DNA of 64,000 nt from Guyparkeria halophila (GTDB lineage: Bacteria; Pseudomonadota; Gammaproteobacteria; Halothiobacillales; Halothiobacillaceae). The stretch's first letter is position 1. Each line of letters starts with the position of its first letter. Positions 1 through 64,000 of this stretch are shown here, piece by piece. Both the position numbers and the translations under genes were made by a program. The stretch is from contig NZ_CP140153.1 in NCBI RefSeq assembly GCF_034479635.1, forward strand, positions 193,501-257,500, read 5' to 3'. Under the pieces are notes generated by a model, which was not told the origin of the DNA, ran no database searches, and was given only the letters and a program-made list of their open reading frames with translations.

Positions 1-617
1 TTCACCACGATTTCCAGCGCGCGCTCAAACAGCGCAATGCCCTGCTGCGCCGGGGTCGCCGTGAACCGGCCTGGGATCAGCTCTACCTCGAAACCGCTCG
101 ACGACTCGAGATGGCTCGACGCAGCGTGCTCGCCGATCTCAACCAGCGGATCACCGCCCTGTTGGCGCAGATGCTGCCGGACAGCTCGCTCGCCCTGCGC
201 TACCTGCCCGGCTACCGCCAGGATCTGGATCTCGAGCAAGCCCTGCATCAGGGGGCCGAGCGCGAACGCGATCAGCAGGCCAGCCTGTTCGGCCCCCACC
301 GCGCCGATCTCAAGATCGCGCTGGATGATCACGAGGCCCGCCAGGTCGCCTCCCGTGGCCAGATCAAGATGCTGGTGGTGCTGCTGCATCTGGCGGTGCT
401 CGATCTCTGGGCCGAGGTGCGGGGTGAACCCGCGGTGGTGCTGTTCGACGACCTGGCCTCCGAGCTCGATGCCGACAACCGCCGCCGGGTACTCGACTAT
501 CTCGGCGCCAGCGGTCACCAGGCATTTGTCAGCGTGATCGCCGCCAATGCCATCGATGACGAGGGCGATATCCAGGCGCGCTTTGCCGTCTCGGGAGGGC
601 AGGTCACGCCCGGTTGA
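1..617 (+). CDS. recF: DNA replication and repair protein RecF, C-terminal part
   Basis: RecF is an SMC-like ATPase that loads RecA at gaps on single-stranded DNA. The 5' end lies outside the window; the reading frame starts at base 3 and gives 204 codons before TGA. Seen: the RecF motif FGPHRADLKI, the ABC-type signature SRGQIKMLVVLLHLA, and a Walker B/D-loop stretch FDDLASELD near the C-terminus. These correspond to the last half to 60 percent of a typical 350-370 residue RecF. An ATG inside the frame at 111 is not the true start, because codons before it (RALKQRNALLR) already read as RecF. The downstream neighbour is gyrB, the usual dnaA-dnaN-recF-gyrB order, so oriC is probably close upstream of the window. 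Confidence 0.95.
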   Translation, partial: HHDFQRALKQRNALLRRGRREPAWDQLYLETARRLEMARRSVLADLNQRITALLAQMLPDSSLALRYLPGYRQDLDLEQALHQGAERERDQQASLFGPHRADLKIALDDHEARQVASRGQIKMLVVLLHLAVLDLWAEVRGEPAVVLFDDLASELDADNRRRVLDYLGASGHQAFVSVIAANAIDDEGDIQARFAVSGGQVTPG

Positions 618-681
618 GTCGTATCGCGCCCCCATTGGCAGGCCGATCACCAGTCGGGTCCGAGGTTGGGCGGGAAAATGG
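618..681. other. recF 3' flank without a recognised terminator
   Basis: Short unassigned stretch between the recF stop and the possible gyrB -10. I see no T-run hairpin, so transcription may continue into the repeat and gyrB. Confidence 0.4.
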
Positions 682-687
682 TATGAT
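682..687 (+). promoter_or_regulatory. possible -10 box (TATGAT) upstream of gyrB
   Basis: A TATGAT hexamer in the recF-gyrB gap, a few bases before the left arm of the repeat element at 694. No convincing -35 box is seen at 16-18 bases. If it is used, transcription would begin at about the edge of the repeat and gyrB would have a leader of nearly 400 bases made largely of repeat sequence. Confidence 0.3.
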
Positions 688-693
688 CACTGA

Positions 694-3496
<2,803 letters not shown>

Positions 3497-3550
3497 CCGA
3501 AGCAACTGAATCCCCCGTTGTGGCGGGGTAGCCACGGAGGCGACCGAACC

Positions 3551-4123
3551 ATGGGCATCGCGCTGTCGATCATTGTTTTCCTGCTGGTGCTGATCCTGAT
3601 CTGGGGGATCATCATCTACAACGGTCTGGTGCGACTGAAGCACAACGTCTCGCAGTCCTGGTCGAACATCGACGTGCTGCTGCGTCAGCGTCACGACGAG
3701 TTGCCCAAGCTGGTCGAAACCGCCCGGCAGTACATGCACTACGAGCGCGATACCCTCGAGCGGGTGATGGAGGCGCGCGCGGCGGTCAATGACGCCCAGC
3801 AGCGCGGTGATGTCGGGGCGCTGGGTGGCGCCGAGCAGAGCCTGCGCCTCGGTCTGGGTAATCTGTTCGCGGTGGCCGAGGCCTACCCCGAACTCAAGGC
3901 CAACGAGACCTTCCAGCATCTGCAGCAGCGCATCAGTGGACTGGAGAACGAGATCGCCGATCGGCGCGAGTTCTACAACGCCGCGGTCAACACCAACAAT
4001 ATCCGCATCGAACAGTTCCCGGATGTCCTGATCGCCCAGTTGTTCCGCTTCCGTGCCTTCCGGCTGCTGGAGTTCGATCGCAAGACCACCGAAGACGTCG
4101 ACGTGAAGGCCCTGTTCAACTGA
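3551..4123 (+). CDS. lemA: LemA family protein
   Basis: 190-residue LemA-family protein. One N-terminal membrane segment (about residues 3-25, rich in I/L/V) is followed by a helical region containing the family's NVSQSWSNIDVLLRQRHDELPKLV-like stretch, where long helices form the LemA four-helix fold. The cellular role of LemA is not well defined; related genes often sit with membrane-bound proteases or GIDE-type proteins, and here the next gene, 34 bases downstream on the same strand, encodes a GIDE-domain protein. The ATG at 3551 is chosen because GGAGG lies about 10 bases upstream; an in-frame start 11 codons earlier lacks such a site. Confidence 0.9.
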   Translation: MGIALSIIVFLLVLILIWGIIIYNGLVRLKHNVSQSWSNIDVLLRQRHDELPKLVETARQYMHYERDTLERVMEARAAVNDAQQRGDVGALGGAEQSLRLGLGNLFAVAEAYPELKANETFQHLQQRISGLENEIADRREFYNAAVNTNNIRIEQFPDVLIAQLFRFRAFRLLEFDRKTTEDVDVKALFN

Positions 4124-4157
4124 TCCCGGCCGTCACGCGCCGTCTGGTAGCCGCTCG

Positions 4158-5105
4158 ATGCAGGACGCCATCTCCGATTGGTTGATCGGTCTCGACCCGG
4201 GCTTCTACCTCGTGCTCTGGGCGGGGTTGCTGATCCTGCTGCTGGTCTGCCTGTTCGTCGGGTTTCGCACCCTCGCCCGTGCGCGGATCATCGCGCACAC
4301 CCCCACCGCCAAGCTCCGCTCGGCCGCCCAGGGCTTCAACGAGATCGAGGGTACCGGGAGGGTGATCGACGACCATCCCCTCTACTCGCCGCTGACCTTC
4401 ACCCCGTGTTTGTGGTTCGACATGAAGATCGAGCGGCTCGAGTCCAGCGGCAAGAATCGCAACTGGGTGACCGTCGAGCGACGGGCCAGCGACGCCCTGT
4501 TGCGGATCGACGACGGCACCGGCGAGGCGTTCGTCGATCCGGACCACGCCCGGGTGATCCCGCATTCCAGTCGACGCTGGCGCGAGCGTGCCTCGGCCAC
4601 CGACTGGTCATCGACCTCCTCACTCGGTTTCGGCGGCAAACCGTATCGCTACACCGAACGCCTGCTGCTCCCCGAGCATCCCCTGTACGTGCTTGGCTGG
4701 CTCGAAACCCGTGGCCACCGCAATGATGGTGTATCGGAGCGGGACGTGATCGAACGGCGTCGTCGCGAACTGCTGCAGGAGTGGAAACACGACCCGGCGG
4801 CCCGGGAACGCTTCGATCTGGATGGCGATGGCGAGATCTCGCCGCGCGAATGGGATTGGGCCATGCGCCTGGCCCGGGCGCAGGCCCGAAAGGAGCTCAG
4901 CGAGGCCGATGGCTCCCGGGTCTCGGGCAGCAATACCGTCCATCTCCTGCACCGGCCACGCGGCGGTGAGCCGTTCATCATTTCCGGGCTGCCGCAGGAA
5001 AGCCTGATACGCCGGAAGACCCACAAGGCCGGCGCCTTCATCAGCGCGGCGCTGCTGCTGTTCGTGATCTGGCTGGTCGCCCAGGGGATTCGAGCGCCGT
5101 TTTGA
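4158..5105 (+). CDS. GIDE-domain membrane protein with an EF-hand loop
   Basis: 315 residues. The N-terminus (about 18-38) and C-terminus (about 291-310) each hold a hydrophobic membrane segment. The central region has features of the GIDE/E3-ligase-like domain: EGTGRVIDDHPLYSPLT, RIDDGTGEAFVDPDHARVI and YTERLLLPEHPLYVLGW. Bacterial members usually pair with LemA, as here. Residues 220-231 (DLDGDGEISPRE) match the 12-position calcium-binding EF-hand consensus exactly: D at 1, 3 and 5, G at 6, I at 8 and E at 12. No RING finger is seen, so ubiquitin ligase activity is not implied. The role is likely a membrane-associated binding or quality-control function with LemA, possibly calcium-responsive (inference). 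Confidence 0.75.
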   Translation: MQDAISDWLIGLDPGFYLVLWAGLLILLLVCLFVGFRTLARARIIAHTPTAKLRSAAQGFNEIEGTGRVIDDHPLYSPLTFTPCLWFDMKIERLESSGKNRNWVTVERRASDALLRIDDGTGEAFVDPDHARVIPHSSRRWRERASATDWSSTSSLGFGGKPYRYTERLLLPEHPLYVLGWLETRGHRNDGVSERDVIERRRRELLQEWKHDPAARERFDLDGDGEISPREWDWAMRLARAQARKELSEADGSRVSGSNTVHLLHRPRGGEPFIISGLPQESLIRRKTHKAGAFISAALLLFVIWLVAQGIRAPF

Positions 5106-5181
5106 CGACCCGCAGGTCGCCCGGATTCTGCGAGAATGACCCCAGGATTTCGTCCAAGGTTTTCGCCCGAGGCAGACGCGC

Positions 5182-5973
5182 ATGAACATCGCCAGTTGGA
5201 ACGTCAATTCCCTCAAGGTCCGCCGGCCGCAGGTGCTGGACTGGCTGGCCGACCAGCCCGCCACCCTGCTCGGCTTGCAGGAGCTAAAGCAGCTCGACGA
5301 GGCCATCGATCGCGAGACGATCGAGGTGGCGGGCTATCGCGTGATTGCCAACGGCCAGAAGACCTACAACGGGGTGGCGTGGCTGTATCCCTCCCACTGG
5401 CCGGAACCGACCGACGTGGTCACCGATATCCCCGGCTTCGAGGACCCGCAGCGGCGCGTGATTGCCGCGACCTTCGGCGACCTGCGGGTGATCAACCTGT
5501 ACGTGGTCAATGGCGAGGCGGTCGGTTCCGAGAAATATACCTACAAGCTTTCCTGGCTGGAGGCCCTGACCCGTTGGCTGGCCGAGGAGGCGGGCCGTTA
5601 TGCCAAACGCGTGGTGGTCGGGGATTTCAACATTGCCCCAACGGATGCCGACGTCCATGACCCCGAGGCCTGGCGGGAACGCATCCTCTGCAGCACCCCC
5701 GAGCGCGATGCGCTCGACCGCATTCAAGAGACCGGCTTGATCGACGCCTTCCGCCTGTTCGATCAGCCGGAGAACACCTTTTCCTGGTGGGACTATCGGC
5801 AGGCGAATTTCCGTCGCAATCGCGGCCTTAGGATCGACCTGATCCTGATCAGTGAAGCCTTGCGCGATCAGGCCCGTGCCTGCCAAATCGACGTCGAGCC
5901 GCGCCGCTGGGAGCGCCCGTCGGATCATGCGCCGGTGGTGCTCGAGCTCGACCACGGCGCGCCCGGCAGCTGA
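5182..5973 (+). CDS. xthA: exodeoxyribonuclease III (first copy)
   Basis: 263-residue member of the endonuclease/exonuclease/phosphatase (EEP) superfamily, ExoIII branch, cleaving 5' to AP sites in base-excision repair and degrading 3' ends. Seen: N-terminal MNIASWNVNSLKVR, metal-binding glutamate in LLGLQELK, VVVGDFNIAPTDADV in the middle, FSWWDYR, and the C-terminal SDHAPVVLEL with the catalytic Asp-His pair. Length fits the family (about 260-270). It has its own ATG at 5182 after a 76-base gap from the GIDE gene. A second ExoIII-type gene is at 22267, so the two probably have distinct substrate roles. Confidence 0.93.
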   Translation: MNIASWNVNSLKVRRPQVLDWLADQPATLLGLQELKQLDEAIDRETIEVAGYRVIANGQKTYNGVAWLYPSHWPEPTDVVTDIPGFEDPQRRVIAATFGDLRVINLYVVNGEAVGSEKYTYKLSWLEALTRWLAEEAGRYAKRVVVGDFNIAPTDADVHDPEAWRERILCSTPERDALDRIQETGLIDAFRLFDQPENTFSWWDYRQANFRRNRGLRIDLILISEALRDQARACQIDVEPRRWERPSDHAPVVLELDHGAPGS

Positions 5974-5999
5974 TCTTGGCCCGGTCGGCCTAGTCCGGG

Positions 6000-8873
6000 C
6001 TAGTCAGGGTTATCCCCGTCGGCCCCCGGTGGCAGGCAACCGATCAAGGCCTGCCATTGATCGATCACGATCTGTCGTTCGTCCTCGTACGCCTGCGCCT
6101 CGACCACCGAGCGGCTGCCCATCAGGGCTTGGTGATGGCCGGCGTCCCGCAAGGTTCGGTAGGCCTGGATCAGCGCCTCACTGGCCTCGACGTCAATCAA
6201 CCCGGCGTTTCTGAGCGAGTTGAGCTGCCGGATGTTGTCCGTGAACTCGAGGATGTCCGGGTGTTCGGCGGCATGGCGGAGCAACAGGTACTGCACCAGG
6301 AATTCGATGTCGGTGATGCCGCCGACGTCGCGCTTGAGATGGAACAGCCCGACGGGTGTGGGCGTCTGGTTTACCCGCATCTTGCGACGCATGTTCACCA
6401 CGGCTTCGCGCAGTTGGGCCGGATCCCGGCTCTGGGTCAGTGTCTGACGCCGAATCTCGGCGAAGGTCTCGCCTACCGAGTTGGTCCCGGCGACGAAACG
6501 CGCGCGGCACATGGCCTGCACTTCCCACACCCAGGCGTGTTCGGCCTGGTACTGGGAAAAGGCATTCACCGACGAGACCAGCAGACCGCCGACCCCGTCG
6601 GGGCGCAGGCGCGTATCGACCTCGTAGAGCACACCGGCGGGTGTGCGGATGCTGAGGGTATGAATGATCTTCTGGGCTAGCCGGGCGAAATAGAGGCTGT
6701 TGTCGATTGAACGATCCCCGTCGGTGACCGCCTCGCGATCGGTGGAATCGTGCAGGAAGACCACGTCGAGATCCGAGCCGTAACCGAGTTCGATCCCGCC
6801 GAGCTTGCCGTAGCCGATGATGGCGAGCCCCGGCGTGAATGCCTCGCCGGCGTCGTTGACCGCGCCGGGCTTGCCGTGGCGTGCCTCGATCTGCTCCCGC
6901 GCGCGCTGGTGAACCGCCTCGAGGATCACCTCGGCGATCCAGGTGAGCTGGTCGGATACCCGCATGACCGGCAGGGCGCCGACCACGTCCGCGGCGGCCA
7001 CCCGCAGCGTCGCCAGCTGCTTGAAACGGCGCAGTTCGTCGAGGCTGCGTTCCTCGTCGTGCGGACACTTGCCCAGCAGCTCGTCCAGTTCTTTTGCCAA
7101 TTCGCTCTTGTTGGGCGGGGCATACAGGGTTTCGGGATCGATCAGCTCATCGAGAAGAATCGGGTGCTGCGTCAGCAACGAGGCAATCCACGGACTGCCG
7201 TGGACCAGCCGCACCAGTTGCCGGCGGGCCTGGGGCTGTTCGATCAGCAACGCGACGTAGACCGAGCGACGCAGGATGGCCGTGAGCAGGTCGAGCATGC
7301 GATCGAGGATGGCGACCTGCCCCTGGTAGGTGCTGATGTCACGCAGCAGATCGGGCATCAGTTCGTCGAGGCGCTGGGCCACGGTGCCGCTGATCGCTGG
7401 CGCCTGGGTGTCGCGCCACGACGAGAGATGGCGCTCCAGAGCGGCGGCCTGTTCGAAGCCGTGACGTTCGAGGATGGCCACGCGATCGGCGACATCACCC
7501 AGTCCGTTCCAGACCTGTTCCAGTGGCTCCTCGCTTTCGTCGCCGTCGCTGGGCAGACGCAACACCTCGGAGAAATGCCCGTGGATGCGATCACGGTGCT
7601 GGTCGAGGGCGTACAGGAACGAACCCCAGTCGTCGAATCCCATCGCGATCGCCAGGCGCAATTGATCGAACTTGTTGTCCGGCAGGGTCTGCGTCTGATG
7701 GTCGTAAAGCATCTGCAGGCGGTTCTCGGCGCGACGCAGGAAATCGTAGCCGACGGTGAGATCGGCGACGGTATCCGCTTCCAGTTCGCCCATCTCCGCG
7801 AGGATGGCGAGCACCGGGATCAGGCGACGTGCCTGCAGTTCTGGCTCGCGGCCGCCGCGCAGCAACTGGAACAGCTGGCCGATGAACTCGATCTCGCGGA
7901 TGCCGCCGGGACCGAGCTTGATGTTGTTGTGCATGGCGGCATCGGTCATCTCGCGTTCGATCATGCGCTTCATCTCGCGCAGTTGGCTGAACGCGCCGAA
8001 GTCGAGGTAACGGCGGAAGACAAACGGCCGCAGCATGTCCATCAGTTCGCGGCCCGCCTCCTGGTCGCCGGCAATCACGCGTGCCTTGATCCAGGCATAG
8101 CGTTCCCACTCGCGCCCCCGCGTGGCGTAGTAGAGCTCCAATCCGTCGAAGCTCATCGCCAGTGGTCCCTCGTCGCCGTTGGGTCGCAGACGCATGTCGA
8201 CCCGGAAGACGAAGCCGTGGCCGGTCTTCTCGTCGAGTGAGCGGATCAGCCGCTGGCCCAGCCGGATGAAGTACTCCGCGTTGCTGATCGCCTTGTGGCC
8301 ATCAGTCTCGCCTTCCTCGGCGTAGGCGAAGATCAGGTCGATGTCCGAGGAATAGTTGAGCTCGTCGCCGCCGAGCTTGCCCATGCCGATCACGACCATG
8401 CCGATCGGCTCGCCGTTCGGCCCGCGGGGCTGGCCGAAGCGGGCCTGCAGGTGGTGTTCGTGGTAGGCCAGCGCCTCGGCGACGCAGAAGTCGGCGAGCT
8501 TCGACAGCGACCGCAGGGTGGCGTCGGTGTCATCGATGCCGTTGAGATCGCGCCAGGCGATCAGGATCATCTCGCGCCGACGCAGGCGTCGCAGCTCACG
8601 CCCGAAGGCCGCGGGTTCCAGCGCCCGGCGCTCATCGAGCGAGCCGCTGAGCCGTTCGAAACGGGTCTCGAGTCCGTCGCCCAGGAAGCCGTCGCTGCAT
8701 CCGTCGAGCACGTAAGCGAGGATGCCGGGTTCGGCGGCCAGGCTTTGCTGGATGAACGGGCTGCAGCGCAGCACATGGTCGAGCTGGGCGCGTTGCGCGG
8801 GGGTCGGTGAGGCGGCCTGGTCCAGTTGATCAAGCAGCGTCTGTTCGGGGGTGATTTCGTCGAGGTCGGACAC
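6000..8873 (-). CDS. glnE: bifunctional glutamine synthetase adenylyltransferase/adenylyl-removing enzyme
   Basis: 957 residues, typical for GlnE (about 945), which adenylylates glutamine synthetase and removes AMP from it in response to PII. It has two nucleotidyltransferase halves, each with the GxGKLGGxE...SD.D signature: GMGKLGGDELNYSSDIDL in the N-terminal (deadenylylating) half and GYGKLGGIELGYGSDLD in the C-terminal half. The glutamine synthetase adenylyltransferase motif FGGFFGIREIEF-like is represented by GPGGIREIEFIGQLFQ and GGITDIEFLVQYLL. The start codon is GTG; no in-frame ATG is available just upstream. It is a single-gene unit, convergent with xthA. Confidence 0.97.
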   Translation of the reverse strand: MSDLDEITPEQTLLDQLDQAASPTPAQRAQLDHVLRCSPFIQQSLAAEPGILAYVLDGCSDGFLGDGLETRFERLSGSLDERRALEPAAFGRELRRLRRREMILIAWRDLNGIDDTDATLRSLSKLADFCVAEALAYHEHHLQARFGQPRGPNGEPIGMVVIGMGKLGGDELNYSSDIDLIFAYAEEGETDGHKAISNAEYFIRLGQRLIRSLDEKTGHGFVFRVDMRLRPNGDEGPLAMSFDGLELYYATRGREWERYAWIKARVIAGDQEAGRELMDMLRPFVFRRYLDFGAFSQLREMKRMIEREMTDAAMHNNIKLGPGGIREIEFIGQLFQLLRGGREPELQARRLIPVLAILAEMGELEADTVADLTVGYDFLRRAENRLQMLYDHQTQTLPDNKFDQLRLAIAMGFDDWGSFLYALDQHRDRIHGHFSEVLRLPSDGDESEEPLEQVWNGLGDVADRVAILERHGFEQAAALERHLSSWRDTQAPAISGTVAQRLDELMPDLLRDISTYQGQVAILDRMLDLLTAILRRSVYVALLIEQPQARRQLVRLVHGSPWIASLLTQHPILLDELIDPETLYAPPNKSELAKELDELLGKCPHDEERSLDELRRFKQLATLRVAAADVVGALPVMRVSDQLTWIAEVILEAVHQRAREQIEARHGKPGAVNDAGEAFTPGLAIIGYGKLGGIELGYGSDLDVVFLHDSTDREAVTDGDRSIDNSLYFARLAQKIIHTLSIRTPAGVLYEVDTRLRPDGVGGLLVSSVNAFSQYQAEHAWVWEVQAMCRARFVAGTNSVGETFAEIRRQTLTQSRDPAQLREAVVNMRRKMRVNQTPTPVGLFHLKRDVGGITDIEFLVQYLLLRHAAEHPDILEFTDNIRQLNSLRNAGLIDVEASEALIQAYRTLRDAGHHQALMGSRSVVEAQAYEDERQIVIDQWQALIGCLPPGADGDNPD

Positions 8874-8908
8874 GGGGATCGGCCTGTCGGTTGATGAGGG
8901 ATGGCTCG

Positions 8909-8914
8909 ATCATA
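8909..8914 (-). promoter_or_regulatory. possible -10 box (TATGAT) for glnE
   Basis: On the minus strand TATGAT lies 36-41 bases upstream of the glnE GTG start. No good -35 hexamer is seen at 16-18 bases, so the call rests on the -10 match and position only. Confidence 0.35.
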
Positions 8915-8978
8915 CGCCTTGCCGTTGCTTCGGTGCAGGATGGCGGAGCCATGGCTGGGGCCATGTTCGAGCGGGCAC

Positions 8979-9013
8979 AAAAAAGCCCCGGCCCTCGAAA
9001 GGGTACCGGGGCG
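8979..9013 (-). terminator. rho-independent terminator of the DsrE-like gene
   Basis: On the minus strand a GC-rich stem (GCCCCGG...CCGGGGC with further pairing of CCCT/AGGG and a TTCGA-type loop) is followed by six T residues. It starts about 20 bases after the stop of the DsrE-like gene, in the right orientation to end its transcript before glnE. Confidence 0.85.
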
Positions 9014-9034
9014 CCTTGCGCGAGAGGTCCTGCC

Positions 9035-9511
9035 TTACGGACGAACCAGCACGTAACCGGCGTCGACCAGGTCGAGGATGCGGGCAATGCCGGCCTCGAC
9101 CGGCTGGGCGGCCGAGTTCATCTCGGGCTCCTTGCCCAGCTTGCGCGTCGCGCCGGCAATCGAGTTCTTGCAGGCGGAAAAGCGCACGCCTTGATCGGCG
9201 AGTGACTGGATGCGCTCGGCGTGATGGTTGTTGGCAAACAGCATGCTGATGCCGGGACCGAAGGCAACCACTTCCACGTCGATCTGGTCCGGGCCACCAC
9301 GCGCCTTGAGGACGTTGTTGGCGACGTTGAGTACCAGGTTCTGGCGTTGCAGATCGCTTTCGGTGATCTGCAGGACCAGGTGTTCCTGGGCCAACGTACT
9401 ACCGCCGACCTGCTTGATCTTTTCCATATCGGCGGCATGCACGGCACTGCCGAAGGAAAACGCTGCGAGCAGCATCAGCCACGCGGCCGGGAACAGGGAA
9501 CGAACTTTCAT
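9035..9511 (-). CDS. periplasmic DsrE/DsrF-like family protein
   Basis: 158 residues. A Sec-type signal peptide is evident (MKVRS, then a hydrophobic stretch, then SAVHAA with cleavage around residue 26). The mature part has the DsrE-like pattern: QNLVLNVANNVLKARG, then VEVVAFGPGISMLF, and QGVRFSACKNSI with a single conserved cysteine, as in the small DsrE-like family formerly called DUF1791. Cytoplasmic DsrE proteins take part in sulfur relay; a secreted version may handle sulfur species or bind small molecules in the periplasm, but its job is not established. AAGGAGG lies just upstream of the ATG. It is monocistronic, with its own terminator. Confidence 0.8.
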   Translation of the reverse strand: MKVRSLFPAAWLMLLAAFSFGSAVHAADMEKIKQVGGSTLAQEHLVLQITESDLQRQNLVLNVANNVLKARGGPDQIDVEVVAFGPGISMLFANNHHAERIQSLADQGVRFSACKNSIAGATRKLGKEPEMNSAAQPVEAGIARILDLVDAGYVLVRP

Positions 9512-9922
9512 GAAAATCCTCCTTGAGTGGTTTTCGTGGTTTTCTAATTGTCACGGGTGTGAATTGCATCCCGTCGATCAGCATACGCCCGAGCAAACGG
9601 AATCGCAGCCCTTTAGTCGGTTAATTATCAAATGGGGTATCAACGAATCTTGGGGCAAAATCGATCGCGAGGTGGGCTTTTTTGCGATGCGGCACGCAGC
9701 CCAAGGTCCCGTTGGCCAAGCTGTTGACCTGACGCTATTTTTTAGCGAACATATCGATTATTCGATCGGTGGGCTCTCTGCCTGCCCCGTCCCCGCGTGG
9801 CTGCGACGTTGCCCAGCTCGTTGCCGATTTGTGTCCGGACGGACCGTCGACCCAATCCAATCTTCATGGCATGCCAGACGACCCGTCGCATGCCGTGGCG
9901 CAGGCGTTGTTGCTCAGATTAC
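9512..9922. other. 411-bp AT-richer intergenic region
   Basis: The divergent gap between the DsrE-like gene (minus) and the phosphatase gene (plus). It is clearly more AT-rich than its surroundings. It contains TTGACC at 9724-9729 followed by a T-run, a possible -35 for the phosphatase, but no convincing -10 at the right spacing. Promoters for both genes should lie here. No coding region or RNA gene was recognised. Confidence 0.5.
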
Positions 9923-10780
9923 ATGACGTTATTCAAACAGCTTTTGAAGAACCCGCGGGGTCGGGATTTCATCGTCGGCGATCTGCACGGCAGTCGGCCG
10001 CTGCTGGAAAAGATCCTCGCCAAGCACGACTTTTCCCCCGAGCGGGATCGTGTCATTGCCGTGGGGGATCTGATCGATTTCGGCGAGGATTCGCTGGGCA
10101 CGCTGCGCCTGCTGGGCGAGCCCTGGTTTTTCTCGGTGGCCGGCAACCACGAGCGGGTGATCGCCAATCATCGCGACGCGCTCGCCGAACGATGCCTGAC
10201 CAAGAGCCAGCGCGCCGACCTCAAGGCGATGGGCTCGGCTTGGCTACTGGAGCCCTACGACAAGCTCAACGACGACAAGTGGGACGACCTGATCACCGAG
10301 GTGATGAACCTGATCAGCCAGATGCCGTTGATGATCCAGGTCGGCAATGGACCGGCGGCCGTCGGGGTGGTGCACGCCGAGTTGCCGCTATGGGACTGGG
10401 ACCAGAACATCGCCCGGCTCGAGCGGGTCAAGAAGCTCAGCTACTGGGGCTCGGCAAAGGCCGATCCGCAGCTCGACACGATGCTCTGGGGGCGCTCGCA
10501 GGTCCACGAGGTGCTTGACGGACGCCGCCCGGAACGCAGCGTGCGCGGTATCGACTGGGTCATCGCCGGGCACACGATTACCGGCCAGCCGGTGCGTGAC
10601 GGCAATCGCCTCTGGATCGATTGCGGCGCCTGGGACGAACGCCCCGGTCGGGGACTGACGCTGGTCGAGGTGGGTGACACCCTGGCCGTGAGCGCGCACT
10701 ACCACGATCCCAGTGTGCGGACCCACCGGTTCGTGCGCCGCGGGCATCACTTCCATTCCGTGATTGACGCGACCGGCTGA
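9923..10780 (+). CDS. PPP-type serine/threonine phosphatase or related metallophosphoesterase
   Basis: 285 residues of the calcineurin-like PPP family (PrpA/PrpB/lambda phosphatase branch). Seen: GDLHG (19-23), GDLIDFG (48-54) and GNHE (74-77), which carry the Asp, His and Asn ligands of the dinuclear metal site, and later histidines in VVHAEL and IAGHT. In most relatives the second motif ends DRG, where Arg contacts the phosphate; here that position is Phe, so activity or substrate may differ. Start choice: the ATG at 9923 gives MTLFKQLLKN directly before the first motif; the 42 upstream codons lack homology-like features. A 60-codon ORF follows after five bases and is probably co-transcribed. 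Confidence 0.82.
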   Translation: MTLFKQLLKNPRGRDFIVGDLHGSRPLLEKILAKHDFSPERDRVIAVGDLIDFGEDSLGTLRLLGEPWFFSVAGNHERVIANHRDALAERCLTKSQRADLKAMGSAWLLEPYDKLNDDKWDDLITEVMNLISQMPLMIQVGNGPAAVGVVHAELPLWDWDQNIARLERVKKLSYWGSAKADPQLDTMLWGRSQVHEVLDGRRPERSVRGIDWVIAGHTITGQPVRDGNRLWIDCGAWDERPGRGLTLVEVGDTLAVSAHYHDPSVRTHRFVRRGHHFHSVIDATG

Positions 10781-10785
10781 TCCCC

Positions 10786-10968
10786 ATGTCTGATCTCGAT
10801 CGTTTTTCTCTGACGGACCTGCGTCGCCTGATCGACGTGGCGCGCGCGGAACTCGACCGCCGCGACAGCGAACCGGTTGACGAACAGACGGCGCTCAAGT
10901 CGCTGGAGTTGGAGCTCAAGCGACATCATCGGCGCAAGAACGAGGATCGCTTCGACCCCTTTGCCTGA
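10786..10968 (+). CDS. small hypothetical protein (60 aa)
   Basis: Not recognised. A short, highly charged, helix-prone protein beginning [17 protein letters not shown] and ending DRFDPFA, with no membrane segment or cysteines. It begins five bases after the phosphatase stop codon and ends just before a terminator, so it appears to be the last gene of a two-gene unit. Codon use looks like its neighbours. It may be a partner or regulator of the phosphatase, but only position supports that. Confidence 0.55.
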
Positions 10969-10991
10969 TCCCACGACGGAACCGATCCCCA

Positions 10992-11024
10992 TGAAAAAGG
11001 CCCTTCAATCGAAGGGCCTTTTCG
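10992..11024. terminator. bidirectional rho-independent terminator
   Basis: A ten-base perfect stem AAGGCCCTTC / GAAGGGCCTT (10997-11006 with 11011-11020) and a four-base loop, with A-run on the left and T-run on the right. It lies between the convergent small ORF (plus) and purH (minus), so it can serve both. Confidence 0.88.
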
Positions 11025-11046
11025 TGTCCGGACCGCCAAGCCGTGC

Positions 11047-12609
11047 TCAGTGGCGGAAGTGGCGCATGCCGGTGAACACCATCGCGATGCCGTGCTCGTC
11101 GGCCGCGTCGATCACCTCCTGATCGCGCATCGAGCCGCCCGGCTGAATCACCGCCTTGATGCCCGCCGTGGCGGCGGCGTCGATGCCGTCGCGGAACGGG
11201 AAGAAGGCATCCGAGGCCATCACCGAACCCTCGACCGGCAGACCGGCGTCGGCGGCCTTGATGCCGGCAATGCGGGCCGAGTAGACGCGGCTCATCTGTC
11301 CGGCACCCACGCCGATGGTCTGCTGGCCGCTGGCATAGACGATCGCGTTCGACTTGACGAACTTGCCCACCTGCCAGGCGAACAGCAGGTCGCGGATCTC
11401 GTCCTCGTCCGGCGCGCGCTTGGTGACGATCTTCAGGTCATTCGCGCCGACCACGCCGTGGTCGAAGTCTTGTACCAGCAGGCCGCCGCCGATGCGCTTG
11501 AAGTCCATGCCCGGCGCAGGCTTGACCGACCAGTCGTCGATTGCCAGCGCACGGACGTTGGGCTTGGCGGCGAGTTCGGAAGCCGCCTCGGTACCGATCT
11601 CGGGGGCGATGATCACCTCGACGAACTGGCGCTCGACAATGCTGCGCGCGGTGTGCGCATCCAGCGGCCGGTTGAAGGCGATAATGCCGCCGAAGGCCGA
11701 GGTCGGGTCGGTCGCGAAGGCGCGGTCGTAGGCGGTGGTGATGTCGTCGCCGGTGGCCACGCCGCAGGGGTTGGCGTGCTTGACGATCACGCAGGCGGGG
11801 CGATCGAACTGCTTGACGCACTCGAGCGCGGCATCGGCATCGGCGAGGTTGTTGAAGGACAATGGCTTGCCCTGGACGATCCGAGCGCGGGCCAGTGTGC
11901 CCGGGGCGGCGTCCGGCTCGACGTAGAAGGCCGCGTTCTGATGCGGGTTCTCGCCGTAGCGCAGGTCCATCGACTTGTTCAGGGGCAGGTGCCAGGTGGG
12001 CGCGAACTCGCTGTCCTCGAACTGGCGGCCGAGGTAGTCGGCGATCATGCCGTCGTACTGGGCGGTGTGGCTGAAGGCCGCCGAGGCCAGGCGCTGGCGC
12101 GTGGCCATCGAGACGCCGTCGCCGTTGATCTCCTCGAGCACCGTCTCGTAGTCGGCCGGGTTGACCACGATGGCCACGTCGTTGTGGTTCTTGGCCGCCG
12201 CGCGGACCATCGCCGGGCCGCCGATGTCGATGTTCTCGATCGCCGTGGGCAGGTCGCAGTCGGGGTCGGCCACGGTGCGGGCGAACGGGTAGAGATTGAC
12301 CACCACGAGATCGATCGGGGTGATGCCGTGAGTGGCCATCACCTCGTCGTCGGTGCCGCGACGGCCGAGGATGCCGCCGTGGATCAGCGGGTTGAGCGTC
12401 TTGACCCGCCCGGCCATGATCTCCGGGAACCCGGTGACGTCACTGACCTCGCGGACGGGTATGTCGTTCTCGCGCAGCAGGCGGGCGGTGCCGCCGGTGG
12501 ATAGCAGTTCCACGCCGGCGGCGTGAAGACCCTGGGCCAGGCCCAGGATCCCGGTCTTGTCGGAAACGCTCAGCAGGGCGCGGCGCGGCTTGACGGCATG
12601 ATGGCTCAT
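11047..12609 (-). CDS. purH: bifunctional AICAR transformylase/IMP cyclohydrolase
   Basis: 520 residues, catalysing the last two steps of IMP synthesis. The N-terminal MGS-like cyclohydrolase domain (about 1-150) begins with [13 protein letters not shown] and carries [22 protein letters not shown] and [15 protein letters not shown]. The C-terminal transformylase domain has the Lys-His motif [11 protein letters not shown] and ends near GMRHFRH. Start: the ATG at 12609 gives [15 protein letters not shown]; an in-frame start 28 codons earlier adds unrelated residues. It stands alone on the minus strand. Confidence 0.97.
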
Positions 12610-12726
12610 GGGGATATCCGTGTTCTCAGCGATGGGTTCGACGCACAAACCGCCCCCAGGGAGATTCCCCGGGGTGGTGCGCAAACCGCGCATTGTACCC
12701 GCTTGGTCTGGAGGTGTTTAGGGCGA

Positions 12727-13584
12727 TCAGTGTGCCGTGTCGTGGCGGACGATGTTCTCGTAGAGGGAGGAGTAATCGTGGTTGCCGTGGCCGGCGTAGA
12801 TGCCTTCCTCGAGCACGTGCTGCAGGCCGATCAGCAGGTGGGTGTCGATGTCCTGTCCGGCGGCGCTTTGCGTGAACAGGCGGATGTCCTTGAGCAGGTG
12901 CTTGAGCGGGAAATTGGCCTTGTCGAATGAGTGATCGAGCATGTTGCCGAGCTTCTTGTCGAAGGTCGGCGCGTAGAGGGCCGATTCGCGCAGGGTCGCC
13001 ATGAACCGGTCGACGTCGACCCCTTCGCGCTGGACCAGCCCGAGGCTCATCGAGAAGGCGGCGGTCAGTGAGCCGATCAGCTGATTGAAGGCGAGCTTGG
13101 CGGCGGCGCCACTGCGCACCGCCCCGAAATGGGTCGGCGTGCCCAGCGCCCGCAGGAGCGAGTCGAGGCGTTCGATCAGCGCCTCGGAGCCACCCAGCAG
13201 CAACTGCAGGGTGCCGCTTTGCGCCTGCGGGATGGAACCGAGCACGGGGGCCTCGAGGTAGTCGCCGCCGAGCGCCTCGACCCGCCGCGCGATTTCGGCG
13301 GATTCCGACGGGGCGATGGTCGAGCTGTTGATCACGACGTGGTCACGGATGCCGGCCTCGCCCAACTGGTCGATCACCTCGCGGCAGGCGGCGTAGTCGC
13401 TGACCATCATCCAAAGAACCTCCGTCCGATCGGCAAGATCGGTCAGGCTTGCGGCGACGGGGATGTCCTCGATCTCGCGTGGGTGGCGGTTAAAGCCGGT
13501 CACCGCCCAGCCAGCCTGTGCGAGACGGCGGGCCATGGCGGTTCCCATCAGCCCCAGGCCGATCACTCCGATCGTGGTGTTCAT
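12727..13584 (-). CDS. NAD(P)-dependent beta-hydroxyacid dehydrogenase
   Basis: 285 residues of the 3-hydroxyisobutyrate dehydrogenase superfamily (includes tartronate semialdehyde and glyoxylate/succinic semialdehyde reductases). Seen: N-terminal Rossmann motif GVIGLGLMGTAMARRL, substrate-binding VINSSTIAPSES, APVLGSIPQAQSGTL and the catalytic-lysine helix GAAAKLAFNQLIG. Length is the family norm. The exact substrate cannot be read from the sequence. It is divergent from dgt across a 284-bp gap and 117 bp upstream of purH on the same strand. Confidence 0.88.
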   Translation of the reverse strand: MNTTIGVIGLGLMGTAMARRLAQAGWAVTGFNRHPREIEDIPVAASLTDLADRTEVLWMMVSDYAACREVIDQLGEAGIRDHVVINSSTIAPSESAEIARRVEALGGDYLEAPVLGSIPQAQSGTLQLLLGGSEALIERLDSLLRALGTPTHFGAVRSGAAAKLAFNQLIGSLTAAFSMSLGLVQREGVDVDRFMATLRESALYAPTFDKKLGNMLDHSFDKANFPLKHLLKDIRLFTQSAAGQDIDTHLLIGLQHVLEEGIYAGHGNHDYSSLYENIVRHDTAH

Positions 13585-13868
13585 GAAGGTGCCCTCTCCG
13601 ATGTTCTGTCCTGCGGACGTTCTATCGCCACAATCGCGCGGGGCACGTTCCGTCGTCTGGTGGATTGCGGCGGGTATAGGGTTATGCTTGCGCCAGCGGT
13701 CGTTCGTTTCCCTGTCGCCACTGGTGGAATAGCGAGCCTGCGGGGCCTTTTTTCGTGTCGTTATCGGCCCGTTTCGGCTTTAGGAGGCTAGCAGAACCCG
13801 GTGCTGATTTCCGGGACCGACGACCCTGTGTTCCGACCATTCCCTGGCCACTCCTTCAAGGAATCGTG
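13585..13868. other. 284-bp divergent gap between dehydrogenase and dgt genes
   Basis: Should contain both promoters. A TATGCT at 13683-13688 could be a -10 toward dgt, but the -35 is not convincing. No other feature is seen. Confidence 0.35.
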
Positions 13869-15311
13869 ATGAGGCAGGATCTCGACAGCCACTGGCGCCG
13901 CTGGCTCAACCCCGACCGCCGCCGTCCTCGCAGCGGGCAGGGCAACCTCCTGCCGACCGCGCCGGCACAAACGCGCACGGCGATCGAACGCGACTACGAC
14001 CGGGTGCTGTTTTCCACCCCGGTACGACGTATGGCCGACAAGACGCAGGTCTTCCCGCTGGACCGATCCGACAGCGTGCGTACCCGGCTGACCCATTCCC
14101 ACGAGGTGGCCAACTTGGCCCGCTCGGTGGGTATCGATCTCGTTTTCCACCACGGCGTGGCCGCGGGCTTGCCCGAGGCGCTGCGCGATATCCCCGCCCT
14201 GCTCGCCACCATCGGCCTCGCCCATGATCTCGGCAATCCGCCGTTCGGTCACCAGGGCGAGGACGCGATCGCGCGCTGGTTCGAGATCAATCGCGGCGAC
14301 GTGCTGGATGCCGAACCGACGTTGAGCCCGGCGATGAAGCAGGATTTCCTGCGTTTCGAGGGCAACGCCCAGACCCTGCGCCTGCTGACCAAACTGCAGC
14401 TGATCAACGACGATTACGGCCTGAATCTGACGGTGGCGAGCCTGGCCGCGTTGGTGAAATACCCGGCGGCCAGTGACGAGATCGACCGGTCGCGCGTCAC
14501 CCACAAGAAACATGGCTACTTCCAGTCCGAGCGGGCGCTGATGGACGAGGTCTGGGCGGGTACGGGGCTGGCCCCCGGGCAGCGCCACCCGCTGACCTGG
14601 ATCATGGAGGCCTGCGACGACATCGCCTACTCCGTGCTGGATGCCGAGGACGCGGTCAAGAAGGGCCTGTTGTCGTTTTCCGATACCATCGCCTTCCTGC
14701 GCCACGAGGCACCGGACGACCCGGTGGTCAGCGCGGTCTGTGACGCGGCGGCCGCCGAGCACAAGGCCTACCGCCAGGAGCGGCTATCGCCCGACGAGCT
14801 CAACGACATCTCGATGCAGACCTTCCGCATCCGTGCGATCGGCGCGCTGATGGAGGCGATTGGCGAGGTGTTCATCGACTCCCTGCCGGCGATGGCCGAG
14901 GGGCGTTTCGAGCGCGAACTGGTGGATGCCTCGCGCGGCGGGCGCCTACTGGCCGCCCTGAAGGCCTGCAACTGGCAGCACGCCTACCGGCACAAGTCGG
15001 TGCTGCGCGTCGAGCTGACCGGCCTGAGGGTGATCCATGGCCTGATGGACGCCTTCTGGTACGCGATCACCCGCCGCGAGGACCCCGACGACCCGGCCAG
15101 CCAGCGGTCCACGCCGCTAGCCGGGTATATCTACCAGCGCATCTCGGAGAATTACCGGCGGGTGTTCGAGTCGCCGGGCAACCCGATGCCGATCCGCTAT
15201 CGCGAGGCGCAACTGCTGACCGACATGATCTCCGGGATGACCGACAGCTTTGCTGTCAGCCTGTTCGAGGAATTCCGCGAGGTGGGTTTCCGCCCGACCA
15301 CGCAGGCCTGA
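13869..15311 (+). CDS. dgt: deoxyguanosinetriphosphate triphosphohydrolase
   Basis: 480 residues. A dNTP triphosphohydrolase of the HD superfamily that converts dGTP (and possibly other dNTPs) to the nucleoside and triphosphate. Seen: RTRLTHSHEVANLAR supplying the first metal histidine, GLAHDLGNPPFGHQGE with the HD pair, and the later MEACDDIAYSVLDAEDAVK with the last aspartate. The ATG at 13869 gives MRQDLDSHWRRW; 38 further in-frame codons upstream are not homologous in character. The next gene, 46 bases downstream, is another HD-type nucleotide hydrolase, so the pair looks like a nucleotide-pool control unit. Confidence 0.94.
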   Translation: MRQDLDSHWRRWLNPDRRRPRSGQGNLLPTAPAQTRTAIERDYDRVLFSTPVRRMADKTQVFPLDRSDSVRTRLTHSHEVANLARSVGIDLVFHHGVAAGLPEALRDIPALLATIGLAHDLGNPPFGHQGEDAIARWFEINRGDVLDAEPTLSPAMKQDFLRFEGNAQTLRLLTKLQLINDDYGLNLTVASLAALVKYPAASDEIDRSRVTHKKHGYFQSERALMDEVWAGTGLAPGQRHPLTWIMEACDDIAYSVLDAEDAVKKGLLSFSDTIAFLRHEAPDDPVVSAVCDAAAAEHKAYRQERLSPDELNDISMQTFRIRAIGALMEAIGEVFIDSLPAMAEGRFERELVDASRGGRLLAALKACNWQHAYRHKSVLRVELTGLRVIHGLMDAFWYAITRREDPDDPASQRSTPLAGYIYQRISENYRRVFESPGNPMPIRYREAQLLTDMISGMTDSFAVSLFEEFREVGFRPTTQA

Positions 15312-15357
15312 GACCGCCACCCATCTTTCCATCAAGACGCCCGTTATCAGGAGCCCG

Positions 15358-15984
15358 ATGAGCGATTCCGAGCAAAGCCCCGAGAAGAGCCCCGAGAAAA
15401 GCCACTTCTTCGCCTATCTCTCGCGGATGAAGTACATCTACCGTTGGGGATTGATGCGCAACACGCGCAGCGAGAACGTCCAGGAACACAGCCTGCAGGT
15501 GGCGATGATCGCCCACGCGCTGGCGGTGATCGGCAACCAGGAGTTCGGCGAGGACAACGACGTCGGCCGGGTGGTCAGCGTCGCGCTCTATCACGATGCC
15601 TCGGAGATCATCACCGGCGACCTGCCCACCCCGGTGAAGTACTTCCGCGAAGACATCCGCGATTCCTACAAGGCCCTCGAGGCGCATGCCGAGCGCAAGA
15701 TCATCGGCCTGCTGCCCGAATCCTTGCAGGAGTCGTTTGCCGAGGTGATCGAGAGCGCGCGGATCGAGCCGGACGTGCTGCGCCTGGTCAAGGCCGCCGA
15801 TTCGCTATCGGCCTACCTCAAGTGCATCGAGGAGCGAGCCGCGGGCAACCAGGAATTCCGCCGCGCCGAGGAGTTCCTGCACGGCAAGCTCGACGAGATG
15901 ACCGACCTGCCGGCCGTGGCCTTCTTCCGGCAGCAATTCGTCGATGCCTTCGAGTTGACCCTCGACGACCTGAGCCACGACTGA
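15358..15984 (+). CDS. yfbR: YfbR-like 5'-deoxynucleotidase (HD domain)
   Basis: 208 residues. An HD-domain phosphohydrolase like E. coli YfbR, which dephosphorylates deoxyribonucleoside 5'-monophosphates. Seen: SRMKYIYRWGLMRNT followed by ENVQEHSLQVAMIAH (first His), LYHDASEIITGDLPTPVKY (HD pair with the substrate loop) and LVKAADSLSAYLKC (final Asp). The N-terminus carries a short repeated SPEK segment not needed for the fold. GGAGC lies upstream of the chosen ATG. Downstream of dgt on the same strand, likely co-transcribed; convergent with the membrane gene at 16028. Confidence 0.88.
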   Translation: MSDSEQSPEKSPEKSHFFAYLSRMKYIYRWGLMRNTRSENVQEHSLQVAMIAHALAVIGNQEFGEDNDVGRVVSVALYHDASEIITGDLPTPVKYFREDIRDSYKALEAHAERKIIGLLPESLQESFAEVIESARIEPDVLRLVKAADSLSAYLKCIEERAAGNQEFRRAEEFLHGKLDEMTDLPAVAFFRQQFVDAFELTLDDLSHD

Positions 15985-16027
15985 CCCGACGCGATAGCGG
16001 GTCACCCAGGTCCGTAGGCTGGCGCGA

Positions 16028-16927
16028 TCAGCTCGAGTGGGCAGTCGATTCGCGCTCGTCCGACTCGCTGGCGGCGTCCGCCGTCTCGTCGGCGTAGAAG
16101 GTCCGCCGCGAGATCTGGCAGAAGGCGCCCTGGCGCTTGATGAAGTGGATCGAGCCGGCGACCACCAGCCCGCCGATTACCAGTAGCAACAGGCTGCTCT
16201 GCACGTAGCCGAGCGTCACGATCGCCACGCCCACCAGGCCGACGTGGCGCGCCTGGATGCGCAGCAGGTCCTCGTGCGGCTGCGACAGGGCCGCCAGGGC
16301 CGCCCACTCGATCGCCAGCACGATCAGCAGCACCAGCGGCGCCGTGGCGACCTTGGGATAGGCGATCGCGATCACGCCCAGCACGCCGATGATGGCCAGT
16401 ACCGCCCATTGGGCGAGCCGCTGGTTGCGTGAGCCCCGGTTGGAAGCGCGCAGCGTGCCCTTGAGGCGCAGCCAGTGGATCAGCCCGGTAATGCCGGTCC
16501 AGACCCCGATGAAGATACCCAGCACGGCCGCCAGGCGCAGATCCCAGGCGCCGACGTAGCGGGTGGTCTGCTCCCAGCCGATCACGCCCAGCAGGCTGAT
16601 GGTGATACCGCTGCCAATCAGCACGATCGCCGCGCCGCGCACCAGGTCGATCAGGCGGGTATCGTGATCGCGACTGGCCCGATACCACGGCGCGGCGGCC
16701 ACCCCGAAGGCCAGCGCGGCGATCGCGAGCCATGCCTTCCAGCCCATGCCGGGCAGGTCGCCGGCCGCCCCGGGGAAGAGCGCGCCGGCAAGCACGATCA
16801 GGATCGCCAACGGCAGGGCCCACATCCAGACCCGCCGGCGTCCCGGGTGGGTCAGTGCCGACAGCGTGATCAGCACCAGACCGAGCGCGAACCAGCCGGC
16901 GTTGTCGATCATCAGTCCGATGCCCAT
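16028..16927 (-). CDS. polytopic membrane protein of unknown function
   Basis: Not recognised. About 299 residues with roughly eight to nine hydrophobic segments, short loops and a charged C-terminal tail ending ESDERESTAHSS. The tail region holds one cysteine (GAFCQIS). The ATG at 16927 is chosen because AAGGAGG sits seven bases upstream; a GTG one codon earlier is too close to it. The start overlaps the stop of the upstream gene (TGATG), so the two are translationally coupled. The paired small membrane protein plus larger membrane protein arrangement recalls the membrane parts of proton-pumping transhydrogenase, but I see no motif to support that. Confidence 0.6.
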   Translation of the reverse strand: MGIGLMIDNAGWFALGLVLITLSALTHPGRRRVWMWALPLAILIVLAGALFPGAAGDLPGMGWKAWLAIAALAFGVAAAPWYRASRDHDTRLIDLVRGAAIVLIGSGITISLLGVIGWEQTTRYVGAWDLRLAAVLGIFIGVWTGITGLIHWLRLKGTLRASNRGSRNQRLAQWAVLAIIGVLGVIAIAYPKVATAPLVLLIVLAIEWAALAALSQPHEDLLRIQARHVGLVGVAIVTLGYVQSSLLLLVIGGLVVAGSIHFIKRQGAFCQISRRTFYADETADAASESDERESTAHSS

Positions 16928-17283
16928 CACGACACCTCCTTGCTGGCCCGTTCATGGGCGAACTGCTGTTCGCGGTCCTCCTCGTCGAGCAGGTCCTGTT
17001 CGTCCGGCTCATCCGCCGGTTCGGCATGCACCTCCTGGCGCAACAGCAGGAATGCCGTCGCCGCCGACTGGGCGCCGAAGAACACCGCGATGGTCGACAG
17101 CACCAGCTCGAGCGCACTCTGCGAGGTCAGCAGCGCGCTGACGGCCGCGACCACCAGGAACCCGGCCAGCGTGGTCACGATCAGCAGGCCACGGCCGCAA
17201 TGTTCCCGTTCGGCCCGCAGTGCGCCGGTCAGGCCAAGCGCCAGCGCCAGTAGCACCACGTAGGCGGCGATGGTTGGATCCAT
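16927..17283 (-). CDS. small membrane protein with acidic tail
   Basis: Not recognised. 118 residues: about three membrane segments in the first 80 residues (AYVVLLALALGLTGAL, then LLIVTTLAGFLVVAAVSALL, then a third containing STIAVFFGAQSAATAFLLL) and a strongly acidic cytoplasmic tail (EPADEPDEQDLLDEEDREQ). It is first in a two-gene unit with the larger membrane protein and is coupled to it by a TGATG overlap. It lies 74 bp downstream of trxB on the same strand; a strong hairpin sits in that gap. Confidence 0.55.
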   Translation of the reverse strand: MDPTIAAYVVLLALALGLTGALRAEREHCGRGLLIVTTLAGFLVVAAVSALLTSQSALELVLSTIAVFFGAQSAATAFLLLRQEVHAEPADEPDEQDLLDEEDREQQFAHERASKEVS

Positions 17284-17312
17284 GTCGGTGTTCCTTCGGT
17301 CGTGGTCGTGAT

Positions 17313-17332
17313 GGCCGATCGTCCGATCGGCC
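17313..17332. other. perfect nine-base inverted repeat between trxB and the membrane gene pair
   Basis: GGCCGATCG and CGATCGGCC separated by two bases. There is no T-run, so it is not a standard terminator; it could be a protein-binding palindrome or a leader hairpin. It lies upstream of the 118-aa membrane protein start and downstream of the trxB stop. Confidence 0.5.
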
Positions 17333-17356
17333 GAATGAAGCGATGGTCAGTCGGGA

Positions 17357-18469
<1,113 letters not shown>

Positions 18470-18525
18470 TCAGCCGGGCACGACCAGACTGTAGGATACT
18501 CGTCGAAAATTGTTGAGGCCATCGA

Positions 18526-19638
18526 ATGAATTACCAAGGTGAACCGGACTACAAGCACGGCAGTGCGGAACGACTGGGGGTGCTGCTGCTGAATCTCGGT
18601 ACGCCGGATGCGCCGGAGGCGCCGGCGCTGCGCCGTTACCTGGCGCAGTTCCTCTCCGATCCGCGCGTGATCGAGCTGCCCAAGTGGAAGTGGTGGCCGA
18701 TCCTGCACGGCATCGTGCTGCGCACCCGCCCGGCGAAGTCCGCCGAGGCCTATCGCTCGGTCTGGGATCACCATGGCGAAGGCTCGCCGCTGCTGACGAT
18801 CGCACGAGCGCAGCAGAAAGGCCTGCAGGAACGCTTGAGCGAGCAGATGGCCGGCCCGGTGACCGTGGCGCTCGGGATGCGCTACGGCAACCCGTCGGTG
18901 CCCTCGGCCCTGCACGAGCTGCGCGAAGCGGGCGCTCGCCGCGTGGTCGTGTTGCCGCTCTACCCGCAGTACGCCGGGGCGACCACCGCCTCGACCTTGG
19001 ATGCGGTGTTCGACGAGTTCATGCACTGGCGCTGGGTGCCCGAGCTGCGCACCATCAACCAGTACCACCGCGACCCGGGGTACCTCGACGCGCTGGCCGC
19101 GAGCATCCAGGAACACATCGACGAGCACGGCAAGCCCGACAAGCTGATCATGAGCTACCACGGCGAGCCCAAGCGCTACCTGCTCAATGGCGACCCGTAC
19201 CACTGCCACTGCTACGTCACCTCGCGCCTGGTCGCCGAGCGTCTCGGCCTGTCCGAGGACGACTACATGGTCACCTTCCAGTCGCGCTTCGGCCCCGAGG
19301 AATGGCTCAAGCCCTACACCGACGAGACCTTGAAGGCCTTGCCCGGCCAGGGCGTCAAGCACATCGCGGTGATTTGCCCGGGCTTCTCCGCCGACTGCCT
19401 GGAGACCATCGAGGAGATTGGCGACGAGAACCGCGAGTATTTCGAAGAGGCCGGTGGTGAGACCTACCACTACATCCCGGCACTCAACGACCGGGGCGAC
19501 CACCTCGATGCGCTGGCCCGTCTGGTCCGTCAGCACACCCAGGGCTGGGTCGAGCACAGCGAGTTCGATGCCGTCGAGGACCAGCGCGAGCGCGACCGCG
19601 TTCACGCGAATGCCCTGAAGATTGGCGCGAAACAGTAG
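18526..19638 (+). CDS. hemH: ferrochelatase
   Basis: 370 residues. Inserts ferrous iron into protoporphyrin IX, the last step of heme b synthesis. Seen: LGVLLLNLGTPDAPEAPALRRYL near the start, MRYGNPSVPSAL, LPLYPQYAGATTAS, SYHGEPKRYLLNGDPYHC with the active-site histidine, QSRFGPEEWLKPYTDETL, and CPGFSADCLETIEEI. Several cysteines (HCHC) sit after the GDPY motif. Other heme genes (hemCDXY) are at 45.8-50.5 kb. Divergent from trxB across 209 bp, where no consensus promoter was obvious. Confidence 0.96.
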   Translation: MNYQGEPDYKHGSAERLGVLLLNLGTPDAPEAPALRRYLAQFLSDPRVIELPKWKWWPILHGIVLRTRPAKSAEAYRSVWDHHGEGSPLLTIARAQQKGLQERLSEQMAGPVTVALGMRYGNPSVPSALHELREAGARRVVVLPLYPQYAGATTASTLDAVFDEFMHWRWVPELRTINQYHRDPGYLDALAASIQEHIDEHGKPDKLIMSYHGEPKRYLLNGDPYHCHCYVTSRLVAERLGLSEDDYMVTFQSRFGPEEWLKPYTDETLKALPGQGVKHIAVICPGFSADCLETIEEIGDENREYFEEAGGETYHYIPALNDRGDHLDALARLVRQHTQGWVEHSEFDAVEDQRERDRVHANALKIGAKQ

Positions 19639-19650
19639 GGTGCGGTCTGC

Positions 19651-20427
19651 ATGACCGAGGGTCTTGGCAACGGAGCGCTCGCCGGCATCGGCGTGGTGGT
19701 GATCGGCGACGAGATCCTCTCCGGTCGCCGGCAGGACCGCCATCTCGCGGCCGTGACCGAGCGTCTGGCGGCACGCGGCCTGGTGGTCGACTGGGCCCAG
19801 TTCCTGCCCGACCGCGAGGTCACGATTGTCGACTTGCTGCGACGCAGCCGGGCCGATGGCGCGACCGTGCTCTGCTTCGGCGGAATCGGCGCGACGCCGG
19901 ATGACCTCACCCGGGGCTGTGCAGCGAACGCCTTCGGGCGGCCACTGGTTCGCCATCCGGAGGCCGCCGCGCTGATCGAATCGCAGTTCGGCCAGGCGGC
20001 CTATCCCAAGCGCATCCTGATGGCCGACCTGCCGGAGGGCGCGGAACTGGTGCCCAACCCGGTCAATCGGGTGCCGGGCTTTGCCCTCGAGCGGCATTTC
20101 TTCCTGCCCGGCTTCCCGGAGATGGCCCACGCGATGCTCGATCACATCCTCGCCGGCCCGCTGGCCGATCTGGCGGATGCGGGCTACGTGGAGCATTCCC
20201 TGTGGCTGGTGGATACCCCGGAGAGCGAGCTGGTCGACCTGATGGAGGCCTTCTGCGCGGCCCACCCGGCGTTGCGTTTGTTCAGTCTGCCGGTGCTCTC
20301 GACCGAACGGCGGTTGCTGGAGTTGGGCTTCAAGGGCGAGCGCAGGGAGGTCGATCGGGCCATGACCGCGCTGGGTGCTGCCTTGCATGAACGCGCAATT
20401 ACGGTGCATGCGCAGCGCCCCGAATGA
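19651..20427 (+). CDS. CinA/MoaB-type molybdopterin-binding domain protein
   Basis: 258 residues. The N-terminal half is the MoCF-biosynthesis/CinA N-terminal fold: VVVIGDEILSGRRQDRH, then LLRRSRADGATVLCFGGIGATPDDLT, and NPVNRVPGFALERHFFLPGFPEM, as in stand-alone proteins often annotated competence/damage-inducible protein A. It lacks the C-terminal CinA nicotinamide-deamidase domain. Function in these short forms is uncertain; NMN or other pyrophosphate hydrolysis has been shown for some full-length relatives. It starts 12 bases after hemH and is probably co-transcribed with it. Confidence 0.8.
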   Translation: MTEGLGNGALAGIGVVVIGDEILSGRRQDRHLAAVTERLAARGLVVDWAQFLPDREVTIVDLLRRSRADGATVLCFGGIGATPDDLTRGCAANAFGRPLVRHPEAAALIESQFGQAAYPKRILMADLPEGAELVPNPVNRVPGFALERHFFLPGFPEMAHAMLDHILAGPLADLADAGYVEHSLWLVDTPESELVDLMEAFCAAHPALRLFSLPVLSTERRLLELGFKGERREVDRAMTALGAALHERAITVHAQRPE

Positions 20428-20446
20428 GGCCGATTCGCCCCTAGCC

Positions 20447-20532
20447 GGGCAATGAGCCTGCCTTGGGCACGGCGTCTTGATTGCGCACAAACCCGTGAGC
20501 CAGAGGCGCCATCGAATCGTGTCGAGTTTCCC
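20447..20532. repeat. interspersed repeat, copy B
   Basis: Aligns with the right part of copy A (874-958) over GGGCAATGAGCC...AGCCAGAGG, and with copy C over TGCGCACAAACCCGTGAGCC to GAGTTTCCC (20482-20532), about 85 percent identical to C over 50 bases. No left inverted arm was found, so this copy seems truncated or decayed. It sits 20 bp after the CinA-like stop. Confidence 0.7.
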
Positions 20533-20575
20533 TGGGGGGATTGAACTCCATGCGGCCAGCCCTATCTCATCGGTC

Positions 20576-20632
20576 TGGCCCTTCTCGTTTGGCCGTTTGC
20601 TTTGGCCCTTTGCTTTGGCTCGGGGCTTGGCT
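20576..20632. repeat. imperfect CTTTGGC-type tandem repeat upstream of the protease
   Basis: Short imperfect repeats of TTTGGCC/CTTTGGC (GTTTGGCCG, CTTTGGCCC, CTTTGGCTC) about 40-100 bases before the protease start. It has marked strand asymmetry (few A residues). Could be polymerase-slippage-prone or part of a leader; no function is known. Confidence 0.45.
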
Positions 20633-20674
20633 GTTACCTTTCGCATGATTCCGAACCGGAATAGGAGTTGGTCG

Positions 20675-22081
20675 ATGAAGGCATTCGTGACAACCCGCCC
20701 AGCCGCCGCGCTGCTCGCGGTCGCATTCGCCGCGACGATGTTGTTGGCCTCGCCTGCCCAGGCGCAGTACCCCGATTTCGCCAAACTGGCGAAGGACAAC
20801 GCCCCGGCGGTGGTCAATATCAACACCGTCACCAAGGGGAAGCCGTCCGGTCGTTCGGGGCAGCCGCCGCAGATGCCGAACCTGCCGCCCGGCCCGCTGG
20901 GCGACATGTTCCGCGATTTCTTCGAGCAGATGCCGCAGCAGCCGATGCCGCGCTCGCGCCCGGCCCAATCACTGGGCTCGGGTTTCATCATCAGCGAGGA
21001 CGGCTACGTCATCACCAACGCCCACGTGGTCGGTGGGGCCGACGAGATCAGCGTTCGGCTGAACAACCAGAAGGAGTACCGCGCCGAGTTGATCGGCGAG
21101 GATCGCCGTACCGATATCGCCCTGCTGAAGATCGATGCCGAGGATCTGCCCGCCGTGACCATCGGTGATTCCGACGAGGTCGACGTGGGCGAATGGGTGC
21201 TGGCCATCGGCGCGCCGTTCGGGCTGGATCATTCGGCCACCCACGGCATCGTCTCGGCGATCGGCCGTGACCTCCCCAACGAGACCTACGTGCCGTTCAT
21301 CCAGACGGACGCGCCGGTCAACCCGGGCAACTCCGGTGGCCCGCTGATCAACGCCGATGGCGAGGTGATCGGCGTCAACTCGCAGATCTACACCAACTCG
21401 GGCGGTTACATGGGGATCTCGTTCGCCATCCCCGTGAACGTCGCCATGAACGTCGCCGAACAACTCAAGGACACCGGCGAGGTGCGTCGCGGCTACCTGG
21501 GCGTGATCATCCAGCCGGTCACCGACGAACTGGCCCGCTCGTTCGGTCTGGACGACACCCGCGGCGCCCTGGTCGCCCAGGTCCAGCCGGACACCCCGGC
21601 GGCCGAGGCGGGGCTCGAGTCCGGTGACATCATCACCGAATTCAACGGCAAGCCGGTCAAGCGTTCCGGCCAGCTGCCGCGCCTGGTGGGCGCCGCTCCG
21701 GTGGGCGAACCGGCCGAAGTGACCGTCATTCGCGACGGCGAGGAAATGCAGTTCGAGGTCGTGCTTTCCGAGCTGGATGCCTCGGCCGCGGCCGGCGGCA
21801 GCGCCCTGTCGTCGTACGGATTGGCGGTCGCGCCGTTGGCAAAGGGCGATCGTGGCAGCCTCGGGGTGCGTTACGGCATCGAGATCGAATCGGTCGGCGG
21901 CGAGTCGCCGTTTGCCGGGGCGCTCGAGCCGGGTGATGTGCTGCTGGAGGTCAATCGCCGCCCGATGCGCAGCGAGCAGGACCTGGTCGAGGCGCTGTCC
22001 ACGGCACCGGACAACCGCCCGGTCGCCATTCGCCTGCTGCGCCGCGGGCAACCGTTGTTCCTGGCGGTCGATCTGGACTGA
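20675..22081 (+). CDS. DegP/DegQ (HtrA) family periplasmic serine endoprotease
   Basis: 468 residues. Periplasmic protein quality-control protease. Signal peptide: KAFVTTR, hydrophobic core, ASPAQA with cleavage near residue 30. Trypsin-like domain with catalytic His117 (VITNAHVVGG), Asp147 (RRTDIALLKID) and Ser220 (NPGNSGGPL). Two PDZ domains follow (about 265-360 and 375-465), including DTPAAEAGLESGDIITEFNG and LEPGDVLLEVNRRPM. The ATG at 20675 has AGGAG about eight bases upstream; the open frame further upstream is repeat DNA. A strong terminator follows. A membrane-stress sigma factor might drive it, but no such site was confirmed. Confidence 0.93.
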   Translation: MKAFVTTRPAAALLAVAFAATMLLASPAQAQYPDFAKLAKDNAPAVVNINTVTKGKPSGRSGQPPQMPNLPPGPLGDMFRDFFEQMPQQPMPRSRPAQSLGSGFIISEDGYVITNAHVVGGADEISVRLNNQKEYRAELIGEDRRTDIALLKIDAEDLPAVTIGDSDEVDVGEWVLAIGAPFGLDHSATHGIVSAIGRDLPNETYVPFIQTDAPVNPGNSGGPLINADGEVIGVNSQIYTNSGGYMGISFAIPVNVAMNVAEQLKDTGEVRRGYLGVIIQPVTDELARSFGLDDTRGALVAQVQPDTPAAEAGLESGDIITEFNGKPVKRSGQLPRLVGAAPVGEPAEVTVIRDGEEMQFEVVLSELDASAAAGGSALSSYGLAVAPLAKGDRGSLGVRYGIEIESVGGESPFAGALEPGDVLLEVNRRPMRSEQDLVEALSTAPDNRPVAIRLLRRGQPLFLAVDLD

Positions 22082-22157
22082 GCGGGCGACCGCTGCCGGA
22101 GGAACTTTTCCCCGGCGAGCCGCTCTCATTCAGTGGCTCCTCATGGATGAACCGCTG

Positions 22158-22184
22158 CCCCGACCCGATGGTCGGGGTTTTTTT
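22158..22184 (+). terminator. rho-independent terminator after the HtrA protease
   Basis: Stem CCCCGAC / GTCGGGG with a six-base loop and seven T residues, about 80 bases downstream of the protease stop codon and before the second exonuclease III gene. Confidence 0.9.
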
Positions 22185-22266
22185 GTTGCGTCGACCGTGG
22201 CGGCCCTGAATACGCGGCGGTTGGCGACGAGTCATCTTGCTAGAATCCACCCATTTGGGCGAACCG

Positions 22267-23034
22267 ATGCGGGTAATCAGTTTCAACGCCAACGGCATTC
22301 GTGCCGCGGCGCGCAAGGGATTCTTCGACTGGCTGGCGACGGCCGATGCCGACCTCGTCTGCATCCAGGAGACCAAGGCCCAGGCCTGGCAGCTGGAAAA
22401 GGATCCGACCTTCTGGCCCGAGGGCTACCACTGCCGCTACGTCGATGCCGAGCGCAAGGGCTACAGCGGGGTGGCGATCTACAGCCGAATCCAGCCGGAG
22501 GCCGAGATCACGGCAATGGGGCTGGCGGAGTTCGATGCCGAGGGCCGCTACTGCGCCTTCGATCTGGGCGATCTGACCGTTGCTTCTCTGTACCTGCCGT
22601 CGGGATCGGCCGGCGATCATCGTCAGGCCTCCAAGGACCGCTTTCTCGAGGCGTTCCTGCCCATGTTGCAGCAGTACCGAGAGCAGGAGCGGTCACTGAT
22701 CCTCTGTGGCGACTGGAATATCGCCCACCGCGAGATCGACCTGAAGAACTGGCGCGCCAATCGCAACAAGTCCGGATTCCTGCCCTACGAACGGGCGTGG
22801 CTCGACCGGGTGTTCGATGACCTGGGCTTCGTCGATGCCCATCGGACCCTCAAGCCCGACGTCGCGGAATACACCTGGTGGTCGAACCGGGCGAATGCCT
22901 GGAACAACAACGTCGGCTGGCGGATCGACTACCAGATCGTCACCCCGGATCTCAGCGGCCGGCTGGCGGACGTGCAGGTCTATCGAGACGAGAAGTTCTC
23001 CGATCACGCCCCCCTGATCATCGATTACCGCTGA
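22267..23034 (+). CDS. exodeoxyribonuclease III (second copy)
   Basis: 255-residue EEP-superfamily nuclease of the ExoIII/ExoA group. Seen: MRVISFNANGIRAAARKGF, DLVCIQETKAQ (metal Glu), DWNIAHREIDLKNW, TWWSNRANAWNNNVGWRIDYQ and SDHAPLIIDY. The WWS.RA..W..N.GWRIDY pattern is more like the ExoA/Crc-type branch than the copy at 5182. In Pseudomonas the homologous branch includes Crc, a catabolite regulator without nuclease activity; here the catalytic residues look intact. ATG at 22267 chosen from the N-terminal motif position. Confidence 0.9.
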   Translation: MRVISFNANGIRAAARKGFFDWLATADADLVCIQETKAQAWQLEKDPTFWPEGYHCRYVDAERKGYSGVAIYSRIQPEAEITAMGLAEFDAEGRYCAFDLGDLTVASLYLPSGSAGDHRQASKDRFLEAFLPMLQQYREQERSLILCGDWNIAHREIDLKNWRANRNKSGFLPYERAWLDRVFDDLGFVDAHRTLKPDVAEYTWWSNRANAWNNNVGWRIDYQIVTPDLSGRLADVQVYRDEKFSDHAPLIIDYR

Positions 23035-23080
23035 TCGATCCCGCGATGGCGGAACCCTCGGGTGCGACGGCAATCTGACT

Positions 23081-23086
23081 TATACT
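23081..23086 (+). promoter_or_regulatory. possible -10 box (TATACT) for the lipoprotein gene
   Basis: TATACT within TTATACTTTTCTTA, about 44 bases upstream of the lipoprotein start in an otherwise GC-rich gap. The -35 region at the expected distance is poor. Confidence 0.4.
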
Positions 23087-23129
23087 TTTCTTAGGGTTCC
23101 CTTGGGGAAAACCGTTGCGGAGGTTCCAC

Positions 23130-23588
23130 ATGAAACATCTCATCACCGTCGTCCTGGCCGTGGCCGGCCTGGCCTTTCTCTCCGGCTGCGCCAGCAGCCT
23201 CTCGAGTGATGCCTACTCGCGCGATTCGGCCCGCCAGATGCAGACCGTCTACTACGGCACGGTCCAGAGCATCCGCACGGTGCAGATCGAGGGCACCAAG
23301 ACGCCCATCGGCACCGGCGCGGGCGCGATTACCGGCGGCATCCTGGGTAACCAGGTCGGCGGTGGCACGGGGCGTGCGCTGGCGACCGTCGGTGGCGCGC
23401 TGCTGGGCGGGGTGGCCGGTTCGGCCGCCGAGGAAGGCATCACCCGGCAGACGGGTTACGAGATCAGCGTCCGACTCGACAATGGTCGAACCGTCAGCAT
23501 CGTGCAGGCCGCCGATGTATCCTTCCAGCCCGGCGAGCGCGTGCGGGTGATCGAGGCGCGTGACGGCACCACCCGCGTGACTCGCTGA
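23130..23588 (+). CDS. SlyB/Pcp-like outer-membrane lipoprotein with glycine zipper
   Basis: 152 residues. A type II signal peptide ending in the lipobox LSGC gives a lipidated Cys at about residue 19. A glycine-zipper membrane motif follows (GTGAGAITGGILGNQVGGG and GGALLGGVAG), then a small beta-rich C-terminal domain (YEISVRLDNGRTVSIVQ, FQPGERVRVIE). This is the arrangement of SlyB/PcP/OmlA-like 17 kDa surface antigens that stabilise the outer membrane and are often in the PhoP or envelope stress regulons. AGGTT lies upstream of the ATG at 23130. Confidence 0.88.
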   Translation: MKHLITVVLAVAGLAFLSGCASSLSSDAYSRDSARQMQTVYYGTVQSIRTVQIEGTKTPIGTGAGAITGGILGNQVGGGTGRALATVGGALLGGVAGSAAEEGITRQTGYEISVRLDNGRTVSIVQAADVSFQPGERVRVIEARDGTTRVTR

Positions 23589-23621
23589 GCGACGACGAAC
23601 GAATAACGAGACGGAGAGACG

Positions 23622-24254
23622 ATGACGGCAACGCCGCGTGGACAGCTATTCGTGATTTCGGCGCCCTCCGGGGCGGGCAAGACCAGCCTGATCAAGGCGT
23701 TGCGTGAGCGTCGGCCCGAGCTGGCGCTGTCGGTCTCGCACACCACCCGTCCGCGGCGCGACGGCGAGGTCAACGGCGAGCACTATCACTTCGTCGACAT
23801 CTCGCAGTTCGAGGTCATGCTGGCCCAGGAGGCCTTCGTCGAGCACGCCAAGGTGTTCGACAACTACTACGGCACCAGCAAGGCGGCGATCAGCGAGGAG
23901 CTTGAGCGCGGCCGCGACCTGATCCTCGAGATCGACTGGCAGGGCGCGGCGCAGGTGAAGAAACTGTTCCCCGAGGCCATCTTCATCTTCATCCTGCCGC
24001 CCAGCAGCGCCGAGTTGGAGGCCCGCCTGCGCAATCGCGCCTCGGACGACGACGAAGTGATCGCTCGGCGCCTGGCGGAGGCCCGCCGCGAAATGCGCGA
24101 GTGCCACTGGTACGACTATCTGGTGATCAACGATGACTTCGAGCAGGCGCTCGATGAGCTCGACGCGCTGTTCACCGCCGCCCGGCTTGAGACCGACCGA
24201 CAGCACGAACGGCAGCCCGAGCTGATCGCCGATTTGCTGGGCGAGGCCGACTGA
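23622..24254 (+). CDS. gmk: guanylate kinase
   Basis: 210 residues, family norm about 205. Phosphorylates GMP to GDP. P-loop SAPSGAGKTSLIKAL near residue 10, GMP-binding SHTTRPRRDGEVNGEHYHF, YYGTSKAAI, and LEIDWQGAAQVK. A GGAGAGAC site lies upstream of the ATG. First gene of the classic gmk-rpoZ-spoT cluster. Confidence 0.97.
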   Translation: MTATPRGQLFVISAPSGAGKTSLIKALRERRPELALSVSHTTRPRRDGEVNGEHYHFVDISQFEVMLAQEAFVEHAKVFDNYYGTSKAAISEELERGRDLILEIDWQGAAQVKKLFPEAIFIFILPPSSAELEARLRNRASDDDEVIARRLAEARREMRECHWYDYLVINDDFEQALDELDALFTAARLETDRQHERQPELIADLLGEAD

Positions 24255-24276
24255 CCGTAAACTAGTGCCCAGAAAC

Positions 24277-24341
24277 GTCTTTTCGGTCGAGAAGACACCC
24301 AACCGCGATACGGCCCGGTCGTCCCCAGGACGGCCGGGCCG
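24277..24341 (+). other. two hairpins in the gmk-rpoZ gap
   Basis: Between gmk and rpoZ lie a stem GTCTTTTC/GAGAAGAC (24277-24284 with 24289-24296) and a strong GC stem of 13 pairs (24311-24324 with 24328-24341, each arm with one bulge). Neither has a T-run, so they could modulate or process the transcript rather than end it. The rpoZ start is 30 bases beyond the second. Confidence 0.55.
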
Positions 24342-24371
24342 TCCAACCTGTATACCGAGGCTAAGACACCA

Positions 24372-24698
24372 ATGGCACGCGTAACCGTAGAAGATTGCCT
24401 GGAAAAGATTCCCAACCGTTTCGAGCTGGTGCTGACCGCCGCGAAGCGCGCCCGCCAGATCGAGCACGGCGCCGAGCCGCTGGTGCCGATGGGCAAGGAA
24501 AAGCCCACCGTCATCGCCCTGCGCGAGCTGGGCGAGGGCAAGATCGATCGCGCCCGGATCGACGAGATCGAGAAGCAGATCACGCTGTCTCGCTCCGAGA
24601 TCACCGAGCAGGAGATCCGCGCCGAGCTGGCCCAGTTTGCCGACGAAAGCGCCGAGGGCGCCCGTCCGGCGACGCCGCCGACCAGCGACGAGGCCTGA
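24372..24698 (+). CDS. rpoZ: RNA polymerase omega subunit
   Basis: 108 residues, with the family N-terminus [21 protein letters not shown] and the [14 protein letters not shown] motif used to bind the beta-prime C-terminus. The C-terminal tail is Pro/Thr-rich and longer than the 91-residue E. coli protein. Omega aids assembly of the core enzyme and contributes to the ppGpp site, which matches its place directly before spoT. Confidence 0.96.
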
Positions 24699-24723
24699 GC
24701 CCCAGGGCCGGGTCGGGGCACCG

Positions 24724-26904
24724 ATGGAGAGCGGACAGACAGGGACGCCGGTCGTCGCCACGACGGCCGAGTCGCACCTGACTGACGTCTTCTTCGCCCC
24801 GCTGGCCCAGCACCTGGCCGAGTATCTCGACCAGGCGGACATCGCCCGGATTCGCACCGCGTTCGAGTTCGGCGCCCAGGCGCACGCCGGTCAGACCCGC
24901 AAGAGCGGCGAACCCTACATCAGCCACCCGATCGCGGTGGCGCACATCCTCGCGGACCTGCGCATGGACGAGGCCACCATGGTCGCGGCCATCCTGCATG
25001 ACGTCGTCGAGGACACCGACATCGTCCACGACGAAATCGTCGCCCAGTTCGGCGAGGAAGTCGCCCACCTGGTCGATGGCGTCTCCAAGCTCGCCCAGAT
25101 CCGCTTCAAGTCGAAGGCCGAGGCGCAGGCGGCGAACTTCCGCAAGATGATGATGGCGATGGTCGAGGACGTACGCGTCATCCTGATCAAGCTCGCCGAC
25201 CGGTTGCACAACATGCGCACGCTCGGCGTGATGCGCCCGGACAAGCGCCGACGCATCGCGCGCGAGACGCTCGACATCTACACCCCGATCGCCAACCGCC
25301 TCGGTCTGAATGCCATCCGGCACGAGCTCGAGGACCTGGGCTTCGCCTCGCTCCACCCGTTGCGTCACCGCATCCTCAGCGAGGCGGTACGCCGCGCGCG
25401 CGGCAACCGCAAGGAGATCGTCGCCGGCATACAGGAGCGGTTCGAGCAACGCTTCTCCCACGAGGGCTTGGTCGCCGACAGTCTGGCGCGTGAGAAGCGG
25501 CCCTACTCCATCTACCGCAAGATGCAATCCAAGCACCTCTCTTTCAAGGAGGTGTTCGACGTCTTCGCGGTGCGCGTACTGGTGGACACGGTCGACGACT
25601 GCTACCGCGCGCTGGGGATCGTGCACAACCTTTACAAGCCACTGCCGGGGCGCTTCAAGGACTACATCGCGATCCCCAAGGCGAATGGCTACCAGTCGCT
25701 GCACACTATCCTATTCGGTCCGCACGGCATTCCGCTCGAGGTGCAGATCCGCACCCACGAGATGCACCAGTTCGCCGAGTCCGGCATCGCCGCCCACTGG
25801 CTGTACAAGACCCAGGGCGACCGCGGTTCGGTCACCCAGACCCGGGCGCGCGAGTGGTTGCGCGACCTGCTGGAAATCCAGCAGAAGGCCGGCAACCCGC
25901 AGGAATTCCTCGAGTCGGTCAAGGTCGACCTGTTCCCCGACGAGGTCTACGTCTTCACCCCGATGGGTGAGATCATCGAGTTGCCGCGGCGGGCCACGGC
26001 GGTCGACTTTGCCTACGCGATCCACACCGACGTCGGCAATACCTGCGTGGCCTGCAAGATCGACCGGCGTTTCGCGCCGCTGTCGACGCCGCTGGAGTCC
26101 GGCCAGACCGTCGAGGTGATCACCGCCCCGGGGGCAGTGCCCAACCCCAGCTGGCTGTCGTTCGTGGTCACGGCCCGCGCCCGGGCGAACATTCGCGCCT
26201 ACCTCAAGCACCTGCAGGATGCCGAGGCGATCCGCCTGGGCCACCGATTGCTCACGAAGGCAATGACGGCCGAGGGCTGCGACATCGAAGAGCTCGACGA
26301 GCCACGCATCGACAAGATCCTGCGTGAATACCACCAGGAGAGCTTCAACGACCTGTTGCGCGAAATCGGTCTGGGCAATCGCATGGCCCCGCTGGTGGTG
26401 CGGCTGCTCAAGGCGGAGGCCGGCAAGCTCGATCCGAACGAGATCCTGGGTGACGGGGGCAACCAGGCGCCGGTCATCATCAGCGGCACCGAGGGGCTGG
26501 TGGTCAGTTTCGCCGGCTGCTGTCATCCGGTGCCCGGTGATGCCGTGGTCGGCTTTCTGTCGACCGGGCGCGGCATCGTCGTCCATCGCCAGGGCTGCTC
26601 GAATGCCAGCGATGCCGGCGAACACCCCGAACGCTGGCTGGCCGTGGAGTGGGAGGCGCAGCCTACCGGCGAATACCAGTCGCAGATCAGCATCCAGGCC
26701 AACAATGTGCGCGGGGGGCTGGCACGTATCGCCGCGGCGGTGTCGGATGCCGGCTCGGACATCGATGACGTGCGCTTCGACGATCGCGACGTGAACCTCA
26801 CCATCATCGATATCACCGTACGTGTCACCGACCGGATCCATCTGGCCCGGGTGATGCGCTCGATCAAGCAATTGCGTGACGTGGTGCGCGTCTCGCGCCA
26901 CTGA
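24724..26904 (+). CDS. spoT: bifunctional (p)ppGpp synthetase/hydrolase SpoT
   Basis: 726 residues, as for RelA/SpoT long homologues. The HD hydrolase domain has [10 protein letters not shown] and the intact catalytic [10 protein letters not shown] with [10 protein letters not shown]. The synthetase domain has [21 protein letters not shown] and [20 protein letters not shown]. These are followed by a TGS domain ([21 protein letters not shown]...) and a C-terminal ACT domain. Both catalytic domains look intact, so it should both make and degrade the alarmone. ATG at 24724 gives MESGQTG; it starts 25 bases after rpoZ. Upstream in-frame codons overlap rpoZ and are not included. Confidence 0.96.
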
Positions 26905-26921
26905 CCTTTCACGGAGAGACC

Positions 26922-27311
26922 ATGAGCCGACGCGAAATCATCCACACCGACGACGCCCCGGCCGCGATCGGCCCCTATTCCCAGGCCGTGCGTGCCGGCG
27001 ATACCGTTTACCTCTCCGGGCAGATCGCCCTGGACCCGGCCAGCATGACGCTGGTCGAGGGTGGCATCGAGGCGCAGACCCGGCGCGTGTTCGACAACCT
27101 CACCGCCGTCTGCCGCGCGGCCGGTGGCGAGCTTGCGGACGTGGTCAAGCTGCAGATCTACCTGCCGGACCTGTCGCACTTCGAGACCGTCAACGGCATC
27201 ATGAAGGAATACCTGAGCGAACCGTTCCCGGCTCGCGCGGCGCTGGGGGTACGCGCCCTGCCCAAGGGCGCCGAGGTGGAAATCGACGGGGTGATGGTCC
27301 TCCCCGACTGA
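26922..27311 (+). CDS. ridA: RidA family deaminase
   Basis: 129 residues. Hydrolyses reactive enamine/imine intermediates from PLP enzymes. Seen: [33 protein letters not shown], the typical N-terminal half, and the C-terminal [19 protein letters not shown] with the conserved Arg that binds the substrate carboxylate. GGAGAG lies upstream of the ATG. Last gene of the gmk cluster; its stop abuts, with no spare base, the stop of the convergent membrane gene. Confidence 0.95.
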
Positions 27312-28337
27312 TTACTCGATCTCCTCGAGCAGCCGCCGCAGCCGTGCCGGCAGCCAGCCGCGCAGGGTGGCGGTGATCCCTGCCTCGTGGCGTTGCCAGA
27401 GCACCCCGCCAAAGATGATCCCCAGTCCGGTGAAGGCGAGGATCGCCGGGAAGGCAAGCGTGTCTTCGAACAGCCTCGCCAGGTGGCCCAGGTAGGCGGC
27501 CACGCCGAAGGCACCGAACACGGCAAGGGTTCGCCGGCGCAGCGCCGCACCGATCCCGATCAGCCCCAGGTGGACCAGCAGGTAGGCCAGCGCGCCCAGC
27601 TCGCTGTCCGAGTCCATGGCAGTCAGCCCGCCGGAAAACGCCGCCACCCCCGCCAGGTAGAGCCAGAAGGCCCAGTCGGGCCGCCGCCCGCCGCGCAACT
27701 CGATGCCGAACGCAAGCACCAGCATGGCCGCGCCGGAAAGCACCGAGACCAGCTTGCGCATCTCCCAGCGTTCCTCCCACGTGTCGAACAGGAACGGCAC
27801 CAGGTCCATCTGCAGGTACCAGAGCGTGCATGCCACCAGGAAGACGAGGAACGGCAGACGGTAGCGCCACAGGGCGACGGCCGCGACGGCCAGCGTGGCG
27901 AGCTCCATGAAGATCCAGCGCCAGTCGATCCAGCGATGGTAGTCCGTCACTGTGAAGGGCCCGCTCCACACGCCCAGGATCTGCTGGATGCTGAAGACGA
28001 CGATGGGCGTCATCGAGATGGCGAAGGTGAGGGTTACCCCGGCGGGAATCATCAGCCCCTGGTCGAGGAATCGGCGCGTCAGCCCCAGCCCGAGCAGGGC
28101 AAAGCCGCCGGCGAGCACCAGCATCGGCCAGCCGGACCAGGCATCCCAGGCCTGGCCGATGAACAGTCCCAGCGCGGCCATGGCGACAAAGCCGCCCAGG
28201 TAGTAGAGGATGTGTGCCGCACGGAAACGCGGCCCGCTTTCCTGCTGGCCGAGGTACGTCCAGAGCGCCTCGGCGGTTTCCGGTTCCAGTACGCCGTCTT
28301 CGGCGGCCCGCATCAGGTCCCTGCGGTGAACATCCAT
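27312..28337 (-). CDS. polytopic membrane protein (DUF2157-like)
   Basis: 341 residues. A short soluble N-terminus (HRRDLMRAAEDGVLEPETAEALWTYLG) is followed by about ten membrane helices. The N-terminal helix-turn pattern resembles the start of DUF2157-type membrane proteins; no catalytic motif is visible. Function unknown. It is a single-gene unit, convergent with ridA and 80 bp downstream of the DUF481 gene on the same strand. Confidence 0.65.
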   Translation of the reverse strand: MDVHRRDLMRAAEDGVLEPETAEALWTYLGQQESGPRFRAAHILYYLGGFVAMAALGLFIGQAWDAWSGWPMLVLAGGFALLGLGLTRRFLDQGLMIPAGVTLTFAISMTPIVVFSIQQILGVWSGPFTVTDYHRWIDWRWIFMELATLAVAAVALWRYRLPFLVFLVACTLWYLQMDLVPFLFDTWEERWEMRKLVSVLSGAAMLVLAFGIELRGGRRPDWAFWLYLAGVAAFSGGLTAMDSDSELGALAYLLVHLGLIGIGAALRRRTLAVFGAFGVAAYLGHLARLFEDTLAFPAILAFTGLGIIFGGVLWQRHEAGITATLRGWLPARLRRLLEEIE

Positions 28338-28417
28338 ATTCCTTCCTTTCGCTACCGATCACGTCGTCCCGACCTGATCATACCCCGGACTGGTCGACCG
28401 GCTTCGGTCCGTGCCCC

Positions 28418-29149
28418 CTAGCGGAAGTCGTAGACCAGGTTGATCGAGGTGTAGGTATCGGTCTTCTCGGTGCCCGCCGGCACATCGGTGTTGTGCAGGA
28501 TCGTGTAGGACAGCTTCATCGCCAGCGTCTCGGTGAGCGAGGAAGACAGGCCGGTGACCGACTCGATCTCGGTGTTGTCCTGGCCGGCGAGCACCGTGAC
28601 GTCCTGGTTGAACTTGGCGTAGTCGGAGAAGCGGTACTCGAAGCCGCTCGAGAGGCGGGCGATGGCGTTGGTCTCGCGCTCGCCGGCCTCGGTCTCGGCG
28701 ATGCGCATACCCGGACCGATCTCGGCGTCCCAGGAGCCACGCTCGGAGATCCACAGCTTGCGGCCGTAACCGGCGGCGACGCTGGTCTGGTACTTGTAGC
28801 CGGAGAATTCGTCGTGGGTGCCGCGCAGTACGCCGAACAGGTAGTCGCGTTCGGTCAGCGCATAGTTGCTTTCGAACTCCCCCAGCGTCCGGTTGGCCGT
28901 GTCCTCGCCGTCTTCGCTGGACTGGAGGGTCTCGAGGCGGAACCGGTGGGTCCAGGGGCCGGTCACGTAGCCCAGCTTGAGCTTGCCGTTGATGGTGGAG
29001 GATTCGGTGTTGCCGGTGGTCATCGAGGCGCCCAGCTCGGCCGAGCCGGTCCAGCCGTTGTCGGTCTCGCCGTCAGCGGCCGTGACCGGCTGGATGGTGA
29101 GCGGGGCCAGGGCCAGCGGCGTGGCCAGCAGCAGGTGACGGGTCTTCAT
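28418..29149 (-). CDS. DUF481 family (YdiY-like) outer-membrane beta-barrel protein
   Basis: 243 residues. A signal peptide (MKTRHLLLATPLALAPL...VTAAD) is followed by alternating amphipathic strands of the DUF481 family: NGWTGSAELGASMTTGNTES, KLKLGYVTGPWTHRFRLE, SNYALTERDYLFGVL, and a C-terminal strand INLVYDFR ending in an aromatic-then-Arg outer-membrane signature. Salt- or acid-inducible in some relatives, otherwise not characterised. ATG at 29149 has AGGAG seven to eight bases upstream. Confidence 0.85.
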   Translation of the reverse strand: MKTRHLLLATPLALAPLTIQPVTAADGETDNGWTGSAELGASMTTGNTESSTINGKLKLGYVTGPWTHRFRLETLQSSEDGEDTANRTLGEFESNYALTERDYLFGVLRGTHDEFSGYKYQTSVAAGYGRKLWISERGSWDAEIGPGMRIAETEAGERETNAIARLSSGFEYRFSDYAKFNQDVTVLAGQDNTEIESVTGLSSSLTETLAMKLSYTILHNTDVPAGTEKTDTYTSINLVYDFR

Positions 29150-29210
29150 GGGAAACTCCTGGTGAATTGGAACGGATGCGATCAGGTCGTCAACGTCGTG
29201 CCCCAGACAC

Positions 29211-29234
29211 AAAAATGCCCCGAGTCGGGGGCAT
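29211..29234 (-). terminator. rho-independent terminator downstream of bolA
   Basis: On the minus strand ATGCCCC/GGGGCAT stem with a short loop, followed by TTTTTG. It lies between bolA and the DUF481 gene, oriented to stop bolA transcription. Confidence 0.75.
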
Positions 29235-29361
29235 GGGCATGACGACAATTGGCGGGGAGCCTAGTCGGTCGATTCACCGTTGTAAACGAAACCGACGGTT
29301 TTCGTCGGGTTACGTTCGGGCCCGCTGCGGGCGTCCATTCCACGCAAAAACGCGGTCCCGG

Positions 29362-29670
29362 TCAGTGGCCTCCGCCCTGGCAGGCCGGCGAGGCCGGGGC
29401 GTCCTGGCGCTCCTGCCACTCGGCGGGGCTGTACGTGTGCAGGGCCAGGGCGTGCAGGCCCTGCTCGAAGGCCGGCTTGAGCGGGTTCTGCGCCAGTCGG
29501 TGGCGGCGGATCAGGGGCAGGCCGTCGAATTGCTCGCTGACTACCACCACGCGGAAGTGGCTCTCGACGCGGTCGCCGGCGTGCTGCGTCGACTCGTCGG
29601 TGATCTCGAGATAACTCGGCTCGAGCGTATCGCGCAGGGTCTGCTCGATCCATTGTGCACGTGTCGTCAT
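29362..29670 (-). CDS. bolA: BolA family protein
   Basis: 102 residues with the BolA fold pattern: SYLEITDESTQHAGD, ESHFRVVVVSEQFDGLPLIRRHRLA, and KPAFEQGLHALALHTYSPAEW, with the conserved His residues of BolA/Grx partnerships. BolA proteins bind monothiol glutaredoxins with a shared [2Fe-2S] cluster and can act as morphology and stress regulators. A GH-rich short tail (CQGGGH) carries an extra cysteine. Same strand as, and 128 bp downstream of, the GGDEF-EAL gene. Confidence 0.92.
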   Translation of the reverse strand: MTTRAQWIEQTLRDTLEPSYLEITDESTQHAGDRVESHFRVVVVSEQFDGLPLIRRHRLAQNPLKPAFEQGLHALALHTYSPAEWQERQDAPASPACQGGGH

Positions 29671-29798
29671 GGGGTCGGGCCTCTTGGCAAAAGGGGTGTT
29701 CAGGGGAAAGGTCGGCGCGAAGCCGGCGCCGCTCCGGCCGGTCGAGTCGACCGTGGCTGAGGCGCACGCAGCGGTATCCGATTCGGGCCGGCCGGCGC

Positions 29799-31817
29799 TT
29801 ACAGCAGTCGCACGCCCAGCAAGGGGCGGATGGCCTCGGCGACCGTCGGGCGACCGATCAGGTAACCCTGGAAGGAGTGGCAGCCAAGCGCGTCCAGCAG
29901 ATCGCGCTGATCGGCGGTTTCCACCCCTTCGGCGATGATCTCGAGCGACAGGGCGTTGCCCATGGCGATGATCGCCCGGACGATCTCCAGATCGTTGCGG
30001 TCGCCGAGGATGTCGCGCACGAAACCCTGGTCGATCTTCAGCCGGTCGAACGAGAACCGCTTGAGGTAGCTCAGCGAGGAATAGCCGGTGCCGAAGTCGT
30101 CCAGCGCCAGCTTCACGCCCAGTTCGCGCACCGCATCCAGCATCGTTGCCGCCTGTTCAGGGTCATGGACCAGCGCGGTTTCGGTGAGTTCCAGTTCCAG
30201 TCGCTCCGGGGGCAGGCCGGATACCTCCAGGGCGCGGGCGACGCGCTCGGCAAAGCAGCGGGCGTGCAACTGAACGCTGGAGACATTCACCGAGACGGTG
30301 ATCGCCTCGCCGGTCTCGCGGCCCCATTCGGCGGCCTGGCAGGCCGATTCGGTCATCACCCAGCCACCGACCTCGACGATCAGTCCGGATTGCTCCAGGA
30401 AGGGGATGAAGTCCTGCGGGCCGCACTGTAATTGCGGATCGGGGGCGTCCCAGCGCAGCAGGGCCTCCACGCCCGTGACGGCCAGGCCGAGGGCGTCCTG
30501 CTGGATCTGGTAGACGAGATGGAAACGCTCGTTTTCCAGGCTGTCGCGCAGGGCGCCCAGCATCTCCGAGCGCCAGATCTGTCGCTCCGAGAGCTGTGGA
30601 CTGAACACCGCCACGGGCTCGCGTTCGTTCTTCTTCGCCTCGAACATGGCCGCATCCGCCTGGGTAAGCAGCTGGGCGATGTGGCGGCTGTGGGACGGCC
30701 AGTAGGCAATGCCGGTACTGGCGGTCAGGATCAGGTTGGTGGTCTCGAGCTCGAAGGAGTGACGCACCAGCTCGCGCAGCGCCCCGCCCAGCACCTCGGG
30801 GCCATCGCTGGGTTCGACGTCGCCGGCGAGGATGGCGAACTCGTCGCCGGCGAGCCGCGCGACCAGCCAGTCCTGCTGGGCACCCAGGTCGCGCAGTCGG
30901 TCGGCCATCTGGCGGATCACCCGATCGCCCTCTTCGTGCCCGTGGCAGTCGTTGATGCTGCGGAAACGGTCGAGGTCGAGCACCGCGACCGCCGCGTGAC
31001 GGTTCTCGCGGCCCAGTTCGTCGAGACGGCGCTGGGCTTCGATCTGGAAGAAGCGACGGTTGTAGAGATGGGTCAGTTCGTCGTGGATGGCCAGGTCTTC
31101 GTATTCGGCCTGGGCGCGCAGCTGGGCGGTGATGTTGCGCGCGATCACGATCATGGCATGCCGCTGGCCGTCGGCGTCGAAGACCGGTTGCTTGATCGTG
31201 TCGAAGACCTGTTCCTCGCCTTCCGGCGATTTGATCACTTCGCTCTCGCGATGGAGTTCATTGGCCTTCCAGGCGCGCTCGTCGGATTGGCGGCAGAAGT
31301 AGAAGGCATCCCGGAAGGCCGGTTCGGTCAGCTCGGCTAATGAGTCGTCGCCCTGCCCCCACCAGGGCAGGCCCTCGAGGCGGAACAGGTCGAGCGCCGC
31401 CTGGTTGGCCAGCAGCCAGCGCCCCTGGCCGTCCTTGATCTGGATCACGTCTGGACTGGCGTCGATCAGCAGGCGGACCAGGCGCTCGGTCTCGGCCAGT
31501 GCCGATTCGGCGCGCTTCTCACCGGTGACGTCCTGCAGCAGGTGCAGTTCACGTGGGGTGGCGGCGGGATCGGGATGCGATCCCAGGTGAAGGTGGCGAT
31601 AGATGCGGTGGTCCGCATCCTCCCTGGTCGGATGACTGAACAGCCGAGGAGAGGTGTCACCCTCGCGGTCGTCGAACATGCCCTCGAGCTTGCTGCTGGC
31701 CGGCATCGCGCGCGCCGCCCGATTGATCAGGCACAGCCGGCCGTCGGCATCCCGGCCCACCAGCGGGTCCGGCAATGCCTCGAGCCAATGCGAGATATCG
31801 TGTTGGCGATCCATCAT
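29799..31817 (-). CDS. PAS-GGDEF-EAL c-di-GMP turnover protein
   Basis: 672 residues, no membrane segments, so cytoplasmic. Two PAS-type regions (about 5-100, degenerate, and 110-230, clear) precede a GGDEF domain and an EAL domain. The GGDEF signature is AGDEF (323-327), a variant compatible with activity, with no RxxD inhibitory site before it. The EAL domain keeps EALLRW (451-456), LDDFGTGYSSL, LKIDQGFV and EGVET, so phosphodiesterase activity is likely. Its start overlaps the stop of the PfkB-Rieske gene by four bases (ATGA), so the two are translationally coupled; the PAS domains may sense a redox or small-molecule signal linked to that protein (inference). Confidence 0.9.
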   Translation of the reverse strand: MMDRQHDISHWLEALPDPLVGRDADGRLCLINRAARAMPASSKLEGMFDDREGDTSPRLFSHPTREDADHRIYRHLHLGSHPDPAATPRELHLLQDVTGEKRAESALAETERLVRLLIDASPDVIQIKDGQGRWLLANQAALDLFRLEGLPWWGQGDDSLAELTEPAFRDAFYFCRQSDERAWKANELHRESEVIKSPEGEEQVFDTIKQPVFDADGQRHAMIVIARNITAQLRAQAEYEDLAIHDELTHLYNRRFFQIEAQRRLDELGRENRHAAVAVLDLDRFRSINDCHGHEEGDRVIRQMADRLRDLGAQQDWLVARLAGDEFAILAGDVEPSDGPEVLGGALRELVRHSFELETTNLILTASTGIAYWPSHSRHIAQLLTQADAAMFEAKKNEREPVAVFSPQLSERQIWRSEMLGALRDSLENERFHLVYQIQQDALGLAVTGVEALLRWDAPDPQLQCGPQDFIPFLEQSGLIVEVGGWVMTESACQAAEWGRETGEAITVSVNVSSVQLHARCFAERVARALEVSGLPPERLELELTETALVHDPEQAATMLDAVRELGVKLALDDFGTGYSSLSYLKRFSFDRLKIDQGFVRDILGDRNDLEIVRAIIAMGNALSLEIIAEGVETADQRDLLDALGCHSFQGYLIGRPTVAEAIRPLLGVRLL

Positions 31818-33121
31818 CCCCGATCCTTCATCCCATTGGGCTTCTCAGCAAGCGCCCCCGAGGGCGTTTCTCGTTCATCTCGCCGAGTTGCACGATCGGC
31901 CAGGTAGAGGCGGTTGCCGATCTGTTCCAGATCGACGGGTTCGAGCCGTTGCCCTTCGCAGGGACCGGCGGTGCACAGGCCATCGTCGAGACGGAAATAG
32001 GCCTGATGCACGTTGCATCGCAGCTGTCGCTCACCCTCGCGGGTTTCGAGAAAATCGTGCCGATCGCGCGACAGCGGCGAGCCGTTGTGCGGACAGACAT
32101 TGCGCCAGGCACAGACCCGTTCGCCCTCGCGGACCACGATCAGTGGTGCCGGTCCGCCGGACGACTCGCGCCCCTGCGGCCAGATGCCCAGGGCGTCGAC
32201 CGGCTCGAGGTCATCAAGCCGGCAAAGCAGGTCCGGGTCGGCGGCCGGGTCGTCGGGTCCCAGCCCGGCCAGTCCGGCCTGGGACAGCTTGCGCTCGGCC
32301 AGTCGCACGGCGAATTCCAGCGACTCCAGCGACCCCATGCCGCGTGCGCGGGCGTGGATGAATCCGGCGATCAACGTGTCGCCGGCGGCGATGCTGTCAA
32401 TGATCGTATCGACCGGTTGGGCCGGAACATGAGCGGGCTCGTCCTCGTCGGGGCGTGACAGCCAGGCCCCGCCGCTGCCCCAACCGAGCACCAGGATCGC
32501 CTGCGGCGCCCAGCCACGGGCCTCGCGCAGGAAGGCCGCCGGCTGATCGAAGCCGCGGCCGCGCGCGAAGGCGGCGGAGAAGAAGATGATGTCCGGGAAC
32601 GACCAGAGCTGGTCGAGCGCCGGGCGATCCTTCTCCACCTCCAGCGAGATGGGTTGGTCGGTGACCCGTGCCCGGACCAGCGCGAGCATGGCGGCGGTCT
32701 CGTCGCAGGCGCGCGCCTCGAAATGCAGCCAGTCGTATTGGCTTGGGTCGAGGGCCATGAACGCGCCCAGGTCGAATTCCGGCAGATCGCGGTAGTGCAC
32801 GATCGTGCGGCTGCCGGTGGCGCGGTTGACGGTGATGTAGGACGTCGGCGCGTGGCCGTCCACCCGGCGCGCGTGGCGGGTCTCCAGGCCGTATCGATCC
32901 ATCAGGTCACTGATGCGCCGCCCGTCAGCATCCTCGGCCAGCACCCCGGCGAAATCACAGGGATGGCCGAACTGACGCAGCACTCGCAGGCTGTTGGCGA
33001 CATTGCCGCCCAGCTCGACCCGCTGGGACAGTGCGCGCTGCTCGCTGTCCTCGGCCGGGTAGTGATCAAGCTCGTTGATGATGTCCAGCGTGGCAATCCC
33101 CACGCCCAGCACGTTCGCCAT
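31814..33121 (-). CDS. PfkB sugar kinase fused to a Rieske [2Fe-2S] domain
   Basis: 435 residues with two parts. Residues 1-300 are a PfkB/ribokinase-family kinase, closest in pattern to ketohexokinase: VGIATLDIINELDHYPAED, GGNVANSLRVLRQFG (GGN at 38-40), and the ATP/anion-hole segment DTIIDSIAAGDTLIAGF. There the usual GAGD is AAGD, with the catalytic Asp (248) kept. Residues 325-410 are a Rieske domain: CPHNGSPL (Cys343, His345) and CNVH (Cys369, His372), the full C-x-H...C-x-x-H cluster set, as in ferredoxin/nitrite reductase small-subunit types. There is no stop or frameshift between them. It is the fifth gene of a putative six-gene operon and overlaps the GGDEF-EAL gene. The substrate and the reason for the fusion are unknown. 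Confidence 0.9.
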   Translation of the reverse strand: MANVLGVGIATLDIINELDHYPAEDSEQRALSQRVELGGNVANSLRVLRQFGHPCDFAGVLAEDADGRRISDLMDRYGLETRHARRVDGHAPTSYITVNRATGSRTIVHYRDLPEFDLGAFMALDPSQYDWLHFEARACDETAAMLALVRARVTDQPISLEVEKDRPALDQLWSFPDIIFFSAAFARGRGFDQPAAFLREARGWAPQAILVLGWGSGGAWLSRPDEDEPAHVPAQPVDTIIDSIAAGDTLIAGFIHARARGMGSLESLEFAVRLAERKLSQAGLAGLGPDDPAADPDLLCRLDDLEPVDALGIWPQGRESSGGPAPLIVVREGERVCAWRNVCPHNGSPLSRDRHDFLETREGERQLRCNVHQAYFRLDDGLCTAGPCEGQRLEPVDLEQIGNRLYLADRATRRDERETPSGALAEKPNGMKDRG

Positions 33122-33160
33122 GAATCGAGAGTTTCCCTTGGTGACGATTCCCGGAGGAGT

Positions 33161-33706
33161 CTACGTGTCCCGGCCGCGCTTGGGGAGAGTCATGACCTCG
33201 ACCCACCACTCGTCCGCGGTGGCGGTCAGACGCAGAAAGCCGATGCCGCCGAAGGCCCGCTGGCGCCCGGCGGCGCCCGGATTGAGGATCCAGGGGGTCG
33301 TGTCGGTGTCGATCACGCGGCGATGGGTGTGGCCGTAGACGATCGCGCGCGCCTCGGGATGGCGGCCTCGCAGTCGCTCGTGGCGGCGCCTGGCGGGGTT
33401 GACGCGATGCCCGTGCTCGACCACCAGCAGCCCGCCGGGCAGGGTCAGGTACGCCTGTTCGGGCAGGGTGTCGAGCAGCGCCTCGGTTCCTTCCGGCCAC
33501 TGGTCGGGGGTGTCGTTGTTGCCGCGCACGACCACCACGTGGCCGCTGGTCGGCGTGAGCTGGCGCAGTTCGCCGGGATCGAGCAGGTCGCCGGCATGGA
33601 CGATCACGTCCACTTCGGCCAGCAGCGGCAACAGGGCACGCTCGAGCGTGCCGTGCGTGTCGCTGATCAGGCCGACCGTGACCCGGTCGCGGTCACCGAG
33701 ATCCAT
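33161..33706 (-). CDS. YfcE/MJ0936-type metallophosphoesterase
   Basis: 181 residues. Calcineurin-like phosphoesterase of the small YfcE group, which hydrolyses phosphodiesters in vitro. Motifs in order: VGLISDTHGTLE, IVHAGDLLDPGEL, VVVRGNNDTPD, VVEHGHRVNP and VYGHTHRRVID, giving the full dinuclear metal site. The ATG at 33706 (MDLGDRDRV) overlaps the end of the permease gene by 14 bases, so it is probably coupled to it; the longer in-frame extension is rejected. Confidence 0.88.
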   Translation of the reverse strand: MDLGDRDRVTVGLISDTHGTLERALLPLLAEVDVIVHAGDLLDPGELRQLTPTSGHVVVVRGNNDTPDQWPEGTEALLDTLPEQAYLTLPGGLLVVEHGHRVNPARRRHERLRGRHPEARAIVYGHTHRRVIDTDTTPWILNPGAAGRQRAFGGIGFLRLTATADEWWVEVMTLPKRGRDT

Positions 33707-34895
33707 CCCGGTCTTGTGAACACCCACAGGCTCCCTCCCCTGATCCGTGGCCTGGCACCCGCCGGGCCGGCCGGCGGCGCCAGTAGGCGTGAATGGTGAC
33801 GGAGGCGAGCACCGCCAGCGCGGCCAGCCCGATCCCGTTCGCGTCCATGGCATGGTCGGCCGCCGCGCCGCTCGGCAGGCTCCAGTCGAACACGCCCCAC
33901 AACAGATCCAGGCTGATCCCGGCGACCAGGGCGCAGGCGATCACGGTCACGAGGTACACCCCGATCAGGCGATTGCCGAAATGCTTTCTCAGTATGCCGA
34001 GCGTGCCGATATTGGTCGCCGGTCCGGCCAGCAGGAACACCAGCGCCGCCCCCGGCGACATGCCGGCGACCAGCAGGCCGGCGGCGATCGGGGTGGAGGC
34101 GGTCGCGCAGACGTACATCGGGATGCCGATCACCGCCATCAGGGCATAGCTGCCCACCAGCCCCCAGGCGTTGTCGAAAAAGCCCTCCGGGATCAGCACC
34201 ACCGCGGTGGCGGCGATGGCCAGGCCAAAGACCATCCACGGCACGATGTCGATCAGCACCTGGCCGAAGGCATAGGAAAAACCACCGGCGAGGCGCTCGC
34301 GGGTACCCGGCGCCGCGGCGTCCGTCGTCGTTGGGCTGCCGCAGCAGGCGTTCGACGTGGATTCGCCCTCGTCGCAATGGCCGGTGCTCGACGGGTTGGA
34401 GTCACAGCAGGCGGCGGTGGGTTTGCTCTCCTCTCCACCACAGCAGTCGGTGGCGACCGAGTCGTTTGTCGCGGCTGACTCGGGCGTCATTGACCCGGCC
34501 AGCCGGCCGCTGATCAGCCCGGTGACGATCGCGCCGATGATCGCCGCGATCGGGCGGGCGATGGCATAGACCGGCCCGAGCAGCCCATAGCTGACGCTGA
34601 TCGAGTCCGGCCCGGTCTCCGGTGTCGCGACCAGGAAGGCCATCGACGGCCCGCGCCCGGCACCGGCGTCCTTCAGCCCCAGCACCGCCGGCACCACGCC
34701 GCAGGAACACAGCGGCAGCGGCGCGCCGATCAGCGAGGCCCGGACGATCGCGCCGGTCGACTCACCCGAGAGGTATTTGACGATTGCCAGCTGGTCGGAG
34801 AATGCCTTGATCAGCGCGGCGATCACCAACCCCAGCAGCAGCCAGGGGGCGGCCTCCAGCGTCAGGAACCACAGCTCGTTGAACCATTGCATCAT
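33693..34895 (-). CDS. SO_0444-type Cu/Zn efflux permease with cysteine-rich loop
   Basis: 400 residues. A permease of the DUF318/ArsP-like group: N-terminal half with LTLEAAPWLLLGLVIAALI and the metal-site motif PLCSCGVVP (Cys63, Cys65), C-terminal half repeating the fold with PMYVCATASTPIAAGLL and LAGPATNIGTL. The central loop (about 140-195) carries CC at 151-152, CC at 163-164, His173-Cys174 and CC at 184-185 in a hydrophilic, Ser/Thr/acidic context, as in the SO_0444 family linked to copper/zinc export. The C-terminus adds a GCGCS-like pair. It is the third gene of the putative six-gene operon; AlgR-like regulator upstream, phosphoesterase overlapping downstream. Confidence 0.87.
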   Translation of the reverse strand: MMQWFNELWFLTLEAAPWLLLGLVIAALIKAFSDQLAIVKYLSGESTGAIVRASLIGAPLPLCSCGVVPAVLGLKDAGAGRGPSMAFLVATPETGPDSISVSYGLLGPVYAIARPIAAIIGAIVTGLISGRLAGSMTPESAATNDSVATDCCGGEESKPTAACCDSNPSSTGHCDEGESTSNACCGSPTTTDAAAPGTRERLAGGFSYAFGQVLIDIVPWMVFGLAIAATAVVLIPEGFFDNAWGLVGSYALMAVIGIPMYVCATASTPIAAGLLVAGMSPGAALVFLLAGPATNIGTLGILRKHFGNRLIGVYLVTVIACALVAGISLDLLWGVFDWSLPSGAAADHAMDANGIGLAALAVLASVTIHAYWRRRPARRVPGHGSGEGACGCSQDRDGSR

Positions 34896-34976
34896 CGCGG
34901 CATACCTCGTGGGCCTTGCGGGGCCGTGTCACTCCCCGACAGGTGGTCCACAAGTGTCGCACAAATGAAACAGGGC

Positions 34977-35693
34977 TCAGTCGCCCAGGACCTCGCGCAC
35001 CGAGCGCCAGGCGCGTCGGCTGATCATCAGCGGCTCGTCGAGGTGATGCACATGGCAACGATGCTGGCCGTCGTGATGGCTGACCGAGTGGATCTGCGCG
35101 GCGTTGACCAGGCTGTTGCGGTGCAGGCGTAACAACTGGCCGTCGAAGCGTTCCTCGAGCTCGTTGAGGCTCGGCTCGATCCAGGCCTCGCGGCGCCGGC
35201 CATCCGCCGGGTCGAGTAGGTAGAGATGAGTGGCCTTGTCCTCGGCCATCGCCGCGACCACGTGTTCGGGCCCCAGCCGCAGTTCCTCGCGGCCAAGGCG
35301 CACGGTCAGGGTCGGTCGCCGGGTCTGCTGGCAGCGATTGGGCCGGCCGGCGCGCTCGACGGCCGCGCTCAGGGCCGCCGGCTCGATCGGCTTGAGCAGA
35401 TACCCGGCCGGGGCGGTCTCGCTGGCGGGCAGGGCATGGTCGGCATGGGCGGTGGTGAAGACGATCGCCGGCGGCAGGTCGGCCTCGCGCAGGCGATGGG
35501 CCAGCTGGATGCCGTTCTCGCCGGGCATCTCGATGTCGAGAAACACCAGATCGGGCACCTGGCGCATGGCCGCGCACGCCTCGTCGGCGTTGCCGGCCTC
35601 GCCGACCACCTCGATGCCGCCGAGCCGGCCGAGCAGTCGGCGCAGCCGAGCGCGGGCCAGCGGCTCGTCGTCGACGATCAGGGCGCGCATCAT
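34977..35693 (-). CDS. algR: AlgR-like LytTR response regulator
   Basis: 238 residues. A receiver domain (1-120) with RALIVDDEPLARARLRRL, phosphoacceptor Asp in LVFLDIEMPGENG, and the switch lysine in GYLLKPIEP. A LytTR DNA-binding domain follows, with LRLHRNSLVNAAQIHSV and a C-terminal MISRRAWRSVREVL. The start overlaps the kinase gene's stop by four bases. Layout (kinase and regulator divergent from argH) matches the AlgZ/AlgR locus of pseudomonads, so orthology is likely although target genes may differ. Confidence 0.88.
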   Translation of the reverse strand: MMRALIVDDEPLARARLRRLLGRLGGIEVVGEAGNADEACAAMRQVPDLVFLDIEMPGENGIQLAHRLREADLPPAIVFTTAHADHALPASETAPAGYLLKPIEPAALSAAVERAGRPNRCQQTRRPTLTVRLGREELRLGPEHVVAAMAEDKATHLYLLDPADGRRREAWIEPSLNELEERFDGQLLRLHRNSLVNAAQIHSVSHHDGQHRCHVHHLDEPLMISRRAWRSVREVLGD

Positions 35694-36793
35694 GTCGCCG
35701 TCCCCTTGCCCGTCCGCGGGATCACCAGCTTGACCCGAAAGCGCCCGTCGACCGGTCCGGCACGCAACGAGGCCGCCTCGCCGAACATCAGCGCGAGTCG
35801 GTCGCGGATGTTCGCCAGTGCCATGCCGTTGCCCTCGCTATGATCACGGCCATGGCGATCGGGGCCGGCCACCCGGTCGTTCTCGATCACGAGACTGATC
35901 GACTTGCCCCCTGCCTGGCACTCGACCCGAATCGGGCCGGGGGCGGCCTGGCGCTCGACACTGTGGCGCACGGCATTCTCCACCAGCGGTTGGAGGGTGA
36001 GCACCGGCAACTGGGCCTCGGGTAGCGGATCGGGCAGTTGCCAGTCGACGTGCAGGCGTTCGCCCAGCCGCCAGCGCTCGATCTCGAGATAGCGCTGCGC
36101 CAGCTCGAGTTCCTCGGCCAGCGAGCTGGACGACTCCGCCGCCAGGGCCGCGCGGAAGACGCGCGAGAGATCCAGCACCGCCTGCTCGGCCGCCTCCGGG
36201 CGGTCATGGACCAGCTCGGCCACCGTGTTGAGGCTGTTGAACAGGAAGTGCGGCCGGATGCGGGCGTGCAGCGCCGACAGCCGCGCCTCGGCGGCGGCGT
36301 TGATCTGGCGGGCATTGCCCAGGTGCAGCGAGAACACCCAGATGCCGATCAATCCCACCAGCAAGGCGATGGCGAGGTTGTGCAGCAGGAACTGGCCGGC
36401 GGTTTCCTGCGGGCGCCAGCCGATCGACTGCAGGGCCCCGAAGGCGGCCGCGCTGGTCACGGCCGTGACCGTCAACAGCAGCAACACGATGACGCCCAAT
36501 AGCAGCGCCAGCGGCGCGCGATCCAGCCAGCGCCGCGTGGCGCAGAGCAGGGCCACCGTCACCAGCGCGATCCAGGTCACCAGCCACAGCGTGGTGCCGA
36601 AGCGTGCCCAGCGTTCCGGCCCCACCCCGGGCACCAGGGTCAGCAGCAGCGAGAGCGCCGCGCCCATCGCCAGGGTGATCAGGATCACCCGCGCGGTGCA
36701 GAAGGCCGGCAGGGCGGCGGGCAGCAGCGCGCGGTCGCCGACATTGTCCCGGCGGGTCGGACCTTGGTCTGGATTGGATGATGAGGGCTGCAA
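35690..36793 (-). CDS. algZ: AlgZ/FimS-like membrane sensor histidine kinase
   Basis: 367 residues. About four membrane helices in the first 170 residues are followed by the LytS-type kinase core: RPHFLFNSLNTVAELV with the phosphorylated His after RP, and an ATPase part with LPVLTLQPLVENAVRHSV and GNGMALANIRDRL. The start is TTG (residue 1), supported by AAAGGAG seven bases upstream. Divergent from argH across 210 bp; overlaps algR by four bases. The input signal is unknown. Confidence 0.88.
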   Translation of the reverse strand: MQPSSSNPDQGPTRRDNVGDRALLPAALPAFCTARVILITLAMGAALSLLLTLVPGVGPERWARFGTTLWLVTWIALVTVALLCATRRWLDRAPLALLLGVIVLLLLTVTAVTSAAAFGALQSIGWRPQETAGQFLLHNLAIALLVGLIGIWVFSLHLGNARQINAAAEARLSALHARIRPHFLFNSLNTVAELVHDRPEAAEQAVLDLSRVFRAALAAESSSSLAEELELAQRYLEIERWRLGERLHVDWQLPDPLPEAQLPVLTLQPLVENAVRHSVERQAAPGPIRVECQAGGKSISLVIENDRVAGPDRHGRDHSEGNGMALANIRDRLALMFGEAASLRAGPVDGRFRVKLVIPRTGKGTAT

Positions 36794-36931
36794 GCGGCGA
36801 CTCCTTTCGCGTCGGTGGCCTGACGGGGTCTATCTTGCCTCAGGAGCCGTGTCACGAATAGGAACGTCGCTGCCGAGAAGCGGGTTCGCTGCGGTTCGAA
36901 TCGCGCGTCAGGCGCCAGCGGGTGGCTGCGA

Positions 36932-36937
36932 TATACT
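36932..36937 (+). promoter_or_regulatory. probable -10 box (TATACT) for argH
   Basis: TATACT in the algZ-argH divergent gap, about 67 bases before the argH ATG. No good -35 match at 17 bases; the -10 is close to consensus in a GC-rich setting. Confidence 0.45.
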
Positions 36938-37003
36938 CGCGCCATTCCGAAGGCGGCCCCGCGTGGCCGATTCGACGCGAAACCGTATTCCCCGAGGACA
37001 ACC

Positions 37004-38416
37004 ATGACCGATCGCGACGACAAGCCAGCCGCCAAGCTCTGGGGCGGCCGTTTTTCCGAGCCCACCGACGCCTTTGTCGAGGCCTTCACCGCCTCGATCG
37101 GCTTCGACCAGCGCCTCTACGACGAGGACATCACCGGCTCGATCGCCCATGCCCGCATGCTCGCCCGCGTCGGGGTAATTACCGAGGACGAGGCCAAGAA
37201 GATCGTCCGCGGGCTCGAGGACATCCGCGGCGACATCGAGCGCGGCGACCTGTTCTGGTCGGTGGAGCTCGAGGACGTCCACATGAACATCGAGGCGCGC
37301 CTGATCGACCGCATCGGCGACGTCGGCAAGAAGCTGCATACCGGCCGCTCGCGTAACGACCAGGTCGCCACCGACATTCGCCTGTTCATGCGCCGGGCGG
37401 TCGACGCGATCATCGAGGAGGCCAACCGCCTGCGCCGCGGGCTGACGGACCTGGCCGAGGCCGAGGCCGACACCGTCATGCCCGGCTTTACCCACCTGCA
37501 GGTCGCCCAGCCGGTCAGCTTCGGCCATCACCTGCTCGCCTGGCACGACATGCTCGAGCGCGACGTCGAGCGCCTGATCGACACCCGCAAGCGCATCAAC
37601 ATCATGCCGCTGGGCTCGGCCGCGCTCGCCGGCACCTCCTACCCGCTCGACCGCGACTGGGTGGCCAACGAGCTCGGCTTCGACGGCATCAGCGAGAACT
37701 CGCTCGACGCCGTTTCCGATCGCGACTTCCAGATCGAATTCCTCTCGGCGGCCTCCATCCTGATGATGCACCTGTCGCGCATGAGTGAGGAGCTGGTGCT
37801 GTGGACCTCGGCGCAGTTCAACTTCATCGAGCTGCCCGACCGCTTCTGCACCGGCAGCTCGATCATGCCGCAGAAGAAGAACCCCGACGTCCCCGAGCTG
37901 GTGCGCGGCAAGACCGGCCGCGTCTACGGCAGCCTGTTCTCCCTGCTCACCTTGATGAAGAGCCAGCCGCTGGCCTACAACAAGGACAACCAGGAGGACA
38001 AGGAGCCCATCTTCGACACCGTCGACACCCTGATGGGCTCGCTGCGCGCCTTCGCCGACATGATTCCGGCCATCCAGCCCAACCGCGAGCGCATGCGCGA
38101 GGCCGCCCGCCAGGGCTTCTCCACCGCCACGGACCTGGCCGACTATCTCGTCCGCCAGGGCGTGGCCTTCCGCGATGCCCACGAGATCGTCGGCAAGGCC
38201 GTGCGCCAGGCCACCGACAAGGGCTGCGATCTGGCCGACCTGTCACTGGTCGAGCTGCAGGCGCTCTCGGGTCACATCGGCGAGGACGTCTTCGACGTGC
38301 TCACCGTCGAGGGCTCCATGGCCGCCCGCGACCTGCCGGGCGGCACCGCACCCAAGCGCGTCCGCGCCCGGGCCGTGGCGGCACGGGCGGCGCTGGATGC
38401 GTTCAAGATCGCCTGA
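37004..38416 (+). CDS. argH: argininosuccinate lyase
   Basis: 470 residues, family norm. Last step of arginine synthesis: argininosuccinate to arginine and fumarate. Seen: [57 protein letters not shown] and the fumarase-superfamily signature [16 protein letters not shown]. The ATG at 37004 has GAGG upstream. A decayed second copy of its last about 125 bases lies at 38990-39117, after a toxin-antitoxin pair. Divergent from algZ. Confidence 0.98.
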
Positions 38417-38439
38417 GCCCATGCTGTCCCGGCAAGGGG

Positions 38440-38730
38440 TTAGCGGCGTTCTTTCCAATAGCCGGGCTGGCGGTGCAGGTGCATGACCGCCAGTACCAGC
38501 AGTTCATCCGCGTCGTGGACGTAGAGGACGCCATACGGGAATCGTCTTGCCAACGTTCGTCTGACGGTCTCGTCGAGGCGTGGCCATGCGTGCGGGTACT
38601 CGACGGCACGCTGGACCGCCGAGTGAATTTCGAGGGCGAAATCCTGACCGAGTCCCGGCTCGAGCGATTCGTAGTGCATTGCCGCGTGTTCGAGTTCTTC
38701 CGCGGCGGCCGGGTGAAAGGCAACCCTCAT
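38440..38730 (-). CDS. RelE/ParE family toxin
   Basis: 96 residues with the ParE pattern: VAFHPAAAEELEHAAMHYES, LGQDFALEIHSAVQRAVEYPHAWPRLD, RRTLARRFPYGVLYVHD and a C-terminal HLHRQPGYWKER. ParE toxins usually poison DNA gyrase; RelE toxins cleave mRNA. Here the fold-level pattern is ParE-like. It overlaps its antitoxin by four bases, and lies 23 bp from the convergent argH stop. Antitoxin-first operon order, normal for this type. Confidence 0.87.
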   Translation of the reverse strand: MRVAFHPAAAEELEHAAMHYESLEPGLGQDFALEIHSAVQRAVEYPHAWPRLDETVRRTLARRFPYGVLYVHDADELLVLAVMHLHRQPGYWKERR

Positions 38731-38951
38731 CCCCGCAGGCGATCCGAGAGGTTGCGGAACACGTCATCGCTGGCAATCGGGGTGGCAGAGCCGGACCGGA
38801 TTTCTGCCAGCCGTTTGCGGGCCTCTGCCGCCCACTGATCATCCAGTTCGGTCTTGGGCTGGTTCAGGCTTCTGAGCAGGGAGTCGACTAGCAAGGCGCG
38901 TTCCTCCACCGGAAGGGATGTCGCCTCGTCGAGCAGTTGTTTGGTGTCCAT
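38727..38951 (-). CDS. addiction-module antitoxin (small helical protein)
   Basis: 74 residues. Belongs by pattern to the 'putative addiction module component' family: TKQLLDEATSLPVEERALLVDSLLRSLNQPK, followed by a helix KRLAEIRSGSATPIASDDVF that would wrap the toxin. The ATG at 38951 is preferred; the frame upstream runs through the argH relic. Its promoter must lie in or next to the decayed argH copy. Confidence 0.83.
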   Translation of the reverse strand: MDTKQLLDEATSLPVEERALLVDSLLRSLNQPKTELDDQWAAEARKRLAEIRSGSATPIASDDVFRNLSDRLRG

Positions 38952-38989
38952 CGGTTGCCTCCGGTCTTGCGCTTTGGGTGAGTATGCCT

Positions 38990-39117
38990 CATCGGGGAGG
39001 ACACCTTCGAGGTGCTCAGCCTCGAGGCCCCCATCGCCGTCCGGGTCCTGCCGGGCGGCACCGCGACCAAGCGGGTCCGGGGCGGTGGCGGCGCTGGATG
39101 CGTTCAATATCGTCTGA
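38990..39117 (+). pseudogene. decayed second copy of the argH 3' end
   Basis: About 128 bases align with the last 138 of argH (38279-38416): GAGGAC..CTTCGA.GTGCTCA, then CTGCCGGGCGGCACCGC, CCAAGCG.GTCCG, and GGCGGCGCTGGATGCGTTCAA.ATCG.CTGA. The translated relic reads DTFEVLSLEAPIAVR then VLPGGTATKRVR versus arg[16 protein letters not shown] then [13 protein letters not shown] 14-base deletion near its end shifts the frame. It has no start or upstream argH sequence. Divergence (roughly a quarter of bases) is more than expected for a recent duplication, so it is perhaps a remnant of a displaced or foreign argH end. Confidence 0.82.
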
Positions 39118-39218
39118 AAATGACTGTTTTTTCAGTGTTGAACGCAGTGATTGTTGGTGGTTTCTTCGAGGGGCGGCGATCTAAACTTCCTGAGTTGGTT
39201 TCGGCCTGTGAAACTCAT

Positions 39219-39479
39219 CTAAGCGTCGTTTTTTTTGCCGATGGTCCCGATCACGAAAAACAGCGACCCGCAGAGTTCGATCACAAACCAACCGACGATT
39301 GGGAAAGCGAGAGGGACCCCGGAAATAGCGCCCACTTCAGCGATAAATAGATAGAAGATTGTTGCGACGAGTAACGAGAACGTCAGCAACATTCTGCCAA
39401 AGATCACGATGGCTTTGCCGAAAGCGGCGAGTGTGGATCCGCGGGTGTCCAGTTTCTCTGCGAAAATGAATTTCAACAT
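39219..39479 (-). CDS. small AT-rich membrane protein, unknown
   Basis: Not recognised. 86 residues beginning MLKFIFAEKLDTRG, with two to three hydrophobic segments (FGRMLLTFSLLVATIFYLFI and VPLAFPIVGWFVIELCGSLFFVI) and a basic end KKNDA. AAGGAG seven bases upstream supports the ATG at 39479 over an in-frame start 14 codons earlier. Its base composition is visibly poorer in GC than all neighbours, suggesting transfer along with the argH relic and toxin-antitoxin pair. Confidence 0.6.
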   Translation of the reverse strand: MLKFIFAEKLDTRGSTLAAFGKAIVIFGRMLLTFSLLVATIFYLFIAEVGAISGVPLAFPIVGWFVIELCGSLFFVIGTIGKKNDA

Positions 39480-39568
39480 AAGGCTACTCCTTGCCTCGTT
39501 CTTTGGATTGTGTCCATGCATTCAAGGGCCTAGGTGTGTTGGTCAATTCCCTACGACATCTGGTCCAA

Positions 39569-40207
39569 TTAACGTGCTCCTTGTTTGTTCAAATAATCGT
39601 TTAACCACTCTGTGATGTCCTGCAGTTCTTCCGGCAAGATGCCGTGCTCCACCGGATAGTGCTGCTCGGTCACATTCGAGAGCCCGCAGTCCTGCAGGAA
39701 CGCATTGACCATTCCGGCGGCGCGCACCGGGATCAGGTTGTCGTGCTCGCCGTGGCCGATGAACACCGCCGGGTCGCGGCCGTCGGTGGGTCGGACGATC
39801 TGCTCGGGGGCGGGCAGCCAGGTGGATAGCATCACGGCGGCCAGCGGCGGTCGCGGCAGGGTCAGCATCAGGCGGTTGGCGAGCACGCCGCCCTGCGAGA
39901 AGCCGCCGAGGATGTAGGGATCGTCGCCGACCGTGTCCTGGACCTGCTGCTGCAGGTCGGCGGTGATGCCGGCGAGGCTGTCGCGGTCGGCCTCGATGCC
40001 GCCGTTGTCGGCGATCAGGTCGAACCAGCTGGGCATGGGCAGCCCGCCGTTGAGCGACACCGGCGAGACCGGCGCGTCCGGGCGGTGGACCTGCCAGTGG
40101 TGGTCGGTCAGCGCCACGCGCTCGGTGATCAGGTCGCTGATCGGCGCAAGGTCATCGCCGTCGGCGCCGAGGCCGTGGAACAGGAACAGGTGCAGCGGTC
40201 GGCTCAT
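39569..40207 (-). CDS. alpha/beta-hydrolase, carboxylesterase/YpfH type
   Basis: 212 residues. Serine esterase of the phospholipase/carboxylesterase family: LHLFLFHGLGADGDDL (oxyanion region), GGFSQGGVLANRL (nucleophile Ser), VFIGHGEHDNLIPV (Asp) and PVEHGI (His). Single domain, cytoplasmic, no signal. YpfH-like enzymes hydrolyse short-chain esters; the physiological substrate is unknown. It is divergent from pdxH. Confidence 0.87.
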   Translation of the reverse strand: MSRPLHLFLFHGLGADGDDLAPISDLITERVALTDHHWQVHRPDAPVSPVSLNGGLPMPSWFDLIADNGGIEADRDSLAGITADLQQQVQDTVGDDPYILGGFSQGGVLANRLMLTLPRPPLAAVMLSTWLPAPEQIVRPTDGRDPAVFIGHGEHDNLIPVRAAGMVNAFLQDCGLSNVTEQHYPVEHGILPEELQDITEWLNDYLNKQGAR

Positions 40208-40347
40208 TGTCCTTCGTCCTTTCTGAAAGCATGTGGTTCGTCCAATCGGTCCCGGGCCTGACCCGCTGAGCCGTTGGCGAACCGTGCAGAGGTTCCCTAT
40301 AGTCTCGCACGGTAAACATTGACCTTCAGCGACCTTCGGGAGTACCC

Positions 40348-40995
40348 ATGGCGGGCGAATTCGATCACCGTGCCGACCGGCGCGACTACCTTCACGGCGA
40401 GCTGGATCGCCACGACCTGGCCGTCGACCCGGTCGACCAGCTGGCCAGTTGGTTGATCGCCGCGCGCGAGGCGGGCAACTTTGATCCCACCGCGATGTGC
40501 GTCTCCACCGTCGATGCCGAGGGCTGGCCGTCGGCGCGCTACGTGCTCCTCAAGCACTTCGACGCCCGCGGCCTGTGTTTCTACACCGACACCCGCAGCC
40601 GCAAGGGCCAGGAGCTCGATGCCAACCCGCGCGCCGCGATCACCTTCTTCTGGCCGGAGGTCGACCGCCAGGTGCGCGTCGCCGGCACCGTCGAGCGATT
40701 GTCCGACGAAGACAACGAGGCCTACTTTCGCCAGCGCCCGCGCGGCTCGCGGCTGGCGGCGATCACCTCCACCCAGAGCGCGCCGATCGAGTCGCGCGTT
40801 GCGCTGGAGGCGCGCTTCGAGGAAATGGCCGAGCGCTACCCGGAAGGCGAGGTACCACGCAATCCCGCCTGGGGCGGCTACCGCGTGGTGCCGCGCGAGT
40901 GGGAGTTCTGGCAGGGCCGAGCATCGCGGCTGCACGATCGCTTCGCCTACGTGCGGGATGGTGACAACTGGGCCATCGAACGGTTGATGCCGTGA
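40348..40995 (+). CDS. pdxH: pyridoxamine 5'-phosphate oxidase
   Basis: 215 residues. FMN enzyme that makes pyridoxal 5'-phosphate from PNP or PMP. Seen: AMCVSTVDAEGWPSARYVLLK, GLCFYTDTRSRKGQEL, AAITFFWPEVDRQVRV, the PdxH signature region EFWQGRASRLHDRF and a C-terminal IERLMP. The ATG at 40348 is clear. Overlaps ung by four bases (GTGA), so co-expressed. Confidence 0.96.
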   Translation: MAGEFDHRADRRDYLHGELDRHDLAVDPVDQLASWLIAAREAGNFDPTAMCVSTVDAEGWPSARYVLLKHFDARGLCFYTDTRSRKGQELDANPRAAITFFWPEVDRQVRVAGTVERLSDEDNEAYFRQRPRGSRLAAITSTQSAPIESRVALEARFEEMAERYPEGEVPRNPAWGGYRVVPREWEFWQGRASRLHDRFAYVRDGDNWAIERLMP

Positions 40996-41714
40996 CGGAA
41001 GCGGCCCTCGAACGCGTCCAGATGGAGCCGGCGTGGCGCGAGGCGCTCGCCCCGGTGCTGCTCGATACGCCCATGCAGCAACTGCGCGAGCGGCTCATCG
41101 AGCAGGGGAAGAACGGCACCGTTATCCACCCCAAGCCCGACGAGTGGTTCCGCGCCTTCAATCACACCCCGCTCGAGCAGGTGCGGGTGGTCATCCTCGG
41201 CCAGGACCCCTACCCCACGCCGGGGCACGCCAACGGGCTGTGCTTTTCCGTGCGCCCGGACGTGCGCCCGCTGCCGAAGTCGCTCTTGAACATCTTCAAG
41301 GAGCTGGACACCGATCTCGGCATCCAGAACAGCAACGGCGATCTCACTCACTGGGCCGACCAGGGCGTGCTGCTGCTCAACGCCGTGCTCACCGTCGCCT
41401 CCGGTCAGCCGGCCTCGCACCAAGGCATGGGCTGGGAGGCGCTGACCGAGCGGGCCATCCGCGTGCTCGCCGAACAGCCGCGACCGATCGTGTTCGTCTT
41501 CTGGGGCGCGCAGGCGCAGAAGAAGGCCGCTCACGTTCACCGCCCCGAGCACCTGGTGATCAAGAGCCCGCACCCCTCGCCGCTGTCCGCCTATCGCGGT
41601 TTCTTCGGCTCCAAGCCCTTCTCGCGTATCAACGCCTTTCTCGAGTCCCACGATCTGGTGCCGATCGACTGGCGTACGGGCGTGGAGCCCGCCCCGGCGT
41701 CGCACGGCAACTGA
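40992..41714 (+). CDS. ung: uracil-DNA glycosylase
   Basis: 240 residues. Removes uracil from DNA. Seen: VVILGQDPYPTPGHANGLCF with the catalytic Asp, LLLNAVLTV, and HPSPLSAYRGFFG with the active-site His. Start is GTG overlapping the pdxH stop. Convergent with radC; a REP cluster separates them. Confidence 0.96.
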   Translation: MTEAALERVQMEPAWREALAPVLLDTPMQQLRERLIEQGKNGTVIHPKPDEWFRAFNHTPLEQVRVVILGQDPYPTPGHANGLCFSVRPDVRPLPKSLLNIFKELDTDLGIQNSNGDLTHWADQGVLLLNAVLTVASGQPASHQGMGWEALTERAIRVLAEQPRPIVFVFWGAQAQKKAAHVHRPEHLVIKSPHPSPLSAYRGFFGSKPFSRINAFLESHDLVPIDWRTGVEPAPASHGN

Positions 41715-41732
41715 CCCACGCCAGAATCGCCC

Positions 41733-41937
41733 CATTGTGGGAGCGACCCTCGGTCGCGAATCGCGCGGGACGCGCGAGTACCGGGATCGGTTTGCCCCCG
41801 CGTTTAATCGGGACGGCCGCTGTTGCGGCCTTCGCGAGCTGGGCTCGCTCCTACAATGGGATGTCGTAGGAGCGCCTTCAGGCGCGATGGGATCGGGTGC
41901 CGCCTTGGGGTTTCGCGGCTAAAGCCGCTCCTACAGT
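41733..41937. repeat. cluster of four REP-like elements in alternating orientation
   Basis: Between convergent ung and radC. Units: GTGGGAGCGACCCTCGGTCGCGA (41739 on); the reverse form TTCGCGAGCTGGGCTCGCTCCTAC (41831-41853); GTAGGAGCGCCTTCAGGCGCGA (41866 on); and the reverse form TTTCGCGGCTAAAGCCGCTCCTAC (about 41910-41933). Each holds a GTAGGAGCG head and a short palindrome, like Pseudomonas REP/BIME units. The last overlaps the radC stop codon. No REP-associated transposase gene is in the window. Confidence 0.82.
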
Positions 41938-42602
41938 AGGCCCCGTTCGGCCATCGATATGCAGGGGCGGCCCACCACCACGTGATCCAGCAGGCGCACG
42001 TCGATGAGATTCAGCGCCTCGCGTAGGCGTTCCGTGATGCGCCGGTCGGCGCTGCTGGGTTCGGCCACGCCGGAAGGGTGGTTGTGGGCGAGGATCACCG
42101 CGGCGGCGTTGTGGCGCATCACGGCGCGGACCACCTCGCGCGGATGGACGGCGGCCTGGTCGATGGTGCCGAAGAACAGGCGTTCGAAGGCGAGCACCCG
42201 GTGGCGGTTGTCGAGATACAGTGCGCCGAAGACCTCCTGCGTTTCGCCGTCGAGCTCGGCCTGCAGGAAACGGAATACCGCCTGCGGGCTGGCGATGTCC
42301 GGTCCGACGCGCAGTTCCTCGGCGAAGTGACGCCGGGCGAGTTCAAGGACGGCCTGCAGTTGGCAGAACTTGGCGTCCCCCAGCCCGCGGGCCTGTCCGA
42401 ACTCGCTGCGTGAGGCATTGAGCAGGGCGCTGATCGAGCCGAAGTGCGAGAGCAGATCGCGGGCGAGATCGACCGCCGAGCGGCCAGTGACCCCGGTGCG
42501 CAGGAAGATCGCCAGCAGTTCGGCGTCGGAGAGGCTCGCCGGCCCACGGGCCAGCAGGCGTTCGCGTGGCCGCTCGGTGGTCGGCCAGTCGGTGATGGGC
42601 AT
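41931..42602 (-). CDS. radC: RadC/MPN-domain DNA repair-associated protein
   Basis: 223 residues. Helix-hairpin-helix N-terminus ([26 protein letters not shown]-like) and a JAMM/MPN metalloprotease-like domain with [33 protein letters not shown] (HxH) and SSADRRIT (Asp). In spite of its name the role of RadC in DNA repair is disputed. The TAG stop falls in a REP element. Confidence 0.94.
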
Positions 42603-42647
42603 GTGACTCCCTCCCTGGAATCGTCATGACAGATGAAGTGCGTTGGC

Positions 42648-43499
42648 TCAGTTGGGCAGGCGTGCCCCCAGCAGGATGCCTTGTGCCCGCCATTTTTCCA
42701 GCTGTTCGGCGGCAAAGCCCAGCAGCTCGTCGACCGGGCGACCAAAGGCCTCGGCCAGTGCGGCGACGACCTCCTCGCCGGTCTGTCCCTCTTTCTCGGT
42801 CAGGGCGAGCAGTAGTTGGGCGCTGCCGGGCGTGAGATTGAGCGCGTATGGCGCGCCGTGCTCGTCGCGGTGCAGGGCGAGGTGGTGCATGCCCGCCGGC
42901 GGGATCTCGGGCGTCTCCCCGGCCTCGAGCTTCGCGGCGAGGCGGTCGACCGGGTAGGCGGTCACCATCAGCCGGACCAGCGAGGAGACCACGGGGCGGC
43001 CGGCGAGCAGGTCGCCGGCCGGATCGAGGTCGGCCGGGGCGGGATCGGCGTCCTCGGCCATCAGGTCGAAGCGCGTCAGCTCGTAGGCCGCCAGTTCGCG
43101 CTGCCAGTCGGCCAGCCCGGGGTCTTCCTGCAGGAAATCGACGAACTCGGCCGGCAGGTCGCGCAGGATCGGCGAGTGCGCCGGGTGGTCACGGAAGAAC
43201 GGTCGGGTCAGTCCCTGCCAGTCGTCATCATCGAGGCTCGCGCGCAGCGCCGGGAAGGCGTTTTCCAGCGTGCCGTCGATGTTGTTGAAGAACAGCTTGG
43301 CGTACCAGGCCATCCGCTCGGGCTTGCTGCCCGGGGGCGGCGGGTTGGCGTCCGGGTCGCGCACGTGGGCCGTGAATGCCTCCTGTATGGCGCGGAAATC
43401 CTGTGAAGGGTTCCTCGACAAACCTACTGCGCCGTCCGATTGCGGCGTCGCGTGCTCGTTCGTTCCTCGCCTATCTGCCCGATATGTCTCGTCGCTCAC
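42648..43499 (-). CDS. DUF2063 peptide-maturation partner protein (BufC/HvfC-like)
   Basis: 283 residues, acting with a DUF692 enzyme to modify a ribosomally made peptide. The N-terminal DUF2063 domain is recognisable by FRAIQEAFTAHVRDPDAN, RMAWYAKLFFNNIDGTLENAFPAL and HSPILRDLPAEFVDFLQ. The C-terminal half is a winged-helix-like domain (LNLTPGSAQLLLAL, GEEVVAALAEAFG). Start is GTG at 43499, supported by AAGGAG seven to eight bases upstream. It follows the DUF692 gene after 58 bases on the same strand, third in the putative RiPP operon. Confidence 0.86.
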   Translation of the reverse strand: MSDETYRADRRGTNEHATPQSDGAVGLSRNPSQDFRAIQEAFTAHVRDPDANPPPPGSKPERMAWYAKLFFNNIDGTLENAFPALRASLDDDDWQGLTRPFFRDHPAHSPILRDLPAEFVDFLQEDPGLADWQRELAAYELTRFDLMAEDADPAPADLDPAGDLLAGRPVVSSLVRLMVTAYPVDRLAAKLEAGETPEIPPAGMHHLALHRDEHGAPYALNLTPGSAQLLLALTEKEGQTGEEVVAALAEAFGRPVDELLGFAAEQLEKWRAQGILLGARLPN

Positions 43500-43557
43500 T
43501 GCGCGTCTCCTTGCACTCGGACGTGCTCGCGACGGTTTTCGAGGAACACGTGCATTT

Positions 43558-44415
43558 TTAGGCGGCCCGGCTGCCCAAGGCGCGTTCGGCGGCGCGGCGG
43601 ATCTGCGCGACCTCGCCCATCAGCTCCTCGAGCGGCGGGATGTCGAAGTCGCGCTCCAGCAGCGTCGGCACCGGCCCGACGTGGCGGTAGGTGTGCTCGA
43701 GCAGGTCCCACACCGGGGCGCTGACCGGCGCGCCGTGGCTGTCGATGATCAGGTCTTCTTCGACCTGATGGTGGCCGGCGACGTGCAGGTAGCGCACCCG
43801 CTCGGCCGGCATGGCGTCGATGAAGGCGTAGGGGTCGTAGCCGTGGTTGACGCTGTTGACGAACACGTTGTTCACGTCTAGCAGCAGGTCGCAGTCCGAG
43901 CGCTCGAGGATCGACAGGATGAACGCCTGTTCGTCCATGGTGGATTCCACCGGCGAGTAGTAGGAGACGTTCTCCAGCACCAGCCGGCGGCCGAGGCGCT
44001 GCTGGACCGTGTCGATGCGCGCGACCACATGGTCGATCGCCTCCTCGGTGAAGGGGATCGGCATCAGGTCGTAGAGGTGCGCGTTGTCCGAGCAGAACGA
44101 CAGATGCTCGCTGTAGAGCGCCGGTTGGTACTCGTCGAGGAACTCACCCACGGCGTCGACGAAGTCGAGGTCGAGTTCGGCCGGGCCGCCGATCGACAGC
44201 GACAGGCCGTGGGTGTAGAGCGGGTAGTCCTGCAAGAGCGCCTTGAAGCGTTCCTTGACCGGCCCGCCGAAGCGCAGCCAGTTCTCGGGGGCGACCTCGA
44301 GAAAGTCGACGTCGGGGCGCTGTTCCTCGATCTCGCGCATGAGCGGGCCGCGGCGCAGGCCGATACCGACTGGAACGTGCTGCGTGACGTTGGGGCTGGC
44401 GGACTGGGGGCTCAT
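43558..44415 (-). CDS. DUF692 multinuclear iron enzyme (BufB/HvfB-like)
   Basis: 285 residues, TIM-barrel DUF692 family related to MbnB, which uses iron to convert cysteines of a precursor peptide into heterocycles. Seen: VGIGLRRGPLMREI, FLEVAPENWLRFGG, YTHGLSLSIGGPAELD, YSEHLSF, LLLDVNNVFVNSVNHGYD, HVAGHH and DSHGAPV, which carry the expected His, Asp, Glu and Asn metal ligands. The ATG at 44415 has GGGAGG seven bases upstream; an earlier in-frame ATG lacks a site. It lies between the precursor gene and DUF2063 gene. Confidence 0.92.
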   Translation of the reverse strand: MSPQSASPNVTQHVPVGIGLRRGPLMREIEEQRPDVDFLEVAPENWLRFGGPVKERFKALLQDYPLYTHGLSLSIGGPAELDLDFVDAVGEFLDEYQPALYSEHLSFCSDNAHLYDLMPIPFTEEAIDHVVARIDTVQQRLGRRLVLENVSYYSPVESTMDEQAFILSILERSDCDLLLDVNNVFVNSVNHGYDPYAFIDAMPAERVRYLHVAGHHQVEEDLIIDSHGAPVSAPVWDLLEHTYRHVGPVPTLLERDFDIPPLEELMGEVAQIRRAAERALGSRAA

Positions 44416-44440
44416 GGCAGGCCTCCCGGAATGCTGGGTG

Positions 44441-44463
44441 GCCGACGGCGGCAAGCCGTCGGC
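44441..44463 (-). other. hairpin between precursor and enzyme genes of the RiPP locus
   Basis: Nine-base stem GCCGACGGC / GCCGTCGGC with a five-base loop in the 142-bp gap, about 26 bases upstream of the DUF692 start. It has no T-run; it could limit read-through from the precursor or protect its mRNA 3' end. Confidence 0.6.
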
Positions 44464-44557
44464 CGGGGGTGTTGGTGGGCCGCCAACAGGTAGCCGGCGG
44501 CCTTCAATTCAGTCGGGGCGACGGCGCGAGTGGGTCGGCGCCCCGTCAGAACGCGAC

Positions 44558-44803
44558 TCAGGACTTGTCTTTGTCGTCGCCCTTGTCGTCATCGCCCTTC
44601 TCCTCGTCCATGCTGCTGCCGCACTTGCCGGCACCGCAGGCCATCTCGGCGGTCTGGAAGGTGCCCGCGTGGGTGGACTCGGAGGCGAACGGGTTGCCGT
44701 TGCCCGCGGCCATGGCCGAGGAACCGGCGATGGCGGTGGCCAGGGCGGTCGAGCCGATCAGCAGGTGCTTCTTGGTCTGGCTTTTCTTGGATTGGGCTTT
44801 CAT
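44558..44803 (-). CDS. bufferin/HvfA-like RiPP precursor (DUF2282-like), two cysteines
   Basis: 81 residues. Basic N-terminus (MKAQSKKSQTKK), hydrophobic stretch and AMAAGNGNP, predicting a cleaved Sec signal around residue 31-32. The mature part is about 50 residues with only two cysteines (56 and 61) in EMACGAGKCGSS, then a hydrophilic tail made of D, E, K and G. Bufferin/Hvf precursors carry EGKCG-type Cys motifs that the DUF692-DUF2063 pair converts into thiooxazole- or oxazolone-type copper ligands; here just one GKCG unit is present, with a second Cys five residues before. ATG at 44803 chosen over a 47-codon upstream frame. Expected role: secreted metal (copper) binding, inferred. Confidence 0.82.
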   Translation of the reverse strand: MKAQSKKSQTKKHLLIGSTALATAIAGSSAMAAGNGNPFASESTHAGTFQTAEMACGAGKCGSSMDEEKGDDDKGDDKDKS

Positions 44804-44895
44804 CTCGTCAGATCCTCTCGTTGGGGTTCCCGCGGCACTGCCGCGTTGACGTGGTGGCGACCCGATGGGCGCCGACTTTCTGATCATCGCTAACC

Positions 44896-44922
44896 TTAGA
44901 CCGTAAAACCAGAGCAAGTTGC
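44896..44922 (-). promoter_or_regulatory. possible ECF-sigma promoter for the RiPP locus
   Basis: On the minus strand GCAACTT (44922 to 44916) and GTCTAA (44901 to 44896) separated by 14 bases, close to ECF-type GGAACTT-N15/16-GTCTAA promoters (one base short). It lies in the only AT-rich part of the 219-bp gap, about 93 bases upstream of the precursor ATG. Other DUF692/DUF2282 operons are known to be controlled by ECF sigma factors. Confidence 0.45.
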
Positions 44923-45022
44923 TGTGATTTGTTAGCCCCGTCAACTGGTTGTCCGCCCACGGGTTTCCCCGCGGAAGGCTGGTGCCGTCGCCAGGCTCGT
45001 CCTGGTATCACTCGCCCTGGTG

Positions 45023-45628
45023 TCACTCGGCCTTGAGGTCACGGCGCGGCTGGTCGATGCCGTCGGTGCAGACCTCGAGGGTCGGATCCTCGATGCAGCG
45101 CTCAGCAGCGCGCAGGCGTTGGTCGAGATACTGCGGGTAGAAGTCCGGCACGGTCACGCCCTTGAGTTCGTCGACCACCTGCTTGCCGCCGGGGGCGAAG
45201 TAGATCACCTCGGGGACCAGCTGCACGCCCTGAAACCGGGCGAATTCCACCGGCGTGTAGGAGGTGCCCTGCCAGAGGATCTCCGGCTCGGCCGAGTCGA
45301 TCTCCACCCGGCGGATGATCAGGCGACCCTTGTAGTCGGGGTCGGCGGCCATCGTCTGCAGGAACTCGTCGTCGACCGTCCGGCAGTAGCTGCAGTAGGT
45401 GGCGTGGAAGAACATGAGCATGGGGATCTGCTGCGCCTGCATATAGGCCAGATCCGCCTCGACGTTCTCCAGGTCGCTCATCAGCGGCACTTCGGTGCGC
45501 TCGGTGCCGGTCGCCGGTTCGTCGGCCTGCCCGGGCGGCGTGGCCATGCCCATGAGCAGCAGGCCGGCCAGAGGTGCCAGCGTGGCCAAGCCGATGCGAC
45601 GGAGTGGAATGGGGTGTGTTGCGAGCAA
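45023..45628 (-). CDS. periplasmic thioredoxin-fold protein with CSYC motif
   Basis: 201 residues. An N-terminal hydrophobic export signal (IGLATLAPLAGLLLMGMA) is followed by a thioredoxin fold: IPMLMFFHATYCSYCRTVDDEFL with the redox pair Cys79/Cys82, the cis-Pro region VQLVPEVIYFAPGGKQV, and a C-terminal extension with two extra cysteines (RCIEDPTLEVC). SoxW-type thioredoxins look like this. The start is TTG, backed by GGGAGA; no earlier ATG exists. Same strand and directly upstream of the RiPP precursor, so it may supply reduced cysteines or act on copper chemistry; divergent from hemC. Confidence 0.82.
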   Translation of the reverse strand: MLATHPIPLRRIGLATLAPLAGLLLMGMATPPGQADEPATGTERTEVPLMSDLENVEADLAYMQAQQIPMLMFFHATYCSYCRTVDDEFLQTMAADPDYKGRLIIRRVEIDSAEPEILWQGTSYTPVEFARFQGVQLVPEVIYFAPGGKQVVDELKGVTVPDFYPQYLDQRLRAAERCIEDPTLEVCTDGIDQPRRDLKAE

Positions 45629-45815
45629 GGTTTCTCTCCCGACTGGGCCAGTGGCCGCTTTGGTTCCGGATTGTATGCGTTTTCGACAATGTCTTGTCGG
45701 ACGGGTTCCCCGTTGGTCCGTGTCCGACTAACGCATCCGGGTTACCATGGCGCCTGTTTATCGACGGGCTGGGCTGCGTGTCCGTACCGTCCGGTTGCCA
45801 GAATGAGGATGACAG

Positions 45816-46784
45816 ATGAGCAAGGCATTTTCCGAGGGCCGCGTGCTGCGGATCGCCACCCGAGCCAGCCTGCTGGCGCTTTGGCAGGCGGAATTCGTGT
45901 CCGCCGAGCTGAAAAAGCGCAACCCGGGGCTTGAGGTCGAGCTGGTGAAGATGACCACCCGCGGTGACCAGCTGCTCGACAGCCCGCTGTCGAAGATCGG
46001 CGGCAAGGCGCTGTTCGTCAAGGAACTCGAGGTCGCCATGCTCGAGGATCGCGCCGACATCGCCGTGCACTCGATGAAGGACGTGCCGATGCAGTTCCCG
46101 GATGGCCTGGAGCTGATCGCCATCCTCGAGGGCGACGACCCGCACGACGCCTTCGTCTCCAACAAGTACGGCAACCTCGACCAGATGCCGGCAGGCTCCG
46201 TGGTCGGCACCTCCAGCCTGCGCCGCGAGACCCAGGTGCGCGAGCGCTTCCCGGACCTCGAGGTCAAGACCCTGCGAGGCAATATCCACACCCGCCTGCG
46301 CAAGCTCGACGACGGTGAGTACGACGCGATCATCCTGGCCGCCTCGGGCCTCAAGCGCGCCGAGCTGGCCGATCGCATCACGCATCGCCTTTCGGCCGAG
46401 GAGTCGCTGCCGGCGATGGGCCAGGGCGCGCTGGGCATCGAGGCACGCAGCGACGATGCGGCGGTGCACGCGCTGATCGACCCGCTGATCGACACGGATA
46501 CCACCACCCGCGTGACCGCCGAGCGGGCATTCAACACCCGTCTCAATGGCGGTTGCCAGGTGCCGATCGGTGGCCATGCCCTGTTGGTCGAGGACGACCA
46601 GCTGTGGCTGCGCGGCCTGGTGGGTCGCCCCGACGGCTCGGAGACCCTGCGCGACGAGATCACGGGGCCGCGCGACCAGGCCGAGGCACTGGGCATCGAG
46701 TTGGCCGAGCGCGTGCTGCGCGATGGCGCCGACAAGATCCTCGCCGAGGTGGGTATCGAGACCGAGGCGCCCGATCAGGGCTGA
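45816..46784 (+). CDS. hemC: porphobilinogen deaminase (hydroxymethylbilane synthase)
   Basis: 322 residues. Polymerises four porphobilinogens to hydroxymethylbilane. Seen: [47 protein letters not shown] as two halves, [37 protein letters not shown], and the dipyrromethane-binding Cys in [20 protein letters not shown]. First of hemC-hemD-hemX-hemY. Confidence 0.97.
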
Positions 46785-46788
46785 TTCG

Positions 46789-47598
46789 GTGACCGACCGC
46801 GACCTGCCGCCGATCCGCGAGGTCGTGCTGACGCGACCGGCCGGCAGCAATGCCGGCCTGCGCGAGGCGCTGATCGCGGCCCGACCCCTCGGGCTGCCCG
46901 AGCCGACCCTGATCACGCAGCCGCTGCTGGCCATCCAGCCACTGCGCGATGGCGGCGAGTTGCCTGCCGCGTTGTCGGCGATGGATTCCGGGGATCTCGT
47001 GGTCTTCGTCAGCCCGCGTGCCGTGGAGCTGGCCGATGCCGTTCGCCCGCTGGTCGACTGGCCGGCGCGCGAATTCGCCGCCGTGGGGGCGGCCACTGGC
47101 CGGGCGCTGGCAGGCGCCGGGCGACCCGCCACCTTCCTGCCCAATTCCTCCGAGGACAGCGAGGGGCTGCTCGAGTGTCTGCGTGATGTGCCCATGAGCG
47201 GCCGGCGCGTGTGGATCATTCGCGGCGAGACCGGCCGGGAACTGCTGGCCGAGGCCCTGGCCGCCCGGGGTGCCGAGCCACGGTTCGTCGCCGTCTACCG
47301 GCGCGCCTGTCCCGAGCCGCGGCCGCCCGTTCCGGCCGGCCCGGCCTGCCTCTGGATCATCACCGCCCCGCAGGCCCTCGACTGTTTCGCCCGACTGGCC
47401 GGCGAGACGGATGGCAGCGAGTCCGGGCTGCTAGACTCCAACCTGCTGGTCATCAATGAGCGCGCGCACGACCGGGCGCGGGCAGTGGGCGTTCGCGGGC
47501 CGATCCTTCTGGCCGGCGGACCGGGCGCCGAGACACTGGCCCGCGCGGCGTGGGAGGTGATTGCCGGCCGGCAATCATCGTCGTCGCCACGGCACTGA
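46789..47598 (+). CDS. hemD: uroporphyrinogen-III synthase
   Basis: 269 residues. Closes hydroxymethylbilane to uroporphyrinogen III. The family is poorly conserved; seen are the start VVLTRPAGSNAGLREAL, VFVSPRAVELADAVRPL, AAVGAATGRALAGAG, RVWIIRGETGRELLAEAL and WIITAPQALDCF. Start GTG at 46789, four bases after hemC; the frame open upstream overlaps hemC. Position within the hem operon strengthens the call. Confidence 0.9.
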   Translation: MTDRDLPPIREVVLTRPAGSNAGLREALIAARPLGLPEPTLITQPLLAIQPLRDGGELPAALSAMDSGDLVVFVSPRAVELADAVRPLVDWPAREFAAVGAATGRALAGAGRPATFLPNSSEDSEGLLECLRDVPMSGRRVWIIRGETGRELLAEALAARGAEPRFVAVYRRACPEPRPPVPAGPACLWIITAPQALDCFARLAGETDGSESGLLDSNLLVINERAHDRARAVGVRGPILLAGGPGAETLARAAWEVIAGRQSSSSPRH

Positions 47599-47647
47599 CC
47601 GGGGGCGCGCGCCCGACCGCTTTTATCCGATCGCATCCATACTGGGG

Positions 47648-49204
47648 ATGAGCATGGACAAGAAAGACCACGACAAGCAGGCCGAGGAGACCAAGGCCGG
47701 GACATCGGCCCAGGCAGGCAAGGCCTCGGATCCGTCGGCCGCATCGACATCGGCCGACAAGACCCAAGCTGATAATGGCCAGGCGGATAAGGGCCAGGCG
47801 GATAAGGGCCAGGCCGCCAAGGGCGGTGCGGGCAAGCCTGCCGCCAAGGCCGGTCAGAAAGCGGACGGCAAGCCCGGCGCCGCGACCCGCGCGGACAAGC
47901 AGTCGTCGGCAAGAGACGCCTCGGATGCGAAGGCGGCCGACAACAAGCCGTCGGGCAATCCGGGTGCCAAATCCGCTGGCGAGACTTCCGCCAGTTCGAG
48001 TGCGCCGGGTTCCGCCACCAATGCCAAGGGCGGAGACGTCAAGGGCGGTGGCGACAAGAACACCGGCGCCAAGACCGCGGCCCCGGTATCGCCGGCCCGC
48101 CCGCCCCGCCGGTCGGCCACGCCCTGGCTGGTCATCGGCATGCTGATCCTGTTCGCGCTGGCCGCGGTGGGCGGCTGGCAGTTGTGGCAGCTCCAGCAGT
48201 CCCAGCAGCAGGCCTTGGCGTCTCAGGCGGGCGAGCGTGAGTCGCTGGGTCAGGAGCTGACTCAGGAAATTGGGCGCCTCGATGAGCAACTGGGGCAGAC
48301 GCGCTCGAGCGTTGCGGCGCTGGAAGATCGTGGCGAGGCGATCCGCCAGGAGGTCGAGTCCGGCCTGCAGGCCCAGCAGGACGAACTGGCCGAACGGCAG
48401 GATCATCTTGATGCCCGCATCGCCCGCATCGACGACCGGCTCTCGCGCGGCGAGATTGCCTGGAAGACCGCGGAGGTCGGCTTCTTGCTGACGCGCGCCC
48501 AGGAACGTCTGACCATCGCGCGTGATCCCGACGGGGCGATGCTGGCCCTGCGGTTGGCCGATCAGCGCGTTGCCGCCCTGTCCCGCCCGCACTGGTTGCC
48601 GTTGCGTTCGGCGATCAGTGACGCCATTGCCGAAATCGAGGCGGCCGGCGAGGGTGACCGCGTCGGTCAGGCACTGGCGCTGCGGCGGCTGACCGACCGC
48701 GTCGAGGACTGGCCGCTGGCCGACGAGGCCGGCGGTGACACGACCGCCGCGGCCGAGCCGGAGACCTCGAACCAGGCACCACTGCCGGCAGATGCGGCCT
48801 GGTACGAGAAGGCCTGGGCCGCGACCAGCGGCTGGGTCGCCGGGCAGGTCACCGTGACCCGGTCGGATACACCCACTCGATTGCGCGAACGCGTGGCCAC
48901 GGACCGCGAGATGCGCCTGTGGCTGACCGCCGTGCGGGAATCCCTGCTCTCGCGCGATCACGATGCACTCTCGACCACGATCGACGAGGCGCGCGACTGG
49001 CTCGAGTCGCATTACGCCACCGACGCCGACGGGCCGGCCAAGGCCCTCCAGTCGCTCAAGCGCACGCAAGAGCGTTTCGCCAGCCGCGAATTCCCGTCGA
49101 TCGACGCGGTGCTCGATGCCTGGGAGCGGGCCAACGCCCGCGAAAAGGTGCGGGCCGAGTCGCAGAACGCGCCCGCTGAGACCGACGAGGAGGATCCGTC
49201 ATGA
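47648..49204 (+). CDS. hemX: HemX family membrane protein
   Basis: 518 residues. The HemX family is often annotated uroporphyrinogen-III C-methyltransferase, but the N-terminal half has no methyltransferase motif. The first about 150 residues are a low-complexity Ala/Lys/Gly/Asp/Ser region, including a 15-base tandem repeat (GQADK units, 47777-47821). One membrane helix follows (TPWLVIGMLILFALAAVGGWQLW), then a coiled-coil stalk (QQSQQQALASQAGERESL through QAQQDELAERQDHLDARI) and the conserved C-terminal domain with RAQERLTIARDPDGAMLALRLAD. A second ATG two codons later is possible. It overlaps hemY by four bases. Confidence 0.88.
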   Translation: MSMDKKDHDKQAEETKAGTSAQAGKASDPSAASTSADKTQADNGQADKGQADKGQAAKGGAGKPAAKAGQKADGKPGAATRADKQSSARDASDAKAADNKPSGNPGAKSAGETSASSSAPGSATNAKGGDVKGGGDKNTGAKTAAPVSPARPPRRSATPWLVIGMLILFALAAVGGWQLWQLQQSQQQALASQAGERESLGQELTQEIGRLDEQLGQTRSSVAALEDRGEAIRQEVESGLQAQQDELAERQDHLDARIARIDDRLSRGEIAWKTAEVGFLLTRAQERLTIARDPDGAMLALRLADQRVAALSRPHWLPLRSAISDAIAEIEAAGEGDRVGQALALRRLTDRVEDWPLADEAGGDTTAAAEPETSNQAPLPADAAWYEKAWAATSGWVAGQVTVTRSDTPTRLRERVATDREMRLWLTAVRESLLSRDHDALSTTIDEARDWLESHYATDADGPAKALQSLKRTQERFASREFPSIDAVLDAWERANAREKVRAESQNAPAETDEEDPS

Positions 49205-50523
49205 AGCGTCTGATCGTCTGGATCGTCCTGCTGGCGGCGGCCGTGGCCGCGGCCATCTATTTCCTCCCGGGAGCCGGCGCGGCGATGATCGAATTCGCGG
49301 GGTGGCGCATCGAGACCACCGCCGTCGGCCTGGTGTTGATCGTGCTGGCCATGCTGATCGGCCTGCAGCTGATCTGGCGGTTGATCGCCGGGTTGGTGCA
49401 CCTGCCGGCGCGCTTCGGCCGTCGCTCGGCCGAGCAGCGCCGACGGGCCGCCGACGAGAAGCTCCTGCGTGCCTGGGCCGAACGCCAGCGCCGCCAGACC
49501 GAGCTGGCGCAACGCTACGCCCTGGCCGGGGTGGAGGACGGCAGCCTGCCGCCCATGCACTTCCAGGTGGCGATCGATGCCCTGCTCGATGGGCTCGATC
49601 CCTCGCGCCAGGGGGCGGCCCCGCGCGGCCGGGCGGAGACCCGCGAGGAGATCGGTGACCTGTTCGAGACGGTCGGTCGTCGCTTTCCCAAGTTCGCCGA
49701 GTTCCTGCGCCTGCATATCGTCCAGCGGCTGATTGCGCTCAACGAGATCGAGTGGGCGCAGGCAATGGTCGAACCGCTGGTCGACACCCATCCGCGCGAC
49801 GAGGCCATCCTGCTGATCCGGGCGCAGTTGCTCGAAATGGCCGGTGAGTACGACGCGCTGGCGCGGTTGCTGCCGACCCTGCGGCGGATCAAGGACAAGC
49901 GCCTGACCGCCGATGAGCTCTTGCGGATCGAACGCGTGGTGCTGCTCGGCCGGATCGAGGCCGCGTCACGGGCGCGTGATCTCGATGGCCTGTCGCGACT
50001 CTGGGCCGAGGCCGGCCGCAACGTGGTCGACAGCCCGGCCGTGACTATCGCCTACGCCGAGGCGCTGGCCCGAGGGGGCGCGGAAACGGCGGCCGCCCGG
50101 GTGCTGGAAAAGCGCCTGGGTCGCGCGCTGGAGGCACAGACACTGCACGCCTGGGCCGAACTGCGCCACGAGGACCCGGCCGAGGCTCGCAAGCGCCTGC
50201 TCAAGCTGGTGCCGGATGACTGGAGCGAACCGGCCAATGCGCCGGACGTCGGGCGTGCGCGCGAGCGCGCCGCGTTTGCCTACGCCATGGCGCGCCTGGC
50301 GCTGGCCGAGTCCGATCCCACGTCGGCACAGCTGTGGGTGGGGCGCCTGGGCCCGCTCGACCAGGAACTCCGTTATCTGGCCGTCGCCGCGCGCGTGCAT
50401 GCTCGCCTGCGCGACAGCAGCGAGGCGGCCTTGCTCTACGAGCGCGCCCTGGCCCGGGCCGGTCTGGAAACGGCCGCCGCCCCGCAACCGGTGAAACCGG
50501 CCGCGACTGACGATGGCCGCTGA
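49201..50523 (+). CDS. hemY: HemY family TPR membrane protein
   Basis: 440 residues. Proteobacterial HemY (not the Bacillus protoporphyrinogen oxidase). Two N-terminal membrane helices ([41 protein letters not shown]), then TPR-like helical repeats to the C-terminus (for example [39 protein letters not shown]). Coupled with hemX by ATGA; overlaps ubiD by 11 bases. Thought to organise heme-synthesis enzymes at the membrane. Confidence 0.92.
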
Positions 50524-52084
50524 TCGGGCGGCCAAGCCGTCCAAAGGGGCGCTGGCCGACCTGCGGCTTTTCCTCGACCAACTCGAACGCCAGGGCGAAC
50601 TGGTCCGGATCACCGAGCCGGTCGACCCGGACCAGGAGATGACCGTGCTGGCTGACCGCGTGCTGCGGTCCGGCGGCCCGGCGTTGCTGATCGAGAACCC
50701 GGTCGGCTTCGACACGCCGGTGCTGCTCAACCTGTTCGGCACCCCCGAGCGCGTGGCGCAGGGGATGGGCGGGCAGACGCTGGCCGACCTGCGCGAGATC
50801 GGTCGGCTGTTGGCCTTCCTCAAGGAACCCGATCCGCCGGCCGGGCTCAAGGAGGCCTGGAAGAGCCTGCCGATCTTCAAGAAGGTGCTCGACATGGCGC
50901 CGCGGCGGGTGAAGAAGGCACCGGTCCAGGAGGTGGTGATCGAGGCCGATGACGTCGATCTGGCGCAGTGGCCGATCCAGACCTGTTGGCCGGACGATGC
51001 CGCGCCGCTGATCACCTGGGGACTGACCACCACGCGCGGCCGGCCGCGCAAGGGCGGTGGGATGGAGTCGGATCCCGAGGATGCCGCGGCTTGTGGGCGC
51101 GAGCGCCTGAACATGGGGATCTATCGCCAGCAGGTGATCGGTCGCAACCGGGTGATCATGCGCTGGCTGGCCCATCGCGGCGGCGCGCTGGACTTCGCGA
51201 ACTGGCAGGAAACGCATCCCGGCGAACCGTTTCCCATTGCCGTGACGTTGGGCGCCGACCCGGCCACCATCCTGGGCGCGGTCACCCCGGTGCCCGACAC
51301 GCTCTCCGAATACGCCTTCGCCGGCCTGCTGCGTGGCGAGCGCACCCGGCTGGTGGAGTGCCTGTCGCATGACCTACTGGTGCCGGCGAATGCCGAGATG
51401 GTGCTCGAGGGGTTCATCCACCCCGACGACATGGCGGTCGAGGGCCCGTACGGGGATCACACCGGCTACTACAACGAGACCGAATCCTTCCCGGTGATGA
51501 CCATCGAGCGCATCACCCATCGCAAGAATCCGATCTACCACAGCACCCACACCGGCCGCCCGCCGGACGAGCCCGCCATCCTCGGCGTGGCGCTCAACGA
51601 GGTGTTCGTGCCGCTGATCCAGAAGCCCTTCCCGGAGATCGTCGACTTTTATCTGCCGCCGGAGGGCTGTTCGTATCGGATGGCGGTGGTGTCGATGAAA
51701 AAGCAGTACCCGGGGCATGCCAAGCGCGTGATGATGGGGGTCTGGAGCTTTCTGCGCCAGTTCATGTACACCAAGTTCGTGATCGTGGTCGACGACGATG
51801 TCGATCCGCGTTCCTGGGAGGACGTGATCTGGGCGATGACCACCCGGATGGACCCGGTGCGTGACACCCACCTGGTGGAGAATACCCCCATCGATTACCT
51901 GGACTTTGCCTCGCCCGTCTCCGGGCTGGGCGGCAAGATGGGGCTGGACGCGACCAGCAAGTGGCCGGGGGAGACCGACCGCGAGTGGGGCCGGCCGATC
52001 CGCGCCGACCGCGAGGCCGAGGCGGCGATGGCCTCGGTGTTCGAGGCGGTGATGGCGAAGGCCAAGGCCGCGCGCAACGACTGA
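50513..52084 (+). CDS. ubiD: UbiD family 4-hydroxy-3-polyprenylbenzoate decarboxylase
   Basis: 523 residues. Prenylated-FMN-dependent decarboxylase of ubiquinone biosynthesis. Seen: [57 protein letters not shown], the active-site E-R-E region [16 protein letters not shown], and [21 protein letters not shown]-terminal start overlaps hemY; it appears as the last gene of the hem run. It needs the UbiX flavin prenyltransferase, which is not in the window. Confidence 0.95.
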
Positions 52085-52148
52085 GTGCAGCGCCCCGCCC
52101 CGGCACATGGTCGCGGGTGCGTGGTCACGGGCACGTGGCCACGGAGGA

Positions 52149-53561
52149 TCAGTCCGGCGTGTCGCCCGCGAGCACGCAGCGGTTGCGGCCCTGTTCCTTG
52201 GCCTGGTAGAGCGCGGCGTCGGCACGGGTGAAGACCGTCTCCATCTCCTCGCCAGTCGCGAACTCGGCCAGCCCGCAGGAGGCGGTCACGCCGATTTCCT
52301 TGCCCCGATAACGCAGCTTGGTGCCTGCCAGTTTCTCGCGGATGCGCTCGACCACCTTGAGGGCATCCGGGCCCGAGGCGGCCGGCAGCAACATGATGAA
52401 TTCCTCGCCGCCGAAGCGCGCGATCATGTCGACGTCACGGATCAGGTTCATGAAGGTCTTGCCGACGATGATCAGGGTCTTGTCGCCCGCCTGGTGGCCC
52501 AGCTGATCGTTGATTTCCTTGAAGTGATCAAGATCCCAGATCGCCAGCGTCAGCGGGGCGTCGTCGCGGCGCATGCGCGCCATTTCGAGGCGCACCCGGT
52601 GATCGAAGGCCAGGCGGTTGGGCAGTCCGGTGAGGTTGTCGCGGAACAGTTTCGCCTCGCTCTGCTTGAGCTGTTCCTCGAGCATGCGGGTCTGGTCCTC
52701 GAGCCGTGCCAGCCGCTGGCGTAGCTGCTCGTTGTCCACCTCGACGTCTTCCTGGCGGCGGTCTTCGCCCTGTTGAAAGGCCTGTACTTGCTGGCGGATC
52801 CGGTTGATACGGTCGCGCACGGCGAGCTTGAGGCCGTCGAGGTCGTCGGCCGATTCCACCTGGGCGTGGATGTCATCGACCTGTTGGCGGAGCGAGTCGT
52901 CGAGCTTGAGTCGGGCGTCCCGCTGCACGCTCAGGTCGTCGCTCTGCGCCTGGCTGAACTGGTCGATGTCGGCCAGCGCCTCGGTGACCTGCTCGAGAAA
53001 GCGGGTGAGTTCGCTCTTCTCCTTCTCGATGGTCTGACGCATGTCGTTGATCAGTGTGGCACTGCGGTCGATCAGGATGCTGGGCAGGGTGCGGTCGTTG
53101 GGATCGTCGATGGCGGCGATCAAGCGGGCGCGCCGGCCCTCCAGCGCATCGACGAAGGCGATGCGGTCGAGCAGCAGGGGCAGCACCTCGCGCACGTGGG
53201 AGGCGGAGCCGTTGTGTGTGCCGTGGCTGGCCGGGGTGGCCTCCGGCTGCGGCGTTTCGTCGGGCTGGCTGGCCTCGAGCTCACGGATCCGCCGTGCCAG
53301 GTCTTCGAGCTCGCCCTTGAGGCGGCCCACCTCGAAGGCATGCTCGTCCTGCTTGCGGGCCTTGTCGCGGATGCGGGCGGCGGCGTCGGCCAGCTCCGGG
53401 TAGGCCTTGTCGACCGCGAACAGCACCCGGGAGAGGGTGAGCTTGAGCAGGCCACCCAGTTCCTGGTCGTGGTCCTCGAGCCGGCCAACCTCGCCCAGCA
53501 ATTGTTCGTAGCGCTCGCGGTAGTCGTCCTGTTCCGTCGACGCGGTGGGTGCCTCGGCCAT
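52149..53561 (-). CDS. diguanylate cyclase with long coiled-coil N-terminus
   Basis: 470 residues, no membrane segment. The first about 300 residues are helical and charged (LLGEVGRLEDHDQELGGLL, a Pro/Ser/His linker at 98-120, and coiled coil at 170-305 ending DQTRMLEEQLKQSEAKLF). The C-terminal GGDEF domain starts at DNLTGLPNRLAFD and carries GGEEF (384-388) and the inhibitory I-site RDVD (375-378), spaced five residues before it. It should therefore make c-di-GMP with product inhibition. The N-terminal half has the look of accessory regions found in other proteobacterial cyclases; its ligand is unknown. Confidence 0.9.
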   Translation of the reverse strand: MAEAPTASTEQDDYRERYEQLLGEVGRLEDHDQELGGLLKLTLSRVLFAVDKAYPELADAAARIRDKARKQDEHAFEVGRLKGELEDLARRIRELEASQPDETPQPEATPASHGTHNGSASHVREVLPLLLDRIAFVDALEGRRARLIAAIDDPNDRTLPSILIDRSATLINDMRQTIEKEKSELTRFLEQVTEALADIDQFSQAQSDDLSVQRDARLKLDDSLRQQVDDIHAQVESADDLDGLKLAVRDRINRIRQQVQAFQQGEDRRQEDVEVDNEQLRQRLARLEDQTRMLEEQLKQSEAKLFRDNLTGLPNRLAFDHRVRLEMARMRRDDAPLTLAIWDLDHFKEINDQLGHQAGDKTLIIVGKTFMNLIRDVDMIARFGGEEFIMLLPAASGPDALKVVERIREKLAGTKLRYRGKEIGVTASCGLAEFATGEEMETVFTRADAALYQAKEQGRNRCVLAGDTPD

Positions 53562-53579
53562 CGTTGCGTTCTCTCCCTA

Positions 53580-53661
53580 GGAAAACTCTGCACGGTTCGA
53601 TGAGGTTGTCTGCGGACAAACCCACGAGCCAGAGAGGCCATCGAACCGTGCAGAGTTTCCC
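53580..53661. repeat. interspersed repeat, copy C (82-bp hairpin)
   Basis: Left arm GAAAACTCTGCACGGTTCGATG (53581-53602) pairs with the right arm CATCGAACCGTGCAGAGTTTCC (53639-53660) with about one mismatch. The central 36 bases and right arm (53611-53661) match copy B. This is the most compact, intact copy. It lies in the upstream gap of the diguanylate cyclase gene. Confidence 0.82.
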
Positions 53662-53679
53662 AACAATGTAGTCCGAAGA

Positions 53680-54519
53680 CTAGTCCGGTTTGTGCGGCAA
53701 TGGTAGCGCGATGCTCATCGCCACCGGGATGTGGTCCGACCCGCCGATCGGGCGGGCCTCGGTGCCGCGGATATCCAGCGACTGGCTCACCGCGATGTGA
53801 TCGATCGCCCGTTGCGGCTGCCAGCGCGGGTAGGTGAGCGGGGGGCGCTTGGGTAGCTTCAGGCCGTTTTGTATGCACCAGTGCTGCATGCCGGGGTCGT
53901 CCGGTTCGCAGTTGAAATCGGCCATCACCACCACGTAGCCCGGGACATCGGCCAGCTCGCCCAGCTGGTCGAACTGCATTTGGCGGGCGCGACGGCTCAG
54001 GGCCAGGTGGGTGTCGATCACGCGCAGCGGGTGGCCGTCCCAGCGAAAGTCCGCCACCAGTGCCCCGCGACCCGGCATGCGACCGGGCAGCGGGCACTGG
54101 GTGATGTCCCGTGGCTGGATGCGGCTGATCAGGCCCAGCGCGTGTTTGCCGAACTGGCCCAGGTCGCGGTTGACGCGTACCGCCCAGTGCGAGAGTTCGG
54201 CCAGTTCGGCCAGGTGCTCGGCCTGATTGAGGAAACGGCTGCGGATCGAGCCGGCATCCGCCTCCTGCAGGCCGATGATGTCGAAGTGCGACAGGGTCGG
54301 GGCAATGGCCGCCAGGCTGCGGGCGCGGTCGGCACTGGGCAGCAGGTGTTTCCAGCCGCCGGTGACATAGTCGCGATAGCGATGGGTGGCGATGCCGACC
54401 TGGATGTTGTGCGACAGCAGACGAAGCGGTTGATGGCCCCGCACGGCGGTGAAATCGTCGGGTCCGCCAGTGGCCGTGCTGCAGCTCAGGCCGCGTTGGC
54501 TGGCTGCCCGGCGGGTCAT
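53680..54519 (-). CDS. endonuclease/exonuclease/phosphatase family protein
   Basis: 279 residues. EEP-fold hydrolase: LLSHNIQVGIATHRY, FDIIGLQEADAGS (metal Glu), RVIDTHLALSRRARQMQ, VVVMADFNCEPDDPGMQHW and GGSDHIPVAMSIAL (catalytic Asp-His). The DTHLAL and ADFN motifs suggest a phosphatase/diesterase acting on small molecules or lipids rather than DNA, but the substrate is unknown. The start overlaps the stop of the acetolactate synthase-like gene by four bases. Confidence 0.82.
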   Translation of the reverse strand: MTRRAASQRGLSCSTATGGPDDFTAVRGHQPLRLLSHNIQVGIATHRYRDYVTGGWKHLLPSADRARSLAAIAPTLSHFDIIGLQEADAGSIRSRFLNQAEHLAELAELSHWAVRVNRDLGQFGKHALGLISRIQPRDITQCPLPGRMPGRGALVADFRWDGHPLRVIDTHLALSRRARQMQFDQLGELADVPGYVVVMADFNCEPDDPGMQHWCIQNGLKLPKRPPLTYPRWQPQRAIDHIAVSQSLDIRGTEARPIGGSDHIPVAMSIALPLPHKPD

Positions 54520-56183
54520 CCGCCCACCAGTGTCTCGCCGAGTCGCCGGGTGAGCTGCTCGTTCTCGCGGTAGTCCACGGGCACGTCGATCACGCAGACG
54601 GACTGGCTTGCCATCGCCTCCTTGAGGATCGGCAACAGCCCGTCACCGGATTCCACCCGATAGCCCTTCGCGCCGAAGCTCTCGGCCAACTGAACGAAGT
54701 CCGGGTTGCCGAAGTGCACGCCCGTGCTGCGCCCGAAGCCGCGGCGCTGCTTCATGTCGATCAGCCCGTAGCCGCCGTCGTTCCAGATCAGCACGATGAT
54801 CGGCGTGTTGCAGCGCACCGCCGTCTCCAGCTCCTGCACGTTCATCAGAAAGCCCGCATCGCCCGTGGCGGCGACGATGTGCCGCTCCGGGTAGAGCAGC
54901 TTGGCGGCGATCGCGCCGGGCAGGGCGATGCCCATGCTGGCAAAGCCGTTGGAGATGATGCAGCTGTTGGGCTGTTCGGAGCGGTACATGCGCGCCAGCC
55001 ACATCTTGTGGGCGCCGACGTCGGAGATGACGATGTCGCGGCTGGAGAGGGCCGTGCGCAGGTCCCAGATCAGCTTCTGCGGCTTGATCGGCAGGCAGTC
55101 GTCGTCGGCATGCCGGTTCATGTCCTCGATCAGCGCCTCGCGCAGGTTGCGGAAGGCGGGCCCGTCGCGCGGGATGGTCAGCTCACCGAGACGGTTCATG
55201 GCGGTGTTGATGTCGCCGACGATGCTGGTCGCTACCGGGTAGTAGGCGTCCACCTCCGCGGCCTCGGTGTCCACGTGAATGATGTGACGGTCACGGGTGG
55301 GGTGCCAGAGCTGGGGGTGGTACTCGACCAGGTCGTAGCCAATGCAGACGATCACGTCGGCCTGGTCGAAGCCCACGTTGACGTAGTCCTTCGACTGCAG
55401 GCCCACCGACCCCAGCGCCATCGGGTGGCGGAAGGGGATCACGCCCTTGGCCATGAAGGTGTTGGCCACCGGGATATTGAGCCGTTCGGCGAGGGTGGCG
55501 AGAGCTTCGCTGGCCTCGGCGCGGACCACGCCGTGACCGGCGAGGATGATCGGATGGTGCGCCTCGCTCAGCAACCGGGCCGCCTGTTTGAGGCTCGATT
55601 CACACGGTTCGCTCGCCCCGTTGGCAGTCACTGGCAGCGGCGCGGCGTAACCCGATTCCACCGGCATGGCGGCGACGTCCTCGGGCAGCTCGATGAAGCT
55701 TGCCCCGCCCTTGCCGGCCTCGGCGAACTTGGTCGCCCGCCGAATGGTCTCGGGGATGGCGGATGGGGTGACGATCCGCGAGGCATAGCGGGTGATCGGC
55801 TCGAACATCCGCACCAGGTCGAGCACCTGGTGCGATTCCTTGTGCAAGCGGTCGATACCGGCCTGCCCGGCGATCGCGATCAGCGGGGCGTGGTCCATGT
55901 TGGCATCGGCCACGCCGGTGACCAGATTCGTCGCGCCGGGCCCGAGCGTGGAAAAGCACACGCCCGGCTTGCCGGTGAGTCGACCGACGAGATCGGCCAT
56001 GAACGCCGCGCCCTGTTCATGGCGCGTGACGATCAGCTCGATCGACGACTCGTTGAGCGCATCGACGAAATCGAGGTTCTCCTCCCCCGGGATGCCGAAG
56101 ACGTACTTGACGCCCTCGTTCTCCAGGCAGCGCAGCAGCAGTTGGGCGCCGGTAGCCACGGGGCGATCAGTTGCGTTCGTCAC
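54516..56183 (-). CDS. acetolactate synthase-like ThDP enzyme (catabolic type)
   Basis: 555 residues. ThDP-dependent enzyme of the IlvB/AlsS family. Seen: YVFGIPGEENLDFVDAL, the catalytic Glu region VTRHEQGAAFMADLVGRL, STLGPGATNLVTGVADA, FIELPEDVAAMPVESG, and the ThDP motif GDAGFLMNVQELETAVR with WNDGGYGLI. No small-subunit gene is next to it, and the sequence looks closer to the catabolic AlsS group; other carboligases cannot be excluded. Start GTG overlaps dsbA by 17 bases; a GTG eight codons later is possible. Sits between an EEP hydrolase and dsbA in a tightly packed unit. Confidence 0.85.
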   Translation of the reverse strand: MTNATDRPVATGAQLLLRCLENEGVKYVFGIPGEENLDFVDALNESSIELIVTRHEQGAAFMADLVGRLTGKPGVCFSTLGPGATNLVTGVADANMDHAPLIAIAGQAGIDRLHKESHQVLDLVRMFEPITRYASRIVTPSAIPETIRRATKFAEAGKGGASFIELPEDVAAMPVESGYAAPLPVTANGASEPCESSLKQAARLLSEAHHPIILAGHGVVRAEASEALATLAERLNIPVANTFMAKGVIPFRHPMALGSVGLQSKDYVNVGFDQADVIVCIGYDLVEYHPQLWHPTRDRHIIHVDTEAAEVDAYYPVATSIVGDINTAMNRLGELTIPRDGPAFRNLREALIEDMNRHADDDCLPIKPQKLIWDLRTALSSRDIVISDVGAHKMWLARMYRSEQPNSCIISNGFASMGIALPGAIAAKLLYPERHIVAATGDAGFLMNVQELETAVRCNTPIIVLIWNDGGYGLIDMKQRRGFGRSTGVHFGNPDFVQLAESFGAKGYRVESGDGLLPILKEAMASQSVCVIDVPVDYRENEQLTRRLGETLVGG

Positions 56184-56799
56184 GAATCTGTTCGATCAGG
56201 GTATCGACCACTCGGAGCATCTCGACGTTACCGCCGGCCAGTCGACCCGTGACGAGGTAGCGGCCATCGACCAGCAGGGCCGGCACGCCCTGCACGGCGG
56301 CATCCTGGGCGATCTGCCCCGTCTGGCGGATGGCGTTCTGGGTGCCGAAGCCATTGAAGGCCTCGAGGAACGCCTCGCGGTCGACGCCCTGCTTGGCGTA
56401 GAAGTCGGCGATCGAATCGGCATCGGTCAGGCGCGTGCCTTCCTCGTGGATGGCGTGGAACACCTGGGCGTGCGTGTCATCGACCACGCCCAGCTGGTCG
56501 GCGGCATAGAACGCACGCGTCAGCGGCACCCAGTGCTGGCCGAGTGCCAGGGCGCGGCGCTCGAAGACCACGTCCTCGTCCAGCTCCTCGATCCACGGCT
56601 CGAGTTCGCTCTCGAGGTAGTAGCAGTGCGGGCAGCCATACCAGAAGAACTCCTGGACCAGGACCTTGCCTTCCGGCGAGCTGACATCGGTCTGCACTGC
56701 TTTGTAGCCCGGTTCCGCGGCCATCGCGGGGGCGGCCAGTGCCAGGGCGGTGGCGGCCAGCAGCGCGGCGAAGAATGACGTGAGGCGGTTGACGAGCAT
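56167..56799 (-). CDS. dsbA: DsbA family thiol:disulfide interchange protein
   Basis: 210 residues. Periplasmic oxidant that introduces disulfides. Signal peptide (RLTSFFAALLAATALALAAPAMAAEPG, cleaved near residue 28), active site FFWYGCPHCYYLE (CPHC), the helical insertion domain, and the cis-Pro loop QGVPALLVDGRYLV. Located directly downstream of the cytochrome c maturation genes, fitting a role in thiol redox for c-type cytochromes. Confidence 0.95.
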   Translation of the reverse strand: MLVNRLTSFFAALLAATALALAAPAMAAEPGYKAVQTDVSSPEGKVLVQEFFWYGCPHCYYLESELEPWIEELDEDVVFERRALALGQHWVPLTRAFYAADQLGVVDDTHAQVFHAIHEEGTRLTDADSIADFYAKQGVDREAFLEAFNGFGTQNAIRQTGQIAQDAAVQGVPALLVDGRYLVTGRLAGGNVEMLRVVDTLIEQIRDERN

Positions 56800-56869
56800 G
56801 GAGTGTCTCCGTGATTCGATCAGGTGAGGCGTTCAGTGACAGCTCGAAGTCGAGCGGGCCTAAACGAAG

Positions 56870-56910
56870 TATGGGGCAAGCCCGCTGTCCTTGCAGCCGG
56901 CCGCCCCATA
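56870..56910. other. eight-base inverted repeat between resC and dsbA
   Basis: TATGGGGC and GCCCCATA with a 25-base spacer in the 134-bp gap before dsbA. There is no T-run. It might be a regulatory palindrome or a stem in the transcript. Confidence 0.4.
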
Positions 56911-56933
56911 TCGGTTCATTCAATCCGGGCGGG

Positions 56934-58142
56934 TCAGAGTTCGCCGTAGGAGTGCAGCCCGGAGAGGAACATGTTCACGCCCAGGAAGGCGAAGCTGGTG
57001 ATGAACAGGCCGCCGATGCTCCACCAGGCCATGACCGGACCACGCCAACCCTTGGTCAGGCGCATGTGCAGCCAGGCGGCGTAGTTCAGCCAGACGATCA
57101 GTGCCCAGGTCTCCTTCGGGTCCCAGCTCCAGTAACCGCCCCAGGCCTCGGCGGCCCACATGGCGCCGAGGATGGTAGCGATGGTGAAGAAGGCGAAGCC
57201 CAGCGCGATGGCCTTGTACTGGATATCGTCCATCACGGCCAGCGACGGCAGGCGGTCATTTGGGCCGTCACCGCCCATCTTGTCCTTGATCAGATAGGCG
57301 ATGCCCACCATCGCGGCGATGGCGAAGGTGCCGTAACCGATGAAGTTGGCCGGCACGTGGATCTTCATCCACCAACTGTTGAGCGCGGGCACCAGCGGGG
57401 CGATGACCTCGGCATCACGTGTGAATTGGTACCAGAGCAGGAAGCCCAGCGCGACGCCGACGATCAGCATCACGAAGCCGCCCAGGCTGCGGTTGTTGTA
57501 GCGCTTCTCGTAATAGAGATACAGCAGCGCGGTGACCACGGCGAAGACGATGAACACCTCGTAGAGGTTGCTCACCGGGATGTGGCCGTAGTCGAGGTTG
57601 ATCAGGTAGCCCTCGCGCCAACGGGAGAAAAAGCCGATGAAGCCCATGGCCACACCGCTCCAGACCAGGGCGCTGCCGACCTTCAGGCCGTACGCCGAAC
57701 GGGTCAGCGTGCTGATGAAGTAGGTGGGGATGGAGAGGAAGAACAGCGCCACCATCCACATGGTGGCGGCCTGGCTGGAGAGCAGGAACTTGAACAGGAA
57801 GGTCGATTCCTGGAACTCGGCCAGCGCGGCCCGTCCAATCGCGCCGTCGGCGCCCAGGATGTTGTATCGCCACAGGGCGAACAGCGAGACCGCGGCGACC
57901 ACGGCGGTGAGCCAGCGGGTCGCCGGCCAGATCCAACCCAAAAAGCCCAGGCCGAGGGCAGCGCCGAATAGCGTCCCGGTGGCGTAAAAATCGAGCGAGG
58001 CGCTGTACTGGGCGTAGCCGATGCCGGCGCCGACTAGCATGGCGATGGCCCACAGGGCGTCGATCAGACCGAAGCTACGCCGTTGGGGTAGCTCGGAGCT
58101 GGGTTGATAGCCGTTGACCATCTGTTCGTTGGGGACAGACAT
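56934..58142 (-). CDS. resC: cytochrome c biogenesis protein ResC/CcsA type (heme handling)
   Basis: 402 residues, about eight to nine membrane helices. System II cytochrome c synthase partner of ResB. The tryptophan-rich heme-binding segment reads WGGYWSWDPKETWAL, with flanking conserved histidines in KIHVPANFIGY and AAWLHMRLTKGW. The ATG at 58142 has AGGAG nine bases upstream; an in-frame start 12 codons earlier that overlaps resB is less likely. Named CcsB in some databases. Confidence 0.94.
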   Translation of the reverse strand: MSVPNEQMVNGYQPSSELPQRRSFGLIDALWAIAMLVGAGIGYAQYSASLDFYATGTLFGAALGLGFLGWIWPATRWLTAVVAAVSLFALWRYNILGADGAIGRAALAEFQESTFLFKFLLSSQAATMWMVALFFLSIPTYFISTLTRSAYGLKVGSALVWSGVAMGFIGFFSRWREGYLINLDYGHIPVSNLYEVFIVFAVVTALLYLYYEKRYNNRSLGGFVMLIVGVALGFLLWYQFTRDAEVIAPLVPALNSWWMKIHVPANFIGYGTFAIAAMVGIAYLIKDKMGGDGPNDRLPSLAVMDDIQYKAIALGFAFFTIATILGAMWAAEAWGGYWSWDPKETWALIVWLNYAAWLHMRLTKGWRGPVMAWWSIGGLFITSFAFLGVNMFLSGLHSYGEL

Positions 58143-58174
58143 GGGCGATTTCTCCTGCGCGGATTGTCTTGCCG

Positions 58175-60256
58175 TCATTCCGGCCGGCCGGGCTTATCCG
58201 GGTCGGACGGTGGGTTTTTATGCTCGTTTGACTCGGTCTGCCGCTGAAGTTCATCGCTGAACTGGGCAAACGCCTGGTCGAAGTCGATATTCTTGCGGGC
58301 ATCCGTGCCGGCGACCACGACACGGTGGTGCGCCGAATCGCCATCATCGTTCACCCCGGCCGGTTTGATCAACACCCACAGTCGGCGGTAGTGGATGTAG
58401 AACAGCATGAAGATGCCCAAGGTCAGCATCAGCGAGCCCAGGTACACCCAGAACATGCCCGGGGCGCGGGTTATTTCCAGCCCGGTCGACTGGATGTGGT
58501 TGAAGCCGGTGGGCGCGACGAAGATCGGCGAGCCGTAATTGGGGATAACCGTGACCACGTCGAGCGCGTTCTCGAAGAATTCCGCATCCTGGTCGGTGAA
58601 CTCCTCGATCCCCTGTGCCTGCAGTGTTTCCATGTAGGCACGCATCAGCACCGATTGCACCACGCGGAACGAGGATTCGCGGGCCTGGTCGGCCATCTCC
58701 GGCGGCATGTCGCGCTCGGCGAGCTGGCGGTCGACCTGCTCACCCAGGGCGGAAAAGCCCTGCTCGACGAAGGTCTCGACCATGTCGGCGATCGAGCGGG
58801 CCGCGGCACTCTGGGCCGCGCCCCCCTGTCCACCCTGCGGGGTCTGCGCGACCAGGTCGGCGGCGATGCGGGTGATCTCGTCGCTATCCTTCAATGTCGC
58901 GTAGAAGGCCATGAAGGTGTCGAGCGAGCCGTTGCGATCGGCCGGGATGAACAGGAACTGCTGTTGGGCACCCACCTCGGGGGTCACGCCGCTGAGGAAG
59001 TACCGGGTGCCGTCGAAATCGACCGGCTGGAAGTAGTTCTCGTACTCGATCGCCTGACCGGCGGCGTCGCGCACGCGGAAGGTGACCGACGGGCCGAAGT
59101 TGGTGTTTTCCGTGTTGCCGTCCGGACCTTCGGTGGGATTGACGTTGAACAGCGAGAAGTCGCGGAACTCGAGGGTGTATTTCTCGCCGTTGAACTCGAA
59201 GGTGCGTTCCTGGTTGACCTTGCCCTCGAGCGCCTGCTTGGTGCCGGCGTCGCCGAACAGCTGCCAGGCGTTGAACTCGAGCTCGGTGCCGCCATCGCCG
59301 AAGCTCGACTGGAAGATGTTGTAGCCCTGGTACTTGAGCGGGTGGTTGACCCGGATCGTCTCCTCGATCACCTCACCGGTGTCCTTGTCGGTGAGCTTGA
59401 GGTTCGAGTTGAAGGACTTGGGCATGCCGGTGTCGTAGAACTCGACGAAGAAGTCCTCGACCTCGATCTTGAACGGCAGGTTCTGAACCACGTAGCCGTC
59501 TTTCAGGCCGATGAAGGCGACATCGCCCCACTTGCCCTCGGGGATGTTCACCGAACCGCGAAAGCCGGCCAGTGACCCCGGCGGCAGGTGAGATTCCTGG
59601 GGCACCTGGCTGACCGGCAGGTCACGGGTCTCCACCTCGACCACGCCCACCATGTTGAGCGCCTTGAGATACATCTTACTGTCGATCAGGCCGCCGACCA
59701 GGATCACCACCATCCCCAGGTGGGTGAGCACGTAGCCGATGCGGTTCATGCCGCCCTTGCGCGCGGCCACCAGGGTTTCGCCGTCGCGTTCCTTGACCCG
59801 CGCCTTGTAGCCCAATTGCTGGAACAGCCCCTGGGTACGCTCGACGATGGTCGCGGCGGGCAGGTCGCTCTCGTACTGGCGGGAATGGGCGAAGGCTCGC
59901 AGCGACTTCTCCTGCGCGTTTAGCTTGAAGCTCTTGATGTCGCGCAGAAAGCCCGGGGTGTTGCGGGTCAGGCAGGCGCTGGTCGAGGCGAGCAGGAACA
60001 GCAGGATGAGGACGAACCAGCCGGCCGAGTAGACATCGTTGAGCTTCAAGGTCATGAAGACCTCGTACCAGAACGGGCCGAACTCGATCAGGTAGTCGTT
60101 GAACGGCTGGTTCTGCTGCAGCACGGTGCCGATCACCGAGGCGATCGCGAGGATCGAGAGCAGCGCGATCGCCAGGTTCATCGAGGTCAGCCAGGTGAAC
60201 AGGCGCGAGCTCAAGCTGCGGCGGCGTTTGCGGGCGGTTTGGGCCTGGGAGGTCAT
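58175..60256 (-). CDS. resB: cytochrome c biogenesis protein ResB/Ccs1
   Basis: 693 residues. Membrane helices near 25-45, 70-90 and 170-190 and a last one near 620-640 surround a large periplasmic domain. Seen: LTSMNLAIALLSILAIASVIGTVLQQ, GPFWYEVFMTLKLNDVYSAGWF, NRIGYVLTHLGMVVILVGGLIDS and FQSSFGDGGTELEF, all typical of ResB. It delivers and ligates heme to apocytochromes with ResC, using reduced CxxCH thiols. Located between cytochrome c4 and resC on the same strand. Confidence 0.95.
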   Translation of the reverse strand: MTSQAQTARKRRRSLSSRLFTWLTSMNLAIALLSILAIASVIGTVLQQNQPFNDYLIEFGPFWYEVFMTLKLNDVYSAGWFVLILLFLLASTSACLTRNTPGFLRDIKSFKLNAQEKSLRAFAHSRQYESDLPAATIVERTQGLFQQLGYKARVKERDGETLVAARKGGMNRIGYVLTHLGMVVILVGGLIDSKMYLKALNMVGVVEVETRDLPVSQVPQESHLPPGSLAGFRGSVNIPEGKWGDVAFIGLKDGYVVQNLPFKIEVEDFFVEFYDTGMPKSFNSNLKLTDKDTGEVIEETIRVNHPLKYQGYNIFQSSFGDGGTELEFNAWQLFGDAGTKQALEGKVNQERTFEFNGEKYTLEFRDFSLFNVNPTEGPDGNTENTNFGPSVTFRVRDAAGQAIEYENYFQPVDFDGTRYFLSGVTPEVGAQQQFLFIPADRNGSLDTFMAFYATLKDSDEITRIAADLVAQTPQGGQGGAAQSAAARSIADMVETFVEQGFSALGEQVDRQLAERDMPPEMADQARESSFRVVQSVLMRAYMETLQAQGIEEFTDQDAEFFENALDVVTVIPNYGSPIFVAPTGFNHIQSTGLEITRAPGMFWVYLGSLMLTLGIFMLFYIHYRRLWVLIKPAGVNDDGDSAHHRVVVAGTDARKNIDFDQAFAQFSDELQRQTESNEHKNPPSDPDKPGRPE

Positions 60257-60396
60257 CGGCTAGCCTTCGCGGGGATCGGGTAGGTTCATGGCGGCTGTCG
60301 GCATCGGGGTGCGTTCGCCAGCCGGTTCAGACGCCGCGGCGCCGACCGGGTTCCCTGACAAGCGGAGCCCCGGGTGGTGCGCTGACATGTTGGCGC

Positions 60397-61032
60397 TCAG
60401 TCGAGGCTGGCAATGTGCGCGGCCAGGGCGTCGATTTCCGCGTCGGAGAGCTCGGCGGCCAGCGGGATCATCAGTTCGGCCTGACCATGGGCGCGCGTGC
60501 CGCTGCGGTAGTCCTTGAGCGACTGGGCGACGTAGCCCGCGCTCAGGCCGCGCAGGGCCGGAAAGCCGGCCGGCTGGTTGCCATGGCCTTCGCTGTGGTG
60601 GCAGGCGGCACAGGCGGCGACGTTGTCGCGACCGTGATGGTACAGGTCCGCGCCCAATGCCGAACCTTCGTCGGCCGGGCTGGCCACCTTGCGCTCCTGG
60701 GCGGCGTAGTAGGCGGCGATATCCTGGATCTGCTGGTCGCTCAGACCGGCGGCCTGTCCGGCCATGATGGCGTTCTCGCGCTTGCCGTCACGATAGGCGG
60801 TCAGCTGCGAGGCAAGGTACGTTGCCGGCTGGCCGGCAAGCGACGGGAAGGCCGGGTTGTTGCTGTTGCCCTTGGCGCCGTGACAGGCGGCGCAGGACTG
60901 GGCCGCCTCGCGGCCGGCCTTGATCGAGCCGGCCTCGCTGGCATGGGCGGCGCCGGCGAGAAAGGAGAGCCCCATCAGCATGCCGGCGGCGAAACGGCCG
61001 CGACGCGGCATCGGGTGAACTGCTGTCATCAT
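60397..61032 (-). CDS. cytochrome c4 (diheme)
   Basis: About 211 residues. A signal peptide (PRRGRFAAGMLMGLSFLAGAAHAS) is followed by two cytochrome c domains, each with CAACH (SCAACHGAKGNSNNPAFPSLAGQ and ACAACHHSEGHGNQPAGFPALRG) and distal methionines in NAIMAGQAAGLSDQQI and ELMIPLAAELSDAEI. Diheme electron carrier to terminal oxidases in the periplasm. ATG at 61032 preferred to a TTG three codons earlier. Next genes encode its own maturation system. Confidence 0.93.
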   Translation of the reverse strand: MMTAVHPMPRRGRFAAGMLMGLSFLAGAAHASEAGSIKAGREAAQSCAACHGAKGNSNNPAFPSLAGQPATYLASQLTAYRDGKRENAIMAGQAAGLSDQQIQDIAAYYAAQERKVASPADEGSALGADLYHHGRDNVAACAACHHSEGHGNQPAGFPALRGLSAGYVAQSLKDYRSGTRAHGQAELMIPLAAELSDAEIDALAAHIASLD

Positions 61033-61097
61033 CGCTAACAATCTCGTTGTGGTTCGCGTTGGGCCGGCCCTGGCCGTTCAGTCTTTTTAGCGCCCCG

Positions 61098-61103
61098 ATT
61101 ATA
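61098..61103 (-). promoter_or_regulatory. consensus -10 (TATAAT) for cytochrome c4
   Basis: On the minus strand a perfect TATAAT lies about 65 bases upstream of the cytochrome c4 start in the divergent gap with engB. The -35 region is weak, which would suit an activator-dependent promoter. Confidence 0.5.
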
Positions 61104-61279
61104 GGAACTTGGCCGAGTATTTCACTGCGACATTGCCGACTCGACACCGGGGCCCGTAAAAACGACCCGTAATCAAACCGCATAAGTCACTCGCTTGCAA
61201 CCTCGCGGCGTGGCAGGATGCCTGCATCCGGACCTGGGTCCGTTTGCCCCCTTTTTTCTTCAATGCCTGGTTGAACCGC

Positions 61280-61915
61280 ATGACCGACGCCACTCGACAT
61301 CAGCGCCGCCTGTTCGACGCCGCCTCCTTTATTAAGAGTGCGCCGCGCCTGGCCGATATCGGCGAGGACATCGGTGCCGAGGTCGCCTTCGCCGGGCGTT
61401 CGAATGCCGGCAAGTCCACCGCGCTCAATGCCCTGGTCGGGCAGAAGGCGCTGGCGCGCACCTCGCGCACCCCGGGGCGCACCCAGATGATCAACCTGTT
61501 CGGCCTGGGCGGCGAGACGGAAGGGGCCAGGCGCCGGCTGGTCGACCTGCCCGGCTACGGCTACGCCAAGGTGCCCGAGCGGGTGCGCCGCACCTGGGGC
61601 GAGGCGATGGCGCAGTACTTCGCCGAGCGCCAGTCGCTGGTCGGTGTGGTGGTGATCATGGACATTCGTCATCCGCTCAAGGCGCTCGACCAGCAGATGC
61701 TCGATTACGCGGTGGCGCGCGGCCTGCCGGTGCTCGCCCTGCTGACCAAGGCCGACAAGCTCAGCTTCGGCCAGGCCAAGCAGACCGTCGCACGGCTGGC
61801 GCGCGAGCACCCCCTGCCCGATTGCCAGTGGATGGCCTTCTCCGGCACCAAGGGCACCCATGTGCGTGAGGTCCGCGACGTGATCAGCGAGTGGCTGGAT
61901 CGCGCCCCGGACTGA
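61280..61915 (+). CDS. engB: ribosome biogenesis GTPase EngB/YihA
   Basis: 211 residues. GTPase required for large ribosomal subunit assembly. All G motifs are visible: GRSNAGKST (G1), TSRTPGRTQ (G2), DLPGYGYAKV (G3), TKADK (G4) and SGTKG (G5). ATG at 61280 gives MTDATRHQRRLF; a TTG 12 codons earlier is rejected. Divergent from cytochrome c4 and convergent with the next hydrolase, with only four bases between stops. Confidence 0.96.
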   Translation: MTDATRHQRRLFDAASFIKSAPRLADIGEDIGAEVAFAGRSNAGKSTALNALVGQKALARTSRTPGRTQMINLFGLGGETEGARRRLVDLPGYGYAKVPERVRRTWGEAMAQYFAERQSLVGVVVIMDIRHPLKALDQQMLDYAVARGLPVLALLTKADKLSFGQAKQTVARLAREHPLPDCQWMAFSGTKGTHVREVRDVISEWLDRAPD

Positions 61916-61919
61916 GTGA

Positions 61920-62654
61920 TCAGCGCGTCTCGACGGTCAGATCGGCGACCAGCGGCAGGTGATCGGAGATGCGCGGCACGATCGGGTCGCGGATTGCCTT
62001 GAGGGCGTGGGCGTGCACCGGCCCGCGCAGCCAGATCTGATCGAGCGGCAGCAGTGGCCGACCGGCCGGGAAGGTGCGTCGCGCCGGCAGGCGGGTCAGC
62101 TCGCGGTGGAGTGCCCGCAGGCTCCTGGCCCGCGGCAGCCATTCATTGAAATCGCCGGCCAACAGCAGCGGCGCATCGGTCGGTAGCCCGGCGAGCGCCT
62201 CGGCCAACCGTCGTCCCTGCTCGCGACGCTCGACCAGCCCCAGCCCGAGGTGCACCACCCAGCAGTGCAGCGTCCTTTCGGGCAATTGGATGCGCGCCCG
62301 CAGGGCCTGGCGCGGTTCGCGATCGACGTGCGAGAGCTCCAGCGGGGTCTCGGGATGAATCGGCCAGCGCGAGGCGATCAGGTTGCCAAACCCGGTCACC
62401 TCGCCCGGGCGGTGCAGGCAGCCGCGCTCGTGGGTGGGGGCGAACAGCCAGTGCGGCAGGATCGGTTCGATTGCCCGCAGCAGACGGTCGTCGGCCGGCT
62501 CGGCGGCGAGGTTCGCCTCCTGTAACGCGACCACGTCCGGTGCGAGCAGGCGCAACACCCGCGCGGTGCGTTCCGGGGTGTAGCGGCCGCGATGGTCGAT
62601 GCAGCTGTGGATGTTCCAGGTCACGACACGCAGCCGACGCCCGGTGTCCGTCAT
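61920..62654 (-). CDS. endonuclease/exonuclease/phosphatase family protein
   Basis: 244 residues. EEP fold: LRVVTWNIHSCIDHRGRY, DVVALQEANLAAE (metal Glu), HCWVVHLGLGLVERREQGRRL, LLLAGDFNEWLPRAR and RISDHLPLVADL. Members next to phospholipase D-type genes are common and may act in lipid metabolism. Its ATG (62654) overlaps the stop of the PLD-VTT gene by four bases, so it is coupled to it. A longer frame running further upstream in the PLD gene is a shadow. Confidence 0.87.
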   Translation of the reverse strand: MTDTGRRLRVVTWNIHSCIDHRGRYTPERTARVLRLLAPDVVALQEANLAAEPADDRLLRAIEPILPHWLFAPTHERGCLHRPGEVTGFGNLIASRWPIHPETPLELSHVDREPRQALRARIQLPERTLHCWVVHLGLGLVERREQGRRLAEALAGLPTDAPLLLAGDFNEWLPRARSLRALHRELTRLPARRTFPAGRPLLPLDQIWLRGPVHAHALKAIRDPIVPRISDHLPLVADLTVETR

Positions 62655-64000
62655 GATGCCCCCGAGGCCTGCTCGCGCAGGGCCAGCCAGCGTGACAGCC
62701 CCCAGCCGATGCCGATGAACACCGTGGTGATCAGTGCCAGCAGGCCGATGGTGGCCGGCGAGGGCTCGAGCAGCGTGCGCAGCAACTGGTCGGAGAAAAT
62801 CGTCAGCGCCACGGTGCCGGGCACGAGTCCAGCCAGGCTGCCGACCAGAAAGTCGCGAAAACGAATGCGGGTGGCACCGGCAACCAGGTTGACCACCGCG
62901 AACGGGGCCAGCGGCACCAGGCGCAACGAGAACACGGTCAGGATGCCGCGGCGGGCCAGCGTGCGAGAGAGTCGATCCAGGCGCTTGCCCGCCAGGCGAC
63001 GCAGCGCCTCGCTGCCAAGGAAATGGCCCGCGAGAAAGCCGGTCAGCGCCGCGATCACCAGCGCGCCGTAGGCCAGCCCAAAACCCGCCCAGGCGCCGAA
63101 CAGCAACCCGGCGGCCACCACCACCGGCGTGGCCGGTATGCCCAGCAGCAGGCCGGCGATGGCCAGGCCGAGAAAGAGCCAGGTGCCACCGGGCGTGTCG
63201 CGCAGATCGGCCAATTGACCGAGCAGCTCCCCCGGGGCCAGCGCCTCGCCCAACGGGGTGAACTTGAGCGCCCCGGCGATCACCACCAGCAGCGCGATCA
63301 GCACCGCAAAACCCGCCGCCTTGCGTCGCACGGGGCGGCGCGCCTTCTTCTCGATGAACATGTCGATCAGTTCCTCCGGCGGGCGGGCTCGTTCGGGGTC
63401 GATGACGGCGGCGTCCGGCACCTGGCGGTCGATGGCCGGGTCGAGGGTGACGGTCAACGGTTCGAGCCAACGATCCCCGCCCGAGCGGTTGAGCGCGTCG
63501 ATCGCCCCGGCGACCGAGCCCTGCTCGGCCTCGGCCGCCGCGACCGCCGCCGGCGTGGTGCCGAGATGCTCGGCCAGCAGCTCACGACGCATGGCGGCGA
63601 TCGCCGCACGGCTCTCTTCGCGATCGCCGAGCAGGGAGAGGTTCAATTCGCTGTCGAAACCCATCGAGCGATTCGAGGTATTGGCCGAGCCGAGGTTGAT
63701 CTCGCGGTTATCGCCGATGACGAGCTTGGAGTGCAGGCTCACCATGGCGGGCTCCAGCTCGGCCACGGCCGGATAGTAGAGCCGCAGGCGGCCGTGCCGG
63801 TCGGCGTCGCGCAGGCGTTTGATCAGGCGGGCGCGCAGCACGTCCATGGTCAGCCGTTCCAGCCAGCCGTCCTTCTCCCGCGGCAGCAGCAGGATCACCT
63901 CGGGGCCGTGCTCGGCCTGCAGCCGTTCCACCAGGGCCTCGCCGATCCGGTGGCTGGTGAAATACTGGTTTTCGATATAGATGCAGTGGCGCGCCTCGGC
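62651..64000 (-). CDS. phospholipase D-like/VTT-domain fusion protein (N-terminus cut by window end)
   Basis: 449 residues are visible; the 5' part lies beyond 64000. The visible start reads IYIENQYFTSHRIG, a PLD-superfamily segment, followed by the second HKD motif VSLHSKLVIGDNREINLGSANTSNRS. After a linker, a VTT/SNARE-associated (DedA-like) membrane domain begins near the middle (AAGFAVLIALLVVIAGALKF), with GIPATPVVVAAGLLFGAWAGFGLAYGALV and LVPLAPFAVVNLVAGATRIRF. PLD-VTT fusions are known; they probably act in phospholipid synthesis or transport. Confidence 0.88.
   Translation of the reverse strand, partial: AEARHCIYIENQYFTSHRIGEALVERLQAEHGPEVILLLPREKDGWLERLTMDVLRARLIKRLRDADRHGRLRLYYPAVAELEPAMVSLHSKLVIGDNREINLGSANTSNRSMGFDSELNLSLLGDREESRAAIAAMRRELLAEHLGTTPAAVAAAEAEQGSVAGAIDALNRSGGDRWLEPLTVTLDPAIDRQVPDAAVIDPERARPPEELIDMFIEKKARRPVRRKAAGFAVLIALLVVIAGALKFTPLGEALAPGELLGQLADLRDTPGGTWLFLGLAIAGLLLGIPATPVVVAAGLLFGAWAGFGLAYGALVIAALTGFLAGHFLGSEALRRLAGKRLDRLSRTLARRGILTVFSLRLVPLAPFAVVNLVAGATRIRFRDFLVGSLAGLVPGTVALTIFSDQLLRTLLEPSPATIGLLALITTVFIGIGWGLSRWLALREQASGAS

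Follow-up and report, generated by a model that had tools for sequence, protein, structure and literature searches.

Pairing of a ketohexokinase-like kinase with a Rieske iron-sulfur module in Gammaproteobacteria

In many bacteria, a ketohexokinase (KHK)-like sugar kinase is paired with a Rieske iron-sulfur module, either in a single protein or as neighbouring genes. The single-protein form is found in a family of sulfur bacteria, where the kinase closely resembles human fructose kinase; together with the neighbouring genes, this suggests a tie between sugar phosphorylation and redox state. The pairing is well supported. Because of the fusion, the constant order of the pair, and purifying selection on both domains, it is likely that kinase and Rieske are functionally linked. 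The main evidence that the two may work together is their occurrence as separate neighbouring genes in many bacteria. The pairing is recurrent, with a kinase resembling fructose kinase on one side and an iron-sulfur module on the other, and it connects CO2 fixation in bacteria to a ketohexokinase like that of humans. No description of KHK-Rieske pairing was found in the literature searched (open-licence papers); an initial sequence-only reading had named prior characterisation of the architecture as a point that would count against it.

A fused kinase-Rieske gene and its two domains

The window, by which we mean the whole stretch of DNA analysed, is 64,000 nucleotides from Guyparkeria halophila. 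Reading open frames on its minus strand, positions 33121..31814 form one unbroken frame of 435 codons, from ATG to stop. On the plus strand, a frame begun at 31814 runs into a stop codon. Hence, the uninterrupted frame reported earlier, with no strand given, is confirmed on the minus strand. The encoded protein (435 aa; 31814..33121, minus) joins a ketohexokinase-like PfkB domain, approximately residues 1-288 (32258..33121, minus), to a Rieske domain, approximately residues 297-412 (31886..32233, minus). This composition, also part of the earlier reading, is borne out by domain searches. PF00294 matches residues 4-284 (E 3.3e-24; 86.2 bits, against a curated cut-off of 25.8) and PF00355 matches residues 325-391 (E 2.8e-8, also above its curated cut-off). 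The AlphaFold2 model of the fusion, made with 46 sequences, has a pLDDT of 92.0 and a pTM of 0.80.

The gene is kept in the order to which the window belongs. A genome search returned a match in 26 of 27 genomes of the order, and the full-length fused frame is present in 25 (24 extracted, plus the window's own genome). In one of the remaining two genomes (64% complete), the gene is split into two pieces across two contigs; the other (85% complete) has no match. Therefore, a frameshift or assembly error, the check proposed with the sequence-only reading and one for which we found nothing in favour, is rejected as an explanation of the fusion. Furthermore, purifying selection acts on both domains. 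Compared with seven relatives, dN is 0.02-0.16 and dS 0.26-0.63 for the kinase; the equivalent values for the Rieske domain are 0.03-0.16 and 0.24-1.79. Variation is higher in the linker and, most of all, in the C-terminal tail.

The solved chains closest in sequence to the kinase are ketohexokinases (human KHK, 2hqq; phmmer E 1.2e-46). The model also aligns with human KHK-C bound to fructose (6ul7) over 287 residues, with Z 41.5 and rmsd 1.3. For the mammalian structures together (2hqq, 6ul7, and 3nbv), the fold is shared over 287 residues at rmsd 1.3-1.4 and ~35% identity. According to Trinh et al. (2009; PMC2651755), direct contacts of KHK with fructose are D15, G41, N42, N45, and D258. According to a sequence alignment with KHK, these five correspond to D13, G39, N40, N43, and D248 of the fusion. 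All are unchanged in 74 of 74 relatives, and E135 (human E139) is conserved in 72 of them. The kinase is thus nearest to KHK by both sequence and fold, with the fructose-contact residues so listed in place. Because of these residues, phosphorylation of a ketose at C1 is the likely reaction. There are also differences from mammalian KHK. Human Tyr112 is replaced by His109, invariant among the 74 relatives; note that the mouse KHK sequence has His at this position in the KHK alignment. The solved mammalian chains, of ~300 residues, have no Rieske domain, whereas the family of the fusion kinase is bacterial, with hosts that mostly bear RuBisCO.

Motifs in the kinase include GGN at residues 38-40 and AAGD, with Asp248, at residues 245-248. 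Assignment to the PfkB family follows from PF00294 above cut-off, the di-Gly motif, and xAGD, whose Asp is catalytic. The sequence-only reading had placed these motif residues correctly, along with Cys343, His345, Cys369, and His372 of the Rieske domain. It had also taken AAGD, in place of GAGD, as a hint of altered catalysis. This we rule out. E. coli ribokinase RbsK, which shares the PfkB fold and differs in its ~19% identity and lack of a Rieske domain, has AAGD with the catalytic Asp at residues 252-255. In the kinase family itself, both GAGD and AAGD occur, and A246, G247, and D248 are invariant (74 of 74 relatives).

In the Rieske alignment, PF00355 matches 52 of 52 family members. Residues C343, P344, H345, C369, and H372 are invariant in all 52 sequences, as are C383, G386, P387, and C388. 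Hence, the domain has both the CxH...CxxH ligands of a Rieske protein and a PF00355 match above cut-off. Since comparison of the whole-chain model with known structures gave matches over residues 1-291 only, the Rieske part was folded by itself (pLDDT 90.6). The closest structures are oxygenase ferredoxins and the NirD-like protein 3c0d, at Z of ~12; for Rieske ferredoxin 2qpz, Z is 12.3 and rmsd 2.6, with 99 residues aligned. The oxygenase ferredoxins (2qpz, 3gce, and 1vm9) and 3c0d share the fold and the CxH...CxxH ligands. Unlike them, the Rieske studied here is fused to, or adjoins, a kinase gene. In addition, among the solved relatives aligned, 3gce has Cys at the second extra position only, whereas C383 and C388 are both invariant in the fusion Rieske family.

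Pairing across Gammaproteobacteria

We sampled 369 gammaproteobacterial genomes, calling KHK at E below 1e-30 and the Rieske family at E 1e-12, with at most 12 Rieske candidates scored per genome. This KHK is present in 102 genomes. At 9 of the 102 loci, the Rieske is fused to the kinase. At 30 more, it is encoded by the adjacent same-strand gene downstream, and at a single locus by one upstream; the other 62 are unlinked, 4 of them near a contig edge. The sequence-only reading had suggested a search for the architecture across genomes. The fusion does recur; the separate neighbouring genes, both downstream and upstream, had been missed. Because 30 pairs have the Rieske downstream, and one upstream, the usual order is kinase then Rieske, the same as in the fusion. 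The 30 downstream pairs are spaced by -29 to +21 bp, with 14 at -4, when measured using the start codon nearest the stop, a choice that favours small gaps.

The KHK and the Rieske family co-occur moderately across genomes. Thus, at E 1e-12, a Rieske of this family is found in 60 of 102 genomes with KHK and 83 of 267 without. For 20 of the 62 unlinked KHK loci, the Rieske is present elsewhere in the genome. Because 42 of 102 KHK-positive genomes show no Rieske of this family at that cut, and 83 KHK-negative genomes carry one, the kinase can work without the Rieske and the Rieske without the kinase. Where the Rieske family occurs without KHK, the adjoining genes are varied.

Fused copies are found in three places in the kinase tree: in the window's order with one relative (L065), in the clade of Hydrogenovibrio contig L009, and at L066. 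Parsimony needs three changes on this weakly supported tree, and the AU test does not reject one clade for all the fused copies (p-AU 0.278). A surface signature of Rieske-linked kinases, apparent in all 74 rows, did not survive when the set was thinned to 27 linked and 26 unlinked copies. In the thinned set, no kinase residue separates the linked copies (288 positions; best p 0.004). Separately, a gene of the same CxxGPC Rieske family lies 9 bp downstream of a different, non-KHK-like PfkB kinase in one genome (L147, 1321-2652).

Carbon assimilation and a possible role

Genomes with this KHK mostly encode RuBisCO. At E below 1e-60, RuBisCO is found in 93 of 102 KHK-positive genomes versus 81 of 267 KHK-negative genomes; at Pfam's own cut-off, the counts are 94 and 93. 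The E-value cuts were chosen after the tables were viewed. With one genome per family, the sole control for kinship in these counts, the figures are 39 of 43 versus 34 of 114 (odds ratio 23). Among the nine KHK-positive exceptions, three have the RuMP enzyme HxlA above cut-off, in two copies each, and another, G180, has a weaker RuBisCO match. The phosphoribulokinase family gives a full match in four of the nine (G180 included) and a two-piece match in one. Note that, where RuBisCO is absent, phosphoribulokinase is weak evidence for the CBB cycle, since the model also matches in E. coli. One exception, G235, has a match to neither HxlA nor phosphoribulokinase. Linkage to the Rieske does not track RuBisCO: kinase and Rieske are linked in 6 of the 9 KHK-positive genomes without RuBisCO.

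Our tentative preference is that, in bacteria assimilating C1 compounds, a ketose-1-kinase is coupled to a Rieske redox module and would salvage ketoses according to electron supply. The likelihood of this we place a little short of even. The kinase would use ATP to convert D-fructose, or a similar free ketose, to the ketose 1-phosphate. In the same chain, the soluble Rieske [2Fe-2S] module would report, or pass on, the redox state. The setting would be C1 assimilation via sugar-phosphate cycles, the CBB cycle or, in a few hosts, RuMP. Free ketoses, lost from such cycles through phosphatases, would be returned to metabolism by the kinase, and the Rieske module would tie the ATP use of the kinase to electron supply. 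For this scheme, we infer the catalytic activity and substrate of the kinase, its role in salvage, assembly of the cluster, and gating by the Rieske alike.

A narrower version adds our guess that C383 and C388 form a redox-active pair near the cluster. The protein would then be a ketose kinase gated by redox in CO2-fixing bacteria, in which the Rieske cluster and the Cys383/Cys388 pair switch ketose-1-phosphate formation with electron supply. We regard this version as decidedly doubtful. If true, an iron-sulfur module would control a sugar kinase connected with C1 assimilation. In chloroplasts, the CBB cycle is under thioredoxin control; to our knowledge, no such control of the cycle is known in these bacterial lineages. 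Should the Rieske control the kinase, this would be a new way to tie sugar phosphorylation to redox state.

Rieske ferredoxins are, in their general role, electron carriers. The Rieske could instead carry electrons to a distinct redox enzyme in this pathway, with the fusion keeping the carrier at hand and the kinase ungated. This is a real possibility, if well short of an even one. It is consistent with the closest solved Rieske relatives, oxygenase ferredoxins and NirD, and with the same Rieske family being carried by the 83 genomes without KHK. It is also consistent with an FAD oxidoreductase-like gene that follows KHK, with no linked Rieske, at 5 of 60 loci surveyed (see below). However, no oxygenase is found among the annotated neighbour genes, which are part of all neighbours, and the usual order of kinase then Rieske, with tight spacing, points to the kinase itself.

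Alternatively, the kinase may act on a substrate other than free fructose, such as sulfofructose, xylulose, sedoheptulose, or a pentulose phosphate, with the Rieske forming part of that pathway. The next fold match after KHK is indeed E. coli sulfofructose kinase YihV (7ag6 and 7agh; Z 34.4-34.5), which has the same fold, and the family accompanies carbon-assimilation cycles, rich in ketose phosphates. Even so, YihV is less similar, with lower scores and ~25% identity compared to 36% for KHK, and is without a Rieske domain. Furthermore, the five direct fructose contacts, as listed in the KHK study cited above, are present. On balance, a different substrate is unlikely. Far less probable is that the fusion is a neutral accident, in which translationally coupled neighbours lost a stop codon without any functional link. 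Little change would be needed for fusion, given that 14 of 30 separate pairs overlap by 4 bp, and the single origin that the tree does not reject also fits. Set against this are recurrence of the pairing in 40 of 102 KHK-positive genomes and the purifying selection on both domains.

Genes around the pair

In the window, the next gene upstream of the fusion encodes a YfcE-type metallophosphoesterase of 230 aa (33161..33853, minus; PF12850, with TIGR00040 above cut-off). All 24 loci of the order that were compared (L013-L036) have a homologue upstream of the fusion. Downstream, a PAS-GGDEF-EAL protein of 672 aa, identified using Pfam, is encoded at 29799..31817 (minus), and its start overlaps the fusion stop by 4 bp. 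A GGDEF-EAL homologue is downstream of the fusion in 18 of the 24 loci, each viewed with ~1.5 kb of flank. Upstream of the metallophosphoesterase is an ArsP_1-type permease with a Cys-rich stretch (33693-34895, minus).

Outside the order, KHK neighbours differ between loci. We surveyed 60 loci (L065-L124) for a third partner, grouping neighbours by BLAST cluster and annotating some copies. None of three candidates is general. The first, a gene of BLAST cluster 2, immediately precedes KHK in the same orientation at 8 of 60 loci. Copies annotated in this cluster are at L067 (cNMP-binding, rhodanese, and FGE) and L118, and the cluster also contains other FGE proteins. Large cNMP-binding and rhodanese proteins adjoin the KHK gene, the Rieske gene, or both at L067 (3332-8164), L118 (3434-8509), and L125 (5268-7445). 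Long copies have a C-terminal FGE-type domain, and the protein occurs in several genomes, some without KHK. The second candidate, an SBF-family transporter gene, is downstream of KHK or KHK-Rieske at 7 of 60 loci. Copies were annotated at L107 (3488-4495) and L094 (7427-8422), with that at L107 matching PanS best, below the PanS cut-off.

The third candidate is the FAD oxidoreductase-like gene, directly downstream of KHK without a linked Rieske at 5 of 60 loci (L089, L092, L098, L100, and L105). The L089 copy (9265-10867), the sole copy annotated, is DAO-type by Pfam. The gene product may serve the pathway as a redox partner, which would speak against simple gating or stand beside it. At four of these five loci, the gene is followed by a Fur-like gene. 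Finally, at 4 of 20 loci with a Rieske and no KHK, the Rieske gene adjoins a pair of ABC-type genes, for an ATPase and a permease, assigned by Pfam at L127 (3040-4592) and by BLAST cluster at L128, L129, and L142.
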